NCBI GenBank assembly: GCA_009692115.1
Contig: SHZU01000006.1
Coordinates: 124,001 to 188,000, forward strand
Reading direction: 5' to 3'
Origin: Gemmatimonadota bacterium
Lineage (GTDB): Bacteria; Gemmatimonadota; Gemmatimonadetes; Gemmatimonadales; GWC2-71-9
DNA: 64,000 nucleotides
Shown here: positions 1 to 64,000 of the stretch, piece by piece
Position numbering within the stretch: the first letter of the stretch is position 1
Layout: every line of letters begins with the position of its first letter
The notes under the pieces: generated by a model
The model's database searches: none
Told to the model about the DNA's origin: nothing
Seen by the model: only the letters and a program-made list of their open reading frames with translations
Position numbers and translations under genes: made by a program

Positions 1-1335
1 TATCTCCGGGTCCGTGATGGTGCCGCTTATGTGCCAGGACTCCGGGTCACCTACGGCCCGATCAATGGCCGGATCCGGATGTCGGGTGACTCGCTGATTG
101 CCGACTCGATCGTAGTCCGGAGCGGCTTCGGATCGGCCACCATCGGCGGGGGTATGCGGCTCGAACGGTTGACCCATCCGGTGCTCGGTCTCACGCTGTC
201 CGCCGCTGACTTCGACCTGATCGATGTGCCCGATTACCTGACCCTCCGAGCCACCGGCGATGTGGCCCTCGCCGGCCCGATCGAACGGCCGGTCATGACC
301 GGGAGCGCCCGGGCGACGTCGACGGTGCTCTATTTTTCCGATCTCATCACCAAGGACATCGTCAACCTGGAAGATCCGGCCAATGCCGATCTGGTCGACA
401 CCACCGCCCTCCGGGCCCAGAATATCCGGGCTCAGTTTCAAAGCCGGTTTCTCGATTCCCTGGCGATCCGGGACCTTCGGTTCCGGATCGGTCAGGACGT
501 CTGGCTTCGGTCGAACGAGGCCAACATCCAACTTGAAGGCCAGGTCACGGTTAACAAAGAGCGGCGCCAAAGCCGTCGGAGCGAGTATCGGATCAGCGGC
601 CAGTTAACGACCCCAAGGGGGGCGTACACGCTCAAGCTCGGGCCGGTGTTCCGCACCTTCACCGTGGACCGGGGGACGGTCCAGTACTTCAACACCTCGG
701 ATTTGAACGCCCAACTCGATGTGTCAGCGCAGTACGTCGTGCGGACCGGGGCGGGAGGCGGGCAAGACGAATATCCGGTTATTGCCAGGATTACCGGCAC
801 GTTGCTGGTGCCCAGGCTCAATCTGGCGAGCGAACCCGGCCGGGCGCCGATGTCGGAGCGAGACCTCCTGTCGCTGCTGGTGACCGGAAGCAACTCGAGT
901 GGCTTTCTGGCCCGGAGCGGGGAAGTGTTCAACCCCCAGTTGCTCGCCTCATTGGCCTCGTCCGCCTTTCTCTCGGAGATCGAGCGGGCGTTGATTTCGT
1001 CGCCGAATGCCGCCTTTGACCTGATCGAAATCCGTCCGGGCGTGGCCCAGGGTAACACGCTGTTCTCAAACGGCGGGAGCGTGACCCAGCTTTCGTTAGG
1101 TCGGCAGTTGGGGCGTCGGTTGTTTGCCACGCTCAACTTGGGCGGCTGCCTCCAGCGGTTCGAGTTCGCCCGTCAGTATTTTGGGGCGACCATCGAGTAT
1201 CGCCTCCACCCCTCACTCAAGTTCCAGATCGCGGCAGAGCCGGTGCAATCATGCTTGGCTCAATCGGCGACGCCGCTGACCCGGTCCAACCGGTACCAGT
1301 TCGGTGCGGACCTCAAATGGGATCGGGATTACTGA
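1..1335 (+). CDS. tamB: TamB-like translocation/assembly protein, C-terminal part
   Basis: The frame is open from base 1, so the gene begins outside the window; 444 residues remain. TamB (DUF490) is an inner-membrane-anchored periplasmic beta-rich protein that works with outer-membrane TamA/BamA-type barrels in lipid transport or barrel assembly. The visible part is repetitive beta structure (alternating polar/hydrophobic strands, many Gly and Asp) and ends in the conserved family C-terminus: a SERDLLSLLVTG segment about 160 residues from the end, then strands resembling a barrel protein, finishing with an aromatic residue (DRDY). It overlaps nothing; the next gene starts 1 base after its stop. 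The family call is confident. Nothing upstream can be said. Confidence 0.85.
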   Translation, partial: YLRVRDGAAYVPGLRVTYGPINGRIRMSGDSLIADSIVVRSGFGSATIGGGMRLERLTHPVLGLTLSAADFDLIDVPDYLTLRATGDVALAGPIERPVMTGSARATSTVLYFSDLITKDIVNLEDPANADLVDTTALRAQNIRAQFQSRFLDSLAIRDLRFRIGQDVWLRSNEANIQLEGQVTVNKERRQSRRSEYRISGQLTTPRGAYTLKLGPVFRTFTVDRGTVQYFNTSDLNAQLDVSAQYVVRTGAGGGQDEYPVIARITGTLLVPRLNLASEPGRAPMSERDLLSLLVTGSNSSGFLARSGEVFNPQLLASLASSAFLSEIERALISSPNAAFDLIEIRPGVAQGNTLFSNGGSVTQLSLGRQLGRRLFATLNLGGCLQRFEFARQYFGATIEYRLHPSLKFQIAAEPVQSCLAQSATPLTRSNRYQFGADLKWDRDY

Positions 1336-1336
1336 C

Positions 1337-2239
1337 ATGGCGCGCGCCGTGCTGATCTCCAACCCGGTTGCCTCCCGGACCACGATGGAGCTTGCCGATA
1401 CGGTGCGGCGGACCTTCCGGGCCGGGGGCTGGGGTGTCGACTGGCTCGTGACCCGCGGCCCCGTCGATGCGCGGCGGTTCGCCGAGGCGGCGGTCGAGTC
1501 GGGGGCGGACGCGGTGGCGGTGCTCGGTGGCGACGGGACCACCATGCAGGCGGCCGCCGGTTTGGTGGGGACCGGGGTCCCGTTAGGCTTGGTGCCTGGG
1601 GGGACCGGCAATGTGCTCGCCGGCAATCTTCGGATTCCGGCCGGCCCGATCCAGGCCACCGAACTGATTCTCCGGGGCCGACGCCGGCTGATCGATCTCG
1701 GTCGGATCGACCGGCCCGACGGGATCCACTACTTCGGTGTGGCGTGCGGGGCGGGTGCCGATGCCCGGATCATGGGCGGTACCCCGCCGGACATCAAACG
1801 GACGCTCGGCATCGGGGGCTACTTCAATACCGTCATGGAGCAACTTCCCGCGATTCGGTCGGTTCCGTTTCGGATCACGATCGACGGTGAAACAACCGAA
1901 AGCCGGGCGGCGGTGGTGCTGGTGCTCAATTGCGGCGAGATCATCCCCCCGTTCATCCGGGTCAGCCGGACGGCGGCGCCGGATGACGGTTGGTTCGACG
2001 TGCTCGCCTTCGAGATGGATTCGCCGTGGCAGGGGGTCCGCGGGTTGCTCCGCGTGCTCGCCAACGTGGCGCTCGACACCGGGGAGACTGGGTTTCTCAG
2101 CTACGGCCGGGGCCGCGAAGTGACGATCGATGCCGATGCGGCCGAGCCGGTACAGTTCGATGGCGACGTCGCCGGCGTGACGCCGGTTACCGCCATCATG
2201 CAGGCCAATGCGATTTACGTGATGACGCCCGAATCATGA
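1337..2239 (+). CDS. Diacylglycerol kinase family lipid kinase (YegS/DgkB-like)
   Basis: Predicted 300-residue soluble lipid kinase of the DAGK catalytic family, which phosphorylates diacylglycerol or a related lipid using ATP. The nucleotide-binding motif GGDGT is near residue 65, preceded by the usual N-terminal SNPVAS strand, and a PGGTGN motif follows around residue 90. The C-terminal half is the typical beta-sandwich ending in FDGD. I chose the ATG at 1337 (MARAVLISNP), one base after the tamB stop, over an in-frame upstream start, because it begins exactly at the first family strand. The exact lipid substrate cannot be told from sequence. It could equally be a bacterial sphingosine- or undecaprenol-type kinase. 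Confidence 0.85.
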   Translation: MARAVLISNPVASRTTMELADTVRRTFRAGGWGVDWLVTRGPVDARRFAEAAVESGADAVAVLGGDGTTMQAAAGLVGTGVPLGLVPGGTGNVLAGNLRIPAGPIQATELILRGRRRLIDLGRIDRPDGIHYFGVACGAGADARIMGGTPPDIKRTLGIGGYFNTVMEQLPAIRSVPFRITIDGETTESRAAVVLVLNCGEIIPPFIRVSRTAAPDDGWFDVLAFEMDSPWQGVRGLLRVLANVALDTGETGFLSYGRGREVTIDADAAEPVQFDGDVAGVTPVTAIMQANAIYVMTPES

Positions 2240-2270
2240 CCAGGTTACGCATTCCTACCCAGGTGAGACG

Positions 2271-3611
2271 ATGACCGACTCGATTTTGCTGGTGCACGAC
2301 GACCCCTCCGTCCTTCGCGCGATCGGGGCCCGGTTCGAAGAAACCGGCCACGAGGTCATTCGTGAGTTGTCGATCGAAGCCGGCGTCGCAACCCTGGCCC
2401 GGCTGACTCCCGATGCCGTGTTGCTCTCGATGAGTCTCGGGGCCGTTCCCGGCGCCATTGGATCGCTCGGGGCCGACGAGGCTCCCGTCGTCCTCTTTGG
2501 CGACGGCCCCGATCCCGCGGTGGCCGCCCAGCTGATCGAGGCCGGTGCGTGCCAGGTGGTCGACACCAGAGCCAACCCCGGCGTGCTGCTCAAGGTGGCG
2601 TCCGCCGTGGCGCGGACCACCCGAAATCGGCGGGTGACCCGAACGATGATGGAACGATCAGCCCCCGCCCACGGGCTCGATTCGCTGGGGACCTCGGCGG
2701 GGATGAAGCAGCTGGCCCATCAGATTTCCCTCCTGGCCCAAAGCGACCGGACCACGCTGATGCTCACCGGCGAGTCGGGCGTCGGGAAAGCGTGGGCCGC
2801 GCGGCTGATCCACGACCTGGGCTCCCGAGCCGGCAAGCCGTTTCTTGAAGTCCGGTGCAGCGGGGCGAATCCCGCGTACCTCGAGTCCCTGTTGTTCGGC
2901 CATGAGCGGGGCGCTTTCGTGGAGGCCACCGGACGCCGCCGCGGGTTGCTGGAGATTGCCGATGGGGGCACCCTTCTGCTCCGCGAGATTGGCGACCTCC
3001 CGGCGGAAATCCAGCCGAAACTCCTCCGGGTCCTCGAAACCAGAACCTTCCGGCGCCTGGGCGGCAACGACGACATCAGCGTCGATACCCGACTGATCGT
3101 GACGACCCGCCGGAATCTGTCCGCGGATGTCGAGGCCCACCGATTTCGGGAAGATCTCTTCTACCGCTTGAGTGTGATGCCGTTGGCGCTGCCGCCCGTC
3201 CGGGACCGGAGTCAGGAAGACCGGCTCGGCCTGGTGACGCTGATGCATGAGGATCTCAAGACCCTGATGCCCGATGGGCCCCAGGCGCTCGTGGTCGACG
3301 CCCACGAACGGTGTCTGGCTTACTCCTGGCCCGGCAACCTCCGCGAAATGCAGAACGTGCTCGAGCGGGCCATGCTGGTGGCCAAGGGGCAGGTGACCAT
3401 CAACGTCGAGCACCTGCCGGGAGAGTTCCGGGCCCGAACCGGACTCGGCGACCGCCGTCACACGCCGATGACGCTGGAGGCCCTCGAGCACCAGCATATT
3501 GACCGGACCCTTCGGTATCACGGAGCCAACCGGACCCGCGCTGCGAAGGAGTTGGGAATTTCCCGGGCCACCTTGATCAACAAGATCAAGCTCTACCAAA
3601 TCGTCGACTGA
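2271..3611 (+). CDS. Degenerate NtrC-family regulator (receiver, AAA+, Fis HTH)
   Basis: This 446-residue protein has the layout of a sigma54 enhancer-binding response regulator: receiver (1-120), AAA+ (140-370) and a Fis-type helix-turn-helix at the C-terminus (about 405-446, AAKELGISRATL). All three signature sites are changed. The phospho-acceptor position reads LLSMS with Ser53 in place of Asp, and the usual receiver Lys and Thr are not visible. The sigma54-contact loop GAFTGA reads GAFVEA (214-219). Walker B, normally LDEIGD, reads LREIGD with Arg238. Walker A (GESGVGK) and the Arg-finger motif FREDLFYRL are kept. An AGGTGAG Shine-Dalgarno-like stretch precedes the ATG. It probably binds DNA but may not hydrolyse ATP or contact sigma54; this is inference. 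Compare the canonical NtrX at 40699-42078. Confidence 0.85.
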   Translation: MTDSILLVHDDPSVLRAIGARFEETGHEVIRELSIEAGVATLARLTPDAVLLSMSLGAVPGAIGSLGADEAPVVLFGDGPDPAVAAQLIEAGACQVVDTRANPGVLLKVASAVARTTRNRRVTRTMMERSAPAHGLDSLGTSAGMKQLAHQISLLAQSDRTTLMLTGESGVGKAWAARLIHDLGSRAGKPFLEVRCSGANPAYLESLLFGHERGAFVEATGRRRGLLEIADGGTLLLREIGDLPAEIQPKLLRVLETRTFRRLGGNDDISVDTRLIVTTRRNLSADVEAHRFREDLFYRLSVMPLALPPVRDRSQEDRLGLVTLMHEDLKTLMPDGPQALVVDAHERCLAYSWPGNLREMQNVLERAMLVAKGQVTINVEHLPGEFRARTGLGDRRHTPMTLEALEHQHIDRTLRYHGANRTRAAKELGISRATLINKIKLYQIVD

Positions 3612-3620
3612 GGAGGCCGC

Positions 3621-3812
3621 ATGCCGGGAGAGAAGAAGACCCCGACCGATTCGATGACCTGCCGGGCCTGCGGCCGGGACGAGCGGGCGTCGGAGGGATA
3701 TCCCTGCGACGGCTGCGGCACGTTCATCTGCCTCATCTGCATGTTCCGCGGTGTCGTCCGGTGCACCGAGTGCCAGCAGGCCGAAGGCCAGGCCCCCGCG
3801 GAGCCCGCGTGA
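3621..3812 (+). CDS. Small cysteine-rich zinc-ribbon/B-box-like protein
   Basis: A 63-residue protein with four Cys pairs (CRAC, CDGC, CLIC, CTEC), a spacing that suggests two interleaved zinc sites as in small B-box or RING-like folds. A strong GAGGAGG ribosome site lies 5 bases before the ATG, so translation is well supported. Its stop overlaps the GTG start of the next gene. I do not recognise the family. It could be an adaptor or a regulator for the preceding NtrC-like protein, but only position suggests this. Confidence 0.7.
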   Translation: MPGEKKTPTDSMTCRACGRDERASEGYPCDGCGTFICLICMFRGVVRCTECQQAEGQAPAEPA

Positions 3813-4516
3813 CCCGCCGATTGGTGCTGTTCGATATCGACGGAACGTTGCTGTTGTCGGGCGGAGCCGGCCGCCGGGCGATCCTGGCCGCGGTTGCGGA
3901 CGACGCCGGGATTGGGCCGGAACAAGTGGACCAAGTCCGGTTTGACGGCAAGACCGACCCCCAGATCGTCACCGAGCTGTTCGAGGCGGCCGGCCATCCG
4001 GAGCGGCCGGATCCCGCCCGGATCGGGCGGGTCCTCGACCGGTATCTCAGCTACCTCGAGCAGGACTTGGCCCAATTCGCGGGCCGGTCCACCGTCATGC
4101 CGGGGGTCGGACCCCTGCTCCAGTCGTTAGTTGATGACGATCGCATCGTCCTCGGGCTGCTGACCGGTAATGTGACCCGGGGCGCGATGCTCAAGCTCCA
4201 GGCGGTCAAGATCCAAACCGAGCAGTTCCAAGTCGGAGCCTACGGTTCTGACCACCATATCCGGGCCGAGCTCCCGGCCATTGCGGTCGACCGGGCCAGG
4301 GCGATCTTCGGGCGGCGTCCCAAGGGCGAGGAGATCGTCATCATCGGTGATACCCCGGCCGACGTGACGTGCGGCCGGGGCGTGGGTGCCCGATCGATCG
4401 GGGTGGCGACCGGGAGCTTTTCGACCGATCATCTCGCGGGGGCCGGGGCCGACCACGTCTTGGTCGACCTCTCCGATACCGCGGCCGTCCACGCGACCAT
4501 TCTCGGGACCCGCTGA
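3809..4516 (+). CDS. HAD-superfamily hydrolase (phosphatase)
   Basis: Predicted 235-residue haloacid-dehalogenase-type phosphatase resembling phosphoglycolate phosphatases. Motif I is FDIDGT right after the N-terminus, motif II LLTGN lies mid-protein, and motif III/IV is IIGDTPADV. A helical cap sits between motifs I and II. The GTG start at 3809 overlaps the previous stop (GTGA) and places the first strand (RRLVLFDIDGT) at the correct distance, so I prefer it to an upstream ATG in frame. The substrate is unknown; HAD family members are too promiscuous for a specific call. Confidence 0.8.
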   Translation: MTRRLVLFDIDGTLLLSGGAGRRAILAAVADDAGIGPEQVDQVRFDGKTDPQIVTELFEAAGHPERPDPARIGRVLDRYLSYLEQDLAQFAGRSTVMPGVGPLLQSLVDDDRIVLGLLTGNVTRGAMLKLQAVKIQTEQFQVGAYGSDHHIRAELPAIAVDRARAIFGRRPKGEEIVIIGDTPADVTCGRGVGARSIGVATGSFSTDHLAGAGADHVLVDLSDTAAVHATILGTR

Positions 4517-5110
4517 ATGCTGGAGCGGGAACTGAAAGCCGTGGTCGCCGACCCGGAAGTGATCAAGGCCAGGCTCACCGCCGCCGGTGCGTTGGTCCAG
4601 TTCCGAGGACAGATGGCCGATCGCCGGTTCGACCGGGCCGATGAATTAGCCGCGCGAGATGAGGTGCTTCGAGTTCGCGAGTATCGAGGCACGGACGGGT
4701 CGATCGACATTCAAGTGGCCTGGAAGGGACCGACCACCGTCGAGGCCGGCTATAAAATCCGCGACGAGCACGAGTTCGGGGTCGTCGGCGCGGAGGGCCT
4801 GGCCAGGGTTATGGCGGCGCTCGGATATCGGCCGGTCCATGCGATCGACCGGTACGTCGAGTGCTACGGTGTGGCCGAGGCCGTCGTCCGGCTGGAGTGG
4901 TACCCCCGGATGGATGTGCTGATGGAGGTCGAAGGCCCCGCCGGGGCCATCGAGCAGGCCGTCGCGCTGTTGGGTGTGGCCCGGGAGGCGTATCACACCG
5001 ATGCGTTGGCGGCGTTCGTCGGCCGCTATGAGATCCGGACCGGTCAGCGTGCGGCGGTGTCGCTCGCGGAACTCGGCCCCGACCGGCCGAGTTGGGAAGC
5101 GCTCCGGTGA
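4517..5110 (+). CDS. CYTH-domain protein (class IV adenylate cyclase/CyaB-like)
   Basis: A 197-residue CYTH triphosphate-tunnel protein. The hallmark ExExK motif is at the very N-terminus (E3, E5, K7 in MLERELK), followed by alternating charged beta strands (RVREY, VAWKG, IRDEHEF, MEVEGP) that line the tunnel. Bacterial members are adenylate cyclases, thiamine triphosphatases or inorganic triphosphatases; sequence alone does not decide between these. It starts directly after the HAD stop and its own stop overlaps the next GTG, so it is part of the same transcription unit. Confidence 0.8.
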   Translation: MLERELKAVVADPEVIKARLTAAGALVQFRGQMADRRFDRADELAARDEVLRVREYRGTDGSIDIQVAWKGPTTVEAGYKIRDEHEFGVVGAEGLARVMAALGYRPVHAIDRYVECYGVAEAVVRLEWYPRMDVLMEVEGPAGAIEQAVALLGVAREAYHTDALAAFVGRYEIRTGQRAAVSLAELGPDRPSWEALR

Positions 5111-5799
5111 TCGCCGAGATACCCGAGATTGGCCCTTATCTTGGCCGGCTCGCGGATGCGGTCCGGCGATTCTCCGATCCCGGCGTCGGGCTTGACGCGG
5201 TTCGACTTCAGTTGGTGACCGATCTCTTCGAGCGAACCCAATCGGCCCGGGAGTTCTTGCTGACGGGCGATGAGGGGGGCGGGCGTGCCGCGCTCGACCG
5301 GGGTGCCTGGCTCGAACTGTGGCGGCGGGCGGCCCACCAAGCCGCTTCGAACACGAGTGCTCTCATTGCCGGGCGGATCTCGGCGGCGGGAAAACGATCT
5401 GGCTATCCCGCCCGCCGCCTAACGTCGTTGCTTCCGACGGAGGAAACCCGGCGGATCCTGGTGGCGAAGGTCGAAGCGGCGGGGATTCCGCTCGAGAGCC
5501 GGTTGGCTCGCGGGTTTCCCGCCGGCTCTGGCTGGTGGGATGCAGTTCGCCGGGCCGTCGTGGCGTTGGAGGATTCCTGGGAGGATCTCGAAATGGTGAT
5601 CCAGGCCGAGCTGGCCGCCGCGGAACCGGTGGTGGAGCGAGTCGGGCAGTGGAAGCCGTCGCCGGCCCCGTGGTTCATTGCCCTTGCGGTTGGGCTGGTC
5701 GTCTCGGGGTGGTTCGGTCTGGTGCTTGGGGGGTACCTGCCCAGACCGGAGTGGCTTGACCCCGTGAACGATTGGTTCTGGAGCCTGCCATGGCCGTGA
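5107..5799 (+). CDS. Hypothetical protein with C-terminal membrane anchor
   Basis: I do not recognise this 230-residue protein. About 190 residues are predicted mostly helical and charged, followed by one clear transmembrane stretch (WFIALAVGLVVSGWFGLVLG) and a short tail rich in Trp and Pro. A tail-anchored topology with a cytoplasmic domain is likely. The GTG at 5107 overlaps the previous stop (GTGA); an upstream TTG at 5092 is possible but would lengthen the overlap. The end overlaps the start of acpS. Confidence 0.6.
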   Translation: MIAEIPEIGPYLGRLADAVRRFSDPGVGLDAVRLQLVTDLFERTQSAREFLLTGDEGGGRAALDRGAWLELWRRAAHQAASNTSALIAGRISAAGKRSGYPARRLTSLLPTEETRRILVAKVEAAGIPLESRLARGFPAGSGWWDAVRRAVVALEDSWEDLEMVIQAELAAAEPVVERVGQWKPSPAPWFIALAVGLVVSGWFGLVLGGYLPRPEWLDPVNDWFWSLPWP

Positions 5800-6173
5800 T
5801 TGGGCTGGGTGTTGACGTCGTGGACATTGCCCGCGCGGAGGCGATGCTGGTCGCTCACCGGAAGCGGGTGATTGAGCGCTTGCTGACCGCCGATGAGATT
5901 GCATACGTCACCAGCATGCCTCATCCGCCCCGCCATCTGGCGGTGCGGCTGGCCGCCAAGGAGGCGGTGTATAAGGCCTTGCAGTCGCTGCCGAATTCGC
6001 GGGCGATCGGGTGGCGGGAGATCGAGGTGGTGCGGGGTGAATACGGTCGCCCAACCATTCGATTGCATGGCCTGGCGGCCCGGGTCGCGGGTGAACGGGT
6101 GGGTGCCAAGATCCATGTCTCACTGACCCACTCCGATCTTTCCGCCGTGGCGACGGCGATTCTCGAAGACTGA
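5790..6173 (+). CDS. acpS: Holo-[acyl-carrier-protein] synthase
   Basis: AcpS transfers 4'-phosphopantetheine from CoA to apo-ACP, activating fatty-acid synthesis. The 127-residue length fits the family. The Mg-binding motif GLGVDVVDIAR is at the N-terminus and the second signature AAKEAVYKAL is near residue 55; the C-terminal VSLTHSD strand is also typical. The ATG at 5790 overlaps the end of the preceding membrane-protein gene by 10 bases; an in-frame upstream start at 5772 adds six residues with no family support. Confidence 0.92.
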   Translation: MAVIGLGVDVVDIARAEAMLVAHRKRVIERLLTADEIAYVTSMPHPPRHLAVRLAAKEAVYKALQSLPNSRAIGWREIEVVRGEYGRPTIRLHGLAARVAGERVGAKIHVSLTHSDLSAVATAILED

Positions 6174-6177
6174 CTCC

Positions 6178-6206
6178 TTCCAATTCCGAGCCCGGCGCTC
6201 TAGTTT
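6178..6206 (+). promoter_or_regulatory. Probable promoter of the iron permease, near-leaderless
   Basis: TTCCAA (6178-6183), 17-bp spacer, TAGTTT (6201-6206), then 7 nt to the ATG at 6214. No Shine-Dalgarno sequence fits in the remaining bases, so transcription probably starts at or next to the ATG. Confidence 0.45.
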
Positions 6207-6213
6207 AGGGCCG

Positions 6214-8226
6214 ATGCAGCGGAACTACTTGAAACTCATTCTCATCCTAGCGGCCGCGGCCGGGACATTGATTCCCGATCCGGCCGCTTCGCAGGCTCCC
6301 CGACCGGATTCGGCCCAAGTTCTTCGAAGGGTGGCCACCACCGCCCGCCTCGCCGCCGAAGAGTATGGACTCGGTGTCCGCGGCGGCGTGGTTGTTCTGG
6401 CGCCCGAAGTTGATGAAGCCAAGTTGTTTCTCGCGGAAGCCCGCAAAGCCGCCGGATTACTCCCGGCAGGCCATTCGGTCCCGACCGTCGAGGCTCTGGC
6501 CAGGATCATTGCGCAAGTTGAGCAGACGGGATCGCCGGACTCGGTCCAGCGTGACGTGGAAGCGCTCGTGCAGGGGCTCGCTCGGGCGATGCAGGTGACG
6601 ATTGACGAAGTGCCGGCCGCGGCGCCTTCGCTGGCCCGCGGCGAGTCGATCTACCGGCGGCAGTGCGCCGCTTGTCACGGTCTGACCGGCGGCGCCGACG
6701 GCCCATCGGCTCTTGGTCTGAGCCCGCCGCCAAGCCGGCTGGCCGATTCAGTGTTTTTCCACGAGGCCAGCCCGCTCGATTTCTACCGGCGGATCACGAT
6801 CGGGGTGGCCGGAACGGCCATGGCCAGCTTCGAATCCTCGTTGTCGGTGGCGGACCGCTGGGCGGTGGCCCTGTACGCCAGCACCCTCCGATTGCCGCCG
6901 GCTCGGGGGTCGGTGCCGGCCGGTCTGGCCGGCTTTTCGAAAACCGCCGTCCTTGGCGATGCCGCCCTGCTCGACTCCCTCGGCAGCACCTCGCTGGCTC
7001 GCGTCGCGGCCATTCGAGCGGTCGCGGACGGATCCGCCGTGCGGGACGTCGGGTCGGTGTTCGCGACCGTCCGGGCCCGGATCGACTCAGTGTTCGAGTT
7101 GGCGACGTCCGGCCAGCCCGACGCGGCCCAAAGCGCCGCCATTGGGGCCTACATGGCCTTCGAGGCACTTGAGCGCGAGCTCCGAATCAAAGATCCTGCA
7201 TTGGTGGCCCGGGCCGAGCGGGCGTTTGCCGCGCTCCGCGAGCCGGCGGATCGGGCCACCCAGGCGGCGGTGCGCGAGGAACTGATTCGGGTTCTCGACC
7301 GGTCGGAACGGACCCTCGGGACGTCGTTGACCCCGATCTCGCTCTTCATCCAGTCTTTCCTCATTCTGATCCGCGAGGGTCTCGAAGCCATCCTGGTCAT
7401 TGGCGCCTTGATTGCCTTCTTGGGGAAGGTCGGCGCTAGTGACCGACGCCGGCATATCCACCTTGGTGTGGTGGCGGCCCTGGTGCTCAGCGTCGTCACG
7501 GCGGTGGTGATCGAGACCATCTTCCGGATCAAGCCGGCCCAGCAAGAGGCGCTCGAAGGCCTGACGATGGTCATCGCGACGGTCATGCTGTTCTCCGTGA
7601 GCTATTGGTTGCTGTCGAAAATGGAGGTGGCCAAGTGGAATCAGTTCGTGAGGAGCAAGCTGTCGGCGGCGCTGACGAAGCGCTCGATGTTTGCCCTGGC
7701 CTCGGTGGCCTTCTTGGCGGTGTACCGGGAGGGTTTCGAAACGGTGCTGTTCTATAAAGCCCTGGCGGTCTCCGGCGGGACCAGTGAGACGGCGGCTCCG
7801 ATCGTGCTCGGCTTCCTGGTGGCGGCGGCGGTCCTCGGTGCGGTGTACGTCGCGATCAATCGGTTCGGGGTTCGGCTACCACTCCGGCCGTTCTTCGGCG
7901 TCACCAGCGGACTGTTGTACGTCATGGCTTTCATCTTTGCCGGCACCGCGGTGGCAGAGTTGCAAGAGGGCGGCTTCCTCAGCTTGACGCCAATCGACTG
8001 GATGTTCCGGGCCCCGACCTTCGGGATCTATCCGACCATCGAGTCGTTGGTAGCCCAAGGAGTCCTGGTAGTGTTGGCCGGGACGGCGTTGGTGTGGACG
8101 TTCATCATCGCGCCCCGCCGGGAGATTCCGGCGGGGCTGCCCGCTACGACGGCGCCTTCGTCAGATAGGCGCCCGGGGCGGGGTTCGCGGCGCGGGCGAG
8201 CCGGTTCACGACCACAAGCCCAGTAA
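6214..8226 (+). CDS. Cytochrome c-FTR1 fusion iron permease
   Basis: This 670-residue protein joins a periplasmic c-type cytochrome to an FTR1 iron permease. Residues 1-27 form a signal sequence (LILILAAAAGTLI, then an Ala-rich end). The heme site CAACH is near residue 148, with a distal Met probably in the following segment. After a helical linker, seven or so membrane segments begin near residue 375 and contain the two iron-transport signatures REGLEAIL and REGFETVL. FTR1 moves Fe3+ after oxidation of Fe2+; the fused cytochrome plausibly accepts the electron. The C-terminal tail is Arg/Gly rich. The last 83 bases overlap the convergent lgt gene, so the tail is encoded opposite the lgt C-terminus. 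Confidence 0.85.
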   Translation: MQRNYLKLILILAAAAGTLIPDPAASQAPRPDSAQVLRRVATTARLAAEEYGLGVRGGVVVLAPEVDEAKLFLAEARKAAGLLPAGHSVPTVEALARIIAQVEQTGSPDSVQRDVEALVQGLARAMQVTIDEVPAAAPSLARGESIYRRQCAACHGLTGGADGPSALGLSPPPSRLADSVFFHEASPLDFYRRITIGVAGTAMASFESSLSVADRWAVALYASTLRLPPARGSVPAGLAGFSKTAVLGDAALLDSLGSTSLARVAAIRAVADGSAVRDVGSVFATVRARIDSVFELATSGQPDAAQSAAIGAYMAFEALERELRIKDPALVARAERAFAALREPADRATQAAVREELIRVLDRSERTLGTSLTPISLFIQSFLILIREGLEAILVIGALIAFLGKVGASDRRRHIHLGVVAALVLSVVTAVVIETIFRIKPAQQEALEGLTMVIATVMLFSVSYWLLSKMEVAKWNQFVRSKLSAALTKRSMFALASVAFLAVYREGFETVLFYKALAVSGGTSETAAPIVLGFLVAAAVLGAVYVAINRFGVRLPLRPFFGVTSGLLYVMAFIFAGTAVAELQEGGFLSLTPIDWMFRAPTFGIYPTIESLVAQGVLVVLAGTALVWTFIIAPRREIPAGLPATTAPSSDRRPGRGSRRGRAGSRPQAQ

Positions 8227-8980
8227 TCACGACCAAGAGGCTAGTGGCTTGGGCAATAGTGAACACCCCCAAGACCCGGTCGTCTTTGGCGCGCAGGACC
8301 TCCACCAAGAATCGTTCGGTCCCCGCAAACATCAGATAGGCCCCGAACAGCCACCCGAATGGCCGGGTGCCGAGCCGCCAGCGCCATAGCACCATGAACA
8401 CGCCCAGCATGATCGCGACCTCGTACAACTGGGTCGGATGGACGGCCAGCACGGTGGATGGATCGGTACCGGTGGGCACGGGGATCCCGAACAAATTCGC
8501 CAGGTTCCCGGCGGTTGACGGGGGAAGTCCCTGGGGAAACTTGACCGCCCACGGGAGGTCGGTCGGCCGGCCGTAGTCATCGCCCACGACGAAGCAGCCG
8601 ATCCGCCCGATGGCGTAGGCTCCCGCGAGCGCCGGGGCCGAGAGCTCCGCAGTGATCCGGATCGGGACCCCGCGCCGCCAGCCGTTCAATACCACGGCGG
8701 CCAGGCCTCCAAGGAAGCCCCCGTACCACACCAGGCCGCCGCGCGATAACAGGGCACCCATGTCCTGGGTCAGCGCCACGTACCAGAGCTTGGCCCCGAG
8801 GACGCCGCCGATGACCGCCGCCACGATCATGTCGGCGCCGTATTCCTCGTTCCACCGGCGCCGCCGAAGCTCCAGGGCAATCAGCCAGCCGCCGACCACG
8901 AACCCCAGCATCATCGCGATGCCGAAGCCGGTGATCTCGAAGCTGCCGATCCGAAAGACGAGTGGGTACACCGTAGTCAT
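8144..8980 (-). CDS. lgt: Prolipoprotein diacylglyceryl transferase
   Basis: Lgt transfers diacylglycerol from phosphatidylglycerol to the lipobox Cys of prolipoproteins at the inner membrane. The 278-residue protein has about seven hydrophobic segments and the Lgt signature GRIGCFVVGDDYGRPT in the middle, where many homologues carry GCCYG. The ATG at 8980 overlaps the tsaD stop (ATGA), giving the expected N-terminus (YPLVFRIGSFEITGFG). The gene ends with TAG. It is the last gene of the long leftward train and overlaps the oppositely oriented iron permease by 83 bases. Confidence 0.92.
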   Translation of the reverse strand: MTTVYPLVFRIGSFEITGFGIAMMLGFVVGGWLIALELRRRRWNEEYGADMIVAAVIGGVLGAKLWYVALTQDMGALLSRGGLVWYGGFLGGLAAVVLNGWRRGVPIRITAELSAPALAGAYAIGRIGCFVVGDDYGRPTDLPWAVKFPQGLPPSTAGNLANLFGIPVPTGTDPSTVLAVHPTQLYEVAIMLGVFMVLWRWRLGTRPFGWLFGAYLMFAGTERFLVEVLRAKDDRVLGVFTIAQATSLLVVITGLVVVNRLARAANPAPGAYLTKAPS

Positions 8981-10026
8981 GAGGAGGTCTTTGCCAGGTG
9001 GAGGTCGGCCGGCCGGACCAGGCCCGGCATCGGTTGCCAATCGAAGGGTTCGAGGTCGGGCCCGCTCCGCTCGCCGCGGGCCAAGTGCCACGCCCCGGCG
9101 GCCGCGATCATCGCGGCGTTATCGGTGTTGAGTCGGGGCGAGGCGACCACGACCTCGGCGCGGGCGCCGAGCCGGTCCCGAAGCCGAGCGGCCAGGGTCC
9201 GGTTGCAGGCGACTCCGCCGACGAGCGTGGCTCGGCGCCTGCCGAGCGCTTCGGTGGCCCGGGCGGTTTTTTCGACCAGGACGTCGATCGCGGCGTCCTG
9301 GAATCCCCGCGCCAGGTCGGCTCGGTCATGGTCGAGGTCGGGGCTGGCGCGAACGGCGCGGAGGACGGCCGTCTTGAGTCCGCTGAACGAAAATGCCAAT
9401 CCGTCCTTGAACAGGGGGCGGGGAAATCGGAACCGGGCCGGGTTGCCGGTGGCGGCCAGTTGTTCGAGGGCGGCGCCGGCGGGGTAGTCCAATCCGAGCA
9501 GGGTGCCGACCTTGTCAAACGCTTCGCCGGCGGCGTCGTCGAGCGTCTCGCCCAGCAAATGGTATTCGCCCCAGGCCGGCACATCGATCAGCATGGTATG
9601 TCCGCCGCTGACCAGCAGCGCGACAAACGGAGCCTCGAGGGTGGGATCTTCGAGCCAAGGCGCGAAGAGATGCCCTTCGTGGTGGTGGACGCCGATGAGT
9701 GGTTTGCCGAGCGACAATGCCAGGCCCTTAGCGTACATCACCCCCACCAGGAGCGCGCCGATCAAGCCGGGGCCGGCGGTCACCGCGATCGCCGTGATGT
9801 CCTCCGGGCTCACCCCCGCTTCAGCGAACGCCCGGGCCACCACGGGGTCGATGGTCCGGACGTGGGCCCGGCTGGCGAGTTCCGGGACGACGCCGCCGAA
9901 CACCCGGTGCACATCCTGGGACAAGATGACCAGGCTGCGGAGCATTGGCCGCCCGCCGTCGATGGCAAGCAGGGCGGCCGAGGTCTCGTCGCAACTGGTC
10001 TCGATCCCGAGGATGAGGTCAGCCAC
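8977..10026 (-). CDS. tsaD: tRNA N6-adenosine threonylcarbamoyltransferase
   Basis: TsaD completes synthesis of t6A37 in ANN-decoding tRNAs with TsaB and TsaE. The 349-residue protein starts with ILGIETSCDETSAAL and has the metal-binding HHHEGH motif near residue 110, a glycine loop SGGHT and the C-terminal NTDNAAMIA. The GTG at 10026 overlaps the stop of the thioredoxin gene and starts just before the first strand; a longer in-frame extension would lie inside that gene and is rejected. Confidence 0.95.
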   Translation of the reverse strand: MADLILGIETSCDETSAALLAIDGGRPMLRSLVILSQDVHRVFGGVVPELASRAHVRTIDPVVARAFAEAGVSPEDITAIAVTAGPGLIGALLVGVMYAKGLALSLGKPLIGVHHHEGHLFAPWLEDPTLEAPFVALLVSGGHTMLIDVPAWGEYHLLGETLDDAAGEAFDKVGTLLGLDYPAGAALEQLAATGNPARFRFPRPLFKDGLAFSFSGLKTAVLRAVRASPDLDHDRADLARGFQDAAIDVLVEKTARATEALGRRRATLVGGVACNRTLAARLRDRLGARAEVVVASPRLNTDNAAMIAAAGAWHLARGERSGPDLEPFDWQPMPGLVRPADLHLAKTSS

Positions 10027-10594
10027 CCGGGGCGGGTACCACGGCGGGGGCGGCTGGAGCGAGCGCGATCCCCAGCAATTGGGCAATGGTCTGGCGGCTC
10101 GCGTCAGAACTCCACGGATGCTCGCCGATGATCTTCTTGACGATGATGCCGTCTTGGTCGATCAGGAAGCTCTCGGGGAACATGATTGTCTGGAAGGCCT
10201 TCTGGACCGAGCCGTCGCCGTCGTGAAGAATGTCGAAGGTCAGCCCGAATTCCTCGGCAAAGGCCAGGACATCTTTGGTGTCGCCTTCGTCGACGCTGAC
10301 CGCGGCGATCTTGAACCCTTTGGGCCCGAGCTCCTTATAGAGCTGTTCCATGGCCGGCATCTCTTTGCGGCAGGGGACGCACCACGTGGCCCAGAGGTTG
10401 ACCAGGACGACTTTGCCCCGGTAGACGCCTTGCATCGAAACCGTATCGCCGGTTTTCAGGTTGACCGCCGAAAATCGAGGGGCACTTTGGCCGACCTCGA
10501 CCGGACGGGGCCGGTTGCCGAATTTCACCAGGGCATAGGCGCCCGCGACGAGGCCCAGCACGATCGCGATGACGAAGGTCCATTGTTTGCGCAT
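10019..10594 (-). CDS. TlpA/ResA-like membrane-anchored thioredoxin
   Basis: A 191-residue thiol-disulfide protein anchored by an N-terminal membrane helix (WTFVIAIVLGLVAGAYAL). The thioredoxin fold carries the active-site WCVPC near residue 72 and the cis-Pro region MFPESFLIDQDG. Proteins of this kind reduce periplasmic disulfides, for instance in apocytochrome c maturation, which would fit the c-type cytochrome encoded next door at 6214-8226; that link is inference. There is a Pro/Ala-rich C-terminal tail. The gene has its own promoter-like box upstream, with the -10 6 nt from the ATG. Confidence 0.85.
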   Translation of the reverse strand: MRKQWTFVIAIVLGLVAGAYALVKFGNRPRPVEVGQSAPRFSAVNLKTGDTVSMQGVYRGKVVLVNLWATWCVPCRKEMPAMEQLYKELGPKGFKIAAVSVDEGDTKDVLAFAEEFGLTFDILHDGDGSVQKAFQTIMFPESFLIDQDGIIVKKIIGEHPWSSDASRQTIAQLLGIALAPAAPAVVPAPGG

Positions 10595-10600
10595 GGATCA

Positions 10601-10606
10601 AGAATA
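10601..10606 (-). promoter_or_regulatory. -10 box of a probable leaderless promoter before the thioredoxin gene
   Basis: On the minus strand TATTCT is followed by exactly six bases (TGATCC) and then the ATG at 10594. There is no room for a ribosome site. The -35 region is weak (TGACCG at 18-bp spacing). This is one of the two visible breaks in the long leftward gene train. Confidence 0.45.
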
Positions 10607-10645
10607 CTAGGGAGAGGTGTCGTCCGGTCAGTGCCCCTGGCGATC

Positions 10646-11320
10646 CTAGGCGATGGTCCTGGGAACGCAGGCCGCCTTGAGCCCCGCTACCGCGGCCGCC
10701 GGGTCGGCCGCCCCGAAGACGGCGGTCCCGGCCACGAACATCTCAGAGCCTGCCTGATAGGCGGTGCCGATCGTCTGGGCGGTGATGCCACCGTCGATTT
10801 CGATGAGCGCGGAAGAACCGGCCTCATCGAGCATGGCCTTGAGCCGGCGGATCTTGTCAGTGGCGCCGGGCCAGTACCCCTGGCCCCCGAATCCGGGGTT
10901 GACCGACATGACCAACACCAAGTCGAGATCGGGAATCACTTCGGCGATCAGGGAGAGCGGGGTGCCGGGGTTGAGCACGAGCCCCGCCTTCATTCCGCGT
11001 TCCCGGGCCGCCGCGAGTTGCCGCTGCACGTGGCGAGTCGCCTCCGGGTGGAACGCGAACGTGTGGGCCCCGAGGTCGGCATACTCCGCCAGGTATTTTT
11101 CCGGTTCCGTCACCATCAGGTGGACGTCGAGCGGAAGGTCGGTGAGTTTTCGGAGGGCCTTGATGACCGGGCCACCGAACGTCAGGTTCGGGACGAAGTG
11201 GCCGTCCATGACGTCGATGTGAATCCAGTCGGCCCCACCGGCTTCGACTTGGCTGATCTGTTCCTTGAGCCGGCCGAGATCGGCGGCCAAGACGGAGGGG
11301 GCAATCCGGGCGGGCTTCAT
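10646..11320 (-). CDS. rpe: Ribulose-phosphate 3-epimerase
   Basis: Rpe interconverts ribulose 5-phosphate and xylulose 5-phosphate in the pentose phosphate pathway. The 224-residue TIM barrel shows IAPSVLAAD at the start, the metal/substrate motif HIDVMDGHFVPNLTFG, DVHLMV, and the phosphate site VNPGFGGQ and EIDGGI. The ATG at 11320 overlaps the preceding stop (TGATG). It ends in TAG, confirming that TAG is a real stop in this genome. Confidence 0.95.
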   Translation of the reverse strand: MKPARIAPSVLAADLGRLKEQISQVEAGGADWIHIDVMDGHFVPNLTFGGPVIKALRKLTDLPLDVHLMVTEPEKYLAEYADLGAHTFAFHPEATRHVQRQLAAARERGMKAGLVLNPGTPLSLIAEVIPDLDLVLVMSVNPGFGGQGYWPGATDKIRRLKAMLDEAGSSALIEIDGGITAQTIGTAYQAGSEMFVAGTAVFGAADPAAAVAGLKAACVPRTIA

Positions 11321-12084
11321 CAATTGGTCTCCGCGACGATCAGGTCGATTCGGGTTCGGTGGACGGCGCGGGACCCCGCCGCCGGCAGTTGCTCGAGGAC
11401 GGAGCCCGGCGGTCCCCGGCGGCCGTCCCCCGTCCGGATCCGGCCCGCCGTAAACCCGGCGGCTTCCAAGCGGCGCTTGGCGTCGTCAGGCCGGAGGCCG
11501 ACGACGTTAGGCACGTCGAGTTCCGCCGGCCCTTGGCTCACGATCAGGTCAATAGTGCTTCCTGGTTTCTTGGGCGCCCCGGCCGCGGGTCTGGTGTTGA
11601 CGATGACGTCCGGGTCGGCTCCACCGGGCACGGTGTCGACGCCACCGACTTTGAGGCCGGCGGTGATCAGGACCCGAATGGCGGCCTCGAGCTCAAAATC
11701 GGTCAGGTCCGGCACCAGAATCGGCGACGGGCCGGCGCTCTTCGTCAGGGTGACCGTGGTGCCCTGCGGGACCACCAGGTCGGGCGGGGGATCCTGCCAC
11801 AGCACCGTGCCAGCGGGCGCCTCCGGATCGGCCTCCTCACCCTCGACCTGGACCTTGAAGCCCTGGCCCGACAACGACTGCTCGGCGGCTGCGATCGGAA
11901 GCCCGATCAGGCGGGGCACGACATGGTCCTGTTGGAAGATCGGTCCCGGGTACGCGATGCAGGTCGTGAGATACCCGGCCAGTCCCGATCCGAGCAGGAC
12001 CACCGCCGTCGTCAAGCGCCGCCGCCCCACGATCGTCTTCGGCAAGGGGATTCGAGGTCGTCGAGGCGGGTTCGGCGTCGTCAT
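11320..12084 (-). CDS. Membrane-anchored PASTA-domain protein
   Basis: A 254-residue protein with a basic N-terminus, one membrane helix (about residues 27-45) and an extracytoplasmic part made of three PASTA repeats (starting VVPRLIGLPIAAAEQSL, ILVPDLTDFELEAAIRVL and LDVPNVVGLRPDDAKRRL). PASTA domains bind peptidoglycan or muropeptides and are usually attached to Ser/Thr kinases or penicillin-binding proteins; here no kinase domain is present. In many genomes a PASTA kinase lies between rsmB and rpe, so this may be the sensor part alone. The start overlaps the rsmB stop (TGATG). Confidence 0.82.
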   Translation of the reverse strand: MTTPNPPRRPRIPLPKTIVGRRRLTTAVVLLGSGLAGYLTTCIAYPGPIFQQDHVVPRLIGLPIAAAEQSLSGQGFKVQVEGEEADPEAPAGTVLWQDPPPDLVVPQGTTVTLTKSAGPSPILVPDLTDFELEAAIRVLITAGLKVGGVDTVPGGADPDVIVNTRPAAGAPKKPGSTIDLIVSQGPAELDVPNVVGLRPDDAKRRLEAAGFTAGRIRTGDGRRGPPGSVLEQLPAAGSRAVHRTRIDLIVAETN

Positions 12085-13400
12085 CACAGGATTCTGCGCA
12101 GTCGGGCGGCATAGGCGCCATCCGTTCCGTGCCGTTGGGGCAACACGACCAAATCGCCGTCAGCGTTCAGCAACTCGGCCGGGACATTGGTCGACGGTTC
12201 GCGGCGAAACCGGGGGTCGCCATCGAGGAATCGGGCGACCTGGGCTTCGTTCTCCTCGGGCTCCAGCGAACAGGTTGCGAATAATAGTAATCCCCCCGGG
12301 GCCACGACTTCGGCGGCCTGGATCAGAAATCGGCCGGCCTGATAGGCCAAGCTCTGTAGAGCCTCGGGCGCGACCCGCCACCGAGCGTCGGGATGACGGG
12401 CAAAAGTGCCGGTGCCGAGGCAAGGGACGTCGAGCAAAACCGCCCCAACGGGCCGAATCGGTGGTTTGGTCACGTCGGCCAACAACGCCAGCACGTTGGG
12501 TGGCGCCGCCCGCGTCAGATTTTCGGCCAGCCGGCGGACCCTGACTCTCGTCCGGTCGGCCGCGATGACCAGCGACCGTCCGGTTGCGAGCGCAATGGAC
12601 TTGCCGCCGGGCGCGGCACAGGCGTCGTAGAGAATGGCGCCCGGGTCGGGGGCCAAGAATCGGGTCACCAGCCGCTGAGCCGGGTCCTGGACGACAAAGG
12701 CACCGTCAGCGTATCCGGGCATCTCCGCCGGCTTCTTGGCCGAGACGATGAGCCCCGCGTCGAACGGAGCCGGCCGGAACGTGATCCCGGCCGCGGTCAG
12801 GCCGGCTTCCACTTGGCTCCGCGACCACCGGGCGGGCTGGATCACCAACTTAGGCCGGGTGTTGTTCCAGGTCAGCAGGCCGGGGGTTTCCTCTGGCCCG
12901 AACCGGGCCAGCCATCGCGCCACCAGCCACTCGGGGTGGGAAAACTCGCGGGACAGCATCGCGGCGCCACCCTCGGTTCCCCCCAAGTCAACCCGATCGG
13001 CGTGGCCGTCCGCCATTCGGCGGAGCACCGCATTGACGAACCCCGCGACCTTGCGTCCTCCGAACCGCCGGGCCACCCCGACGGTGCTTTGCACGGCGGC
13101 ATGGGGAGGCACCCGGTCCAAGTGCAGTAGTTGGAATGCGCCGAGGCGAAGGACGTCCAGGGTGTCGGCCTTGACGCTGTCGATGCCCCGTTCGATGCCC
13201 CCGGCCAGCGATGAATCGAGGTGGGTTCGGGCCCGGAACACGCCGGCGGCGAGTTCGTGGGCCAACCGGCGGTCGTCGGTGTCGAGGTCTTTGACCGCCC
13301 GGCGGAGGGCGACGTCGAAGGGCACGCCGTGCCGGACATCGTGGAGTACCCGCCAGGCGGCAAAGCGAGGTCCGAGTCCGGGCTCGTCGGCTCCGGTCAT
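12084..13400 (-). CDS. rsmB: 16S rRNA m5C967 methyltransferase
   Basis: RsmB (Sun/Fmu) methylates C967 of 16S rRNA using SAM. The 438-residue protein has an N-terminal NusB-like helical domain (1-150) and a Rossmann methyltransferase domain with DACAAPGGKS at the SAM site, the catalytic PCLGTG (Cys) and the second Cys motif ATCSLEPEEN. It lies between the thiamine-type gene and the PASTA gene, overlapping both by 1-4 bases. Confidence 0.95.
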   Translation of the reverse strand: MTGADEPGLGPRFAAWRVLHDVRHGVPFDVALRRAVKDLDTDDRRLAHELAAGVFRARTHLDSSLAGGIERGIDSVKADTLDVLRLGAFQLLHLDRVPPHAAVQSTVGVARRFGGRKVAGFVNAVLRRMADGHADRVDLGGTEGGAAMLSREFSHPEWLVARWLARFGPEETPGLLTWNNTRPKLVIQPARWSRSQVEAGLTAAGITFRPAPFDAGLIVSAKKPAEMPGYADGAFVVQDPAQRLVTRFLAPDPGAILYDACAAPGGKSIALATGRSLVIAADRTRVRVRRLAENLTRAAPPNVLALLADVTKPPIRPVGAVLLDVPCLGTGTFARHPDARWRVAPEALQSLAYQAGRFLIQAAEVVAPGGLLLFATCSLEPEENEAQVARFLDGDPRFRREPSTNVPAELLNADGDLVVLPQRHGTDGAYAARLRRIL

Positions 13401-14014
13401 GCCGCCAACTCGCGGACGAGCTGATCGGCCGCCCGCGCCGGATCAGAGGCCGACCAGAGGGCCGTGGTGGCGGCGATGCCCCACGCGCCGGCCGCTCGGA
13501 CCGAGCCGACCTGGTCCACGCCAATGCCGCCGCACGCCACCACCGGGATGCCGAGCGTGACGATGTGCCGGAGCCAGTCGAGGCCGAGCCCTCCCCGATC
13601 AGGATCGGCCGACGAGGGAAACACCGGGCCGGCGATCAGGAAGTCGGCGCCGCCGGCCACCGCGGCTTCGGCCTCGGTGACGGACCGGACCACGATGCCG
13701 ATCCGTCCGGCCTGAAAGATCTTCCGGGCACCCGACGCCGCCGGGCCGTCGGCGTCCAACACGAGGCCGTGGGCCCCGGTCGCGGCGCCTAACGCCGGAT
13801 CGCCGGACGCCAGGAAGGCCGCTTCCGGGGGCCGGACCAAGGCCCGGACCCGAAGCAACAGCGCCATCTGGTGGCTGGTTGGGGTACCAGGGGCCCGAAC
13901 CACGATGCCGACGGTGGGTCCGGCGGAGGCGATGGCGGCCGCCTTGATCGCGAAATCCTCGGTGCCGACGACGTGATGGTCGGTCAGGGCGAGCAGGCGC
14001 GGCAGCGGCCTCAT
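13397..14014 (-). CDS. Thiamine-phosphate synthase family protein (ThiE/TenI-like)
   Basis: A 205-residue TIM barrel of the ThiE/TenI family. It contains LLALTDHH at the N-terminus, a phosphate-binding GPVFPSSADP loop in the middle and VVACGGIG near the C-terminus, as in thiamine-phosphate synthase. The HGLVLDADGP segment is less typical than the usual VHLGQ motif, so it could be a TenI-type isomerase rather than a true synthase. No other thiamine genes are nearby. It overlaps fmt and rsmB by 4 bases. Confidence 0.75.
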   Translation of the reverse strand: MRPLPRLLALTDHHVVGTEDFAIKAAAIASAGPTVGIVVRAPGTPTSHQMALLLRVRALVRPPEAAFLASGDPALGAATGAHGLVLDADGPAASGARKIFQAGRIGIVVRSVTEAEAAVAGGADFLIAGPVFPSSADPDRGGLGLDWLRHIVTLGIPVVACGGIGVDQVGSVRAAGAWGIAATTALWSASDPARAADQLVRELAA

Positions 14015-14934
14015 CCGAGCTGGTCGCCGATCGCGAGCGGTCGCCCCCGGAGCCAGTCGAGCGTGTTCATGCGAGGTTTGCCAGCCGGCTGGACGTGGCC
14101 GATGGCCACGGCTCCGGTTCCGGCGGCTACGACCAAGTCAGGGCTCAGCCAGAGGACCGTTCCGGGGCGGCCGTTCCCCTTGACGGGTCGTGGCGCGAAG
14201 CACTTGAGGTCCCGGCCGGCCAGCGTCGTCCAACTGCCCGGCACGGGGTCGAACGCCCGAATGCCGTTGGCCACGTCATCGGCCGGCTTGGTCCAGTCGA
14301 TCCGGGCCACCTCGCGGCCGATCTTCGGGGCCAGGGTGACTCGGGTGGGGTCCTGCGGGTGGAAGACGGCGGTCCCCTGGCGGAACCGGTCAATCGCCTC
14401 CTGCAGGGCCGCCGCACCTAACGTTGCGAGTCGGGCGGTCAGCTCGCCGCCGGTATCGGTCGGGCCGATCGGGGTTTCCTTGGCCAGCAGGACCGGACCG
14501 CTGTCGAGGCCGGCTTCCATCCGCATGATGGTGACGCCGGTGGCCGGGTCGCCGTGGGCGATGGCCCATTGGATCGGGGCCGCCCCGCGCCACCGCGGGA
14601 GCAGGCTCGCGTGGACGTTGATCATCCCGAGCCTGGGGATCTCGAGCAACGCCGGCCGGAGCAGGTGCCCGTAGGCCACCACCACGCCGAGGTCGGCGTC
14701 GAAGGCGCGGCACTGGTCGAGAAACTCGGGCCCGGTGGGTCGCTCCGGCTGGAGGACCGGAATGCCCGCGGCCAGGGCCCGCACCTTGACCGGCGGCGGC
14801 TCAAGCGTCGATCGGGAGCGGCCGCGGGGCCGGTCGGGCTGAGTGACCACGCCCACGACCGTGACCCCAAGACCCAGCAACGTCTCGAGACTCGGGACGG
14901 CAAACTCGGGCGTCCCAAAGAACACGATCCGCAT
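14011..14934 (-). CDS. fmt: Methionyl-tRNA formyltransferase
   Basis: Fmt formylates initiator Met-tRNA using 10-formyl-tetrahydrofolate. The 307-residue protein has the N-terminal FFGTPEFAVPSLETL, the catalytic signature with LLPRWRGAAPIQWAI (His and Asn just before it) and a C-terminal anticodon-like beta domain (LWLSPDLVVAAGTGAVAI). It is adjacent to def, the deformylase that removes the same formyl group, a widely conserved pair. Confidence 0.95.
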   Translation of the reverse strand: MRIVFFGTPEFAVPSLETLLGLGVTVVGVVTQPDRPRGRSRSTLEPPPVKVRALAAGIPVLQPERPTGPEFLDQCRAFDADLGVVVAYGHLLRPALLEIPRLGMINVHASLLPRWRGAAPIQWAIAHGDPATGVTIMRMEAGLDSGPVLLAKETPIGPTDTGGELTARLATLGAAALQEAIDRFRQGTAVFHPQDPTRVTLAPKIGREVARIDWTKPADDVANGIRAFDPVPGSWTTLAGRDLKCFAPRPVKGNGRPGTVLWLSPDLVVAAGTGAVAIGHVQPAGKPRMNTLDWLRGRPLAIGDQLG

Positions 14935-15467
14935 TACGCCGGGTCGTCGTCCTCCGGAACGACCTTACGGATCAGGCCGCTGCCCTTGTTGTCTTTTTTC
15001 CAGCGGCGGAGGAGGATCTCGCGTTTGAGAATGCTGAGGTGGTCGAAGAACAGGATGCCGTCGAGGTGGTCGATCTCGTGCTGGACCGCGCGGGCCACGT
15101 AGCCGTCGAGTTCGCGGCGGTATCCCTGCCCGTGCTCGTCGAGGGCTTCGAGGACGATCCGCTCGGGGCGGGTCACCTCACCGAACACGTCAGGCAGCGA
15201 GAGGCAGCCCTCTTCGGCCCGGACCCGGCCTTCGGCACTCACGATGACCGGATTGATCATCGCAAACCGATCGTCTTCGACGCTGACGACCGCCACCCGC
15301 TCCGTGATGCCGACCTGGTTGGCCGCGAGGCCAACCCCCTTGGCGGCGTCCATCGTTTCGAACAAATCCGCCACGAACTGCCGGGTCCGGTCGTCGACGG
15401 CGCCGAGTTCGGCGCTCCTGGCCCTGAGCGGCGGCGAGCCCAGCAGATGGATGTCCAGCAGCGCCAT
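14934..15467 (-). CDS. def: Peptide deformylase
   Basis: Removes the N-formyl group from nascent proteins; an Fe2+ metalloenzyme. The 177-residue protein shows the three motifs: GVGLAANQVG (motif 1), EEGCLSLPD (motif 2, metal Cys) and QHEIDHLDG (motif 3, HExxH). The C-terminal tail is lysine and aspartate rich. It starts 1 base after the yajC stop and abuts fmt. Confidence 0.95.
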   Translation of the reverse strand: MALLDIHLLGSPPLRARSAELGAVDDRTRQFVADLFETMDAAKGVGLAANQVGITERVAVVSVEDDRFAMINPVIVSAEGRVRAEEGCLSLPDVFGEVTRPERIVLEALDEHGQGYRRELDGYVARAVQHEIDHLDGILFFDHLSILKREILLRRWKKDNKGSGLIRKVVPEDDDPA

Positions 15468-15468
15468 T

Positions 15469-17957
<2,489 letters not shown>

Positions 17958-17965
<8 letters not shown>

Positions 17966-18980
17966 ACAGCGGTCCCTGGCTGGCCGGCGGCGTGATGCCG
18001 AATCGTTTGTAAGCTTGGGCTGTTGCCACCCGGCCGCGGGAGGTCCGCTCCAGGAAGCCCTGCTGGAGCAGATACGGTTCGTACACTTCCTCCAGCGTTC
18101 CGCTGTCCTCGCCGACGGCCGCGCCTAACGTTTGCAGGCCGACCGGGCCCCCGCCGAACTTCTCGATGATGGTGGAAAGAATCCTGGCATCCATGTCGTC
18201 GAGGCCGAATTCATCGACGTTGAGCCGCTCCAGCGCGGCGGCGGCCACCGCCGGCGTAATGATGCCGTCGGCCCTGACCTCGGCGTAGTCCCGGACCCGG
18301 CGGAGGAGCCGGTTTGCGATCCGGGGCGTGCCCCGGCTTCGCTTGGCGATCTCGAGGGCCCCGGTGGCTTCGGCCGGAATGTTCAGAATCGCAGCGGAGC
18401 GGGTCACGATTTGAGCCAATTCGTCGGGACGGTAGAAGTTCAGCCGTTCCACGATGCCGAACCGGGCCCGCATCGGCGGGGTCAGTTGTCCGAACCGGGT
18501 GGTGGCGCCGACCAACGTGAACGGCTCGAGGGCCATCGGAATCGTCTGGGCGTTCGGCCCCTCGGCAATCCGGACGTCGACCCGGAAGTCCTCCATGGCG
18601 GGGTAGAGAAACTCTTCCAGCACCGGCCGGAGCCGATGGATCTCATCGATGAATAAGATGTCACCTTTAGAGAGACCGGTGAGCATGCCGACGAGGTCGC
18701 CGGGCTTTTCGAGGACCGGACCGGAGGTGGTCCGGATCTGGACGCCCATTTCGCGGGCCATCAGCATCGCCAGCGTGGTTTTGCCGAGGCCGGGCGGGCC
18801 GAAGAACAGGATGTGGTCGAGGGCGTCCTTCCGGGCCTTGGCCGCGTCGATCGCGATCTGGAGCGACGCCTTGACATGCTCCTGTCCCACGAACTCGTCG
18901 AGCCGGGACGGGCGGAGCGCCGCATCGGTGCCGCCCTCCTCGGGCAGCTCGTCCGGGGTAGTCACCTCGACCCGCGTCAT
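17958..18980 (-). CDS. ruvB: Holliday junction branch-migration ATPase RuvB
   Basis: RuvB is the hexameric AAA+ motor that drives branch migration with RuvA. The 340-residue protein contains [11 protein letters not shown], Walker [10 protein letters not shown], Walker [10 protein letters not shown], the sensor GATTRFG and the C-terminal winged helix. I chose the ATG at 18980 ([12 protein letters not shown]); an in-frame extension upstream is Arg/Ser rich and runs through the small zinc-ribbon gene. Confidence 0.96.
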
Positions 18981-18987
18981 CGGGGGA

Positions 18988-19176
18988 CTACTTCGCCTCG
19001 GAGTTCCACCGGACCGGCCGGACCGCCGGCCAGATCGCATGCCGGGCGCGGCAGGTGACGCAGCGATCGTCCGCCACCGCGGTGTTCATCGGCACCAGCT
19101 TCCGATTGGTGGAGCCGCACTTGGTGCACAGCCACTCCGCCGTTTGCTGGGCTCGCTTCGGTAATGTGGCGATCAT
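18988..19176 (-). CDS. Small zinc-ribbon protein inside the ruv cluster
   Basis: A 62-residue protein with two Cys pairs (CTKC near residue 17 and CVTC near 39), the spacing of a single zinc ribbon. It sits between ruvA and ruvB, 1 base after ruvA and 7 bases before the ruvB start, so it is very likely translated with them. I do not recognise the family; similar small ribbons bind nucleic acid, which would fit the recombination context, but this is inference. Confidence 0.65.
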
Positions 19177-19177
19177 G

Positions 19178-19780
19178 CTATCGTCCTCCCGGCTTGGGTG
19201 TCGTCAACTGGTGTAAGGCCCGCTTGATCAACCCGGCGGCATCGCTGTCGGGTCCCTGGACCAGGGCCGCCCGGATCGCTTCGTCGGCCGCCACCGAGGC
19301 GTAGCCTAACGCCGCGAGCGCCCGGGTGGCTTCTTCGGCCGCCGACCCTTTCCGGGGGCCGGCATCCACGATGACCTCGGCGAACCGGTCGGACAATTCG
19401 AGGACCAGCCGTTCGGCCTTCTTCCGGCCGATGCCCGGGACGGTCGACAGCGCAACAAAGTCCTTGGCCTGGATCGCCCGGACCGTCCGGTCGGGGCCTA
19501 AACTCGAGAGCAGGGCCATGGCTAGTTTGGGTCCGAAGCCGCTCGCGCCGAGCAGGCGCTGAAAGATGCCCCGGTCGGCGGCCCGATCGAAGCCGAACAA
19601 GGTCCAGGCGTCCTCGCGAATGACCATTTCGATGAACAGCGAGCACCGCTGGCCGGGCGCCGGCAGGCGCTCCAGTACGCCCACCGGCACGGTCACAGCG
19701 TAACCCACGCCGCCGTCGGTCTGGATCACGATCGTTTCGCCCGCCCGATCGGAGAGGACGCCGGTGACGGTCGAGATCAC
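19178..19780 (-). CDS. ruvA: Holliday junction DNA-binding protein RuvA
   Basis: RuvA binds the four-way junction and loads RuvB. The 200-residue protein has the N-terminal OB fold (ISTVTGVLSDR ... VGYAVTVP), the helix-hairpin-helix motif TVPGIGRKKAERLVLEL and the C-terminal RuvB-contact domain (ATRALAALGYA). It overlaps ruvC by 4 bases; the order ruvC-ruvA-ruvB is the common one. Confidence 0.95.
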   Translation of the reverse strand: MISTVTGVLSDRAGETIVIQTDGGVGYAVTVPVGVLERLPAPGQRCSLFIEMVIREDAWTLFGFDRAADRGIFQRLLGASGFGPKLAMALLSSLGPDRTVRAIQAKDFVALSTVPGIGRKKAERLVLELSDRFAEVIVDAGPRKGSAAEEATRALAALGYASVAADEAIRAALVQGPDSDAAGLIKRALHQLTTPKPGGR

Positions 19781-20271
19781 CGGGCGGCCCGGGCCCCGCG
19801 GCCGGCCAGCAGATGGGTGAGGGCAACCGCGACCCCGTCGGCCGCGTCGGCCGGCGTCGGGGCGGTCTTCAGTCCGAGGAGTTTGGCGACCATGAATCCG
19901 ACCTGTGATTTCTGCGCGGCACCGCGCCCGACGATGGCCTTCTTGATGCTGGCCGGGGGGTACTCGAACACCGGAATCCCAGCCAGGGCCCCCGCCAGCA
20001 GGATGACCCCGCGGGCGTGTCCGAGGACGGCGGTGGTCCGGACATTGGTGCCGTAGAAGATGTCTTCGACGGCAAGCGCCGTTGGTCGGTGGCGGGCGAA
20101 CAGTTCGGTCAGACCCTCATGAATGGCCAGCAACCGCGCCGGCAGCGGCGTCCGGGCCGGGGTCCGAATCACGCCGCACTCGATCAGCCGCGCGAGCCGA
20201 CCCGGCTGATCGGCTACCACCACGCCGTAGCCGACGACCGCGGTACCCGGATCGATCCCGAGAACGGTCAC
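19777..20271 (-). CDS. ruvC: Holliday junction resolvase RuvC
   Basis: RuvC cuts Holliday junctions symmetrically. The 164-residue RNase H-like fold carries the acidic catalytic residues in LGIDPGTAVVGYG (Asp), ALAVEDIFYG (Glu) and ADAADGVAVALTH (Asp pair). It overlaps yebC upstream and ruvA downstream by 4 bases each. Confidence 0.95.
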   Translation of the reverse strand: MTVLGIDPGTAVVGYGVVVADQPGRLARLIECGVIRTPARTPLPARLLAIHEGLTELFARHRPTALAVEDIFYGTNVRTTAVLGHARGVILLAGALAGIPVFEYPPASIKKAIVGRGAAQKSQVGFMVAKLLGLKTAPTPADAADGVAVALTHLLAGRGARAAR

Positions 20272-21017
20272 GCCCCCGCTTCGGCCAGGGTCCTGGCGTC
20301 GATGTCGAAGTTGGCGAACACCTTGGACACGTCGTCTTGGTCTTCGAGCATCTCGACCAACTTGAGCAACCTGACGGCGTCGTCGCCCTCGACCTTCACC
20401 GTGTTCCTCGGGACCATGGCGATTTCCGCGGACTCAACGGTATAGCCTCGGGCCTTGAGCGTGTCCTGAACCCCGTGGAGATCGTTCGGGGCCGTTGTGA
20501 CCACGTATTGCTCGCCTTCGGTGGCGAAATCCTCGGCGCCGGCTTCGAGGGCGGCTTCCAGGGTGGCCTCCTCAGGAGATCGGGCCGCCGTGAGGAAGAT
20601 CTGTCCCTTCCGATCGAACATCCACGCCACCGAGTTGGTCGCGCCCAGGTTGCCGCCGTTCTTGGCGAAGGCGTGGCGGACCTCGGCGACCGTCCGATTG
20701 GCATTGTCGGTCGTGCCTTCGAGGTAGATCGCCGCCCCGCCGGGTCCGTAACCCTCGTACGTCACGTCCTCGTACACCTGCCCCTCGAGTTCGCCGGTGC
20801 CCTTCTTGATGGCCCGCTCGATGTTCTCGTTGGGCATGTTGACGGCCCGGCCGGCATCGATGGCGGTTCGGAGCCGTGGGTTCCCGCCGGGGTCGCCCCC
20901 GCCGGCCTTGGCGGCCACGGTGATTTCCCGAATGCACTTGGTCCAAACCGATGCCCGCCGGCTGTCGGTCGCGGCCTTCTTATGCTTGATTTGCTTCCAC
21001 TTGCTGTGGCCAGCCAT
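20268..21017 (-). CDS. yebC: YebC/PmpR family DNA-binding protein
   Basis: A 249-residue member of the YebC/TACO1 family, recently linked to translation of difficult sequences as well as transcriptional control. It begins with the invariant MAGHSKWKQIKHKKAATD and contains PNENIERAIKKGTG and YEGYGPGG. It is upstream of ruvC as in many bacteria. Sixty bases separate it from the preceding gene, so it may have its own promoter, although I see no convincing box. Confidence 0.95.
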   Translation of the reverse strand: MAGHSKWKQIKHKKAATDSRRASVWTKCIREITVAAKAGGGDPGGNPRLRTAIDAGRAVNMPNENIERAIKKGTGELEGQVYEDVTYEGYGPGGAAIYLEGTTDNANRTVAEVRHAFAKNGGNLGATNSVAWMFDRKGQIFLTAARSPEEATLEAALEAGAEDFATEGEQYVVTTAPNDLHGVQDTLKARGYTVESAEIAMVPRNTVKVEGDDAVRLLKLVEMLEDQDDVSKVFANFDIDARTLAEAGA

Positions 21018-21077
21018 AGATCGTTCCTCAGGGCATTCCGGGACGCAACTTAGGGGCTTTTCGGTCGCGGCGGGAGG

Positions 21078-21437
21078 CTACCGGAGGCTCCTGGCGGCCT
21101 TCTGGACCAAGTCGGCCGCATCGGTTCCGACGGCTTCTCGAACTGGGCCAACCAATCCGCTCAAGAGCGGCCCCGCCGGCCCGGCCGGCGCGTTCTTCAG
21201 CCCCTCGATCATCCGGGCCAGGCCTCGATTGAGGGCCAACGGGAGCGCCAGACTGGAAATTCGCTGCTCTAGCAGGGCCACCCGGCGCCGATAGGCCCGT
21301 TCCGCGGTGCCGGTGGCCAAGCCAAGATCTTCCGCCACGTGGACCGCCAGCCAGAGGGCAAACAGGCCGTCTCGACGGGGGCCTCGGGGCGCCGATCTCA
21401 TCAGGTCGATCAGCCCCCGGGTGGCTGGGGTCAGCAT
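21078..21437 (-). CDS. Hypothetical helical protein
   Basis: I do not recognise this 119-residue protein. It is rich in Leu, Ala and Arg and predicted almost wholly helical, with a Gly/Pro break near residue 85 (NAPAGPAGP). It lies 3 bases downstream of the heptosyltransferase gene and ends with TAG. Its start codon and coding phase match the neighbours' codon use, but the function is unknown. Confidence 0.5.
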   Translation of the reverse strand: MLTPATRGLIDLMRSAPRGPRRDGLFALWLAVHVAEDLGLATGTAERAYRRRVALLEQRISSLALPLALNRGLARMIEGLKNAPAGPAGPLLSGLVGPVREAVGTDAADLVQKAARSLR

Positions 21438-21440
21438 CGA

Positions 21441-22448
21441 TCAGCGGGGCAGGCGGCGGATGGCATCGAATACGTCGTCCGGGGTGATATCCAGCAGGCA
21501 TCGGTGGTGGCCCAGAGGGCACCCAGGGCCGCCCATGGCGGAACACGGCCGGCAGGGGAGGTCCTGCTCGAGAACCGTGGCCCGCCCGCCGTAGGGGTAG
21601 AACCCGAATTGGCGCACCGTCGGGCCGAACAAGGCCACCACCGGAGTCTGGACCGCCGTCGCGAGGTGCATCAGCCCGGTATCGCCGCTGACGGCCCGGT
21701 GCGAGAGCTTGAGCAGGGCGGCACTCCCCGGAAAATCAAAGGCCCCCGCCGCATTCACCGCGGACTTGGCCCCCGCGGCCGCCACCTCCTCACCCAGGAG
21801 CCGGTCGGCCGGCCCGCCCAAGACCACCACGTCCGAGCCGGTGGTCGTCAGCCGGGTTACCAGGTGCTGCCAGTGCCGGAGCAACCACCGTTTGGTGGCG
21901 TGCTGGGCCCCGGGGCACACCGCAATCAACGGCCGATCGATGCCAAGCCCTCGTTGGTTCAGAAACTGTTGGGCAGCGTCCATCGCGTCGCGGCGAACGA
22001 AGAACTCGAGCGGATGGCCCACCGGCGAGACGTCGAGGCTCCGAGCTGCATCGAAGTACCGCTCGGCCACCGGACGGTGGTCCCGGTACTGATCCAGTTT
22101 GGTCCGAATCAGGAGCGTCCGGGCCAGCCGGTGTTTTGGATACCCTCCCCACGTTCCGCCGACCCACAGTCGAAGCCACCGGGTCCGGAGGCTTCCGTGG
22201 AGGTCGAGCAGGTGGCTGTAGCCGCCGCTCTTGATCCGGGTAGCGAGCGCCTTCAACGGCGTTTGGGCATCGTAGCCGATGACCTCCGCGACCCGAGGGT
22301 TGTCCGCGAGGAGCGAGGCGAAGACGGTCTTGGTGACGAAGGTGATGGTGGCGTCCGGATGGCGTTCCCGGACAGCCCGAATCAACGGCGTGGTCAAGAG
22401 CACGTCGCCCATCGAACTCAATCTGACCATCAAGATGCGGGGCGGCAC
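21441..22448 (-). CDS. Glycosyltransferase family 9 (LPS heptosyltransferase-like)
   Basis: A 335-residue GT9 enzyme; relatives (WaaC, WaaF, WaaQ) add heptose to the LPS inner core from ADP-heptose. The N-terminal ILMVRLSSMGDVLLTTP is the family signature, CPGAQHATKRW is the mid-protein nucleotide-sugar motif and SGDTGLMHLATAVQTPVVALFGPT is the C-terminal signature. A cysteine-rich stretch near the end (CRPCSAMGGPGCPLGHHRC) is seen in some members. It is divergent from the exporter/glycosyltransferase locus across a 37-base spacer, suggesting shared control of envelope-glycan genes. Confidence 0.88.
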   Translation of the reverse strand: MPPRILMVRLSSMGDVLLTTPLIRAVRERHPDATITFVTKTVFASLLADNPRVAEVIGYDAQTPLKALATRIKSGGYSHLLDLHGSLRTRWLRLWVGGTWGGYPKHRLARTLLIRTKLDQYRDHRPVAERYFDAARSLDVSPVGHPLEFFVRRDAMDAAQQFLNQRGLGIDRPLIAVCPGAQHATKRWLLRHWQHLVTRLTTTGSDVVVLGGPADRLLGEEVAAAGAKSAVNAAGAFDFPGSAALLKLSHRAVSGDTGLMHLATAVQTPVVALFGPTVRQFGFYPYGGRATVLEQDLPCRPCSAMGGPGCPLGHHRCLLDITPDDVFDAIRRLPR

Positions 22449-22473
22449 GAGGGTTGAGAAGATAACGTCCTAT

Positions 22474-22479
22474 TAGGTT
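22474..22479 (+). promoter_or_regulatory. -10-like box before the exporter gene
   Basis: TAGGTT lies exactly 6 nt before the ATG at 22486, matching the leaderless pattern in this window. A possible TTGAGA is 14 bp upstream, shorter than ideal. The spacer to the divergent heptosyltransferase gene is only 37 bases. Confidence 0.35.
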
Positions 22480-22485
22480 TGCTTC

Positions 22486-24299
<1,814 letters not shown>

Positions 24300-24303
<4 letters not shown>

Positions 24304-25310
24304 GCGTTCCGTCTGTCCTCCTGATCGCACCCTTCGACGATGGCGAGAACGCCCATTCGTCGCAACGGGCCCGCGGCTTCGAGCGACTCGGCTGTGATGT
24401 GACCACCTTCGATCTTCGTCGCCGGTCGGGGCTCCTTGGCCTCCTGGGCGGGAGCGACCTCCGATCGCGCCTCCTCAAGAGTATCGAGGTAGCCGAAGCC
24501 ACTTTGGTCTTGGTGGTCGGGGGATACGACATCGACGAAGGGTTGGTCGACTCGATCCGGTCTCAAACCGGGGTCCGGTTGGTCAATTGGTTTCCGGACG
24601 ATGTGGGCAGGATCTCCGAGATTCTGGCCGTCGCCCGCTCCTATGACCCCATCTTTGTGGCGGGTACCGACGTGGCGGCCGCGTGCGAACGCTCGTTGGG
24701 CCGGACCATCGAGGTCCTGCCGCTCGCCGCCGATCCATCGGTGTACCGGCCGCTCCGAACCAAAGACCAGTATCGGGCCAATGTGGTCTTTGCCGGCGGA
24801 GCTACGCCGGACCGGGAGAGGTATCTGGCCGAGTTGGTCGAGTTTGGGCTGGCCCTCTGGGGCCCTGGCTGGCGGAATACTGCGCTCCGAGACTATTGCC
24901 GGGGCGAACTCCGAACCACCGCGGAATACGTCCGGGCCTACGGCGGCGCATCGGTGGCGGTCAACCTTCACCATGGGTTGGGCTCGAACGGGCTGTCCTA
25001 CGCGTACTGCAACCAGCGGGTGTTCGAGCTGGCCTCTATGGGCGTCCCTCAAGTCGTCGACGCCCGGGCCGACCTCCCGAAGTATTTCGAGATCGGCAAG
25101 GAAATCGTCACGTTCTCCGACGCCGGCGAGCTCAAGTCGAAGGTCGAGGAGCTGCTCCAATCCCCCCCGCAAGCCGAGGAGATCGGGCTCGCGGCCCGGC
25201 GCCGGGTGCTGGACCAGCACACCCACATGCATCGAGCCCAGGGGTTGTTGGAATCGATCGGCATGTTGTCGGCCCAGAAGCCGGTCGGTCAGGAGTCGGT
25301 CGCCGACTGA
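24300..25310 (+). CDS. CgeB-like glycosyltransferase 1
   Basis: A 336-residue GT-B glycosyltransferase of the CgeB/spore-maturation type. The N-terminal domain has strands such as VLLIAPFDDG and a hydrophobic core near residue 75; NWFPDD is near residue 100; the C-terminal half has VVFAGGATPDRERYL, LWGPGW and the donor-site pattern NQRVFELASMGVPQVVDARADL. The GTG start overlaps the exporter stop (GTGA). The next gene is a paralogue with the same motifs, suggesting duplication and successive sugar additions. Confidence 0.78.
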
Positions 25311-26257
25311 TGTACACCGGCCTCCGGGTCGTCTTGGTCGCGAAGTTCAACGAGCGCTATCACCGGGCCGGCCCCGCCATTGCCGCGGCCCTGGAATCGT
25401 TGGGATGCGACGTCCTGCGGTGCGAGGAACGGACCCGGGGTCTCGATCGTTGGTTGCTCCGCCCGGTGGGTGGTCGTTTGCTCCACGCGGTTCGGGGCCA
25501 CCGTCCGGACCTGGTGCTGGTCTTCAAAGGGGCCACGGTCGATCCCGAGATCATCGCCGCGATCCGGCCGGCGGCGCCGGTGGCGCGATGGGCCAACTGG
25601 TTTCCCGATAGCCCGCACTTGCTCGATCTCTCCCTCCGGATCGGCGCCGGATACGACCATTGCTTCGTCTTCGATACCTCGATGGTGGATCGCCACCGGG
25701 CCCTGGGGCGGGCGGCCAGCTATTTGGCCGAAGGGTGTGACCCGGCCTCTCATCGCCCGTTGCCGGATGCCGGCTGGCCCCGGTCGCCGATTGCCTTTGT
25801 CGGGACCCACGAACCCGATCGGGCCAAGGCCATCGAGAATTTGCGCGATCTTGGCTTGACCACCTGGGGGCCCGGCTGGCCCAAGGGTCCGCTGTACGGC
25901 AATGATTTCATCCGGGCCTTCTCGAACGCCGACGTGGCCCTGAATGTCCACCAGTTTTTTGGAGAGCCCCCCGAGCGGGGCCGCTACGGAACCGGCGCCA
26001 ACCGGCGGGTCTTCGAATTGGCGGCCATCGGCACGGTGCAGCTCTGCGACGCCAAGGGCGATTTGGCCCGGAACTTCGAGGCCGGTAGCGAGGTGGTCAC
26101 CTTTCGCGATCCGCGGGAACTGCGGGCCGCCACCGAAGGTCTTCTGGCCGATCCGGTCCGGCGCCAGAGCATCGGGGCCCGGGCCCGGGCTCGGGCGCTC
26201 GGGGAACATACCTGGCGGCACCGCCTCGAGGCCTTGTTGGCCACGATGATGCCATGA
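25310..26257 (+). CDS. CgeB-like glycosyltransferase 2
   Basis: A 315-residue paralogue of the preceding gene, with the same landmarks: NWFPDSPHLLD, FVGTHEPDRAKAIENL, TWGPGW, NRRVFELAAIGTVQLCDAKGDL. The ATG at 25310 uses the final A of the previous TGA (TGATG), indicating coupling. Sequence identity between the two is moderate, so the duplication is old. Donor and acceptor sugars are unknown. Confidence 0.78.
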   Translation: MYTGLRVVLVAKFNERYHRAGPAIAAALESLGCDVLRCEERTRGLDRWLLRPVGGRLLHAVRGHRPDLVLVFKGATVDPEIIAAIRPAAPVARWANWFPDSPHLLDLSLRIGAGYDHCFVFDTSMVDRHRALGRAASYLAEGCDPASHRPLPDAGWPRSPIAFVGTHEPDRAKAIENLRDLGLTTWGPGWPKGPLYGNDFIRAFSNADVALNVHQFFGEPPERGRYGTGANRRVFELAAIGTVQLCDAKGDLARNFEAGSEVVTFRDPRELRAATEGLLADPVRRQSIGARARARALGEHTWRHRLEALLATMMP

Positions 26258-27114
26258 CGATTTCCGGTTTCACGATCGTCCGGAACGCCATCGAATTGGA
26301 TTTTCCGGTGGTTGAGAGCATTCGGTCGATCCTTCCGCTCTGCGACGAAATGGTCGTCAACGTCGGCCACTCGACCGACGAAACCCTCGCGTTGATCCGT
26401 TCGATCGCCGATCCCAAGATCCGGATCCTCGAGACCGAGTGGAACCTGGCCGACGGAAGCTCGGTACTTCGGGACGAAACCCTCCGGGCCATGCGGGCCT
26501 GTCGGAACCCGTGGGGCCTCTACGTCCAAGCGGACGAGGTCCTCCACGAGCGGGGTGCCGGGGTGCTTCGGGACGCGATCGTCACGGCGGGACCCACCGT
26601 CGAAGGCATCGTGGTGAAGTACCGCCACCTGTTCGGGAACCCGGCCACCGAGGCGGTGAATCGCCGCTGGTATCCCCGCGAGGTCCGGGCCGTCCGTCTC
26701 GACCCCGCGTATCAGGTCCACCCGTATCGGGATGCCCAGGGATTCCGGGTCGGCCCGGCCGATCGCCGGGTCCGGGCCCGGCTCGCCGACGCCGAGATGT
26801 TTCACTACGGCTATACCCGGAGCGCGGCGGCGCTCCGGGGGCGTCGGACCATCGACCGGTCGCTCTATCCGGAGCGGCCGGACTACGATTTCGACCGAGC
26901 GGTGTTGCGATGGTTCCCGGGTATCCGGCCGTTCGTCGGCACCCACCCCGCCGTCGCTCGCGACTGGGTTGAACGGCATACGGTCGATCCTGAACGGCGG
27001 ATTACCGAGCCGAACTTTCGGTGGGACCACGTTCGGTTCCATATCTCGGACGCAGTCGAACGACTCACCGGCGTCCGGATGTTCGAGTTCCGCAACTATC
27101 AGTTGATCAAATGA
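26254..27114 (+). CDS. Glycosyltransferase family 2-like protein
   Basis: A 286-residue GT-A type enzyme. The N-terminal ISGFTIVRNAIELDFP is typical of a GT2 subfamily in surface-glycan loci; VVNVGHSTDET is the nucleotide loop and LYVQADEVLHE supplies the DxD-like metal site (QADEV). The last third is Arg/Tyr rich and may contact acceptor or membrane. It overlaps both neighbours by 4 bases. Confidence 0.78.
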   Translation: MTISGFTIVRNAIELDFPVVESIRSILPLCDEMVVNVGHSTDETLALIRSIADPKIRILETEWNLADGSSVLRDETLRAMRACRNPWGLYVQADEVLHERGAGVLRDAIVTAGPTVEGIVVKYRHLFGNPATEAVNRRWYPREVRAVRLDPAYQVHPYRDAQGFRVGPADRRVRARLADAEMFHYGYTRSAAALRGRRTIDRSLYPERPDYDFDRAVLRWFPGIRPFVGTHPAVARDWVERHTVDPERRITEPNFRWDHVRFHISDAVERLTGVRMFEFRNYQLIK

Positions 27115-28001
27115 GGTCGGTCCGGTGGTTCGCACCGAACCGGTACTGCGGTTTGGTGGTTCCGGCGCTCCGCGAGGCCGGGTGGTCGATTGCCACTGAA
27201 GGAGAAGACTCGGCCGATCTGGTCGTGGCCATGGACGGGCAGTCCGCCGTCTTGGGTTTCGAGTTTGCCCGTCGCCACCGGTGCCGGTTGCTGCTGGATC
27301 TCTGGGACCTGCCGCCCTGGCGCCTCGGCGGGGGCCGCCCCGACGTCGTGTTCGAATGGCGGGGCCGGATCCGCCGGGTGCCCCGAGTTCTCGGCGGGTT
27401 TCGCGAGCGGGCCGGGCACTACAGCCGGATCGCCTTCGCGGCCCGGCGGGCCGACGGGGTCTGGGCTCCCTCGATCGCGACGGTGACGGATCTGGCGGGT
27501 CGGTTTGGCGTCGAGGCCCGGTCGGTGGCGTACTGCTATGACTCGGCTCGGTTTCGTCCGGTCGATCGGCAGTCCGAGACCCCGCAACGGCGCCTCTCGA
27601 TCTCCCGCTTGGTGCCTCACAAGAACCACGACGCGGTCATTCGCGCGGCCTCCCGGATGGAGCCCAGGCCGGTCGTGCACCTGATCGGTCAGGGTCCCGA
27701 GGCGCCGGCCCTCGTTCGGTTGGCGGCCGAACTCGGCGTCCGGCTCGAAGGTTTTGGCCTGACCCCGATCGAAGGTGTGGCGACCGGCGTGCCGACCGTC
27801 GCGTCCGACATTCCACCTCGTCGTGAGCACCTGGGCAACACCGTCCACTATTCCAACCTCGAAGACGAGTTCTCGCTCGTCTCGGCGATTCGGATCGCCA
27901 TTGAGGTTGGCTCGGTCGATCCGGCGGGCGTGGCGCACCTGACGATTGAGCGGGCCGCGGCCCGGTTCCCGACCCACTTGGCCGAGCTGGTCGGAACGTG
28001 A
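27111..28001 (+). CDS. Glycosyltransferase family 4-like protein with internal deletion
   Basis: A 296-residue GT4-like protein. The N-terminal half is a plausible GT-B acceptor domain, and the ISRLVPHKNHDAVIRA and EGFGLTPIEG motifs are clear. However, AAELGVR runs straight into LEGFGL: the roughly 30 residues that normally separate these (a beta strand, the D/E-L-x-x-LY helix and the PS-x-Y strand) are absent, without a frameshift. The donor-binding pocket should be damaged, so the enzyme may be inactive or altered. The ATG at 27111 overlaps the previous stop. Confidence 0.7.
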   Translation: MRSVRWFAPNRYCGLVVPALREAGWSIATEGEDSADLVVAMDGQSAVLGFEFARRHRCRLLLDLWDLPPWRLGGGRPDVVFEWRGRIRRVPRVLGGFRERAGHYSRIAFAARRADGVWAPSIATVTDLAGRFGVEARSVAYCYDSARFRPVDRQSETPQRRLSISRLVPHKNHDAVIRAASRMEPRPVVHLIGQGPEAPALVRLAAELGVRLEGFGLTPIEGVATGVPTVASDIPPRREHLGNTVHYSNLEDEFSLVSAIRIAIEVGSVDPAGVAHLTIERAAARFPTHLAELVGT

Positions 28002-29173
28002 CGGACCTCCTCCTGGCCTATGACTTCCCGCCGATCGGTGGCGGAATTGCCCGCTGGATGGCCGAGATTGCCCGCCGGTATCCCACCGGCGGCCTGGTGG
28101 TGTCCACCGGCTCGCTGCCCGACGCGGCCGACCGCCAGTTTCCGAACCCGGTTGACCGGATCGCCATCCCATCGGGGCGCCTCCGCACGGTGCCGGGTCT
28201 CTGGGCGTGGCGCCGCCGGGTTCGAAGCCTGGTAGCGACCCATGCGGTCGAATTCGTGTGGTGCGGCAATCTCCGGCCCGCCGGCTACGTGGCGGCCCGG
28301 ACTCGGCAGCGAGACGGCATTCCGTACGGCGTCTTGCTGCACGGGGGCGACCTGCTCCAGCTCCGGGCCAAGTTCGCCCGGTCCGCACTCAAGCGGCATT
28401 CCGCCAGGGCCTTGCTCGCCAACGCTTCGGTGCTGGTGGCCAACAGCGGCTGGACCGCCGAACTCGTCGGCGAGGTCATGACGACGCTTGCCCTCGATCC
28501 GACCGACCGGGTCAGGGTGGTGCCGTTGGGGAGCGATCCGGCGGTGTTCCGTCCCGGACTCGATTCCGAGACGGCCAGGGCCCGACACCAGATCGAGCCC
28601 GGCCGGGTCCGGCTGCTCACGGTAGCCCGGCTCGTTCCCCACAAAGGCATCGATGTCGGCATCGCGGCCGTGGCTGCGCTCCGTGACCGGATTCCCGGAC
28701 TCACCTATCTCGTGGTTGGGCGGGGCCCGGACCGGTCCCGCCTGGAAGCGCTTGCCCGGTCGTTAGGCGTCGGCCCGATGGTGCAGTTTGCCGCTGGGGT
28801 GTCCGATGCCGATCTACCGGCCGTCTACGGAACGGCCGATCTCTATCTGGGCTTGTCTCGGGCCGACGGGCTCGAGGTAGAAGGCTTCGGCATTGCCCTG
28901 GCGGATGCCGCGGCGTCCGGCCTGGCCGTCGTGGCGGGGCGGAGCGGTGGAACGGGCGCCGCGGTCCTCGATGGGGAGACTGGGATCCTGGTTGATGCCC
29001 GCGATCCCGGTGCGGTGGCCGGCGCGGTGGCCGCGATCCTGGGCGATTCAACCCGCCGTCACCAGCTGGGCGAGGCCGGCCGGCGGTGGGTCGAGCGGGA
29101 TCGCAACTGGGACCGCGTGGTCCGGGATCTTCAGGCCATCAGTCGATCGGTGGTCACAGCTGGACCGCGGTGA
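27998..29173 (+). CDS. Glycosyltransferase family 4 (PimB-like)
   Basis: A 391-residue GT-B enzyme. The N-terminal DFPPIGGGIARWMAEIARR is the acceptor-side glycine loop; LLHGGDLL and VANSGWTAELV follow; the C-terminal domain has LLTVARLVPHKGID, LVVGRGPDR and the catalytic EGFGIALADAAASGL. This is a full-length member, in contrast to its truncated neighbour. The GTG start overlaps that gene. It ends the glycan locus; the last 20 bases overlap the convergent broken patatin gene. Confidence 0.85.
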   Translation: MTDLLLAYDFPPIGGGIARWMAEIARRYPTGGLVVSTGSLPDAADRQFPNPVDRIAIPSGRLRTVPGLWAWRRRVRSLVATHAVEFVWCGNLRPAGYVAARTRQRDGIPYGVLLHGGDLLQLRAKFARSALKRHSARALLANASVLVANSGWTAELVGEVMTTLALDPTDRVRVVPLGSDPAVFRPGLDSETARARHQIEPGRVRLLTVARLVPHKGIDVGIAAVAALRDRIPGLTYLVVGRGPDRSRLEALARSLGVGPMVQFAAGVSDADLPAVYGTADLYLGLSRADGLEVEGFGIALADAAASGLAVVAGRSGGTGAAVLDGETGILVDARDPGAVAGAVAAILGDSTRRHQLGEAGRRWVERDRNWDRVVRDLQAISRSVVTAGPR

Positions 29174-30172
29174 TCGCTCCGGTCGGACAGGCCCGGACCA
29201 CCCGGTCACCCAGTGCCGACCACGATTGGCGGGGCGACGTGACCACCGCCAAGCCATCGGCGCCTCGCCCGAACACGGCGGGCTCGCGGGAATAGCAGAT
29301 CCCGCAGCCGATGCACGCCTTGGGTTCGATGGCCAGGACCACCTCGCGCTGGGGGTGGACACCGGGCGGCAGTGCTGCCAGGGCGCCCGGCAGCCGATCG
29401 AGCGCGGAATTGAGCGCCCGGAACCCTTCGGCAATCAAGTAGGGTGTTCGGTTGAAGGAGAACATCGAAATCCGTTCGACGCGCGGCCGGACCAGCAGGA
29501 TCGGCGGGTTCTGCCAGTCGCGTAGCAATTCCTCGGTCAGCGTGCTCATCACGATCTCGAGCCCGCGGGCATAGGTCAGGGCAAACCCCTGCCGCCGACG
29601 TCCACCGCGATGATCGGGACCGAGCCCGCCGCCAAGGCGGTCCGGATCGGAAGATTCTCGGCGACGGCACCGTCGACGCACACTCGGCCGTCGATCGGCC
29701 GCGGGGCCAGAATGCCGGGCAGGGCGCAGGACGCAAAGACCGCGTCGGCTACCCGGACTTTGGTCAGGCCCGGCAGGCCCCACGGAATCTGGACCCCGGA
29801 GTTGAGGTCAACGGTGTTGACGACCAAGCGGCGGGGCAGATCCTCGAAGGTTCGATCGCCGACGATCGAATGGATCAAGTGCTCGAGCGGCTCCCGCCGG
29901 TAGACGGCCGGTGACAACATCCGCTTGAGCGCCATGTCGAGATGGGCCACCCGGAAGACGTCCTACCGCTTGATGGCCAGGGCCCGATCTTCCATCTCCC
30001 GGACCGACATGCCGGACGCCCAAGCCGCCGCGATCAGCGACCCGATGCTGCAGCCGACCACCACTTCTGGGGCGAGGCCCCGTTCCTCGAGGGCTCGGAA
30101 GACGCCAACATGGGCAAGCCCCTTCAGGCCGCCGCCGCCCAGAACCAGATTGAATTGAGAACCAGTCGCCAT
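29154..30172 (-). pseudogene. Broken patatin-like phospholipase with C-terminal ferredoxin domain
   Basis: The minus strand encodes a patatin-like lipase (RssA/NTE type): oxyanion loop LGGGGLKGLAHVG and nucleophile motif GCSIGS near the start, catalytic VDGAVAENLP (DGA) in the second piece, and a C-terminal 4Fe-4S ferredoxin domain (CIGCGICYSREP, then CPTGAI). It is broken twice. A TAG at 29963-29965 follows ALAIKR, and the frame resumes unchanged with DVFRVAHLDM. A frameshift near 29580-29595 ends the frame after GGRGLP, while the homologous continuation (FALTYARGLEIVM) is in another frame. The total length, 1019 bases, is not a multiple of three. It ends over the last 20 bases of the convergent GT4 gene. 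Confidence 0.85.
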
Positions 30173-30185
30173 AGTAGGATATTAT
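30155..30185 (+). promoter_or_regulatory. Leaderless promoter of the PLP-enzyme gene
   Basis: TTGAGA (30155-30160), 19-bp spacer, TATTAT (30180-30185), then six bases (CGACGA) to the ATG at 30192. The spacer between the two divergent genes is only 19 bp, so the -35 lies inside the patatin coding start. Confidence 0.6.
30179..30184 (-). promoter_or_regulatory. Leaderless -10 box of the patatin gene, overlapping the opposing box
   Basis: On the minus strand TAATAT is followed by six bases (CCTACT) and the ATG at 30172. It shares five base pairs with the opposite TATTAT box (30180-30185), so RNA polymerase can open only one direction at a time. Confidence 0.6.
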
Positions 30186-30191
30186 CGACGA

Positions 30192-31361
30192 ATGACGATC
30201 TCCGCGAAACCCAGTCGGTACGACGTTCAGGCGCTCCGGCGGGAAGAGTTCCCCTGGGCCGACGAAACCCTGTACCTGAACCATGCAGGAATCGGTCCGC
30301 TCCCCGAGCGGGTCCGGCAAACGCTGGAATCCTACCAGCGTGACCGGGCCGCCGCCTACCGCCTCACCGAGGGCCACCTGTTCCGGGTTCTCGACCGGGC
30401 CCGGGAGGTCGCCGCGCGGCTGATCAATGCCACGCCCGCCGAGATCGCGCTCTCGACCAACACCAGCTACGGCATCAACGTGGCCGCGTTGTCGCTCCCG
30501 CTCCACCAGGGCGATATCGTGCTGGCGAGCGACGGTGAGTTCCCGGCCAATGTCTTCCCCTGGCGCCAACTCGCCAAGCGGGGGGTGACGCTGGAACTGG
30601 TCCCGGTGACGGCCGATGGCTGGCCCGACGAGGCCAGGATCGCCGAGCGGATGCCCGACCCACGGGTCAAGGTCCTGGCGCTCTCGCAGGTCCAATTTCA
30701 CACCGGATACCACGCCAATCTCCGGACCCTGTCTTCGGTGGCGCGAGCAACCGGAACGTATTTGGTCATCGATGCCATTCAGGCCTTGGGCCAGATTCCG
30801 TTTGACGTCCAGGAGACCCCGGTCGACATCCTGGCCTGCGGGGCCCAGAAGTGGCTCCTCTCGCCGTGGGGGTCGGGGTTTACCTACATTCGGAGGGAAC
30901 TCGTCGAGCAACTCGAGCCCCCGATGGCGGGGTGGACGGCCTTCGACGGCACCGATGACCTCGGCACGCTGACCCACTACCAGGGCGACTGGCGCTCGGA
31001 CGCCCGCCGGTTCGAGTTGGTCACCCTGCCGTTTCAGGACTTCGTCGGGATGATCGGCTCGGTGGAGTTGCTGCTCGAACTCGGTGTCGATCGGATTCAG
31101 AACCACCTGGCCGAGATCAACCGGCCGGTGCTCGAATGGGCCGCCGCCCGCGGGGTTCGGGTCTCGTCGCCCGCGGCCGGTGCCTCGGCGAGCGGCATGG
31201 TGTGTCTGGTTCCCCCGGACCCTGCGGCCACGTTCGCCAAGCTGACCGGGGCCGGAGTTGTGGCCTCCCATCGGGAGGGCGCTCTCCGGTTCAGTCCGCA
31301 TTGCTACAATACGATCGAGGAAATGGCCCGGCTCGCCGAGTTGCTCGATCGGTCCATCTGA
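30192..31361 (+). CDS. PLP-dependent aminotransferase class V-fold enzyme
   Basis: A 389-residue fold-type I PLP enzyme close to cysteine desulfurases, selenocysteine lyases and isopenicillin-N epimerase-like proteins. LYLNHAGIGPLP is the N-terminal substrate loop, VIDAIQALGQIPFDV contains the PLP Asp, and CGAQKWLLSPWG contains the Schiff-base Lys. No catalytic Cys loop typical of SufS/NifS is evident, so desulfurase activity is doubtful. The gene is intact though flanked by two broken genes. Confidence 0.82.
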   Translation: MTISAKPSRYDVQALRREEFPWADETLYLNHAGIGPLPERVRQTLESYQRDRAAAYRLTEGHLFRVLDRAREVAARLINATPAEIALSTNTSYGINVAALSLPLHQGDIVLASDGEFPANVFPWRQLAKRGVTLELVPVTADGWPDEARIAERMPDPRVKVLALSQVQFHTGYHANLRTLSSVARATGTYLVIDAIQALGQIPFDVQETPVDILACGAQKWLLSPWGSGFTYIRRELVEQLEPPMAGWTAFDGTDDLGTLTHYQGDWRSDARRFELVTLPFQDFVGMIGSVELLLELGVDRIQNHLAEINRPVLEWAAARGVRVSSPAAGASASGMVCLVPPDPAATFAKLTGAGVVASHREGALRFSPHCYNTIEEMARLAELLDRSI

Positions 31362-31380
31362 ACGCTGGAGAATATTCGTC

Positions 31381-32866
31381 ATGGCGACCTTCGACGACAT
31401 GCTCAAAGAGGGCTACGGGTTTGCCCTCCCCGTCCTCACGTTAGGCGCGGCCATGGAAGGCTCCGCCGTCGTCGCCGAACCCAAGGTGTCGTTCCCGCTA
31501 TCGATGATGACCCGTCATGGCCTGATCGCCGGGGCGACCGGAACTGGCAAGACCAAGACCCTCCAATTGATGGCCGAGTAGTTATCGGCGCAGGGCGTGC
31601 CGGTCTTCGTGGCCGACATCAAGGGCGACCTCGCCGGTATTGCGAGAGAAGGAGTCCCCTCGGCCCGGATCGACGAACGTTTGGCCTCGATCGACGCGGC
31701 CTGGGCCCCGCAGGCGATGCCGACCGAATTCGTCAGCTTGACGGGGGTCAACGGCGTTCAACTCCGAGTGACCGTGAGCTCGTTCGGGCCGTTGCTGCTC
31801 AGCAAGGTGCTCGACCTGAACGAAACCCAGGCCAGTGTCCTGAGCCTGGTGTTCGAGGCCTGTGACGATCAAGGGCTGCCCCTTCTCGACTTCGCCGACC
31901 TCCGCTCCGTCCTCAAGGAGTACGGCGGGATGTCGAACGCCACGGTCGGCGTCCTGCTTCGGAAAATGGTCGAACTCGAGCAACAGGGCGCCGAGAAGTT
32001 CTTCGGCGAGCCGGAGTTCGATGTCCGCGACTTGCTCTACGTCACCCCGGCCGGCCGGGGCGGCGTCACCTGCCTCGAATTGTCCGATTGCCATGACAAG
32101 CCGGCGTTGTTTTCGACCTTCATGATTTGGTTGATAGCGGAGCTGCACCAGAACCTGCCCGAGGTCGGCGACCTGCCCAAGCCGAAGCTGGTGTTCTTCT
32201 TCGATGAAGCCCATCTGCTGTTCCGGGGAGCATCGAAGTAATTCCTCGAGCAGGTCGAGCAGGTCGTCAGGCTGATTCGTTCCAAGGGTGTCGGGATCTT
32301 CTTCGTAACGCAGACACCCAAAGACGTCCCGGAAGCGGTCTTGGCCCAACTCTCCAATCGCGTCCAACACGCACTCCGGGCCCACACCCCGGACGACGAG
32401 GCGGCCCTCAAGGCCACCATCCGGACCTTTCCGAAAACCAGCTACTACGACCTTCAGGAAACCATTACCTCACTCGGCATCGGCGAGGCGATCGTCACCG
32501 GTCTCTCGCCGAAGGGCGTTCCGACGCCCGTAGTGGCGACCCGGATGGTGCCGCCAACGTCGCGGATGGGCCCGCTCTTGCCGGAAGAATTCCGGGCCGA
32601 GGAGGCCGAGTCGGATTTGATGCGGGAGTATGGAACCCCGATTGACCGGGAAAGCGCTCACGAAATCCTGGCCCGCCGGCTCGAACTCCCGGAGCCCGTT
32701 TCGCGAACCGGAGCAGCCCAGAGCCCCGGCCCGCGCCGGCAAGAGTTGGGCGCAGGCAGCCGGCGGCGCGCTCTTGGGCGCCCTGACCGGCACCATCGGC
32801 CGGGAACTCGTCCGCGGCGTGTTCGGTATGCTCGGTGCCAAACGCCCCCGCCGCGCCCGCTGGTAG
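31381..32866 (+). pseudogene. Broken HerA-like ATPase (DUF853/YjgR family)
   Basis: Three collinear pieces form a HerA-type ATPase of the DUF853 family. Piece 1 carries the N-terminus (FDDMLKEGYGF) and Walker A GATGTGKTKTLQ; piece 2 has ADIKGDLAGI and Walker B VFFFDEAHLLF; piece 3 has VRLIRSKGVGIFFVTQ and RVQHALRAHTP. Lesions: TAG at 31579-31581 where homologues have Gln (AE*LSAQG), TAA at 32239-32241 (SK*FLEQ), and a frameshift near 32700, after which the Gly/Ala-rich C-terminus (AAGGALLGALTGTIGRELVRG) continues in another frame to TAG at 32864-32866. All else is collinear, so decay is recent. HerA-like ATPases translocate DNA or remodel complexes; YjgR itself has no settled role. Confidence 0.88.
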
Positions 32867-32875
32867 CCTCCGCGT

Positions 32876-34159
32876 TCAGCCGAGCGCCGAGCCCCCAGTG
32901 CCGAGTGCCAAAAACGCATAACTTCGTTTCCCCTTTTGCAGGGCGACGAAGCGACCGGCCAGTAAGTGTTCGGTCCCGATCAGGACCTCGGGGCCGGAGA
33001 TCTTCTGACCGTTGATCGAGAACCCCTGGCCCTGGATGCCGCGCCGGGCCTCGCCCTTCGAAGCGGCCAGGCCGGTTTCAACCAAGGCGTCGATCACCGG
33101 AATGCCGGCGGCCAGGCGGGCAGGCTCGATGCCGATCGTCGTGACCTCACCGGCGACAATGGCCAACGTCTCGGCGTCGGCATCGGCAAGGGTCCTCCCG
33201 CCGAAGAGCAGCTCGCTCGCGGCCATGACCCGGTCGGTCGTGACGGTGCCGTGAACCCGGACCGTGACGTCGCGGGCCAGGAATCGTTGGGCCACCCGCC
33301 GGCTTGGGTTAATGGCCTGTTCGGCCATGACCGCGGCAATCTCTTCCAGCGGCACGGTAGTGAAGGTCTTCAGCAACCGCTCGGCGTCGGCATCCTCGGT
33401 GTTGAGCCAGAACTGGTAGAACTGATACGGTGAAGTTCGCGCCGGGTCGAGCCAGATGTTGCCGCTCTCGCTCTTGCCGAACTTGGCGCCGCTCGCCGTC
33501 GTCAGGAGCGGCAGCACGGCGCCGTGCGCTTGGCCCCCCTGGCGAGAGATCAGCTCGATGCCGGCCGTGATGTTGCCCCATTGATCACTGCCGCCCATTT
33601 GCAACTCGCACCCAGCGGTTCGATGCAGATGGTGGAAGTCGTGGGCCTGAACCAGCATGTAGGCGAACTCAGTAAACGAGATCCCGCTGTCCATCCGGCT
33701 CTTGACCGAGTCTTTCTGGAGCATGTAGTTGATCGTGAAGTGCTTCCCGGTGTCCCGGAGAAACTCGAGCAAACTCAATCCGACCAGCCAGTCGGCGTTA
33801 TTCCGGAGGGTGGCGGCGTTGGTGCCGCTGAAATCGAGGAACCGGCCGAGCTGGCCCTGGATGGCCGTCGCATTGGCCGCCACCGTGTCGGCCGAGAGCA
33901 TCGGGCGCTCGTTGCGCTTGCCGCTCGGATCTCCGACCATGCCGGTGCCGCTGCCGATCAGCGCAATCGGGGTTCCGCCCAGTCGCTGCAGCCAAACCAG
34001 GGCCATCACCGGCACCAGGTTCCCAACGTGGAGTGAGTCGGCCGTCGGGTCGAAGCCGACATAGCCGGTGATCGGCCCCTCGGCCAACCGGTTGGCCAGG
34101 CCAGGGGTGGCGTCGTGCAGCAGCCCGCGGGCGGCAAGGGTGGTCAGGAGCGTCGTCAT
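32876..34159 (-). CDS. tyrS: Tyrosyl-tRNA synthetase
   Basis: Charges tRNA-Tyr. The 427-residue class I synthetase shows [15 protein letters not shown] (HIGH motif as HVGN), the Tyr-binding QAHDFHHLH and GSDQWGNI, the KMSKS loop as KFGKS and a C-terminal S4 domain ([19 protein letters not shown]). The start ATG is at 34159; a much longer in-frame ORF upstream overlaps pbp1A antisense and is rejected. The last 10 or so residues ([10 protein letters not shown]) come from a 7-bp tandem repeat at 32880-32907 that replaced the normal terminus. Confidence 0.94.
32880..32907. repeat. Heptamer tandem repeat, 4 units (CCGAGTG family)
   Basis: Four consecutive 7-bp units on the plus strand: CCGAGCG, CCGAGCC, CCCAGTG, CCGAGTG. 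The array lies between the broken HerA gene and tyrS and forms the last codons and stop region of tyrS on the minus strand. The same unit recurs seven times at 40651-40699. Confidence 0.75.
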
Positions 34160-34225
34160 TAGGAGGGAAAAACTACTACCTCCGATGCCGTCTGTCTGCC
34201 CTTCCGCCGGTCTGGCCTTCGGTCT

Positions 34226-34231
34226 TACCTT
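34226..34231 (+). promoter_or_regulatory. -10-like box of the PBP1A gene
   Basis: TACCTT is followed by exactly six bases (GCCTCC) and the ATG at 34238. The upstream -35 is weak (TTCCGC, 18-bp spacer). No ribosome site is present. Confidence 0.4.
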
Positions 34232-34237
34232 GCCTCC

Positions 34238-36361
34238 ATGGCCCCTCGTCCGTTCAAGAGTCTCTCGCGATGGTGGCACTCCCCGACGATTCGGTACCGG
34301 ATTCTGCTCGCGATCGGAGCCGGCGTCATGTTTGGCGGCTCGCTCGGGCTCGGCGCCTGGTCCAATGTCTGCGCCCCGGTCGGCTCGTGCCCCTCCATTG
34401 CCGGTCTCGAATCGTACGACCCCGAGCAAGCCTCCAAGGTCTATGCCGCCGATGGGCGTCTGGTGACTGATTTTGGACAGACCCGGCGGACGGTCGTTTC
34501 CCTCAAACAAATTTCGCCGGCCGTCATCGCAGCCGTGCTGGCCACCGAAGACCGGCGGTTCTATCAACACGGCGGCATCGACTGGTATCGGGTCCTGGGC
34601 TCGTTCAAAGCCTTGTTCGCCGGGAAGCGGCTCCAGGGGTTCTCGACGATCACCATGCAGCTCGCGCGGAACCTCTGGCCCGACGAACTCCCGGCCGACA
34701 TGCGCTCCGGGTTTCTCGGTGTGACCCGGAAGCTCCGCGAGGCGCGGATGGCCCTGGAGATCGAGCGGAACTATCGGAAGGACAAGATCCTCGAGCTCTA
34801 TCTGAATCAGATTAACCTTGGGAACGGGGCGTACGGGGTCGAAACCGCCGCCTCCCGGTATTTCGGCAAGCCGGCCAAGCAGCTCAACGTGGCCGAAGGC
34901 GCCATGCTGGCCGCCATTCCTCGGGCCCCGACCCGCTACAACCCCCGTCGGAACCCGGACTTCGCCGTTCAGCGGCGGAACCTGGTCATCAATCTGTTGC
35001 GCGATCAAGGCAAACTGTCGCGGGAGTCGGCCGAAGCCTGGAAAGCCTATCCCCTGGCCCTGTCCTCCCGTTCCGACTTCAACGGCGTCGGCGACTACTT
35101 CGTCGAATACGTGAGGCAGTTGCTCCAGGCCCGCTTCGGATCGGAACTCTATCGCTCGGGACTTCGGGTCTACACCACGCTGGATCTGGACATGCAGCAG
35201 GCGGCGGAGCGGGCGCTCGAGGCCCAGTTGATCAAGATCGAGGAGGATCCGAAAGCCTACGGCAAGTTTCCGCATCAGACCTTTCGGCAGTATCTCGACC
35301 AGCGAGATCCGAACGCCACGGAAGATGATCAAGGGCCGTTCTCACCGTACCTCCAAGGCGCCATCACCACCGTCGAGGTCAAGACCGGCTACCTCCGGGC
35401 GTTGGTCGGCGGTCGCGATTTCGCCGACTCGAAATACAACCGTGCCACCCAGGCCGAGCGCCAGGCCGGTTCGACGTTCAAGCCGTTCGTGTATTCGGCA
35501 GCGCTCAAGGCTGGATACCGGCTCAGCGATCTATATGAAGATGGGCCGGTCGAGGTTCCGTTGGACAATCAGCCGCCCTGGTCGCCGAAGAACTACGACA
35601 ACAAATACCGGGGCCGGATGAGTATGCGGGAAGGGCTCTACGATTCCCGCAATACCGTGGCGGTGCGGGTGGGCCTCGATGTCGGCGTGGACGCCGTGGT
35701 CAAAGAAGCCGCCGCCGCCGGGATCGCGAGCCGGATTCCGAGAGTGCCCTCGATCTTCATCGGGGCGGCCGAGGTTACTCCGCTGGAAATCACCTCGGCG
35801 TACGGAACCTTTGCCAACTTGGGCGTGCGGGTTGCGCCGGTTGCGATTCTCCGGGTCGAAGACCGGAGCGGCAACATCATCTGGCAACCCGAGAGCAAGC
35901 AGACCCGGACCATGGACCTCGAGCACGCCTGGCTGATCCTCGACGGTCTCCGCGACGTGCTTCGAAAGGGGACCGCCGCCAGTGTCATGCCTCGGGCCGG
36001 AATCAATCTGCCCGCCGGCGGCAAGACCGGCACGACCAACGACGGAATGGATGTCTGGTTCATCGGCTTTACCCCGGATCTGGTGACTGGCGTCTGGATG
36101 GGCTTCGACCGCAAGCAGGTCATCATGCGGGACGCCCAAGGCGGCCGGCTCGCGGCCCCGGCCTGGGGCGCCATGATGAAAGACGTGTACGAGCGCCGCA
36201 AGGTGCCTCCCGCATGGCCGATGCCCGAGGGCCTCATCTCGCTCGAGGTCGACCACTCGACCGGATATCTCGCCACCGGCGCCTGCCCCAAGGACAAGGT
36301 CGGGCCCGAGTTCTACTTTCCGGGAACCGAACCGACCGAACGCTGCCCGATCCACCGGTGA
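34238..36361 (+). CDS. Class A penicillin-binding protein (PBP1A-like)
   Basis: A 707-residue bifunctional peptidoglycan synthase. A membrane anchor is at 20-42; the GT51 glycosyltransferase has [13 protein letters not shown] with the catalytic Glu, [11 protein letters not shown] and [14 protein letters not shown]; the transpeptidase has SxxK in AGSTFKPF, SxN in YDSRNT and KTGT in [10 protein letters not shown]. The C-terminus (PIHR) lacks the long extension of many PBP1A proteins. Its stop overlaps the GTG of the amidohydrolase. Confidence 0.95.
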
Positions 36362-37641
36362 GCCTCGCGCCGTCCGGGAGAATCCGCCTAACGGCCGATT
36401 GGGTGGTCCCGGTCTCGTCGCCCCCGATCGAGCAGGGGGCCGTGTTGGTTGGCTCGGACGGCCGGATCGAAGCGGTCGGGGCCGCGGGTCGGGTGCCCGA
36501 GCCGCCTGGGGTCGTCACCCAGTCGTTTTCCGGGGCCGCGCTGATGCCGGGGCTCGTCAACGCCCATACCCATTTGGAACTCACCGGGTTGGCCGGCCAG
36601 GTCGAGGAATCCGATTTCTCGGCGTGGATTCGAGGCGTCCGGGGGGTCAAGGCCGGTCTCAGCGCGGAGTGGTTCGCCGCCGCCGCCCGCCAGGGCGTGC
36701 GAGACGGGTTCGCGGCCGGGATCACCACAGTACTCGACACCGGGGACTCAGGGGTCGTTCTCCAGGCCTTAGTCGACCTCGGGGGTGCTGGGGTGGCTTA
36801 CCAGGAGGTGTTTGGTCCCGATCCGGTCCAATGCGACGAGAGCATGCGGGGTCTTCGAGACCGGGTGCTGGAGCTTCGGCCTCACGCCCGGGGCCGGGTC
36901 CGACTCGGCGTTTCGCCGCATGCCCCGTACACGGTCAGCGGGCCCCTCTACCGGGCCGTCGCGGAGTTCGCGAGGGCGGAAGGCCTGCCCCTCGCGGTCC
37001 ACTTGGCCGAATCTCCCGCCGAAACGATGCTGGTCGCCGGCCACGTCGGTCCCTTTGCCGAAGCATGGAATGCCAGGGGCATTCCCCCCGTCGCCCGGCA
37101 TGGAGACCCCAGCGCGGCCGCCCAGCGGTCACCGGTCAGCTGGCTCGATGCCCACGGCGTGCTCGGTGCGGACACGCTCTGCATCCACACCGTGCAGCTC
37201 GACCAGGCGGACCTGGATATCCTGGTGGCCCGCCGGGCCCCGGTGGCTCATTGCCCCTGCTCCAACACCCGCCACGGGCATGGAAACGCCCCATTGGGGC
37301 GATTGCTGGCGGCCGGGGTTCGAGTCGGGCTCGGCACCGACTCCGTGATCAGCGTCGGGCTACTGGATCTTTGGGCCGAAATGCGGGCAGCGGCCGCCTT
37401 GGCCGGGCTGACCCCGGGCCAGGCGCTGGCCCTGGCCACCGTGGGCGGCACCCGGTTGATCGGGACCGAGCTCGAGGTCGGTTGGCTCGGGGTCGGCGCC
37501 TTTGCCGATGTGATTGCCGTGGCGCTGGCTCCGGAAACCGAGGGGCTGCCGGTGGAGGCCCGCCTGTTGGCTGGGGGCCCCGGTAACGTTCTAGCCACAT
37601 TTGCCTCCGGCCGGCCGGTCTTCCGCCGGGGGGGCGCTTGA
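36358..37641 (+). CDS. Amidohydrolase (cytosine deaminase/SsnA-like)
   Basis: A 427-residue metal-dependent amidohydrolase. Metal-site motifs are NAHTHLELTGL (HxH), VSPHAPYTVS (His), VHLAESPAE (His) and LGTDSVISVG (Asp). Family members deaminate or dechlorinate purine- or pyrimidine-like rings; the VAHCPCSNTRHGHG stretch is seen in the guanine deaminase, S-adenosylhomocysteine deaminase and SsnA group, so the substrate stays open. The GTG at 36358 overlaps the pbp stop and begins just before the first strand. Confidence 0.85.
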   Translation: MSLAPSGRIRLTADWVVPVSSPPIEQGAVLVGSDGRIEAVGAAGRVPEPPGVVTQSFSGAALMPGLVNAHTHLELTGLAGQVEESDFSAWIRGVRGVKAGLSAEWFAAAARQGVRDGFAAGITTVLDTGDSGVVLQALVDLGGAGVAYQEVFGPDPVQCDESMRGLRDRVLELRPHARGRVRLGVSPHAPYTVSGPLYRAVAEFARAEGLPLAVHLAESPAETMLVAGHVGPFAEAWNARGIPPVARHGDPSAAAQRSPVSWLDAHGVLGADTLCIHTVQLDQADLDILVARRAPVAHCPCSNTRHGHGNAPLGRLLAAGVRVGLGTDSVISVGLLDLWAEMRAAAALAGLTPGQALALATVGGTRLIGTELEVGWLGVGAFADVIAVALAPETEGLPVEARLLAGGPGNVLATFASGRPVFRRGGA

Positions 37642-37667
37642 TCTTCCTACCCCCTTGTTCCTACAAT
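37638..37667 (+). promoter_or_regulatory. Sigma70-type promoter of the HNH gene
   Basis: TTGATC (37638-37643), 18-bp spacer, TACAAT (37662-37667). The start point would be near 37674, leaving a leader of about 24 nt that contains a GGAG at 37686-37689, 8 bases before the GTG start at 37698. The -35 overlaps the stop of the amidohydrolase gene. Confidence 0.6.
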
Positions 37668-37697
37668 GCTAGTGTCCCACGACGCGGAGAACTGGCG

Positions 37698-38246
37698 GTG
37701 CGATGTCTCGCGCTCAACGCATCATTTGAACCCCTGACGATGGTCCCGCTCCGGCGGGCCCTCCGCTTGGTGATCGACGGCAAGGCCGAGATCGTCGAGG
37801 CGGAGGGAGGGGAACAGATGCGGAGCGCGAGGCTCGCGCTCCCTAAACCGGCCATTATCCGGCTGGTCAAGTTCGTCCACGTGCCCCGGAAGTTCCGCCG
37901 GCAGGTGACGAACACCTTCCTGTTCGCCCGGGATGCCTACACCTGCCAGTATTGCGACCGGCACCAGAACGAACTCCGCCCCCGAGAGTGTCTGACTCGT
38001 GATCACCTGCTTCCGATTTCCCGGGGCGGTGGCAACGATTGGCGGAACGTGGTCACGGCCTGCAGCACCTGCAACACGAAGAAAGGCAACCGGCTGCCCG
38101 AGGAATGCGGGATGCACCCGTCCACCTCGCCGATGGAGCCGCACTTCGTTCACCTGTCGTGGGCGGTCCGGCGGCTGACCCACACCCAGGCCAAGTACAT
38201 CCGACTCTTCTACGGCCCCGAAGCCCTCCGCGCCATCGGCGGCTAG
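37698..38246 (+). CDS. HNH endonuclease family protein
   Basis: A 182-residue HNH protein of the type with N-terminal LALNASFEPL, common in bacteria of several phyla. The nuclease part has CQYC, TRDHLLPISRGG (His-Asn-type catalytic core) and CSTCNTKKG, so two zinc-binding Cys pairs and the HNH centre are intact. I prefer the GTG at 37698 to a longer frame from 37638, because the longer frame overlaps the promoter and has no family support. Its target is unknown; many relatives are conserved housekeeping genes rather than defence nucleases. Confidence 0.8.
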   Translation: MRCLALNASFEPLTMVPLRRALRLVIDGKAEIVEAEGGEQMRSARLALPKPAIIRLVKFVHVPRKFRRQVTNTFLFARDAYTCQYCDRHQNELRPRECLTRDHLLPISRGGGNDWRNVVTACSTCNTKKGNRLPEECGMHPSTSPMEPHFVHLSWAVRRLTHTQAKYIRLFYGPEALRAIGG

Positions 38247-38270
38247 GGGCCGCAAGGCGCGCCGAGCCGG

Positions 38271-38921
38271 CTACTCCTCGGGCTTCACCACGAATTGCTC
38301 TGACCGCGTTCCAAGCACCTGGCTCGGTAATCCGGCGATTCGGAGCAGAAACCGCCGGATGCCCCGTCCAACAACGGTGCCGGGCTCCGGGGTTTCGATC
38401 GTGGGGTCACCCGCCAGAAACTGTTCCAGTTGGTCCAAGTCCTGATCGGACAACGCGGTGATCCGCACGGCCAGGGTGTAGTAGAACCGCCCCGCGCGCG
38501 TCGGCGTCCATTCGATTCGCTGGGGCTTGTCCACTTCCCGGACCGCCGAATCCCGGATCGCAAACCGGAGCGGGCGGCCGGGCCGGCCGCTCACGATCCG
38601 GGTAATCGAATACTCCTCCTGGAGCGGCTCTTTAATCACGATCGCTTGCCATTCGACCGACCCGAGGAACTCGTCGATCCACCCCTCCCGGGATCGCCAC
38701 GACTCGAGCGAATACGACACGACCAGGGGCAGGGAATTGTCGAGTGCTTCGTCCCACCGCGGGTCGGCCAGGAGGTTCTTGAGGGAGACGATCGCCCGCC
38801 GGGCTCCGGTCCGATGCACCGTCGTGTCAAGGCTCATCGAGACGGCGACCGAGCGCGATTGGGCCTCTGCCCTCGAGCCGAGTGCCACCAGGCCCGCCAC
38901 CAGCCACGACGATCGGCGCAT
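38271..38921 (-). CDS. DUF4390 domain protein
   Basis: A 216-residue exported protein with a signal peptide ending GSRAEA, then a beta-rich domain (VSMSLDTTV, VSYSLESWRS, SRFYYTLAVRI-like strands). DUF4390 proteins are of unknown function but repeatedly follow ntrYX operons in Proteobacteria and Gemmatimonadota, as here. The start overlaps the stop of the barrel gene (TGATG). It may report envelope state to NtrY, but this is inference. Confidence 0.75.
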   Translation of the reverse strand: MRRSSWLVAGLVALGSRAEAQSRSVAVSMSLDTTVHRTGARRAIVSLKNLLADPRWDEALDNSLPLVVSYSLESWRSREGWIDEFLGSVEWQAIVIKEPLQEEYSITRIVSGRPGRPLRFAIRDSAVREVDKPQRIEWTPTRAGRFYYTLAVRITALSDQDLDQLEQFLAGDPTIETPEPGTVVGRGIRRFLLRIAGLPSQVLGTRSEQFVVKPEE

Positions 38922-40702
38922 CAGAATCGTCGCTGGAGTCGGAGGGAGAAACGGAACGAGCGGTTGACCGCCACCGATTTGGCCAGGTAGACACCGATCC
39001 CCCCGGCGTCGATGCCGACGCCGACATCGGCATCCCACTCGCCGAATGCCGGGATCCGATTGTTCGGCACCCGCCCGGGGCCCCCGCCCGTGAGCCAGGC
39101 CTTGCCCGCGTCCGCCAGGAGCACCAACTCCGCCCGCTCAATGCCCAAGATCTGCTGCAGTGCCGCCAGTTCTGCGTTCCGGATCCGGAACGGCAGGTCA
39201 ATCGGCAGGTTGGTCCGGATCTCGAGTTGAGCGGCCAGGATGCGATCGCAGAGCGAGGCTTGGCTCTGGTCCGAGAACCCCTGCGGGCCGCAATTGAGGT
39301 CGCGAAAACCGAACCCGGGCAGGATGTCCGGGCCGCCTAACGAAACGCGGCGTTGCACCGGTAACGGGTCGCCCCCGACCCATCCCGCGCCCAGGATTCG
39401 AAGGTTGATCCGGGTGTTGGGGTTGAGTCGGGCGTACCGGGCCACGTCGAACCGGAGTTTCGAGAATGCGTAACGCCCCGGCTCGATCGGCGGCCGGACC
39501 GCGGCCGGGAGGGCCACCGGTGAGGCGTCGTCGCTCCGGCTGCTCTCGAAATCCGCATGGATTTTCCACCCGGTCGAGGGCCGCGCCTGGTCGTTCCGGG
39601 TATCGTAGTCGAGCGACACCTTGCTGGTTCGGTAGAATCCGTCGTCGATCAGCGGATTCGGACGCCAGGTATCCTGGTTGCGGAGCAGGGAGACCGGATC
39701 GCTCGACGGTACCGAGCGTTCCTGGTCGCCCCGAAACGACAAGCCGAGCCGGAGGGTGGGCAGCGGAGCGACGCTCGCGTAGCCCTCGAGGCCCCGGGCC
39801 TCGTAATGGTCGCGGTAGTCCCGTTGGAACAGAAAGGCCGACCACCCCGCCTCGCCTTTGGTCAACGGTTGGTCTTCGATCGACTGGATTTGCCGGTAGC
39901 CGCGGGCCCCGAAGCTGAGCCACCGGCGGGCCGATCCGGCGCGGAATTCAGTCGACACCACAAAGCCGATGTCGTCGCGGAGTTTGGTGCGATCGCTGGT
40001 CGGCCTGAAAATGCCCCGGAGATCGAGCCTCGCATCCGCTCGGTCGGAGCCCTGGGTCGTGAAGGAGGGCCCGAACACGATCGGCAGCCCTTCGACTCGG
40101 TTGTAGGTTCGGCCGGTCTCCAGACTCAACTCAGTGCTGATCCGGCCGGTCTGGAACGACGTCCGGGCCGAGGCAATTTCGCCGAGCGGTTTCCGGTGCT
40201 CCCGCGCTTCGAGCAGGCCGTTCGGTTTCCGGAACACCGGCGCCAGCGCGTCGTACGCGGTCCGCTCGCCGTCGAGCCGTCCGCCCGGGCGGACCTCGAT
40301 CCGCCCGCCGGTGACCAGCACCGGTCCGAGCACGGTGCCCCCCGGCCCGATGATCAGGTCGCCATTGATGACGAGGATCGCCCCCGCAATGGTCCCATTG
40401 ACCCGGAGGGTCCCCCGGTACACCGCCACCCTACCTTCGAGTCGAGCCCCCGCCGGCAGCGAAAAGCTGCCCCCGAATCGGGTCGTCGCGCTGTCGTTAT
40501 AGACCGCGACCACCTGTCCCACCACCCCGCTCGGCAAACTCCGCACGACCGCGGTATCGACCTCCGGCAACGGCCGAATAATCACCAAACTATCCTGAGC
40601 CCAAACCCGCTCCCCCTCTCCCCCCGAGAACAGGAGCGCGAGCACCCAAACCGAGCACCGAACGCCGAGTGCCGAGTGCCGAGCGCCGAGTGCCGAGTTC
40701 AC
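38921..40702 (-). CDS. Bactofilin-like domain fused to a BamA/D15-type outer-membrane barrel
   Basis: A 593-residue exported protein. After a signal peptide (cleavage after VWA), residues 70-150 form short regular beta repeats (GSFSLPAGARLEG, GTIAGAILVINGD, GGTVLGPVLVTGG, GGRLDG) like the beta-helix of bactofilins (polymer-forming cytoskeletal, DUF583). From about 180 the rest resembles a D15/BamA barrel: alternating strands, a conserved LGGPDILPGFGFRDL loop and a C-terminal Phe (LQRRF), the BAM recognition end. The fusion is unusual. The GTG start overlaps the ntrX stop, and its first 15 codons (MNSALGARHSALGVR) are the 7-bp repeat translated. Confidence 0.72.
   Translation of the reverse strand: MNSALGARHSALGVRCSVWVLALLFSGGEGERVWAQDSLVIIRPLPEVDTAVVRSLPSGVVGQVVAVYNDSATTRFGGSFSLPAGARLEGRVAVYRGTLRVNGTIAGAILVINGDLIIGPGGTVLGPVLVTGGRIEVRPGGRLDGERTAYDALAPVFRKPNGLLEAREHRKPLGEIASARTSFQTGRISTELSLETGRTYNRVEGLPIVFGPSFTTQGSDRADARLDLRGIFRPTSDRTKLRDDIGFVVSTEFRAGSARRWLSFGARGYRQIQSIEDQPLTKGEAGWSAFLFQRDYRDHYEARGLEGYASVAPLPTLRLGLSFRGDQERSVPSSDPVSLLRNQDTWRPNPLIDDGFYRTSKVSLDYDTRNDQARPSTGWKIHADFESSRSDDASPVALPAAVRPPIEPGRYAFSKLRFDVARYARLNPNTRINLRILGAGWVGGDPLPVQRRVSLGGPDILPGFGFRDLNCGPQGFSDQSQASLCDRILAAQLEIRTNLPIDLPFRIRNAELAALQQILGIERAELVLLADAGKAWLTGGGPGRVPNNRIPAFGEWDADVGVGIDAGGIGVYLAKSVAVNRSFRFSLRLQRRF
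40651..40699. repeat. Heptamer tandem repeat, 7 units (CCGAGTG family)
   Basis: Seven consecutive plus-strand units: CCGAGCA, CCGAACG, CCGAGTG, CCGAGTG, CCGAGCG, CCGAGTG, CCGAGTT. The array abuts the ntrX stop codon and codes, on the minus strand, for the start of the barrel protein. The same unit is at 32880-32907. Confidence 0.85.
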
Positions 40703-42078
40703 GACAACCCCAACCGCTTCATCCGCCGGTACAAGTTGGCCCGGTCGGTCTGCAGCGCCCGCGCCGCCTCCGCGACATTGCCCTGGGCCCGCGCCAGTCC
40801 TTCCCGGACCAGGGCGCGCTCGTAGTCATCGAGCAAGTTGGAAAGGGAACGTCCCTGGAGATCCAGGCTCCCGGGCTGGGCCACGGCGTCGGTCACCGGT
40901 CCGGGTTCGGTTCGTCCCCGGGACCGCGGCAGCACCTGTCGCACCAAGGCGGCGTCGATTTCCGGACCCCCGATGATCGAGAGCCGTTCGATCACGTTGG
41001 CCAACTCCCGGACATTGCCGGGCCAATCGTACGACGCCATCGACGCCAGGGCCTCGGCCGTAAAGTCGGGAGCTTGATGGCCCCGAAGCCGTTCCGCGAG
41101 ATGGGTGATCAACGCCGGGAGGTCCTCGAGCCGATGCCGAAGCGGCGGCAGTTCGATCGGAAAGACCGCCAGCCGGAAGTACAGGTCTTCCCGGAACGTG
41201 CCGGCGGCCACCGCCTGATCGAGTCGCTGGTTCGTGGCCGAGATGACGCGGACATCAACCCGCTGGACCCGCTCGGCGCCGAGCCGCTGGATCTCGCCGG
41301 TTTCGAGGACCCGAAGCAATTTGGCCTGCGCCTCGAGGTTCAAGTCGCCGACCTCGTCGAGGAACAACGTGCCTCTATCCGCCAGTTCGAACCGCCCCAT
41401 CCGCCGTTCGGTTGCTCCGGTGAACGCGCCGCGCTCGTGGCCGAACATCTCACTCTCAACCAAGTCGCGCGGAATCGCGGCGCAGTTCACCGACACGATC
41501 GGCTTCCCGGCTCGGCGGCCGGCCTGATGGATCGCGTTGGCGACCAGTTCCTTGCCGGTGCCCGATTCTCCGTAGACCAACACCCGGGCCTCGGTCGGTG
41601 ACACCTGGGAGATCGCTTCGGCCACCTTCTGCATACCCTTGGTCGTCCCCACCATCTCGATTCGGGGCCGCTTGAGCTGCGATTTGAGGGCCCGGTTTTC
41701 GGCCTGGGTCCGGGTCAGCTCCAGCGCGGACCGGAGGGTAATCAAGACCGCTTCGGGTGTCAGGGGCTTTTCCAGGAACTGGAAGGCTCCGTGCTTGATG
41801 GCCCGGACCGCATCGGTCAGTTGGGCCTTGCCGCTCATCATGATGACCGGGACGCTCGCGTCCCGCTCCCGGATCTTCTCCAAGGTCGCGATTCCGTCGG
41901 GCCCCGGCGGCATCATCAAGTCGAGCAGAATGGCGTCCGGGTGGTCGCCGTCGATGGCCAGCAGGGCCGCGTTGCCGTTGGGGGACTCGGTCACGTCGAA
42001 GCCCTCAGACTTGAGCAGGGCCCCGAGCATCCGCCGGATGTTCGCTTCATCGTCTACGATCAAGACGCGTATGGTCAT
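40699..42078 (-). CDS. ntrX: Sigma54-dependent response regulator NtrX-like
   Basis: A 459-residue canonical enhancer-binding regulator: receiver with VLIVDDEANIR and phospho-acceptor LLDLMMP, AAA+ with Walker A GESGTGKELVA, intact GAFTGAT, Walker B GTLFLDEVGDL, Arg-finger FREDLYFRL, and a C-terminal Fis helix-turn-helix (ARALQTDRANLYRRMKRLGLS). It is the partner of the kinase encoded just upstream, with ATGA overlap. NtrYX systems control nitrogen, envelope or redox genes; the target here is unknown. Confidence 0.92.
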   Translation of the reverse strand: MTIRVLIVDDEANIRRMLGALLKSEGFDVTESPNGNAALLAIDGDHPDAILLDLMMPPGPDGIATLEKIRERDASVPVIMMSGKAQLTDAVRAIKHGAFQFLEKPLTPEAVLITLRSALELTRTQAENRALKSQLKRPRIEMVGTTKGMQKVAEAISQVSPTEARVLVYGESGTGKELVANAIHQAGRRAGKPIVSVNCAAIPRDLVESEMFGHERGAFTGATERRMGRFELADRGTLFLDEVGDLNLEAQAKLLRVLETGEIQRLGAERVQRVDVRVISATNQRLDQAVAAGTFREDLYFRLAVFPIELPPLRHRLEDLPALITHLAERLRGHQAPDFTAEALASMASYDWPGNVRELANVIERLSIIGGPEIDAALVRQVLPRSRGRTEPGPVTDAVAQPGSLDLQGRSLSNLLDDYERALVREGLARAQGNVAEAARALQTDRANLYRRMKRLGLS

Positions 42079-43337
42079 CGTTGGTTTGTCCGCCGGTCCG
42101 CGACTCGGCGCTCCACATAAGGTCGATCGGTTGGTCGAGTCTTGGCGCTTTCGGGCAAGAGCGGGAGCCAGATCACGAACGTCGCCCCCCCGCCCGGCGT
42201 CTCGGCCACTTCGATGATGCCCTGATGCAAGTCGACCGATTGCTTGACGATGGCGAGACCGAGACCGGTGCCATCGCTCTTCTCCGTGAAATACGGCTCG
42301 AACACCCGACTTCGTTTCGCCAGGGGGATTCCCGGGCCTTGGTCTGCGATCGACACCCGAACCCCGCCTTGCCACGGACGGATCGTCGCCTCGATCCGGC
42401 CAACACCCAGCATGGCTTCGGCGGCGTTTCGAATCACGTTCGCAAAGGCCCGTCGGAGGGCGTCGTAGTGCCCAACCACGTGGGGAGTGTCGGGGGTGAC
42501 TTGGAGGTTTCCCTCGATCTCGACCGGAAGCGAGGTCCGGAGCAACTCGCCCAGCAACTCGCCCAAATCGACCTCGGCCGGCGGTCCTTCGGGGAGCCGG
42601 CCCAGATTGGCGAAGTCCCGCGCCAATTGCTCCAGCCGACTCGACTCGGTTCGGAGCACGTCCAACGCCTCTTCCTGCTCGGGATTGGCGTTCCGGCTGA
42701 GCGACGTAACGGCAAATCGGATCGGAGTCAGCGGGTTCTTCATTTCATGGGCCACCCGGCGGGCCACTTCCCGGAACGCCCGGAGTCGCTCGGATTCGAG
42801 CTCCGACCTCCGGGCTTGGGCCAGGCCGGCGGCCATGTCCCGAAGGGCGGTTCGAAGGGACGCGAATTCCGGGGCGCCGGACCGGGGAGGGTCGGGGGGC
42901 AGCGGTTCGTTGCGCCGAATGTGGCCGGTCCACCCCACCAACTCATCGATCGGCCAACTCAGCTGCGCGGCGAGGTTCCGGCCCAGAAAGATCGCGGCGT
43001 AGAACAGCACCGTGCCGAGCACGGCCAGCAAGATGGCCCGGCCGTAGGTCTCGAGGCGCTTGTAGGTATAGGCCTGCTGGGAAACGCGGAGGGCTTCGTT
43101 GAGACGGACTTTGTAGTGGCTGAGCGCCTGGATTTCCGGCGGTGAGAGCCGGGTGGTATCGAGGGTATTGAGCAGCCGAATCCCCGATTCACGGAGGGGG
43201 CGGACGACGGCTTGGGCGGCCTTGGCGGGGTTGTAACGGATCGTCGAATAGGCCCACCCAAACATCGCCATGGCCGAGGGCAGGGCGATCAGGAACAGGG
43301 TGAGGGAGATCCGCCCGCGAAAGGACAGTCCGCGCAT
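42075..43337 (-). CDS. ntrY: Sensor histidine kinase NtrY-like
   Basis: A 420-residue membrane sensor kinase. Two membrane helices (about 11-30 and 95-118) flank a short periplasmic loop; a HAMP-like segment precedes the dimerisation helix VARRVAHEMKNPLTPIRFAVTSL with the phospho-His; the ATPase domain has RNAAEAM (N box), DQGPGI (G1) and GTGLGLAIVKQSVDLH (G2). The ATG at 43337 (MRGLSFRGRI) is preferred to a TTG six codons upstream; a TACCTT box lies 5 nt before it. It is the first gene of the ntrY-ntrX-barrel-DUF4390 unit. Confidence 0.92.
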   Translation of the reverse strand: MRGLSFRGRISLTLFLIALPSAMAMFGWAYSTIRYNPAKAAQAVVRPLRESGIRLLNTLDTTRLSPPEIQALSHYKVRLNEALRVSQQAYTYKRLETYGRAILLAVLGTVLFYAAIFLGRNLAAQLSWPIDELVGWTGHIRRNEPLPPDPPRSGAPEFASLRTALRDMAAGLAQARRSELESERLRAFREVARRVAHEMKNPLTPIRFAVTSLSRNANPEQEEALDVLRTESSRLEQLARDFANLGRLPEGPPAEVDLGELLGELLRTSLPVEIEGNLQVTPDTPHVVGHYDALRRAFANVIRNAAEAMLGVGRIEATIRPWQGGVRVSIADQGPGIPLAKRSRVFEPYFTEKSDGTGLGLAIVKQSVDLHQGIIEVAETPGGGATFVIWLPLLPESAKTRPTDRPYVERRVADRRTNQR

Positions 43338-43407
43338 GGCGGAAGGTAATCGCAATCAGCGGTCATGGATCGGGCCGGCTCGCACGATCCGCCTCCGGAC
43401 ATAAAAA

Positions 43408-43431
43408 GGGCGCCGGCATTTGCCGGCGCCC
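43408..43431 (-). terminator. Strong intrinsic terminator of the PEP-CTERM remnant
   Basis: A perfect 11-bp stem (GGGCGCCGGCA / TGCCGGCGCCC) with a 2-nt loop, followed on the minus strand by TTTTTAT. It lies 34 bases downstream of the remnant's stop codon and just before the ntrY start. Confidence 0.88.
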
Positions 43432-43465
43432 TTCCAGCCTCCGTGGATCGAGGAGGGTCGGCGGA

Positions 43466-43699
43466 CTATGCCTGCTGCTGCCGCCGCCGAACCCAGCCCA
43501 TCCCGGGCATGGCGACCAAGCCAATGGCCATCAGGCCCATGGTGGCTGGTTCGGGAACTGGGGCCAGGCCGCCGTCGATATCTACTTGGGATGGGTTCGC
43601 GTCCGACCCCGGGAGCCCTACCGGTAACACAGCCGACCGCCTAGACTTGAACGGCTTGGTTTCGGCACGACGCCGAAACCCGCTCTCAACAATAGGCCG
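43466..43699 (-). pseudogene. C-terminal remnant of a PEP-CTERM protein
   Basis: The minus-strand frame is open for 78 codons from a TAG upstream and ends with the full PEP-CTERM sorting signal: VPEPATM, a hydrophobic helix (GLMAIGLVAMPGMGW), then RRRQQA and stop. Exosortase recognises this signal and sorts proteins through the outer membrane, typically with EPS. No ATG precedes the signal in this frame and no signal peptide is visible, so the front of the gene has been lost. The intact terminator downstream supports a former gene. No exosortase gene is in the window. A 9-bp stem-loop (43658-43680) lies inside the remnant. Confidence 0.8.
43658..43680. other. 9-bp inverted repeat with 5-nt loop
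   Basis: GGTTTCGGC (43658-43666) and GCCGAAACC (43672-43680) pair perfectly. Neither strand has a T tract after it, so it is not a classical terminator. It lies in the PEP-CTERM remnant, about 120 bases upstream of the NYN gene. Confidence 0.55.
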
Positions 43700-43803
43700 C
43701 TACCGGGACGGCGGTTCCTGACTGAATCCCCGCGACTGCCACCCGGCAGTGCGGTGAGCGGCGGGAGCCGATGTTCCGGGGGGCCATGGAGTAGAAAAGT
43801 AAA

Positions 43804-45486
43804 GTGACTGGTCCGACTTCGCGGGCAGGCCGACAGGCCTCGCTCGCCGCCCCATCATCCCCCGCCGCGCCCGCCTCCCACGCCGCACTCCTGATCGACT
43901 TCGACAACGTCACGATGGGCATTCGCTCCGATTTGACCAAGGAGCTCAAGGCCCTGTTGTCGAGCGACATCATCCGTGGCAAAGTGACCGTGCAACGGGC
44001 CTACGCCGATTGGCGCCGCTATCCGCAGTACGTCATGCCGCTCACCGAGCGGTCGATCGACATGATCTGGGCCACGGCCGTTGGTTCGACGAAGAAGAAC
44101 GCCACCGACATCCGGCTGGCCATCGACGCCATCGAGTTGGTCTTTACCCGACCGGACATCGGCACGTTCATCGTGCTGTCGGGCGACAGTGATTTCTCGT
44201 CGCTCGTCATGAAACTCAAGGAGTACGGGAAGTACGTCATCGGGATCGGGATCCGGGACTCGGCCAGCGATCTCTTGATCCAAAATTGCGACGAGTATTT
44301 CTCCTATACGGAATTGGCCGGGCTGCATCGCGAAGTCGACGCCCCGGCGGCCCGTCGTGACCCGTGGGAGTTGGTGGTCGAAGCCGTCGAGCGGATGGTC
44401 AAGCAGGGCGATGTCATGCGGTCGGATCGGCTGAAGCAGGTGATGCAGCAGATCGATTCGAGCTTCGACGAACGGAACGCCGGCATCAACCGGTTCAGCA
44501 AGTTCGTGACCGAGGCCGCGACCCGGGGTCTCCTCAAGGTCGCGAAGCTCGACAACGGCCAGTACGAGGTAGCGCCGGCTCCTGGCCGGGCGGCGTCGGC
44601 CACTACCGTGGTTCCGGCACCGGCCCCCGAGCGGGATGGCGAACGCCGTGGGGGTCGGGGCCGGGGTCGAGGCCGCGATCGTCGCGACCAGCCGACGAGT
44701 GGCCGGACCGAGGCCGCACCGGCCCCGGCAGCCGAACCGTCTCGCCGGGCACCCCAGGCCGCGCAGCCGGTTGGCCCTCCGGGAGATTACCTGACCCTCG
44801 GGGCGGCGTTCTCGTTGCTGACCCGGGCCCTTGGCGAACTGCAGAACCCCGTGACCCATGACACGCTTCGGGCCCGGATGGCAGCGCTCCACGGCCGTGA
44901 AGATCCGCTGTTCGAGCCAACGCGCTTCCCCCGGCTCCTCCGGCAGGCCAACGATGCCGAGGTGGCCGACGTCAAGAAGACCGGCGAGGATCAATATGAG
45001 GTGGCGCTGACGCGTTCGGGTCGGGCGTCGCTGGGTGCCAATGGCGGCTCGAGCATCAATGGATCGCCGGATGGGGCCAAGTCGATCCCGGCCGGCAGTT
45101 CGAACGGGTCGACCAAGAGGGACTCCGGCTCGGTATCGGCGCCGGTTCCTGAGGCCGATCCGCTGGCCTCCCGGGTGGCGGGCATTGGGTTCCGACGAGG
45201 GTCACGAGGCCCGTCGCGACCGCCGGCAGTGCCGATGATCGGGCTCGTTGATTTCGGCAAGAAGACCCCGGCCCCCGTTAAGGCCGTCGCGGTCGCTGTG
45301 GCCGAAGTCGAGACCAAACCCGACCCCAAGGCCAAGACCAAGACCAAAGGCCCGGTCCGATCCCGCGGGACGAAGAAGGCCAGCACGGCGGTACCGAAGC
45401 CGGCCGAGGTGCCTCCCGTGCCGGCGAAATCAGGCGGCGTTCGTCGGGGCAGCCCGCGGTCCCGGGGTCCGAGGAAGCCGCGCTGA
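43804..45486 (+). CDS. NYN-domain ribonuclease-like protein with two LOTUS/OST-HTH-type domains
   Basis: A 560-residue protein. The NYN (PIN-like) nuclease domain is at about 25-170, with acidic residues in LLIDFDNV, KKNATDIRLAIDA and VLSGDSDFSSLV, all intact. At about 185-258 and 320-400 are two winged-helix segments ending in a strand (NGQYEVAP and EDQYEVAL), as in OST-HTH/LOTUS domains. A GGRGRGRGRDRR stretch lies between them, and the tail is Arg/Lys/Pro rich. This predicts an RNA-cutting or RNA-binding protein. The GTG at 43804 places the nuclease strand correctly; a GGAG at 43787-43790 is a weak ribosome site. The low-complexity tail is poorly conserved. Confidence 0.85.
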   Translation: MTGPTSRAGRQASLAAPSSPAAPASHAALLIDFDNVTMGIRSDLTKELKALLSSDIIRGKVTVQRAYADWRRYPQYVMPLTERSIDMIWATAVGSTKKNATDIRLAIDAIELVFTRPDIGTFIVLSGDSDFSSLVMKLKEYGKYVIGIGIRDSASDLLIQNCDEYFSYTELAGLHREVDAPAARRDPWELVVEAVERMVKQGDVMRSDRLKQVMQQIDSSFDERNAGINRFSKFVTEAATRGLLKVAKLDNGQYEVAPAPGRAASATTVVPAPAPERDGERRGGRGRGRGRDRRDQPTSGRTEAAPAPAAEPSRRAPQAAQPVGPPGDYLTLGAAFSLLTRALGELQNPVTHDTLRARMAALHGREDPLFEPTRFPRLLRQANDAEVADVKKTGEDQYEVALTRSGRASLGANGGSSINGSPDGAKSIPAGSSNGSTKRDSGSVSAPVPEADPLASRVAGIGFRRGSRGPSRPPAVPMIGLVDFGKKTPAPVKAVAVAVAEVETKPDPKAKTKTKGPVRSRGTKKASTAVPKPAEVPPVPAKSGGVRRGSPRSRGPRKPR

Positions 45487-46037
45487 GCCGAGTCCTACCA
45501 GACCGCTTTTTTGCCCGCTCGGCCGAGGCCATTGCTCGGGATCTGATTGGGGCGATGGTCGTCTCTGAAGCCGGGGGCGAGCGGGTCCGGGGTATGGTCG
45601 TTGAAACCGAGGCATATCTCGGACGGGACGACCCGGCGTCCCACGCGTACCGGGGCCGGCGCCACGCCGGCAACGTCGGCATCTACTCCCCGCCAGGCCA
45701 CTGGTACATTTACCGGTCGCACGGGCTCCACTGGTGCGCCAATCTCGTGACCGGTCCCGCCGGAATCGGCGCGGCGGTGTTGCTCCGGGCGGTTCGGATT
45801 ACCGAGGGCCAGGAGGTGGCGGTGCGCCGTCGCGGGGGTGTGGCGCCCCGAATCTTGAGCAACGGGCCGGGTAAGCTCTGTCAGGCACTCGGGATCGACC
45901 GCTCCCTCGAAGGTTGCCTGATGCGGCGATCGGCCGTCTCGATCAGCCCGGGGCCCTCCGTCGGTGCACTCCGAGTCACTGCGAGGATCGGGATTACCAA
46001 GGCCGCCGATTGGCCGCTCCGCTTCCTGATGCCCTAA
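45483..46037 (+). CDS. 3-methyladenine DNA glycosylase (AAG/MPG type)
   Basis: Removes alkylated or deaminated purines from DNA. The 184-residue call includes the family N-terminus LPDRFFARSAEAIARDLIG, the catalytic VVETEAYLGRDDPASHAYRGR (Glu) and NGPGKLCQALGID. An ATG-based start at 45555 would remove the conserved N-terminus. In frame, the only start before it that overlaps the NYN stop is a CTG at 45483 (CTGA overlap), a rare start codon; a start further upstream in the NYN gene is possible. The stop TAA overlaps a terminator stem. Confidence 0.85.
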   Translation: MSRVLPDRFFARSAEAIARDLIGAMVVSEAGGERVRGMVVETEAYLGRDDPASHAYRGRRHAGNVGIYSPPGHWYIYRSHGLHWCANLVTGPAGIGAAVLLRAVRITEGQEVAVRRRGGVAPRILSNGPGKLCQALGIDRSLEGCLMRRSAVSISPGPSVGALRVTARIGITKAADWPLRFLMP

Positions 46038-46074
46038 CGACAAACGGGGTGGCATCGCGCCGCCCCGTTGTCGT
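46037..46074. terminator. Bidirectional terminator between convergent genes
   Basis: ACGACAAACGGGGTGGC and GCCGCCCCGTTGTCGT form a long stem with one bulge and one mismatch. It lies between the glycosylase (+) and barrel (-) genes. T tracts are poor, so efficiency is uncertain. Confidence 0.6.
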
Positions 46075-46097
46075 CATCCCGAGTTGAGCCGCGAAAC

Positions 46098-46760
46098 TCA
46101 GTACCCGCCCCCGTGGATGCCTTCCTTTGCCCCGCCGAGCGAAACCCGAAGCCCGCCGACTAATCCGTGCGACGCGCTTCGGACTAACTGGTCGGCCGCG
46201 GGGGCCGACGTAATCTGGTATTGGCCGAAGACCACCATCCGGTCGAGCCGAAATTGGACGCCGGTCACGAAGCCGATGAAACCGTTGGTGGATTGCTGCG
46301 CTGCCAGTCGCTTGGCCAAGCCGGCCTGGGCCTGCGAGGTGAAGACGCCGCCCGGCTGGGGATCAATGACCTGGAGCAGGCCGAAGCCCAACCCGAAGTA
46401 GGGCTGGGTTGCGCCCTTCACCGGAAAGGCCGTGATCACGGCCGAGTACTTCCGGAGGTGACTGAAGCTCACCGGCCGGATCCCTCCCGGCGTGGTGGCG
46501 TCGGTGTAGCTGCTGCCCTCCGAACCGCCAAAGGCCTCGTCGACCGAGAGGATCAGTCCGGTGCGTTTGGCCATGACCAGAATGTGGCCGCCAGCGGTCG
46601 GAACGAAGCCTCGGGTCTGCGACGGGGTTTCGAAGCCGAGCATGCCGGCTTGGGCACCCAGGTACCACTTGAAGGAATCTTCGGTGCGCTGGGCAAATGC
46701 CGGCGTTGCCAACATCACCAGGCCACCGAAGGCCACCACTGCTGCTCGAACAGGACGCAT
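46098..46760 (-). CDS. Outer-membrane beta-barrel protein, function unknown
   Basis: A 220-residue exported protein with a signal peptide cleaved after TPAFA, followed by alternating amphipathic strands (FKWYLGAQAGMLG, GGHILVMAKRTGLILSV, QPYFGLGFGLLQVI, GFIGFVTGVQFRLDR, GLVGGLRVSLGG). It resembles an 8-stranded OmpA/OmpW-size barrel. The ATG at 46760 has a GGGAGG ribosome site 8 bases upstream, so it is preferred to an earlier in-frame start. No specific family is recognised. Confidence 0.65.
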   Translation of the reverse strand: MRPVRAAVVAFGGLVMLATPAFAQRTEDSFKWYLGAQAGMLGFETPSQTRGFVPTAGGHILVMAKRTGLILSVDEAFGGSEGSSYTDATTPGGIRPVSFSHLRKYSAVITAFPVKGATQPYFGLGFGLLQVIDPQPGGVFTSQAQAGLAKRLAAQQSTNGFIGFVTGVQFRLDRMVVFGQYQITSAPAADQLVRSASHGLVGGLRVSLGGAKEGIHGGGY

Positions 46761-47054
46761 TGAACGGCCTCCCGCCAATGATCGAAGGACCAACGGACGC
46801 TGACCGTCATGGCAAACCCCGTGCTCAAGACAGTTCCTGCAGCATTCCGGATGATATTCTCGGAGAACGGGTTGGCGTTTGCCAAAAACTTACATTTTAA
46901 GTCGTTCTACAGAAACGAGATAGCGTGGAGCGACCCGGAGATTCTTAGGTGTATGAAAACCGTACTGTCCTCGCACCGCTCCGACCGGAACCCCTCCGGC
47001 CGGGCAGATTGTCGGCAGGTTTCGGAGGAACGCGAGAATTGCGGCACCCGGCGG
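46761..47054. other. Intergenic region with an AT-rich patch
   Basis: No gene is supported in these 294 bases. The centre (46885-46925) is unusually AT-rich for this genome (ACTTACATTTTAAG and flanks) and may hold the promoter of the barrel gene on the minus strand, for example TAAAAT near 46898, but no matching -35 is convincing. Confidence 0.4.
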
Positions 47055-48254
47055 CTAGATGAGGCCGAGGCGCCGCCCGACCTTGGCAAAGGCCCGGAGG
47101 GCCTCATCGAGGTCATCGATGGTATGGGCACCCGAAATCTGGCATCGAACCCGGGCGGTTCCCTGGGGCACCACCGGGTACCCGAAGCCAGTGACGAAAA
47201 CGCCCTCGTCGAGGAGCAGTTCGCTCATCCGGATGGCGTCGGCGGTTTCGCCGATGATGACCGGAATGATGGGGGTTTCGCCGTCGAGGGGCTTGAAGCC
47301 GAGGTCCTTGAGGCCGGCCCTGAAGTAGCGGGCGTTGTCCTGGAGTTTCCGGACCCGCTCGGGGTGAGCCTCGATGAACCGGATCGCCGCCAGGCCAGCG
47401 GCTGCGACCGCCGCCGGCAGGGCGTTGGTAAAGAGTTGGGGACGGGCCCGCTGAATCAGGTAGTCGGTGACATCGGACGACCCCGCGACGAACCCGCCGG
47501 CGCCCCCTGAAAGCGCTTTCCCGAGGGTCGTCGTAATGATGTCGACATCCCCCACCATGCCGAAGTGCTCGGCGGTTCCCCGGCCGGTAGCGCCGAGGAC
47601 GCCCGTGGAGTGGCTGTCGTCGACGACCAGCACGGCCCCGTGTTTCCGGCAGACGGTGAGCAGGTCCGGCAGATTGACGATCGACCCTTCCATCGAAAAG
47701 ACGCCGTCGGTGACGACCATCTTCACCTTGCGATCGGTGGCGGCGGCCAGCTTCGCATCGAGGTCCTTCATGTCATTGTGCTGATAGACACCGGTTTGGC
47801 ACTTGGCGATGACCTTGGCCAGCCGGATGCCGTCGATGATCGAGGCATGGTTCAGTTGGTCGCTCAGGACGAGATCGTCCTCGTTGAGCAGGGTAACCGG
47901 AAACGCCTCGTTGGCATTCCAGCAGCTCATGAACGACAGGGACGATGGCGTGCCGACAAACTTGGCCAAAGCCGCCTCGAGGTCCCGGTGGATCGTCAGG
48001 GTGCCGCAGATGAACCGCACCGATGCCGACCCAGCTCCGAACTTGTCCAATGCCGCCTTGCCGGCGGCGATGACGTCGGGCTCGTTGCACAGTCCGAGGT
48101 AGTTGTTGGAGGAGAGGATGATGACCTCGCCCCGGCCTTCCATGTGAGCCCGGGCGCCTTGCGGGCCCTCGAGGAAGTTGAGTCGCTTGTAGATCCCGTC
48201 GCGGCGGAAACCGGCCAGGGCTTCCGACAATCGGGTATCGAGCGGGCTCGTCAT
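47055..48254 (-). CDS. kbl: Glycine C-acetyltransferase (2-amino-3-ketobutyrate CoA ligase)
   Basis: Splits 2-amino-3-ketobutyrate with CoA into glycine and acetyl-CoA, the second step of threonine catabolism. The 399-residue PLP enzyme (alpha-oxoamine synthase family) has SSNNYLGL, VDDSHSTGVLG with the PLP Asp/His, and the Schiff-base Lys in TTLGKALSG. Its start overlaps the tdh stop (ATGA), forming the usual kbl-tdh pair. It ends with TAG. Confidence 0.95.
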   Translation of the reverse strand: MTSPLDTRLSEALAGFRRDGIYKRLNFLEGPQGARAHMEGRGEVIILSSNNYLGLCNEPDVIAAGKAALDKFGAGSASVRFICGTLTIHRDLEAALAKFVGTPSSLSFMSCWNANEAFPVTLLNEDDLVLSDQLNHASIIDGIRLAKVIAKCQTGVYQHNDMKDLDAKLAAATDRKVKMVVTDGVFSMEGSIVNLPDLLTVCRKHGAVLVVDDSHSTGVLGATGRGTAEHFGMVGDVDIITTTLGKALSGGAGGFVAGSSDVTDYLIQRARPQLFTNALPAAVAAAGLAAIRFIEAHPERVRKLQDNARYFRAGLKDLGFKPLDGETPIIPVIIGETADAIRMSELLLDEGVFVTGFGYPVVPQGTARVRCQISGAHTIDDLDEALRAFAKVGRRLGLI

Positions 48255-49294
48255 TGGGCGATCTCCAGGATGACCTTGCCGGCTGTGCCGTTCTTGATGA
48301 CCCCGATGGCTTCGGCGATCTGTTCAAGGGGGAAGCGGTGGGTAATGACGGGTCGGGGATCGAGTTGGCCCCCGCGAATCAGGCGGCCCATCGTGTTCCA
48401 GGTTGAATACATCTTCCGCCCGGTGACGCCGTAGAGCGTGAGACCCTTGAAGATGACTTCGTGGGCAAAGTCGACCTCGGTGCTCCGGCTCGGAGTGCCC
48501 AGCAGGTTGACTCGGCCGCCAAGCCGGGCGGCTTTGAAGGCCTGGGCGTGGCCCGCCGGGTGCCCGCTCATTTCGCAGACCAGGTCAACACCGTTGCCGT
48601 GGGTTGCTTCGAGGACTCGGTCAACCACCTCATCGCGCCCCGGATTGAGGGTCAGGTGGGCGCCCATCTTGCGGGCCAAGTCGAGCCGCATGTCGTTGAA
48701 ATCGCTGGCAATGACGGTCGAGGCGCCCGCCGCCCGGGCCACGCCGACGGCAAAGCAGCCGATCGGGCCGCAGCCGAGGACGAGCACGGTGCTGCCCGCA
48801 AGCTCGGCGCCTTCGAGGACCGTGTGGACGGCGTTGCCGACCGGATCCATGATGGCGCCGATCTCCACCGGGATGCCGTGGAGCCGAACGATATTGCTGG
48901 CCGGCATCGCGATGTAGTCGGCAAACGCTCCGTCCCGATCGACTCCGATGATCTGGGTCCGTTTGCAGAGGTGCCCGTTCCCGGTCCGGCATTGGAGGCA
49001 GTGGCCGCACACGATGTGGCCTTCGGCAGTGACCAGCTCGCCGACGGCGAGGATCCCGGCGCGGCGGGCCTCGTCGCCGAGTTCCACGATCTCGCCGGCA
49101 AACTCATGACCGATGACCACCGGAGGCTTCATCCGGTTGGAGGCCCACCGGTCCCATTCCCAGATATGGAGATCGGTGCCGCAGACGCCCGCGGCGTGAA
49201 CCCGGATCAGGACGTCCGCGGGTCCACAAGTTGGCTTCGGGACCTCGACCAGGGTCATCCCGACCCCGGGGGCGGTCTTTACGATAGCGCGCAT
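48251..49294 (-). CDS. tdh: L-threonine 3-dehydrogenase
   Basis: Oxidises threonine to 2-amino-3-ketobutyrate with NAD+. The 347-residue zinc alcohol-dehydrogenase-family protein has the catalytic-zinc Cys in HAAGVCGTDLHIWEWD, VIGHEFAGEIVE, the structural-zinc cluster CGHCLQCRTGNGHLC and the Rossmann motif VLGCGPIGCFAVGVA. The pair with kbl makes the pathway complete within the window. Confidence 0.95.
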   Translation of the reverse strand: MRAIVKTAPGVGMTLVEVPKPTCGPADVLIRVHAAGVCGTDLHIWEWDRWASNRMKPPVVIGHEFAGEIVELGDEARRAGILAVGELVTAEGHIVCGHCLQCRTGNGHLCKRTQIIGVDRDGAFADYIAMPASNIVRLHGIPVEIGAIMDPVGNAVHTVLEGAELAGSTVLVLGCGPIGCFAVGVARAAGASTVIASDFNDMRLDLARKMGAHLTLNPGRDEVVDRVLEATHGNGVDLVCEMSGHPAGHAQAFKAARLGGRVNLLGTPSRSTEVDFAHEVIFKGLTLYGVTGRKMYSTWNTMGRLIRGGQLDPRPVITHRFPLEQIAEAIGVIKNGTAGKVILEIAQ

Positions 49295-49382
49295 TTGGTC
49301 ACTTGAGCCGGAGGAAAAACTGGAGCAAGATATACCGGCGACTATGACTGGGTAAGGTTACGTCGGCCCGGTCGGTGGCCGG

Positions 49383-49571
49383 TCAGTCCGAATCGGTATC
49401 AGGAGTTCGAGGACCTCTGATCTGGGGCAACCGGTGGTGCCAGGAGTCATGCTCCGCTTCGCGCTCGGCGGTCCAGAGATAGGCCCAGAGTTTGGTGGCC
49501 GTCGTTCGCGAGGTGCCGGGCGAAATGATGATGCCGACGGGCGACGTGGTCGACGACAGAGAGTCTGGCAT
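49383..49571 (-). CDS. Small hypothetical protein
   Basis: A 62-residue protein I do not recognise. The start ATG has a clear GGAGG ribosome site 4 bases upstream. It has a hydrophobic patch (VGIIISP) and a Trp-rich middle (KLWAYLWTAE), then a His/Asp-rich tail. Its reading frame follows the codon use of its neighbours. It lies alone between tdh and the methyltransferase-like gene, 88 and 87 bases from each. Confidence 0.5.
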   Translation of the reverse strand: MPDSLSSTTSPVGIIISPGTSRTTATKLWAYLWTAEREAEHDSWHHRLPQIRGPRTPDTDSD

Positions 49572-49658
49572 GGTGCCTCCGAGAGGGTCGCGGAATCGAT
49601 GAAGCGACACTCTAAGGACGCCCGCCCCCGACGGATCCGCACGGCGGGCCGGGCGGGG

Positions 49659-50585
49659 CTATTTGACGGAGGAAAGTCCGCTTGGGCGGATCGGGGGGCC
49701 GGAGAGGAGGAAGCCCCGCAGGCCAGGCTCGTTGGAGCGACCCGTGGGTCCTCCGGGAGGGGGCGGGATCTTCTGCCAATCGGGGTAGTGGCGGAGGCAG
49801 CTTTCCGGCGCGATGTCCGCGTCGGACGAGACCAGGGCGTGGAGTCCCTCCGGAGCCGTGCGCTGCTGGGCCTGGATCATCAGCGACCGTTGCCGGTCCG
49901 GCGTCAGTGACTGGACCGTGGCGGCATCGATGACCACGAGGTGGTAGGGGCCGTTGACGGCCGCCGGAATCCAATGGCCGAGCATCACGACGAAGGCTTC
50001 GCACTGCCCGCTCAAGGACTCGGAGGCCAGGGTCCCTTCGATCTTGGTGGCGGCGGTGGTATCGCCAATCAAGCAGTGGATCTCGAGGTCATGGGCCGCC
50101 AATAAATAGACGGCCCGTTCGGCCCCGGTGCCGATGACCAAGGCCCGGTCGCCGGGTTCGAGCCGGGGCAGGACCAGGGCGACAGGGTCGACGGTCGACA
50201 TCCCCCAGCGGGTCGGTGATCGCTGGGCTTCCCGAAGGGGGAGGATCTTGGAGCGCCACCTCCGAAACGAGGGCAGCTTCAGCCGCTCGATGATCTGCTG
50301 GTCGACGGTTTCCTGCATCAGCATCTCGGTCATCACGAACTGATCGCTTCGGGCCCCGTGGAGCTCTGAGGCGGCATCATCGCCGAGGCGCATCAACATT
50401 TCGCGGGAGAGCGAATCCTTGTAGTCCTCGATCCGCTGCATCAGGTAGGCCCGGTGCTGCTGCTCCAATGACGGGAGCGACCGAAGCCGCCGCGCGGGCG
50501 CGGCGTCTTCCTGGGGGTCGAGTTGGATGGCGGTACGCACGATACGATATAGTGGCCGGATTGTCCCAAGTATAAGCCTAACCAT
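49659..50585 (-). CDS. SAM-methyltransferase-like protein, possibly degenerate
   Basis: A 308-residue protein. The N-terminal third is helical and charged; a Rossmann-like domain begins near residue 140 (EPGDRALVIGTGAERAVYLL), with the Asp at the end of strand 2 in IHCLIGD and VVIDAAT near strand 4. The glycine loop GTGAE is shorter than the usual GxGxG, so SAM binding is uncertain. A GTG at 50540 is an alternative start 15 codons in, because the first 15 residues contain promoter-like sequence (TATATC). The C-terminus is Gly/Pro rich. Confidence 0.5.
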   Translation of the reverse strand: MVRLILGTIRPLYRIVRTAIQLDPQEDAAPARRLRSLPSLEQQHRAYLMQRIEDYKDSLSREMLMRLGDDAASELHGARSDQFVMTEMLMQETVDQQIIERLKLPSFRRWRSKILPLREAQRSPTRWGMSTVDPVALVLPRLEPGDRALVIGTGAERAVYLLAAHDLEIHCLIGDTTAATKIEGTLASESLSGQCEAFVVMLGHWIPAAVNGPYHLVVIDAATVQSLTPDRQRSLMIQAQQRTAPEGLHALVSSDADIAPESCLRHYPDWQKIPPPPGGPTGRSNEPGLRGFLLSGPPIRPSGLSSVK

Positions 50586-50603
50586 GTCTAACTGTGGAGG
50601 GGG

Positions 50604-51773
50604 TTACCCCGATCCTGGCTCGACTCGCAGCACAGCGCCTTTCAAGTACCCGGTTTCTGGTATGGTCAGGACCTCGGGATGGTCGGAGGGCTGGGTCAGG
50701 TGCTCGACCAAGGTGACGCGCCGGCCGCTATCGGCCGCTGCCTCGGCGAGCATCCCGAGGAATTCGGGCCACCGGACGTGGTAGGAGCATGAGGCGGTCA
50801 CGAGATGGCCGCCCGGGCTGACGAGGCGAATTGCCCGGAGATTGATATCCTTGTAGCCCTTCAGGGCTTGGTGGACCGACCCCTTGTTCTTCGCGAACGC
50901 CGGTGGATCCACGACGACCACATCGAATCGTTCCTTGGCCCGGTCGAGGTCGCGCAAGCCTTCGAAGGCGTCGGCTTCGAGCCAGGTCAGGTTGGTAAAG
51001 CCGTTCAGCCCGGCGTTGGCTTGACCGCGGGTCAGCGCCTCGGCGCTGACGTCCATGGCGACAACCGACCGGGCCTGGCGGGCCAAATGGAGAGCGAACG
51101 AGCCGTGATAGCTGAAGCAATCGAGACCGCGACCGCCGGCCGGCATGAGTTGGCCGGCTTTGAGCCGGTTGATCCGCTGATCCAGAAAGGCGCCGGTCTT
51201 TTGGCCGGACCACGGCGCCGCGAGATACTCGATCGGACCTTCCCGGACCCGGAGATCCTCCGGTACCGTCCCGTACAGGAGAACGATTTCCTGGGGGAGG
51301 CCCTCCCGGCGCCGGACGTTCGGGTCATGGCGGGCCAGGATGCCTTCGGGGGCGAGGACATCGAGGACGGCCGCGACAATATCCGATCGACAGGTTTCGA
51401 GCCCGGCGCTCAGGATTTGGACGACGACCCACCGATCGTATCGATCGATGATGAGGGACGGGAGGCCGTCGCCCTCGCCGTGGACGACTCGGTAGGCCGA
51501 GGCATCGATCGGCCCCCGGCGGGCGAGCGCCCGGGTGATCCGTTCCCGCCACCAAGTCTGGTCGATGGTTGCTTCCGGCCGGCGGTCGAGCAACCGGACT
51601 CGGATTTCAGAGGCAGGGGAGTAGAGTGCCTTGCCGATCGCCTTGCCGCGGTGATCGGACACAGTCGCGACGCCAGCCGAACCCTCGTCGGACGTGACGT
51701 CGCTGGCAAAGATCCAGGGATGGCCTTGGGTCCACCGCTCGGCGCCCCGCTTGGTGACCCGAATTTCCTGCAC
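50604..51773 (-). CDS. rlmI: 23S rRNA m5C1962 methyltransferase (RlmI family)
   Basis: A 389-residue SAM enzyme: an N-terminal PUA domain (about 1-75, VTKRGAERWTQGHPWIFASDV), then the central EEHGD-type fold and a C-terminal Rossmann domain with LDCFSYHGSFALHLAR, VVVDPPAFAKNKGS (NPPxF-type) and the catalytic Cys in TASCSYHV. The GTG start at 51773 is supported by GGAGGA 8 bases upstream. Specificity for C1962 follows from the family, not from the sequence itself. Confidence 0.88.
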   Translation of the reverse strand: MQEIRVTKRGAERWTQGHPWIFASDVTSDEGSAGVATVSDHRGKAIGKALYSPASEIRVRLLDRRPEATIDQTWWRERITRALARRGPIDASAYRVVHGEGDGLPSLIIDRYDRWVVVQILSAGLETCRSDIVAAVLDVLAPEGILARHDPNVRRREGLPQEIVLLYGTVPEDLRVREGPIEYLAAPWSGQKTGAFLDQRINRLKAGQLMPAGGRGLDCFSYHGSFALHLARQARSVVAMDVSAEALTRGQANAGLNGFTNLTWLEADAFEGLRDLDRAKERFDVVVVDPPAFAKNKGSVHQALKGYKDINLRAIRLVSPGGHLVTASCSYHVRWPEFLGMLAEAAADSGRRVTLVEHLTQPSDHPEVLTIPETGYLKGAVLRVEPGSG

Positions 51774-51806
51774 GAGACGATCCTCCAGTGGCCTGGGGTA
51801 CCAATG

Positions 51807-51836
51807 TTGCTACCTGGCTAGGGTTCGGAGTATTCT
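51807..51836 (+). promoter_or_regulatory. Leaderless promoter of the upstream ORF/small membrane protein
   Basis: TTGCTA (51807-51812), 18-bp spacer, TATTCT (51831-51836), then six bases (GATCCC) to the ATG at 51843. It is one of the best -35/-10/ATG arrangements in the window. Confidence 0.6.
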
Positions 51837-51842
51837 GATCCC

Positions 51843-51869
51843 ATGACCTTCGCTGGTGTTGACCTATGA
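51843..51869 (+). CDS. Eight-residue upstream ORF
   Basis: ATG followed by TFAGVDL and TGA. Its stop overlaps the ATG of the next small gene (TGATG), the coupling pattern used throughout this window. It probably delivers ribosomes to the downstream start; a regulatory leader peptide is possible, but no special residue run is visible. Confidence 0.45.
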   Translation: MTFAGVDL

Positions 51870-52024
51870 TGCTCTACATCGGTCCCGATGTAATCGCGCC
51901 GTTGGCTTCGATCTTGGCCGCAATCGGTGGCGCCATTCTCATCTTTTGGCGCCAAGTCAAGTCGTTCTTCAGCCGAGTCGGAACGTGGTTTGGTCGCGAC
52001 CGGGGCAAGCCGCCGATTGCCTAG
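51869..52024 (+). CDS. Small single-span membrane protein (51 residues)
   Basis: The frame encodes [14 protein letters not shown], a membrane helix (about residues 9-28, [13 protein letters not shown]) and a basic tail ([10 protein letters not shown] ... GRDRGK). Short proteins that begin MLYIDPG, have one helix and a basic tail are widespread near envelope and glycan genes; this resembles that group but lacks the exact signature. The stop TAG overlaps the end of the convergent CoA-transferase gene by 3-4 bases. Translation is supported by the upstream promoter, the coupled ORF and positive-inside topology. Confidence 0.55.
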
Positions 52025-52668
52025 GCCCAAATCAAGGGAGGCTCGGTCGAGGCTTCGACCTGTTCCTTGGTCCAGCCAGGAAGCAGTTCGACGACCTTGA
52101 GGCCCGCCGGGGTGACATCGAGCACACAACGCTCCGTGATGATGCGATGCACGCATCGTTCTCCCGTAAGGGGCAGGGAGCATTTCTTGAGGATCTTCGG
52201 GGCGCCCTTGGCGGTATGCTCCATCACGACGATGACCCGCTTGGCGCCGGCCACCAAGTCCATGGCCCCGCCCATTCCCTTGACCATCTTGCCCGGAATC
52301 ATCCAGTTGGCGATGTCGCCGGTTTCCGATACCTGCATGGAGCCCAAGAATGTCATTGCCACATGCCCGCCCCGAATCATCCCGAACGAGGTGGCGCTGT
52401 CGAAGTAGCTGGTGCCGGGCAGTTCGCTCACGGTTTCTTTGCCGGCGTTGATCAGGTCGGGATCTTCGTCGCCATCGAGCGGATAGGGCCCGACGCCCAG
52501 CATCCCGTTCTCAGATTGGAGCACGACACTGGCTCCGGCGGGAATGTTGTCGGCAATCATGGTGGGAATCCCGATGCCCAGGTTGACGTAATAACCGGTC
52601 CGGTCGCTGAGGCTCAAGATTTCTTGGGCGGCGCGCCGGACGATGACCTGGCGGATATCGTCGCTCAT
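52021..52668 (-). CDS. scoB: 3-oxoacid CoA-transferase subunit B
   Basis: Transfers CoA from succinyl-CoA to acetoacetate or a related oxoacid, with subunit A. The 215-residue protein has [12 protein letters not shown] and the catalytic Glu in [19 protein letters not shown] and [14 protein letters not shown]. Its start overlaps the subunit A stop (ATGA). With HMG-CoA lyase upstream it forms a ketone-body or leucine-degradation cluster. Confidence 0.93.
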
Positions 52669-53360
52669 CGGGGCCTCACGGTTCGGCGTTCGATCAGTTT
52701 CTCCTGCGATTGGCGCTGAAAGATCCGCTGGACGAAGATGGCCGGGGTGTGCACTGTGTCGGGTTCGATCTCGCCGGGTTCGACGAGGTGCTCGACTTCG
52801 GCGATGGTAATCCGGCCGGCCGTGGCGATCATCGGGTTGAAGTTCCGCGACGTCTTCCGGTATTGGAGATTGCCGAATCGGTCGCCTTTGTAGGCCCGCA
52901 CCAAGGCGTAATCGCCGGTGATGCCGAGTTCCATCAAGTACCGCCGGCCGTTGAACTCCCGGACCTCCTTACCCTCGGCCACCAGGGTGCCGACCCCGGT
53001 CGGGGTGAAGAATGCGGGGATCCCGGCCCCGCCGGCCCGCATCCGTTCCGATAGTGTGCCTTGCGGGATCAACTCGACTTCAAGTTGGCCGCTCAGCATT
53101 TGCTTCTCGAAGACGTCGTTCTCACCGACGTAGCTCGACATCATCTTCTTGACTTGGCCGTTCTTGAGGAGATGAACCAGGCCGTGGCTGGAGGTTCCGG
53201 CGTTGTTGCTGACGATGGTCAGGCCGGTCACGCCGAGATCGCGGACCGCCATGATGCACTCATCGGGCACACCGCAGAGGCCGAACCCGCCGACGAGGAG
53301 CATGGCTCCGTTTGGGATGTCGGCGCAGGCCGTCTTGGCATCGGGAAAGACCTTATTCAC
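52665..53360 (-). CDS. scoA: 3-oxoacid CoA-transferase subunit A
   Basis: A 231-residue partner of scoB with [15 protein letters not shown] at the CoA-binding loop, [11 protein letters not shown] and [11 protein letters not shown] chose the GTG at 53360 ([11 protein letters not shown]), which has a GGAG 10 bases upstream; a longer in-frame start to 53414 adds 18 residues outside the family fold. Confidence 0.92.
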
Positions 53361-53417
53361 GGCAACGGGCTCCCAGCGGTTGGAGTGTGCGAAGATAACG
53401 GCCCGGAGTCTCAATGG

Positions 53418-54251
53418 TCACGGGGTGAGCCAGCCACGCACGAGGGCGGAGGCCGCCTCGAGCCGGGGGAAGTCGACCCCCGTTTGTTCGGGGAACAGGC
53501 GGACGAGGTCTTGGGTGGCCACGTTGCCGGTTGCGCCGGGGGCGTAGGGACAGCCGCCGATGCCGCCGGCCGACGCGTCGAAGACGGTAATGCCGAATCC
53601 GGCGGCGGCCCGGGCGTTCTCGACGGCGCGGCCGAAGGTATCGTGGAAATGCATGGCGAGCCTGGCGGCGCCGATCCGAGGCATCAGGAGGTCGAGCAAG
53701 GCCGCGACCTCCGCCGGGGTCGCCTTGCCGATGGTGTCGCCGATCGACAATTCTGTGCACCCGATCTCGAGCAGAGAGTCGCAGACCGGAAGCACCGCTT
53801 CGGGGGCGATCGGGCCTTCATAGGGACAATGCCACGCGGTGGAGACATACCCCCGCACCGGCACCGGCGACTCCCGGACCACCGGGCGGAACCGGTCGAC
53901 CGACTCGGCGATCGTGGCGTTGATGTTTTTTCTGGTAAACGATTCGCTCGCCGCGGTGAAGACGGACACCTTGTCGGCCCGGGCGGCTACGGCGCGGGCC
54001 AGCCCGGCTTCGTTGGGGACCAAGGCGGTGTAGCGAACGCCCGGCCGCCGGGTGATCCCGGCAAACACCTCGGCCGCGTCGGCCAGTTGCGGCACCCACT
54101 TGGGTGACACGAACGAACTGACTTCGATCTCATCGAAGCCCGCGTCTGAGAGGGCATCCACGAAGGCCACCTTCACGTCGGTCGGGATGACGGTCTTTTC
54201 GTTCTGAAGCCCGTCTCGAGGGCCCACTTCGACCAGTCGAATCGGGGTCAT
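53418..54251 (-). CDS. mvaB: Hydroxymethylglutaryl-CoA lyase
   Basis: Splits HMG-CoA into acetoacetate and acetyl-CoA, the end of leucine catabolism. The 277-residue TIM barrel has VEVGPRDGLQNE, the metal site HFHDTFGRA and the active-site signature GGIGGCPYAPGATGNVATQD. Acetoacetate produced here is a substrate of the scoAB enzyme just downstream, so the three genes form a pathway unit. Confidence 0.95.
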   Translation of the reverse strand: MTPIRLVEVGPRDGLQNEKTVIPTDVKVAFVDALSDAGFDEIEVSSFVSPKWVPQLADAAEVFAGITRRPGVRYTALVPNEAGLARAVAARADKVSVFTAASESFTRKNINATIAESVDRFRPVVRESPVPVRGYVSTAWHCPYEGPIAPEAVLPVCDSLLEIGCTELSIGDTIGKATPAEVAALLDLLMPRIGAARLAMHFHDTFGRAVENARAAAGFGITVFDASAGGIGGCPYAPGATGNVATQDLVRLFPEQTGVDFPRLEAASALVRGWLTP

Positions 54252-55234
54252 CGACGCGCTCGCTCGGCGGCCCGAATCCGGGCAATGGCCCGAAGGTGCT
54301 CGCCGTAGGTCCGGCTGAACACATGCTTGCCGTCGAGGCCGGCGACGAAGTAGAGGTACGGCACCGGGGCCGGATCGAGGACCGCCTCGATACTCTTGGT
54401 GCTCGGGGCGCCGACCGGACCGGGCGGGAGGCCGGGGTGTAAGTAGGTGTTGAATCGCGACGGGAATTGGTAGTCTCGTTCGAACAGCCGAGGCTTCCGT
54501 TTGCCGGTGGCCACTTGGATGGCGTACTGGACGGTGGGGTCGGCTTGTAGCGGCATCCGGATCCGGAGCCGATTGAGATAAACGGCGGCGACCAGGGGCC
54601 GGTCTTCGTCGCCCCGCGCTTCACCCTCCACGATCGACGCCATCGTCACGAGGTCGGTGCGCGACAGCCCCGCGGCGGTGGCGCGTTCGCCCCAGGTGGG
54701 GTTCCACCGGGTCCGAAACAGGGTGGCCATCTCACGCACCAGGCCCCGGGCCGTGATCATGCGGGACACGAAGTACGTCTCAGGGAGGAGAAACCCCTCC
54801 ATCGACGGGCCCTCGACTCCGAACTCCTGCAGCAAGGCGGGATCGGTCGCAGCGGCCTTGATCGAGTCGGCTGGCAGGCCCAGAGCCGATTCGGCCGCCG
54901 CGCCGATACCCAGCAGGGTGAATCCCTCGGGGACGGTGAATCGAGTGGTCTTTTCGCTGCCGGCGACCAGCGTTTTGAGCAGGGCGAGCGTCGCTTCGCC
55001 TTGCCTCAGTTCATAGAACCCGGCCTTGAGCTTTCGGTCGAAGCGGCCCACCCGCGCCAGGAAGCCAAACCATTTCCGGTTGGTCACGAGGCGATGGGCC
55101 ACCAGGCTGTCGGTCATTTCATTGAAACTGGCGCCTGGGGGGAGAAACACTTCTTCGAGGGGACCGGTGGCCGGCGCCCCGCCGCACGCCCACGTCAGGG
55201 CGGCCAGCGCAACCAACGGCGATCGCCGGCTCAC
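54248..55234 (-). CDS. mltG: Endolytic peptidoglycan transglycosylase MltG
   Basis: Cleaves nascent glycan strands and is thought to set their length. The 328-residue protein has the YceG fold: FLPPGASFNEM (LysM-like part), SMEGFLLPETYFV and the catalytic Glu in MASIVEGEA, with NTYLHPGLPPGPVGAPS near the end. Instead of the usual N-terminal membrane helix it has a short hydrophobic leader ending ALTWAC, which could act as a weak lipobox, although Trp at -2 is atypical. It overlaps mvaB and ruvX by 4 bases. Confidence 0.92.
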   Translation of the reverse strand: MSRRSPLVALAALTWACGGAPATGPLEEVFLPPGASFNEMTDSLVAHRLVTNRKWFGFLARVGRFDRKLKAGFYELRQGEATLALLKTLVAGSEKTTRFTVPEGFTLLGIGAAAESALGLPADSIKAAATDPALLQEFGVEGPSMEGFLLPETYFVSRMITARGLVREMATLFRTRWNPTWGERATAAGLSRTDLVTMASIVEGEARGDEDRPLVAAVYLNRLRIRMPLQADPTVQYAIQVATGKRKPRLFERDYQFPSRFNTYLHPGLPPGPVGAPSTKSIEAVLDPAPVPYLYFVAGLDGKHVFSRTYGEHLRAIARIRAAERARR

Positions 55235-55677
55235 GACGCGGGGGACCTGCTGTCGAGATAGTGTTGGAGCAACACCGCGGCCGCCAAGGCGTCGACTTCA
55301 TCACGACGGCCCCGGGTGCTACCGCCTTGCTCCCGGATGGCCGCGAGGGCCCGGGCGGTGGACATCCGCTCGTCCCACAATTCCATCGGCAGGCCGGTTC
55401 GGCCGCCGATGGCCCCGGCCAATTCACGGGCCTCGCTGGCCGCCGAGCCCTCGTCTCCGCTGGATTCGAGGGGTAGCCCGACCAGGATGCCGGTCGGTTT
55501 TTCGGCCATCACATGTTCGAGAAATGCGGGCATGGGAAACCGCTTGCCGGCCCGGCGGGTCAGGGTGCCGAGCGGCGTCGCGATCAGTTGGGTCTCGTCG
55601 GAGACCGCGAGACCGATCCGTTTTTCACCCCAATCGACCGACAGCAGTCGTCCGGTGCGGGGGAGCGATCCGCTCAT
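55231..55677 (-). CDS. ruvX: Putative pre-16S rRNA nuclease (YqgF/RuvX)
   Basis: A 148-residue RNase H-like nuclease that trims pre-16S rRNA 5' ends. Catalytic acids are in LLSVDWGEKRIGLAVSD (Asp), LWDERMSTARA (Glu/Asp) and RDEVDALAAAVLL (Asp). It is positioned between rho and mltG, commonly seen in bacteria. Confidence 0.92.
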   Translation of the reverse strand: MSGSLPRTGRLLSVDWGEKRIGLAVSDETQLIATPLGTLTRRAGKRFPMPAFLEHVMAEKPTGILVGLPLESSGDEGSAASEARELAGAIGGRTGLPMELWDERMSTARALAAIREQGGSTRGRRDEVDALAAAVLLQHYLDSRSPAS

Positions 55678-55684
55678 GTCTGCC

Positions 55685-56932
55685 CTACTGCACCATCGTA
55701 GCGAAGAATTCCTTGTTCGACTTGGTCCGCTTCATCCGTTCGAGCAGGAATTCCATGGCTTCGACCGGGGGCATGTCGGCCAGGAAGTTCCGGAGCAGAT
55801 AGACCCGGTTGAGCTCGTCTTTATCCATGAGGAGCTCTTCTTTCCGGGTGCCGGATTTCTGGATGTCGATGGCGGGCCAGATTCGGCGGTCGGCGAGCCG
55901 GCGGTCAAGGACCAATTCCATGTTGCCGGTGCCTTTGAACTCTTCAAAAATGACTTCGTCCATCCGGGATCCGGTTTCGATCAGCGCCGTGGCGATAATC
56001 GTCAGCGAGCCGCCACCGTCGATATTCCGCGCGGCGCCGAAGAAGCGCTTTGGCTTTTGAAGGGCGTTGGCGTCGACGCCGCCGGAGAGGATCTTGCCGG
56101 AGTGGGGCACGACGACGTTATGGGCCCGGGCCAAGCGAGTAATCGAGTCGAGTAGAATGACGACGTCGCGGCCGTGCTCCACTAGCCGCTTGGACTTCTC
56201 AATCACCATGTCGGCCACCTGGACGTGCCGGTCGGCCGGTTCGTCGAAGGTCGAGGCGATGACCTCGGCTTTGACGTTTTCCTGCATGTCGGTGACTTCT
56301 TCGGGCCGCTCGTCGATCAGCAGGACGATCAGGACCACCTCGGGGTGGTTCTCATTGATCGCGTTGGCGAGCTTCTGCATCAAGATGGTCTTACCAGCCT
56401 TCGGCTGGGCAACGATCAACCCGCGCTGGCCCTTGCCGATCGGGGACAAGAGGTCGACCACCCGCATCGAGATGTCGCCCTTCTTGCTCTCCAATCGGAT
56501 TCGGGAATCCGGGTACCGCGGCTTCAGGTTGTCGAAGGCAATCCGGTGCTTGGTCTTTTCCGGCTCTTCATAGTTGACCTGTTCGACCTTGAGCAGGGCG
56601 AGGTAACGTTCGCCCTCTTTCGGCGGCCGGACCTGGCCCATGACGGTATCGCCGGTTCGGAGGTCGAACCGCTTGATCTGACTCGGACTGACATAGATGT
56701 CGTCGGGGCCATAGAGGTAGTTCCAGTCTTGGCTCCGAAGGAAGCCGTACGCTTCGGGAAGGATTTCGAGGACCCCTTCGCCCCGGATAACGGTGTCCTT
56801 GTCGAGCAACGACTGCTCGATCCGGAAGATGAGATCCTGCTTGCGAAGGCCGGAGTAGTTGGTGATGTTCAGCTCTTGGGCCAGCTGATGCAGTTCGGCG
56901 ACCGACTTCTGCTTCAGTTCGGAAATGTCCAC
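55685..56932 (-). CDS. rho: Transcription termination factor Rho
   Basis: The RNA-dependent hexameric helicase that ends transcription. The 415-residue protein has the N-terminal helical domain ([18 protein letters not shown]), the RNA-binding OB fold ([15 protein letters not shown]), Walker [12 protein letters not shown], Walker [17 protein letters not shown] and the Q/R-loop region. The start is a GTG at 56932 with GAGG 9 bases upstream. A consensus promoter lies about 115 bases before it, leaving a long leader. Confidence 0.96.
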
Positions 56933-57054
56933 GGAGGGAACCTCGTAGCCGGAGACCGCTGATAAATGGGTGGAGTGGTGATCCAGGTGCCCCGAACCGA
57001 GGAGCGTGCTGCGTGGTCGTATTGCTGTTCGGGGAATAGAAGGGTGGCGTCGAT

Positions 57055-57083
57055 ATTATAGCCCGCCACCCCCTTACTGTCAA
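57055..57083 (-). promoter_or_regulatory. Consensus sigma70 promoter of rho
   Basis: On the minus strand TTGACA (57083-57078), exactly 17 bp, TATAAT (57060-57055): a perfect match to the housekeeping consensus. The predicted transcript start is near 57048, giving a leader of about 115 nt before the rho GTG, room for autoregulatory structure or Rho sites. Confidence 0.9.
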
Positions 57084-57090
57084 GGGTCCC

Positions 57091-58224
57091 ATGGATCAGT
57101 TTCCTGTTTTCTTCTCCGCCTGGCGCACCATTCAGGCCGGGAGCCGCGAGGTGATCGACGCCTTGGTCGTTCCGAACCCCGGGCGGCCGTCGGCCGAGTT
57201 TACGGCGTTCCTGGCGAGCTGGCCGGGGGCCCACTACTGGGCCGACCCTGGGCGGACCCGGCTGATTCTGGTCCGGCCGCTCGAGAAGGATGCTCCGATC
57301 GGCTGGACGAAGCACGTGGTGTTGTTCCTCCTCACGGCGTTGTTTTCCTTGGCGGCCGGAGCGGCCATGGCTGGGGTCTGGACGCCGGTCGATTATCCGG
57401 GCTTCGTCGTCGGTTTCGGTCAAGAACTGCTGGCCTTCTTTCAGGGGTTGGTCGCCGGCGACTGGCGGGTGTTCCTGGTCGGTTGGGCCTTTGCCGTGCC
57501 GTCCCTCGGCATCCTCTTGGTCCATGAGCTTGGCCACTATTTCGTGGCCCGGCGGTATGCGATCGACGTGACCCCGCCGTACTTCATACCCGTTCCTCCG
57601 ACGATCTCGCCGATTGGAAGTTTCGGCGCCTTCATTCGGGCCCGGACCCCGGTCCTCGATCGCCAGCAGCTGGCGGATGTCGGAGCGGGGGGCCCGCTGG
57701 CCGGGTTCGTGGTGGCGGTGGCGGTCCTCATCTGGGGTTACCTGACGTCGGAACGGGTGCCTTGGGAGCCGGGGCTCACCAAGAGCTACGTCACTTTTGC
57801 CGGTCAGGTCCTGACGCTCGGCGACTCGTTGCTGACCCACTATCTGCGGGAGTGGCTGGTGCCCGGTGACACGGCGGTTCGGTTGAGTCTCCCCGCTTTT
57901 GCCGGGTGGGTCGGGTGTTTCCTCACCGGCCTCAACTTGCTGCCGCTGAGCCAACTCGACGGGGGGCACATCGCCTATGGGTTTCTCGGGCGGCGGCAAG
58001 GCGGGCTGGCGCTGGTGACGGTCGTCGCGCTGCTCTACCTCTCCCAGTTTTCGTTCAACTGGGTCATCTGGGTCGCGATGGCGTTTCTGATCGGCGGCGG
58101 ACGTCTGCAGCACCCGCCGGTCATCTTGCCCGAGCGATCGATTTTCCGGCATCGGGCCTGGCTCGGCCTGGCCTGCTTGGCGGTCTTCGTCGCGACCTTC
58201 GTGCCGATTCCCTTTGCCCAGTGA
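57091..58224 (+). CDS. Site-2 protease family membrane metalloprotease (M50)
   Basis: A 377-residue intramembrane zinc protease. A cytoplasmic N-terminal part of about 70 residues is followed by six or so membrane segments; the zinc motif HExxH appears as VHELGHYFVARR near residue 152, and the second zinc ligand in LNLLPLSQLDGGHIAYG. It resembles S2P family members that also occur as stand-alone housekeeping proteases. The substrate is unknown. It diverges from rho across 158 bases. Confidence 0.88.
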   Translation: MDQFPVFFSAWRTIQAGSREVIDALVVPNPGRPSAEFTAFLASWPGAHYWADPGRTRLILVRPLEKDAPIGWTKHVVLFLLTALFSLAAGAAMAGVWTPVDYPGFVVGFGQELLAFFQGLVAGDWRVFLVGWAFAVPSLGILLVHELGHYFVARRYAIDVTPPYFIPVPPTISPIGSFGAFIRARTPVLDRQQLADVGAGGPLAGFVVAVAVLIWGYLTSERVPWEPGLTKSYVTFAGQVLTLGDSLLTHYLREWLVPGDTAVRLSLPAFAGWVGCFLTGLNLLPLSQLDGGHIAYGFLGRRQGGLALVTVVALLYLSQFSFNWVIWVAMAFLIGGGRLQHPPVILPERSIFRHRAWLGLACLAVFVATFVPIPFAQ

Positions 58225-58232
58225 GCGGTGCT

Positions 58233-58415
58233 ATGGATGATGCGGAACGACTGCCCAAGCTCCGGCATGACATCGCCAACCCGTTGGCAGCCCTGCTGGC
58301 CGAGACCCAGTTGCTGTTGATGGAGCCGGAGGCGCTGACTCCCGAGGTGGCAACCGCCCTCAAGGAAATCGAAGCGATGGCCATTCGGATGCGGACCCTG
58401 CTGCGGGAGCCTTAG
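58233..58415 (+). CDS. Stand-alone histidine-kinase dimerisation-like helix pair
   Basis: A 60-residue protein made almost wholly of two helices. The first holds RHDIANPLAALLAETQLLL, very close to the H-box of HisKA domains (HExxNPLAAL), with the candidate phospho-His at residue 12. There is no ATPase domain. A GTG at 58221 overlapping the protease stop is an alternative start. It could be a phosphotransfer protein, a dominant interactor of kinases or a relic. It converges with the PAS gene on the other strand. Confidence 0.6.
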   Translation: MDDAERLPKLRHDIANPLAALLAETQLLLMEPEALTPEVATALKEIEAMAIRMRTLLREP

Positions 58416-58971
58416 TCGGCGAGTCGCGTCGCGGCCACGCGGCGTTCGAGGACTTCCCGGATGTCCCGGGCCACGTCTGGCCCAACTGCGACGGCAGCCC
58501 GAACTCCGTCGGCGTCTTCCCCGTGAATGTCTCCGCCCGGGTCCCGAGCACGCCGTCCGCGGCGGCGTTCGCGTAGAGCAGTCGGCCGATGGCGTCGAAC
58601 CGGAACGTCGCGACCGGCAGGCGGTCGAGTGCGGAGACGTCGGGCGCCGATCCGTCGTCCTGGTTCCGGAAGTACGCGGCGGTGAGGAGCTGGCGGTCGA
58701 CCGGTATCGACCGGAACGACACCGTGAGCCGCATCGCGTGGCCGTCCCGGTGGCGGGCGACAATCGAGGTCCGGTCGCCCACGATCTCCTGGCGGTGCGG
58801 GACGAAGTCGTGGTTCGACCGCCCGACCAACTCCAATCGCCGGTAGCCAAAGAGCGACTCGGCCGAATGGTTGACCAATACGATTCGATCCTGATCGTCC
58901 GTGATGAGGGCGGGGTCAGGGGCGCTTTCGAGCAGGGATACCAGCGACTCGATGTCGGGGCGCCCATTCAT
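58360..58971 (-). CDS. PAS-domain protein, frameshifted near its C-terminus
   Basis: A 203-residue frame with two PAS domains: residues 5-100 (APDPALITDDQDRIVLVNHSAESLFGY) and about 110-165 (ATFRFDAIGRLLYANAAADGVLG). After FGLPSQLG, near 58480, the frame loses its family character, whereas a neighbouring frame continues as PDVARDIREVLERRVAATRLAD and stops at 58412-58414, leaving a length not divisible by three. I infer a recent indel; as annotated, the tail overlaps the opposite helix-pair gene by 56 bases. No kinase or effector domain is present, so it may be a sensor partner of that small protein. Confidence 0.65.
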   Translation of the reverse strand: MNGRPDIESLVSLLESAPDPALITDDQDRIVLVNHSAESLFGYRRLELVGRSNHDFVPHRQEIVGDRTSIVARHRDGHAMRLTVSFRSIPVDRQLLTAAYFRNQDDGSAPDVSALDRLPVATFRFDAIGRLLYANAAADGVLGTRAETFTGKTPTEFGLPSQLGQTWPGTSGKSSNAAWPRRDSPTKAPAAGSASEWPSLRFP

Positions 58972-59079
58972 CGGAGGTTCCGTTCTAACGTTATGTCCAC
59001 GTAAGAGATGAATCTCGGGCCCTCAGGTATTTTCTCGCCAGTGGCCGAATGGCCCTAATCGGGCCGCGTTAGGTGCTCA

Positions 59080-61359
59080 TCAGAACTCGGCGCGCAGGGT
59101 GACGGTGGGGATCGGCGGCAGGCTGAACAGCCGCCGATACGGCGTGGGCCGGCTTATGGGGTCGAGCGCCAGCGGACCCTCGCCGGGGCCGGTGGCATAG
59201 CCAAACTGTGACACGGCTGTTGCCAAGAGATTGATCACCGATGCGCCGAGGGTGAACCGGCGATGGTTGGGTCCGCCAAAGGCGTATCCGAGACCGAGGT
59301 CGAGACGGAACGTGCCACTGGTGGCCGCGGCGTTTTCCCGGCCGTACACGGCAACCGGCACGACCCGGCCCGGTACCGGTGCTTCGGGAATACCCGGGAC
59401 GCCGGCGTCATCGAGGATGAAGTCGATCGGGGTAATCGGGGCGCCGGTTGAGACGTCGATGGCGCCGAACCAGGTGATGCCGCCGAATCTGACCTGGCTG
59501 AATCCACGGACCTGGTGAGTCCGGTCAAGCGACCACCGAACCCACCCGTCACCCCAGTCACGTTCCGAGCGGCCATAGACATAACTCAGCGACAGCGAGT
59601 GCGGCGAGTCGGCCGCTCCGCGATAGGCCACTTGCGCCTCGACGCCACGGGTTCGGGACCGGCCGAACCGAAAAAACTCGAAGAGGCCGAGTTGGCGTTG
59701 AGATGTTTCCGGCGTCAGTTCCCCGATGCCGTTGCCTTCTGATGCGAACACCGACACCCGGCCGATGAACGGCGCGAACCCGAGGTTGAGGTCGAAGGTG
59801 GCATGATCGACTCGGGCGGTCGGAACGCTATCGCCGGCGGGTAGCCAGAAATCGAGGAAGTCGAAGTCCGGCTCCGCTTGGGCTTCGCCGAGCAGGTGGT
59901 AGAGCCGGCTGGTCCGGCCGACCCCGATGCTCAACTCGAGTCCCTTCGACGCCGCCCACCGAGCGTGCAAACGGGGCTGAACGCTGGCTTCGGGTCCCGC
60001 CGCATCAACCCGGAGGGCGGCTTCGGCGGTGACCGGTCCGACCCGCCGGCTGACGCTCGTGTACCCGCCGATCTCGAGCCGACCGGCGTCGATGGCGGCG
60101 TGCGGGGCACCGAATGGATCGGGGTCGGGTTCGAAATCGCGCGGGGCGTCGACGATTTGATTGAGGACCTTTCGCCAGCCGATTGCGAGGCCGGAGGCAA
60201 TTCGGGTCCGTTCGAACACCGAGACCAGATCAGCGGTGACCGCGAGCCGGGTGAACCGGTTCATCAAATTGGCGTTGGCGATGCTATGGAGACCCGGGAC
60301 GTCTTCGCCTTGCTGCCCGAAATGGGCCGTGGACGTCGAGAGTTCGAGCGTCGTCCGGGCGCCGTCTTTCAAACGCCACCGGCCCCCGAGCATGACGTTG
60401 TCCCAATTGAGGAAGGTCCGGGTGCCATCGGTGGGCCCGGCCCGGTCCTGGGTCGCGAAAAGCGTTAGGCGGCCGGTCGGCCGGTCGGCCGGCCCAAAGA
60501 CCAATCCACCGTACAGGTCTTCGAAGTGGTACGGAATGTCCAGATTGGGAATCAGCTCGAGCGACTTCCAGTAGAAGACCCGCGCGGTGCCGAACGAGCG
60601 GACTCGGTCGTTGCCGCCCCCCGCGAAGGCCGACAGAGATCCATAACTCAGGCCACCCCCGGCATGCCATCGATCGAGACGGCCGGTCCGGCCGGTGATG
60701 TCGATCAGTCCCGCGGTGGACCCGCCGTGGGCGGCGGTGTAGGGGGCAGCCGAGACGGTGATGTCTTCGGCTGCGTCGGCGGGGAAGGATGAGAAGATCC
60801 GGCCGAGGTGATACAGGTTGAGCACTTCGAACCCGTCGATCCGGGTGGTGACTTCCTGGGCATCGTAGCCCCGGATCAGTGGCCGGGCCGAGAGCGGGCT
60901 CGAGAAGCTCACCGCCGGGATCATCGCGAGGGCCCGGTAGACGTCGGTTTCGACGGCCGGTGGAACGGTGCGGGCGGCCGCCATCGGCATTTGCCAGTGG
61001 CCGTGACCGGACAGATCGAGCGGACGGATGGCCGGGGCGGTGGCGATGAGATCGGAGATGATGACCGGCGCTCGTTCCAGGGCCACGGTCAACGGGTCTG
61101 GTTGAGGTCCGGTGACCAGGATGGTGTCGGGTCGCCAGCCGATGGCGGTGATAACCAGGGTGTCGGGTACCGCGGTGGCGATGGTAAACCGGCCCAACCG
61201 GTCGGAGGTGGTTGCGGTGCCGCGTCCGCGGGCCACGATCGAGGCGTTGGTGATCGGGGTCGTGCCCGCGGCGGCGACGACGGTGCCCCGCACGGTTTGC
61301 GCTTCTACAGCGGTTGCCGTCATCGCGGCGATGGCCGAGCAGAGGAACCGGCGAGTCAT
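59080..61359 (-). CDS. TonB-dependent receptor with carboxypeptidase-like N-terminal domain
   Basis: A 759-residue outer-membrane receptor. A signal peptide (ending VEAQ) is followed by a CarboxypepD_reg-like beta domain (VRGTVVAAAGTTPITNASIV), a plug (PLIRGYDAQEVTTRIDGFEV) and a 22-stranded barrel ending in a Phe (TLRAEF). The substrate is unknown. The start is taken as the ATG at 61359, using the TGATG coupling with the lipoprotein gene; an ATG 3 codons upstream at 61368 is also possible. It is translated with the DUF4249-like partner just upstream. Confidence 0.88.
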   Translation of the reverse strand: MTRRFLCSAIAAMTATAVEAQTVRGTVVAAAGTTPITNASIVARGRGTATTSDRLGRFTIATAVPDTLVITAIGWRPDTILVTGPQPDPLTVALERAPVIISDLIATAPAIRPLDLSGHGHWQMPMAAARTVPPAVETDVYRALAMIPAVSFSSPLSARPLIRGYDAQEVTTRIDGFEVLNLYHLGRIFSSFPADAAEDITVSAAPYTAAHGGSTAGLIDITGRTGRLDRWHAGGGLSYGSLSAFAGGGNDRVRSFGTARVFYWKSLELIPNLDIPYHFEDLYGGLVFGPADRPTGRLTLFATQDRAGPTDGTRTFLNWDNVMLGGRWRLKDGARTTLELSTSTAHFGQQGEDVPGLHSIANANLMNRFTRLAVTADLVSVFERTRIASGLAIGWRKVLNQIVDAPRDFEPDPDPFGAPHAAIDAGRLEIGGYTSVSRRVGPVTAEAALRVDAAGPEASVQPRLHARWAASKGLELSIGVGRTSRLYHLLGEAQAEPDFDFLDFWLPAGDSVPTARVDHATFDLNLGFAPFIGRVSVFASEGNGIGELTPETSQRQLGLFEFFRFGRSRTRGVEAQVAYRGAADSPHSLSLSYVYGRSERDWGDGWVRWSLDRTHQVRGFSQVRFGGITWFGAIDVSTGAPITPIDFILDDAGVPGIPEAPVPGRVVPVAVYGRENAAATSGTFRLDLGLGYAFGGPNHRRFTLGASVINLLATAVSQFGYATGPGEGPLALDPISRPTPYRRLFSLPPIPTVTLRAEF

Positions 61360-62090
61360 CAGCGCCATACGACGATCCGCCGGGTTTCGGACGCCGCGCC
61401 GAAGATGCCGAAGGCTCCGCTGAGGTTGGTCTCCGGCCCCGTCAGGTTGAAGTGGTAGCGGTCGGCCTCGCGGTTCAAGGCCAGGAACCGGATCGAGGGG
61501 CCGACGCGCTGGCCCGCGGCAACTTGGCGGACCCCGAGATCGGCCTCGGATCCGTGGGTGAAACGGGTGGAGAAGAGCACCTCGGCCGAGTCGACGACCA
61601 GGACCGTTGCCCCGCTCGCCCGCCAGGCGATGACGACCCGGCCGGTGACGGCTCTACCGGGCTCACGTTGGCTCCCCTTGAGGAAGAGCGTGTCGCCGAG
61701 CGGCGGCTCGAGCATCAGCGGCCCAGGCACCCGGGTCGATGCGCTGACCGGCCGGCCGCCGAGGGTCCCGGCCAGCCGGTAGGTCGCGGGCGCGGTAATC
61801 GGGAGGAAAGCCAGATACACGCCGGCGGAATCAGGATCGAGGTCCCAGTCGGCGCGCGTTCCGTCCGGATGGATGAGTTCGAGGGCGGCTTCCTCGGGCT
61901 GAATCGGGTTGATGGTTCCGCTGTCGGCCGGGTTGAGCCATTGGAGGCGGAACCGGGTCACGTCGGTGCCGGCCACGAGTACCGCCTCGACGAGCGCCGT
62001 TCGCGTATCGGGTCGCGGGGCATCGACGACATGGCTGCAGGCGGTGACCGCGGCGGCGATCATGGCCAGGCGAAGGGGCGGGGTTGCCAT
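61359..62090 (-). CDS. DUF4249-like surface lipoprotein
   Basis: A 243-residue protein with a hydrophobic leader and lipobox AAVTAC (Cys18), then beta-rich domains (FRLQWLNPAD, YRLAGTLGGRPVSAS, YHFNLTGPETNLSG). Lipoproteins of the DUF4249 type are typically paired with TonB receptors carrying a carboxypeptidase-like domain, which is exactly the neighbour here, so a joint uptake role is likely. GGAGG lies 12 bases before the ATG. Confidence 0.7.
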   Translation of the reverse strand: MATPPLRLAMIAAAVTACSHVVDAPRPDTRTALVEAVLVAGTDVTRFRLQWLNPADSGTINPIQPEEAALELIHPDGTRADWDLDPDSAGVYLAFLPITAPATYRLAGTLGGRPVSASTRVPGPLMLEPPLGDTLFLKGSQREPGRAVTGRVVIAWRASGATVLVVDSAEVLFSTRFTHGSEADLGVRQVAAGQRVGPSIRFLALNREADRYHFNLTGPETNLSGAFGIFGAASETRRIVVWR

Positions 62091-62137
62091 CAGGTGGTGC
62101 CTCCAACGATGAGGTCGAGCGAACGAGGATGGCCCCT

Positions 62138-62168
62138 AAACTATTTGACGGTATCAACGGAGTGTCAA
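62138..62168 (-). promoter_or_regulatory. Promoter of the lipoprotein-TonB operon
   Basis: On the minus strand TTGACA (62168-62163), 19-bp spacer, TAGTTT (62143-62138). The spacing is 2 bp longer than ideal, common for regulated promoters. A perfect inverted repeat covers the same bases. Confidence 0.6.
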
Positions 62169-62170
62169 AT
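62143..62170. promoter_or_regulatory. Operator-like inverted repeat over the TonB-operon promoter
   Basis: ATTTGAC (62143-62149) and GTCAAAT (62164-62170), a perfect 7-bp inverted repeat with half-site centres 21 bp apart (two helical turns). It overlaps the -35 and the end of the -10 box. A TTTGACGGT direct copy recurs at 62203-62211. Confidence 0.6.
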
Positions 62171-62189
62171 GGGTGGCGCGGAACGCAAC

Positions 62190-62218
62190 AAGCCCCACCG
62201 GGTTTGACGGTGGGGCTT
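62190..62218 (-). terminator. Hairpin downstream of tRNA-Arg(CCG)
   Basis: A perfect 11-bp stem (AAGCCCCACCG / CGGTGGGGCTT) with a 7-nt loop, 10 bases beyond the tRNA 3' end. The following T tract is weak (GTTGCGTT), so it may be Rho-assisted. Confidence 0.65.
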
Positions 62219-62227
62219 GGCGTGAAG

Positions 62228-62301
62228 TGGGCCCGGCGCGATTCGAACGCGCGACCTTTTGCTCCGGAGGCAAACGCTCTATCCAGCTGAGCTACGAGCC
62301 C
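62228..62301 (-). tRNA. tRNA-Arg (anticodon CCG)
   Basis: A 74-base cloverleaf: acceptor GGGCTCG/CGGGCCC with one G-U pair, D arm CTCAGCTGGATAGAG, anticodon stem TTTGC/GCAAA around loop CTCCGGA (anticodon CCG), T arm with TTCGAAT, discriminator A. The CCA end is not encoded. It reads CGG, common in this GC-rich genome. Confidence 0.95.
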
Positions 62302-62319
62302 TCATTCGAGGGCCACAAC

Positions 62320-63816
62320 TTATAGCGTCGCGGCTTGAATCGCCACTTCGCCGGCCCCGGCCGACCAGACCAACTGACCGTTGCACACCGCCGGCAGGGG
62401 CTCGCCGAGCCAATCGAGCAGCGTGGCAAAGATGTCGGTGGTTCGAAGCGGCACCGGCCCAAGCGGCCGGTTGGCCCAGAGCGGCACCTGCATGTGGGCC
62501 CGAATCAAACTGCCGTGGCCGGCTCGGTGCTCGGGAACCTCCCACCGATCGCGGAAATCGAATCCTTCCCGCGCCACGATGGCGAGATCGCCGGTTCGGG
62601 GCGACCGGAAGTGGTCCACCAACGTCGGGCCGGCGTCCGGGTACCGGGCGTCGAATGTCAGCTGGAGCCAGTCGCGGTCAGAGCCGGTGATCGGGCCGGT
62701 GCCGAGCGGATCGGCGGTCACGGGCTGGTAGTCGAACCCCGATCCGGCGAGCCGGAGCATGGCTTCGCCGTCCTGATCGACAAGCCGGATGGCACCGTCC
62801 TCGTCTTCGGCGGCGACGAAAGCCACGGCGGGTTCCCGGACCAGTCGGTCGATCACGTCGCCCGGGAAGCCGAAGGCCTCCGGGGCCCGCAGGGCGGCGA
62901 GCGGCCAGCGACGGTCACGGGGTTGTCCGGGCCGTGCGTACACCATGGCCGACCCATTGCCGGCGACCATCACGGCGGCGGCGGGATCGGCGTGCCACAG
63001 TTCCGGGTGGGCCAAGGTGGCGATCCCGAGATGCCGGAGCCAGACCGCCAGATCGAAGTGGGTGTGAACCGGGCTCGCGCCATGATCACTGACCAGGAGG
63101 ATCAAGGTGTCGTCGAGCTGGTTCCGGTCGCGGAGCAACCGGGTGATCCGGCCGATCGCGGTGTCGACCCGTCGAAGGGCCTCAATCACCCGGGGGGCGT
63201 CGGGCGCGGACTGATGGGTGTAGCCGTCGACTGCGGGGAATTGGGCGAACAGAAACCGCCATGCCGGGTCGCGTCCAATCCAGTCGAGTACGCCCTCTGC
63301 CACGACGCGATCGCTCCGTTGGTGCCACAGCAGATAGTGGGCGACGGCCCCCCAGAATTTTCGTTGACCCTGGCTCGGGTCGCGATCGGGCGTCAGGCCG
63401 CGGGTGATCGGGGTAAAGAACCCGGCGCTTTCGGGGATGATCTCAAAAATGGTCCGGACGTCTGGGGCAATGTCTTGGTCGAGCATCCCCGCCTGATAGC
63501 CGCAATAGCTCCGAACGGTGGCCCGGTCGGTCCACCACCGGCCGGTGTAGGCGGCCCGGTCCAGCCACCGGATCGAGGGGACATTGCAGCGGCCTGGGAG
63601 GCACCCGGTCAGGAAGGGGAGATAGGCGACGCTGGTGGTGGACGGAAACGCGGTGATGGCGCGGCCAACGCCGTGGTTGCCGACGAGGCGGGCCAACTCC
63701 GGGAGATGTCCGGCCGTGAGCTCGGCTTCGGCCACATCGGGTCGCAATCCGTCGACGAGGAGCAGCAACGCCCGCCGTTCGGCGGACACAGTGTTGGGCA
63801 CGCGGGTCTCGGTCAT
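62320..63816 (-). CDS. Alkaline phosphatase-superfamily phosphodiesterase
   Basis: A 498-residue nucleotide pyrophosphatase/phosphodiesterase-type enzyme. The N-terminal LLLLVDGLRPDV has the first metal Asp, the nucleophile Thr lies in ITAFPSTTSVAYLPFLTG, PAVDGYTHQ supplies a metal Asp and His, and VSDHGASPVHTH the Asp-His pair. There is no signal peptide, so it is likely cytoplasmic. The start lies 11 bases past the tRNA-Pro terminator with no promoter of its own, so its mRNA probably starts by read-through from the tRNA. Confidence 0.82.
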   Translation of the reverse strand: MTETRVPNTVSAERRALLLLVDGLRPDVAEAELTAGHLPELARLVGNHGVGRAITAFPSTTSVAYLPFLTGCLPGRCNVPSIRWLDRAAYTGRWWTDRATVRSYCGYQAGMLDQDIAPDVRTIFEIIPESAGFFTPITRGLTPDRDPSQGQRKFWGAVAHYLLWHQRSDRVVAEGVLDWIGRDPAWRFLFAQFPAVDGYTHQSAPDAPRVIEALRRVDTAIGRITRLLRDRNQLDDTLILLVSDHGASPVHTHFDLAVWLRHLGIATLAHPELWHADPAAAVMVAGNGSAMVYARPGQPRDRRWPLAALRAPEAFGFPGDVIDRLVREPAVAFVAAEDEDGAIRLVDQDGEAMLRLAGSGFDYQPVTADPLGTGPITGSDRDWLQLTFDARYPDAGPTLVDHFRSPRTGDLAIVAREGFDFRDRWEVPEHRAGHGSLIRAHMQVPLWANRPLGPVPLRTTDIFATLLDWLGEPLPAVCNGQLVWSAGAGEVAIQAATL

Positions 63817-63826
63817 TCAAAGGGGA

Positions 63827-63858
63827 AACGCCCGGCTCGGCGAACCGAATCGGGCGTT
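63827..63858 (-). terminator. Terminator downstream of tRNA-Pro
   Basis: AACGCCCG and CGGGCGTT form an 8-bp outer stem, with an inner TCGG/CCGA stem and TTCG loop; on the minus strand it is followed by TCCCCTTT. It lies 7 bases after the tRNA and 11 before the phosphodiesterase ATG. Confidence 0.7.
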
Positions 63859-63865
63859 CAATAAA

Positions 63866-63939
63866 TCGGGGCGCCGGGATTTGAACCCGGGACCTCCTGC
63901 TCCCGAAGCAGGCGCGCTACCAGGCTGCGCTACGCCCCG
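63866..63939 (-). tRNA. tRNA-Pro (anticodon CGG)
   Basis: A 74-base cloverleaf: acceptor CGGGGCG/CGCCCCG, anticodon stem CCTGC/GCAGG around loop TTCGGGA (anticodon CGG), T arm with GTTCAAATC, discriminator A. CCA is not encoded. It reads CCG. Confidence 0.95.
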
Positions 63940-63947
63940 CGGTGTAA

Positions 63948-64000
63948 TGGGCCCGGAGGGGCTCGAACCCCCAACCTTCTGATCCGTAGTCAAACGCTCT
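63948..64000 (-). tRNA. tRNA-Arg (anticodon ACG), 5' end outside the window
   Basis: The visible part has the anticodon stem TTTGA/TCAGA with one wobble pair around loop CTACGGA (anticodon ACG, read as ICG after editing), variable loop AGGTT, T arm GGGGG-TTCGAGC-CCCTC, acceptor 3' strand CGGGCCC and discriminator A. The 5' acceptor and D arm lie beyond base 64000. Confidence 0.9.

Follow-up and report, generated by a model that had tools for sequence, protein, structure and literature searches.

A Gemmatimonadota NtrC-type regulator that has lost receiver, sigma-54-loop and Walker B residues and retains a constrained DNA-binding domain

Introduction

NtrC-type proteins without a GAFTGA loop work at sigma-70 promoters (PMC10274813, PMC3162934) and were previously known singly. 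The NtrC proteins of Caulobacter and Rhodobacter capsulatus combine receiver, AAA+ domain and HTH without the sigma-54 loop and act at sigma-70 promoters (PMC10274813), and in the GAFTGA-defective proteins TyrR, DhaR, HupR, VpsR and YplP (PMC3162934) a sigma-54-type AAA+ domain has been untied from sigma-54, as shown for some of them and inferred for others. Aspartate-less pseudo-receivers, which lack the phospho-accepting Asp, one acidic residue, the Thr and the Lys, have also been described (PMC12632262). The regulator considered here, encoded in a 64,000-nucleotide stretch of DNA (the window), resembles all of these: it has the same domain order without a sigma-54 loop, a sigma-54-type AAA+ domain probably untied from sigma-54, and a receiver lacking the same residues.

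Results

Signature residues lost and kept in the regulator

A preliminary description of this DNA had reported an intact frame with a ribosome site, replacement of the phospho-accepting Asp, the GAFTGA loop and the Walker B Asp, and retention of Walker A, the Arg fingers and the Fis-type HTH. These readings were borne out: the 446-aa protein is encoded by an uninterrupted ORF with an ATG start and the sequence AGGTGAG a little 5' of it, Ser53, GAFVEA and Arg238 lie exactly where they had been placed, and the three retained features are present (Table 1), as are, throughout the genus, the Walker B Glu239 and sensor II (GNLRE). Pfam matches were obtained to Sigma54_activat (4.5e-54), AAA_lid_14 and HTH_8 (1.6e-10), and no match to Response_reg was found at E<=0.001, in agreement with a degenerate receiver. 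An AlphaFold2 model (mean pLDDT 89.3) predicted an intact receiver-AAA+-HTH fold, for which the nearest solved full-length structures were those of NtrX and NtrC1 (best match NtrX 5m7o, E 5.2e-35).

Losses were scored at columns at least 95% conserved in 52 intact orthologues, using the sequences of the genus and its nearest relative (n=7), and were found to exceed the three sites first reported. Absent from 7/7 sequences were D9 (now His), T77 (Gly or Ala), K99, P100 and the sensor I N280 (Arg), while the switch Asn195 was replaced by Arg in six of the seven. The near-invariant positions lost in all seven amounted to 15/28 in the receiver, 9/66 in the AAA+ domain, 2/17 in the lid and 0/12 in the HTH. 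Set against the sigma-54-dependent NtrC-type activators (group I bEBPs), the protein has their Walker A, Arg fingers and Fis-type HTH; their phospho-acceptor set (Asp with DD, T and K) has become H9, S53, G77 and T99, their Walker B DE reads R238-E239, and their GAFTGA-type loop is missing, the other five genomes of the genus having GVFV(E/D)A here. Like the GAFTGA-less, sigma-54-independent NtrC homologues, it combines an AAA+ domain of NtrC type with a loop 1 that is not of the GAFTGA type. As for the proposal that S53, VEA and R238 might be conserved among orthologues, R238, a V(E/D)A loop and the absence of Asp53 were shared, but S53 itself was not, the other six sequences having Ala.

Table 1. 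Features of the regulator gene, its neighbours and the proteins compared with it
Feature	Position	Strand	Evidence or remark
3' end of tamB; rest of tamB and tamA (Omp85) upstream of window	1..1335	+	L147; Omp85 3.4e-45, TamB 7.8e-38
YegS-like lipid kinase, upstream neighbour, recurrent in order	1337..2239	+	Pfam DAGK_cat 8.2e-25, YegS_C 1.3e-11
Degenerate NtrC-type regulator, 446 aa (receiver, AAA+, lid, Fis-type HTH)	2271..3611	+	ORF, Pfam, orthologues, AlphaFold2 model
His9 replacing first acidic Asp of receiver	2295..2297	+	H in 7/7 (genus and nearest relative); D in at least 95% of intact orthologues
Ser53 replacing phospho-accepting Asp	2427..2429	+	S here; A in other six of genus and nearest relative
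Gly77 replacing receiver Thr	2499..2501	+	Orthologue alignment
Thr99 replacing receiver Lys	2565..2567	+	Orthologue alignment
Walker A GESGVGK (residues 167-173), kept	2769..2789	+	Sequence, orthologue alignment
Arg195 at switch-Asn position	2853..2855	+	Orthologue alignment
Loop 1 GAFVEA (residues 214-219) replacing GAFTDA/GAFTGA	2910..2927	+	Sequence, orthologues
Arg238 replacing Walker B Asp	2982..2984	+	R in 10/10 sampled rows, five genera; one change on tree
Arg280 replacing sensor I Asn	3108..3110	+	Orthologue alignment
Arg-finger region REDLFYR (R293, R299), kept	3147..3167	+	Sequence, orthologue alignment
Fis-type HTH, strictly conserved	3453..3608	+	0/12 near-invariant positions lost; dN/dS 0.028
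63-aa protein, eight Cys in four CxxC pairs (zinc-ribbon-like), directly downstream	3621..3812	+	96/102 family genomes
NtrX-like protein, intact receiver, GAFTGA loop, canonical Walker B	40702-42078	-	
197-aa regulator version, G013	L188:3004-3594		Receiver, linker and HTH

Orthologues and the order of loss

The regulator was present and uninterrupted in 6/6 genus genomes, its relatives being 72-77% identical. At the family level an orthologue was found in 79 of 102 genomes (E<=1e-80) and at the class level in 105 of 295 (E<=1e-75), spread across the whole class; the matching contigs carry the organism name Gemmatimonadetes, which places the regulator in Gemmatimonadota. As RpoN is encoded in 91/102 genomes of the family, among them all six genus members, and the other activators of the window genome have GAFTGA or GSFTGA loops, the change is specific to the regulator at 2271-3611.

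Intact orthologues, which have D53 and a DE Walker B, usually carry the loop GAFTDA, some GAYTDA and one GAFTGA. GAFTDA belongs to the loop variants expected to stay active (PMC4641369), and activation has been seen with the corresponding NorR variant, G266D (PMC2941729), which makes it quite possible that the ancestor was a functional sigma-54 activator; a GAFTDA protein, VfmH, did not pull down sigma-54 (PMC10714721). The activity expected of the group's usual loop, the NorR precedent and the presence of RpoN could also be taken to mean that the protein at 2271-3611 has remained a sigma-54 activator despite its unusual loop. This is scarcely credible, however, given that 7/7 sequences have Val in place of Thr217 and Arg in place of the Walker B Asp, and that -24/-12 promoter-like sites showed no excess over 20 upstream regions (5 found, 8 expected), a count on which sigma-54 promoters upstream of the operon were rejected.

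The order of loss was examined on a tree of 104 rows, 55 loop-intact and 49 loop-lost, which required at least six state changes for the loop, six for the Walker B Asp and four for D53. Not one of the 55 loop-intact rows lacked D53 or the Walker B Asp; among the loop-lost rows, D53 was absent from 11/49 and the Walker B Asp from 17/49. Family f2 has an eroded loop and keeps D53, and only one of its sampled rows lacks the Walker B Asp. The Walker B Asp changed to Arg once, in a clade of five genera (support 98/93) with Arg in 10/10 rows, and residue 53 in that clade is S, A, N or D, with no substitute conserved. When loss of the loop was tested against loss of the Walker B Asp in pairs, the tree offered a single independent pair (n=1), too few for any claim of significance.

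Selection acting on the regulator

Estimates of dN/dS, which are rough as dS is partly saturated, gave 0.176 for the whole gene in the genus (receiver 0.229, AAA+ 0.154, lid 0.172, HTH 0.028) and 0.057 in g14, an intact comparison genus at similar synonymous divergence (pS) (receiver 0.047, AAA+ 0.050, lid 0.106, HTH 0.036). Relative to g14, the receiver evolved about 5x faster and the AAA+ domain about 3x faster, while the HTH was not faster; it is mainly the signalling and ATPase parts that are relaxed, and the HTH is not. Judged from the alignments and these estimates, it is shown that the genus has lost the phospho-acceptor and the rest of the receiver chemistry together with the sigma-54 loop and the Walker B Asp, in a gene that is under purifying selection and whose HTH is constrained to the degree seen in intact relatives.

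The disappearance of many catalytic residues, the family genomes that lack the regulator beside the 63-aa protein, and a copy lying in two frames in one genome (G027) would all suit a decaying gene in which stops have not yet been acquired. Such decay is nevertheless highly improbable, the gene being uninterrupted in 6/6 genus genomes, with a dN/dS of 0.18 overall and 0.03 in the HTH, and R238 being shared by five genera; stops, frameshifts and a dN/dS near 1, by which a pseudogene would be recognised, were not found in the genus. The preliminary description had argued for a functional pseudo-regulator and against decay, and the intact genus copies, shared substitutions and low dN/dS uphold it. 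It had also named the combination of canonical orthologues and a dN/dS near 1 as pointing to plain decay: canonical orthologues do exist in other genera, but the ratio is far below 1. The interrupted G027 gene (L189) reflects a sequencing error or a recent frameshift.

In-frame loss of the AAA+ domain in a relative

In G013, a 97% complete genome of genus g3, the regulator is represented by a 197-aa form with tamB and yegS immediately upstream of its gene. By comparison with 77%-identical sisters, the AAA+ domain and lid (about 248 residues) have been removed in frame; the remaining receiver carries D10->G, D53->G and T77->A, and the HTH is intact. No full-length copy was detected in this genome at E<=1e-80. 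The AAA+ loss rests on one genome assembly, in which the frame is kept across the junction and an in-frame assembly error is possible.

Related receivers followed by a hydrophobic, probably membrane-spanning segment were observed in G092 (L201), G037 (L202), G176 (L203) and G321 (L204), and no full-length regulator was found in G092 or G037 at the cut-offs used. These short forms were rejected as AAA+-deleted orthologues and turned out to be receivers with a likely C-terminal membrane segment.

One role raised in the preliminary description was that of a dominant-negative partner, co-assembling with true activators such as the NtrX-like protein of the window and blocking their hexamers. A kept AAA+ fold and Arg fingers, with hydrolysis probably absent, are what would be expected of such a poison. 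However, the most constrained part of the protein is the HTH and not the AAA+ interface, and poisoning leaves this strict HTH conservation unexplained; in other lineages the AAA+ loop is eroded or the domain deleted while the HTH is kept; and even the most similar of the window genome's other activators reach only about 34-38% identity. Hexamer poisoning is thus unsupported, because the interface that it requires is the relaxed or deleted part, and it is considered very unlikely. The other role that had been raised, that of a DNA binder, gains support from the unaltered HTH and from the relative that kept it on losing the whole AAA+ domain.

Gene neighbourhood and candidate operators

The gene order is tamA (Omp85), tamB, yegS-like kinase, regulator, 63-aa Cys-rich protein, HAD hydrolase and CYTH. 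The upstream genes and the 63-aa protein recur in families f1 to f3, and other families of the class have different neighbours. No histidine kinase gene was seen adjoining the regulator in the window. The 63-aa protein, for which only a weak Pfam match was obtained (C1_2, below cut-off), was found in 50/50 good family genomes, mostly as a single copy, and adjoins the regulator in most genomes that have one. As it is present in some genomes without the regulator, it was rejected as an obligate partner.

TTGAC-N16-G(T/C)CAA-N22-GTCAAT is present a single time per genome in many of the intact relatives, before tamA where checked, against zero occurrences in the control. The genus has GCGTAAC-N12-CTANATTTAG exactly once per genome in the three matching genomes. 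The intact and degenerate clades yielded no shared operator: their tamA promoter elements differ despite the same HTH, and a CAAACTA-like part also precedes tamA in several genomes without the regulator. Since the tamA element is clade-specific and this part of it occurs without the regulator, it may be simply the promoter.

The tamA start seems to lie no more than about ten bases from a -10-like ATTTAG (L147 around 5680-5715; L148, L149, L152), suggesting that the tamA transcript is leaderless; in the genus genomes that match this element it is found at no other place.

Discussion

As far as sequence comparison can indicate, the protein is most probably a selected DNA-binding regulator, descended from an ordinary NtrC-type response regulator and no longer acting via sigma-54. 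Its AAA+ domain would not hydrolyse ATP and would now serve as an oligomerisation or nucleotide-binding scaffold. The regulator would bind its ancestral DNA sites whatever its phosphorylation state and would repress, or recruit at, promoters of the housekeeping sigma factor, its activity being set by protein level and not by phosphorylation, with its own tamA-tamB-yegS operon as a candidate target. Nucleotide may still matter, because Walker A, the Arg fingers and E239 are kept and ATP binding may remain.

A more specific and rather doubtful version of this DNA-binding reading, whose likelihood overlaps with that of the reading itself, holds that ATP binding by Walker A, without hydrolysis, drives oligomer formation and activation of housekeeping-sigma promoters. 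The retention of Walker A, Glu239, Arg fingers and sensor II (GNLRE) in the genus, purifying selection on the AAA+ domain (dN/dS 0.154) and the precedent of R. capsulatus NtrC (PMC10274813) speak for it; the switch Asn, sensor I Asn and Walker B Asp have, however, been lost together, and a relative has dropped the AAA+ domain entirely.

Beyond the DNA-binding regulator of the genus, the wider series of orthologues is read, with the chances about evenly balanced, as the repeated and ordered conversion of one orthologous gene from a sigma-54 ATPase to a plain DNA-binding regulator: the loop would go first, Walker B and the phospho-Asp next, and finally, in G013, the entire AAA+ domain, with the HTH retained throughout, together with much of the neighbourhood. 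R238 may have been taken up as a fixed replacement, locking the nucleotide site. The novelty lies in finding all these losses together in a single orthologue under selection, in their having recurred, and in the form that has ended without an AAA+ domain. Versions of one gene that are intact, loop-lost, ATPase-lost or AAA+-deleted can be compared directly, most orthologues of the order sharing a conserved neighbourhood, which allows one to ask which activity is the last that a sigma-54 activator needs and whether loss of the loop before catalysis and phosphorylation is general. Many Gemmatimonadota proteins that could be annotated as sigma-54-dependent response regulators probably are not.

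Several differences set the regulator at 2271-3611 apart from the described proteins. The Caulobacter and R. capsulatus NtrC proteins keep the phospho-Asp, whereas Asp53 is missing here, and Caulobacter NtrC needs both the Walker A Lys and the Walker B Asp (PMC10274813), the latter of which this regulator lacks. TyrR, DhaR, HupR, VpsR and YplP have other targets, while the Gemmatimonadota gene displays graded losses up to complete deletion of the AAA+ domain. In contrast to the aspartate-less pseudo-receivers (PMC12632262), its pseudo-receiver is coupled to an AAA+ domain, which likewise seems to be catalytically inactive. NtrX of Brucella (5m7n/5m7o/5m7p) and NtrC1 of Aquifex (1ny5, 4l4u) share its domain order and predicted fold at about 30% identity, but the catalytic and signalling residues have been replaced in the regulator at 2271-3611.
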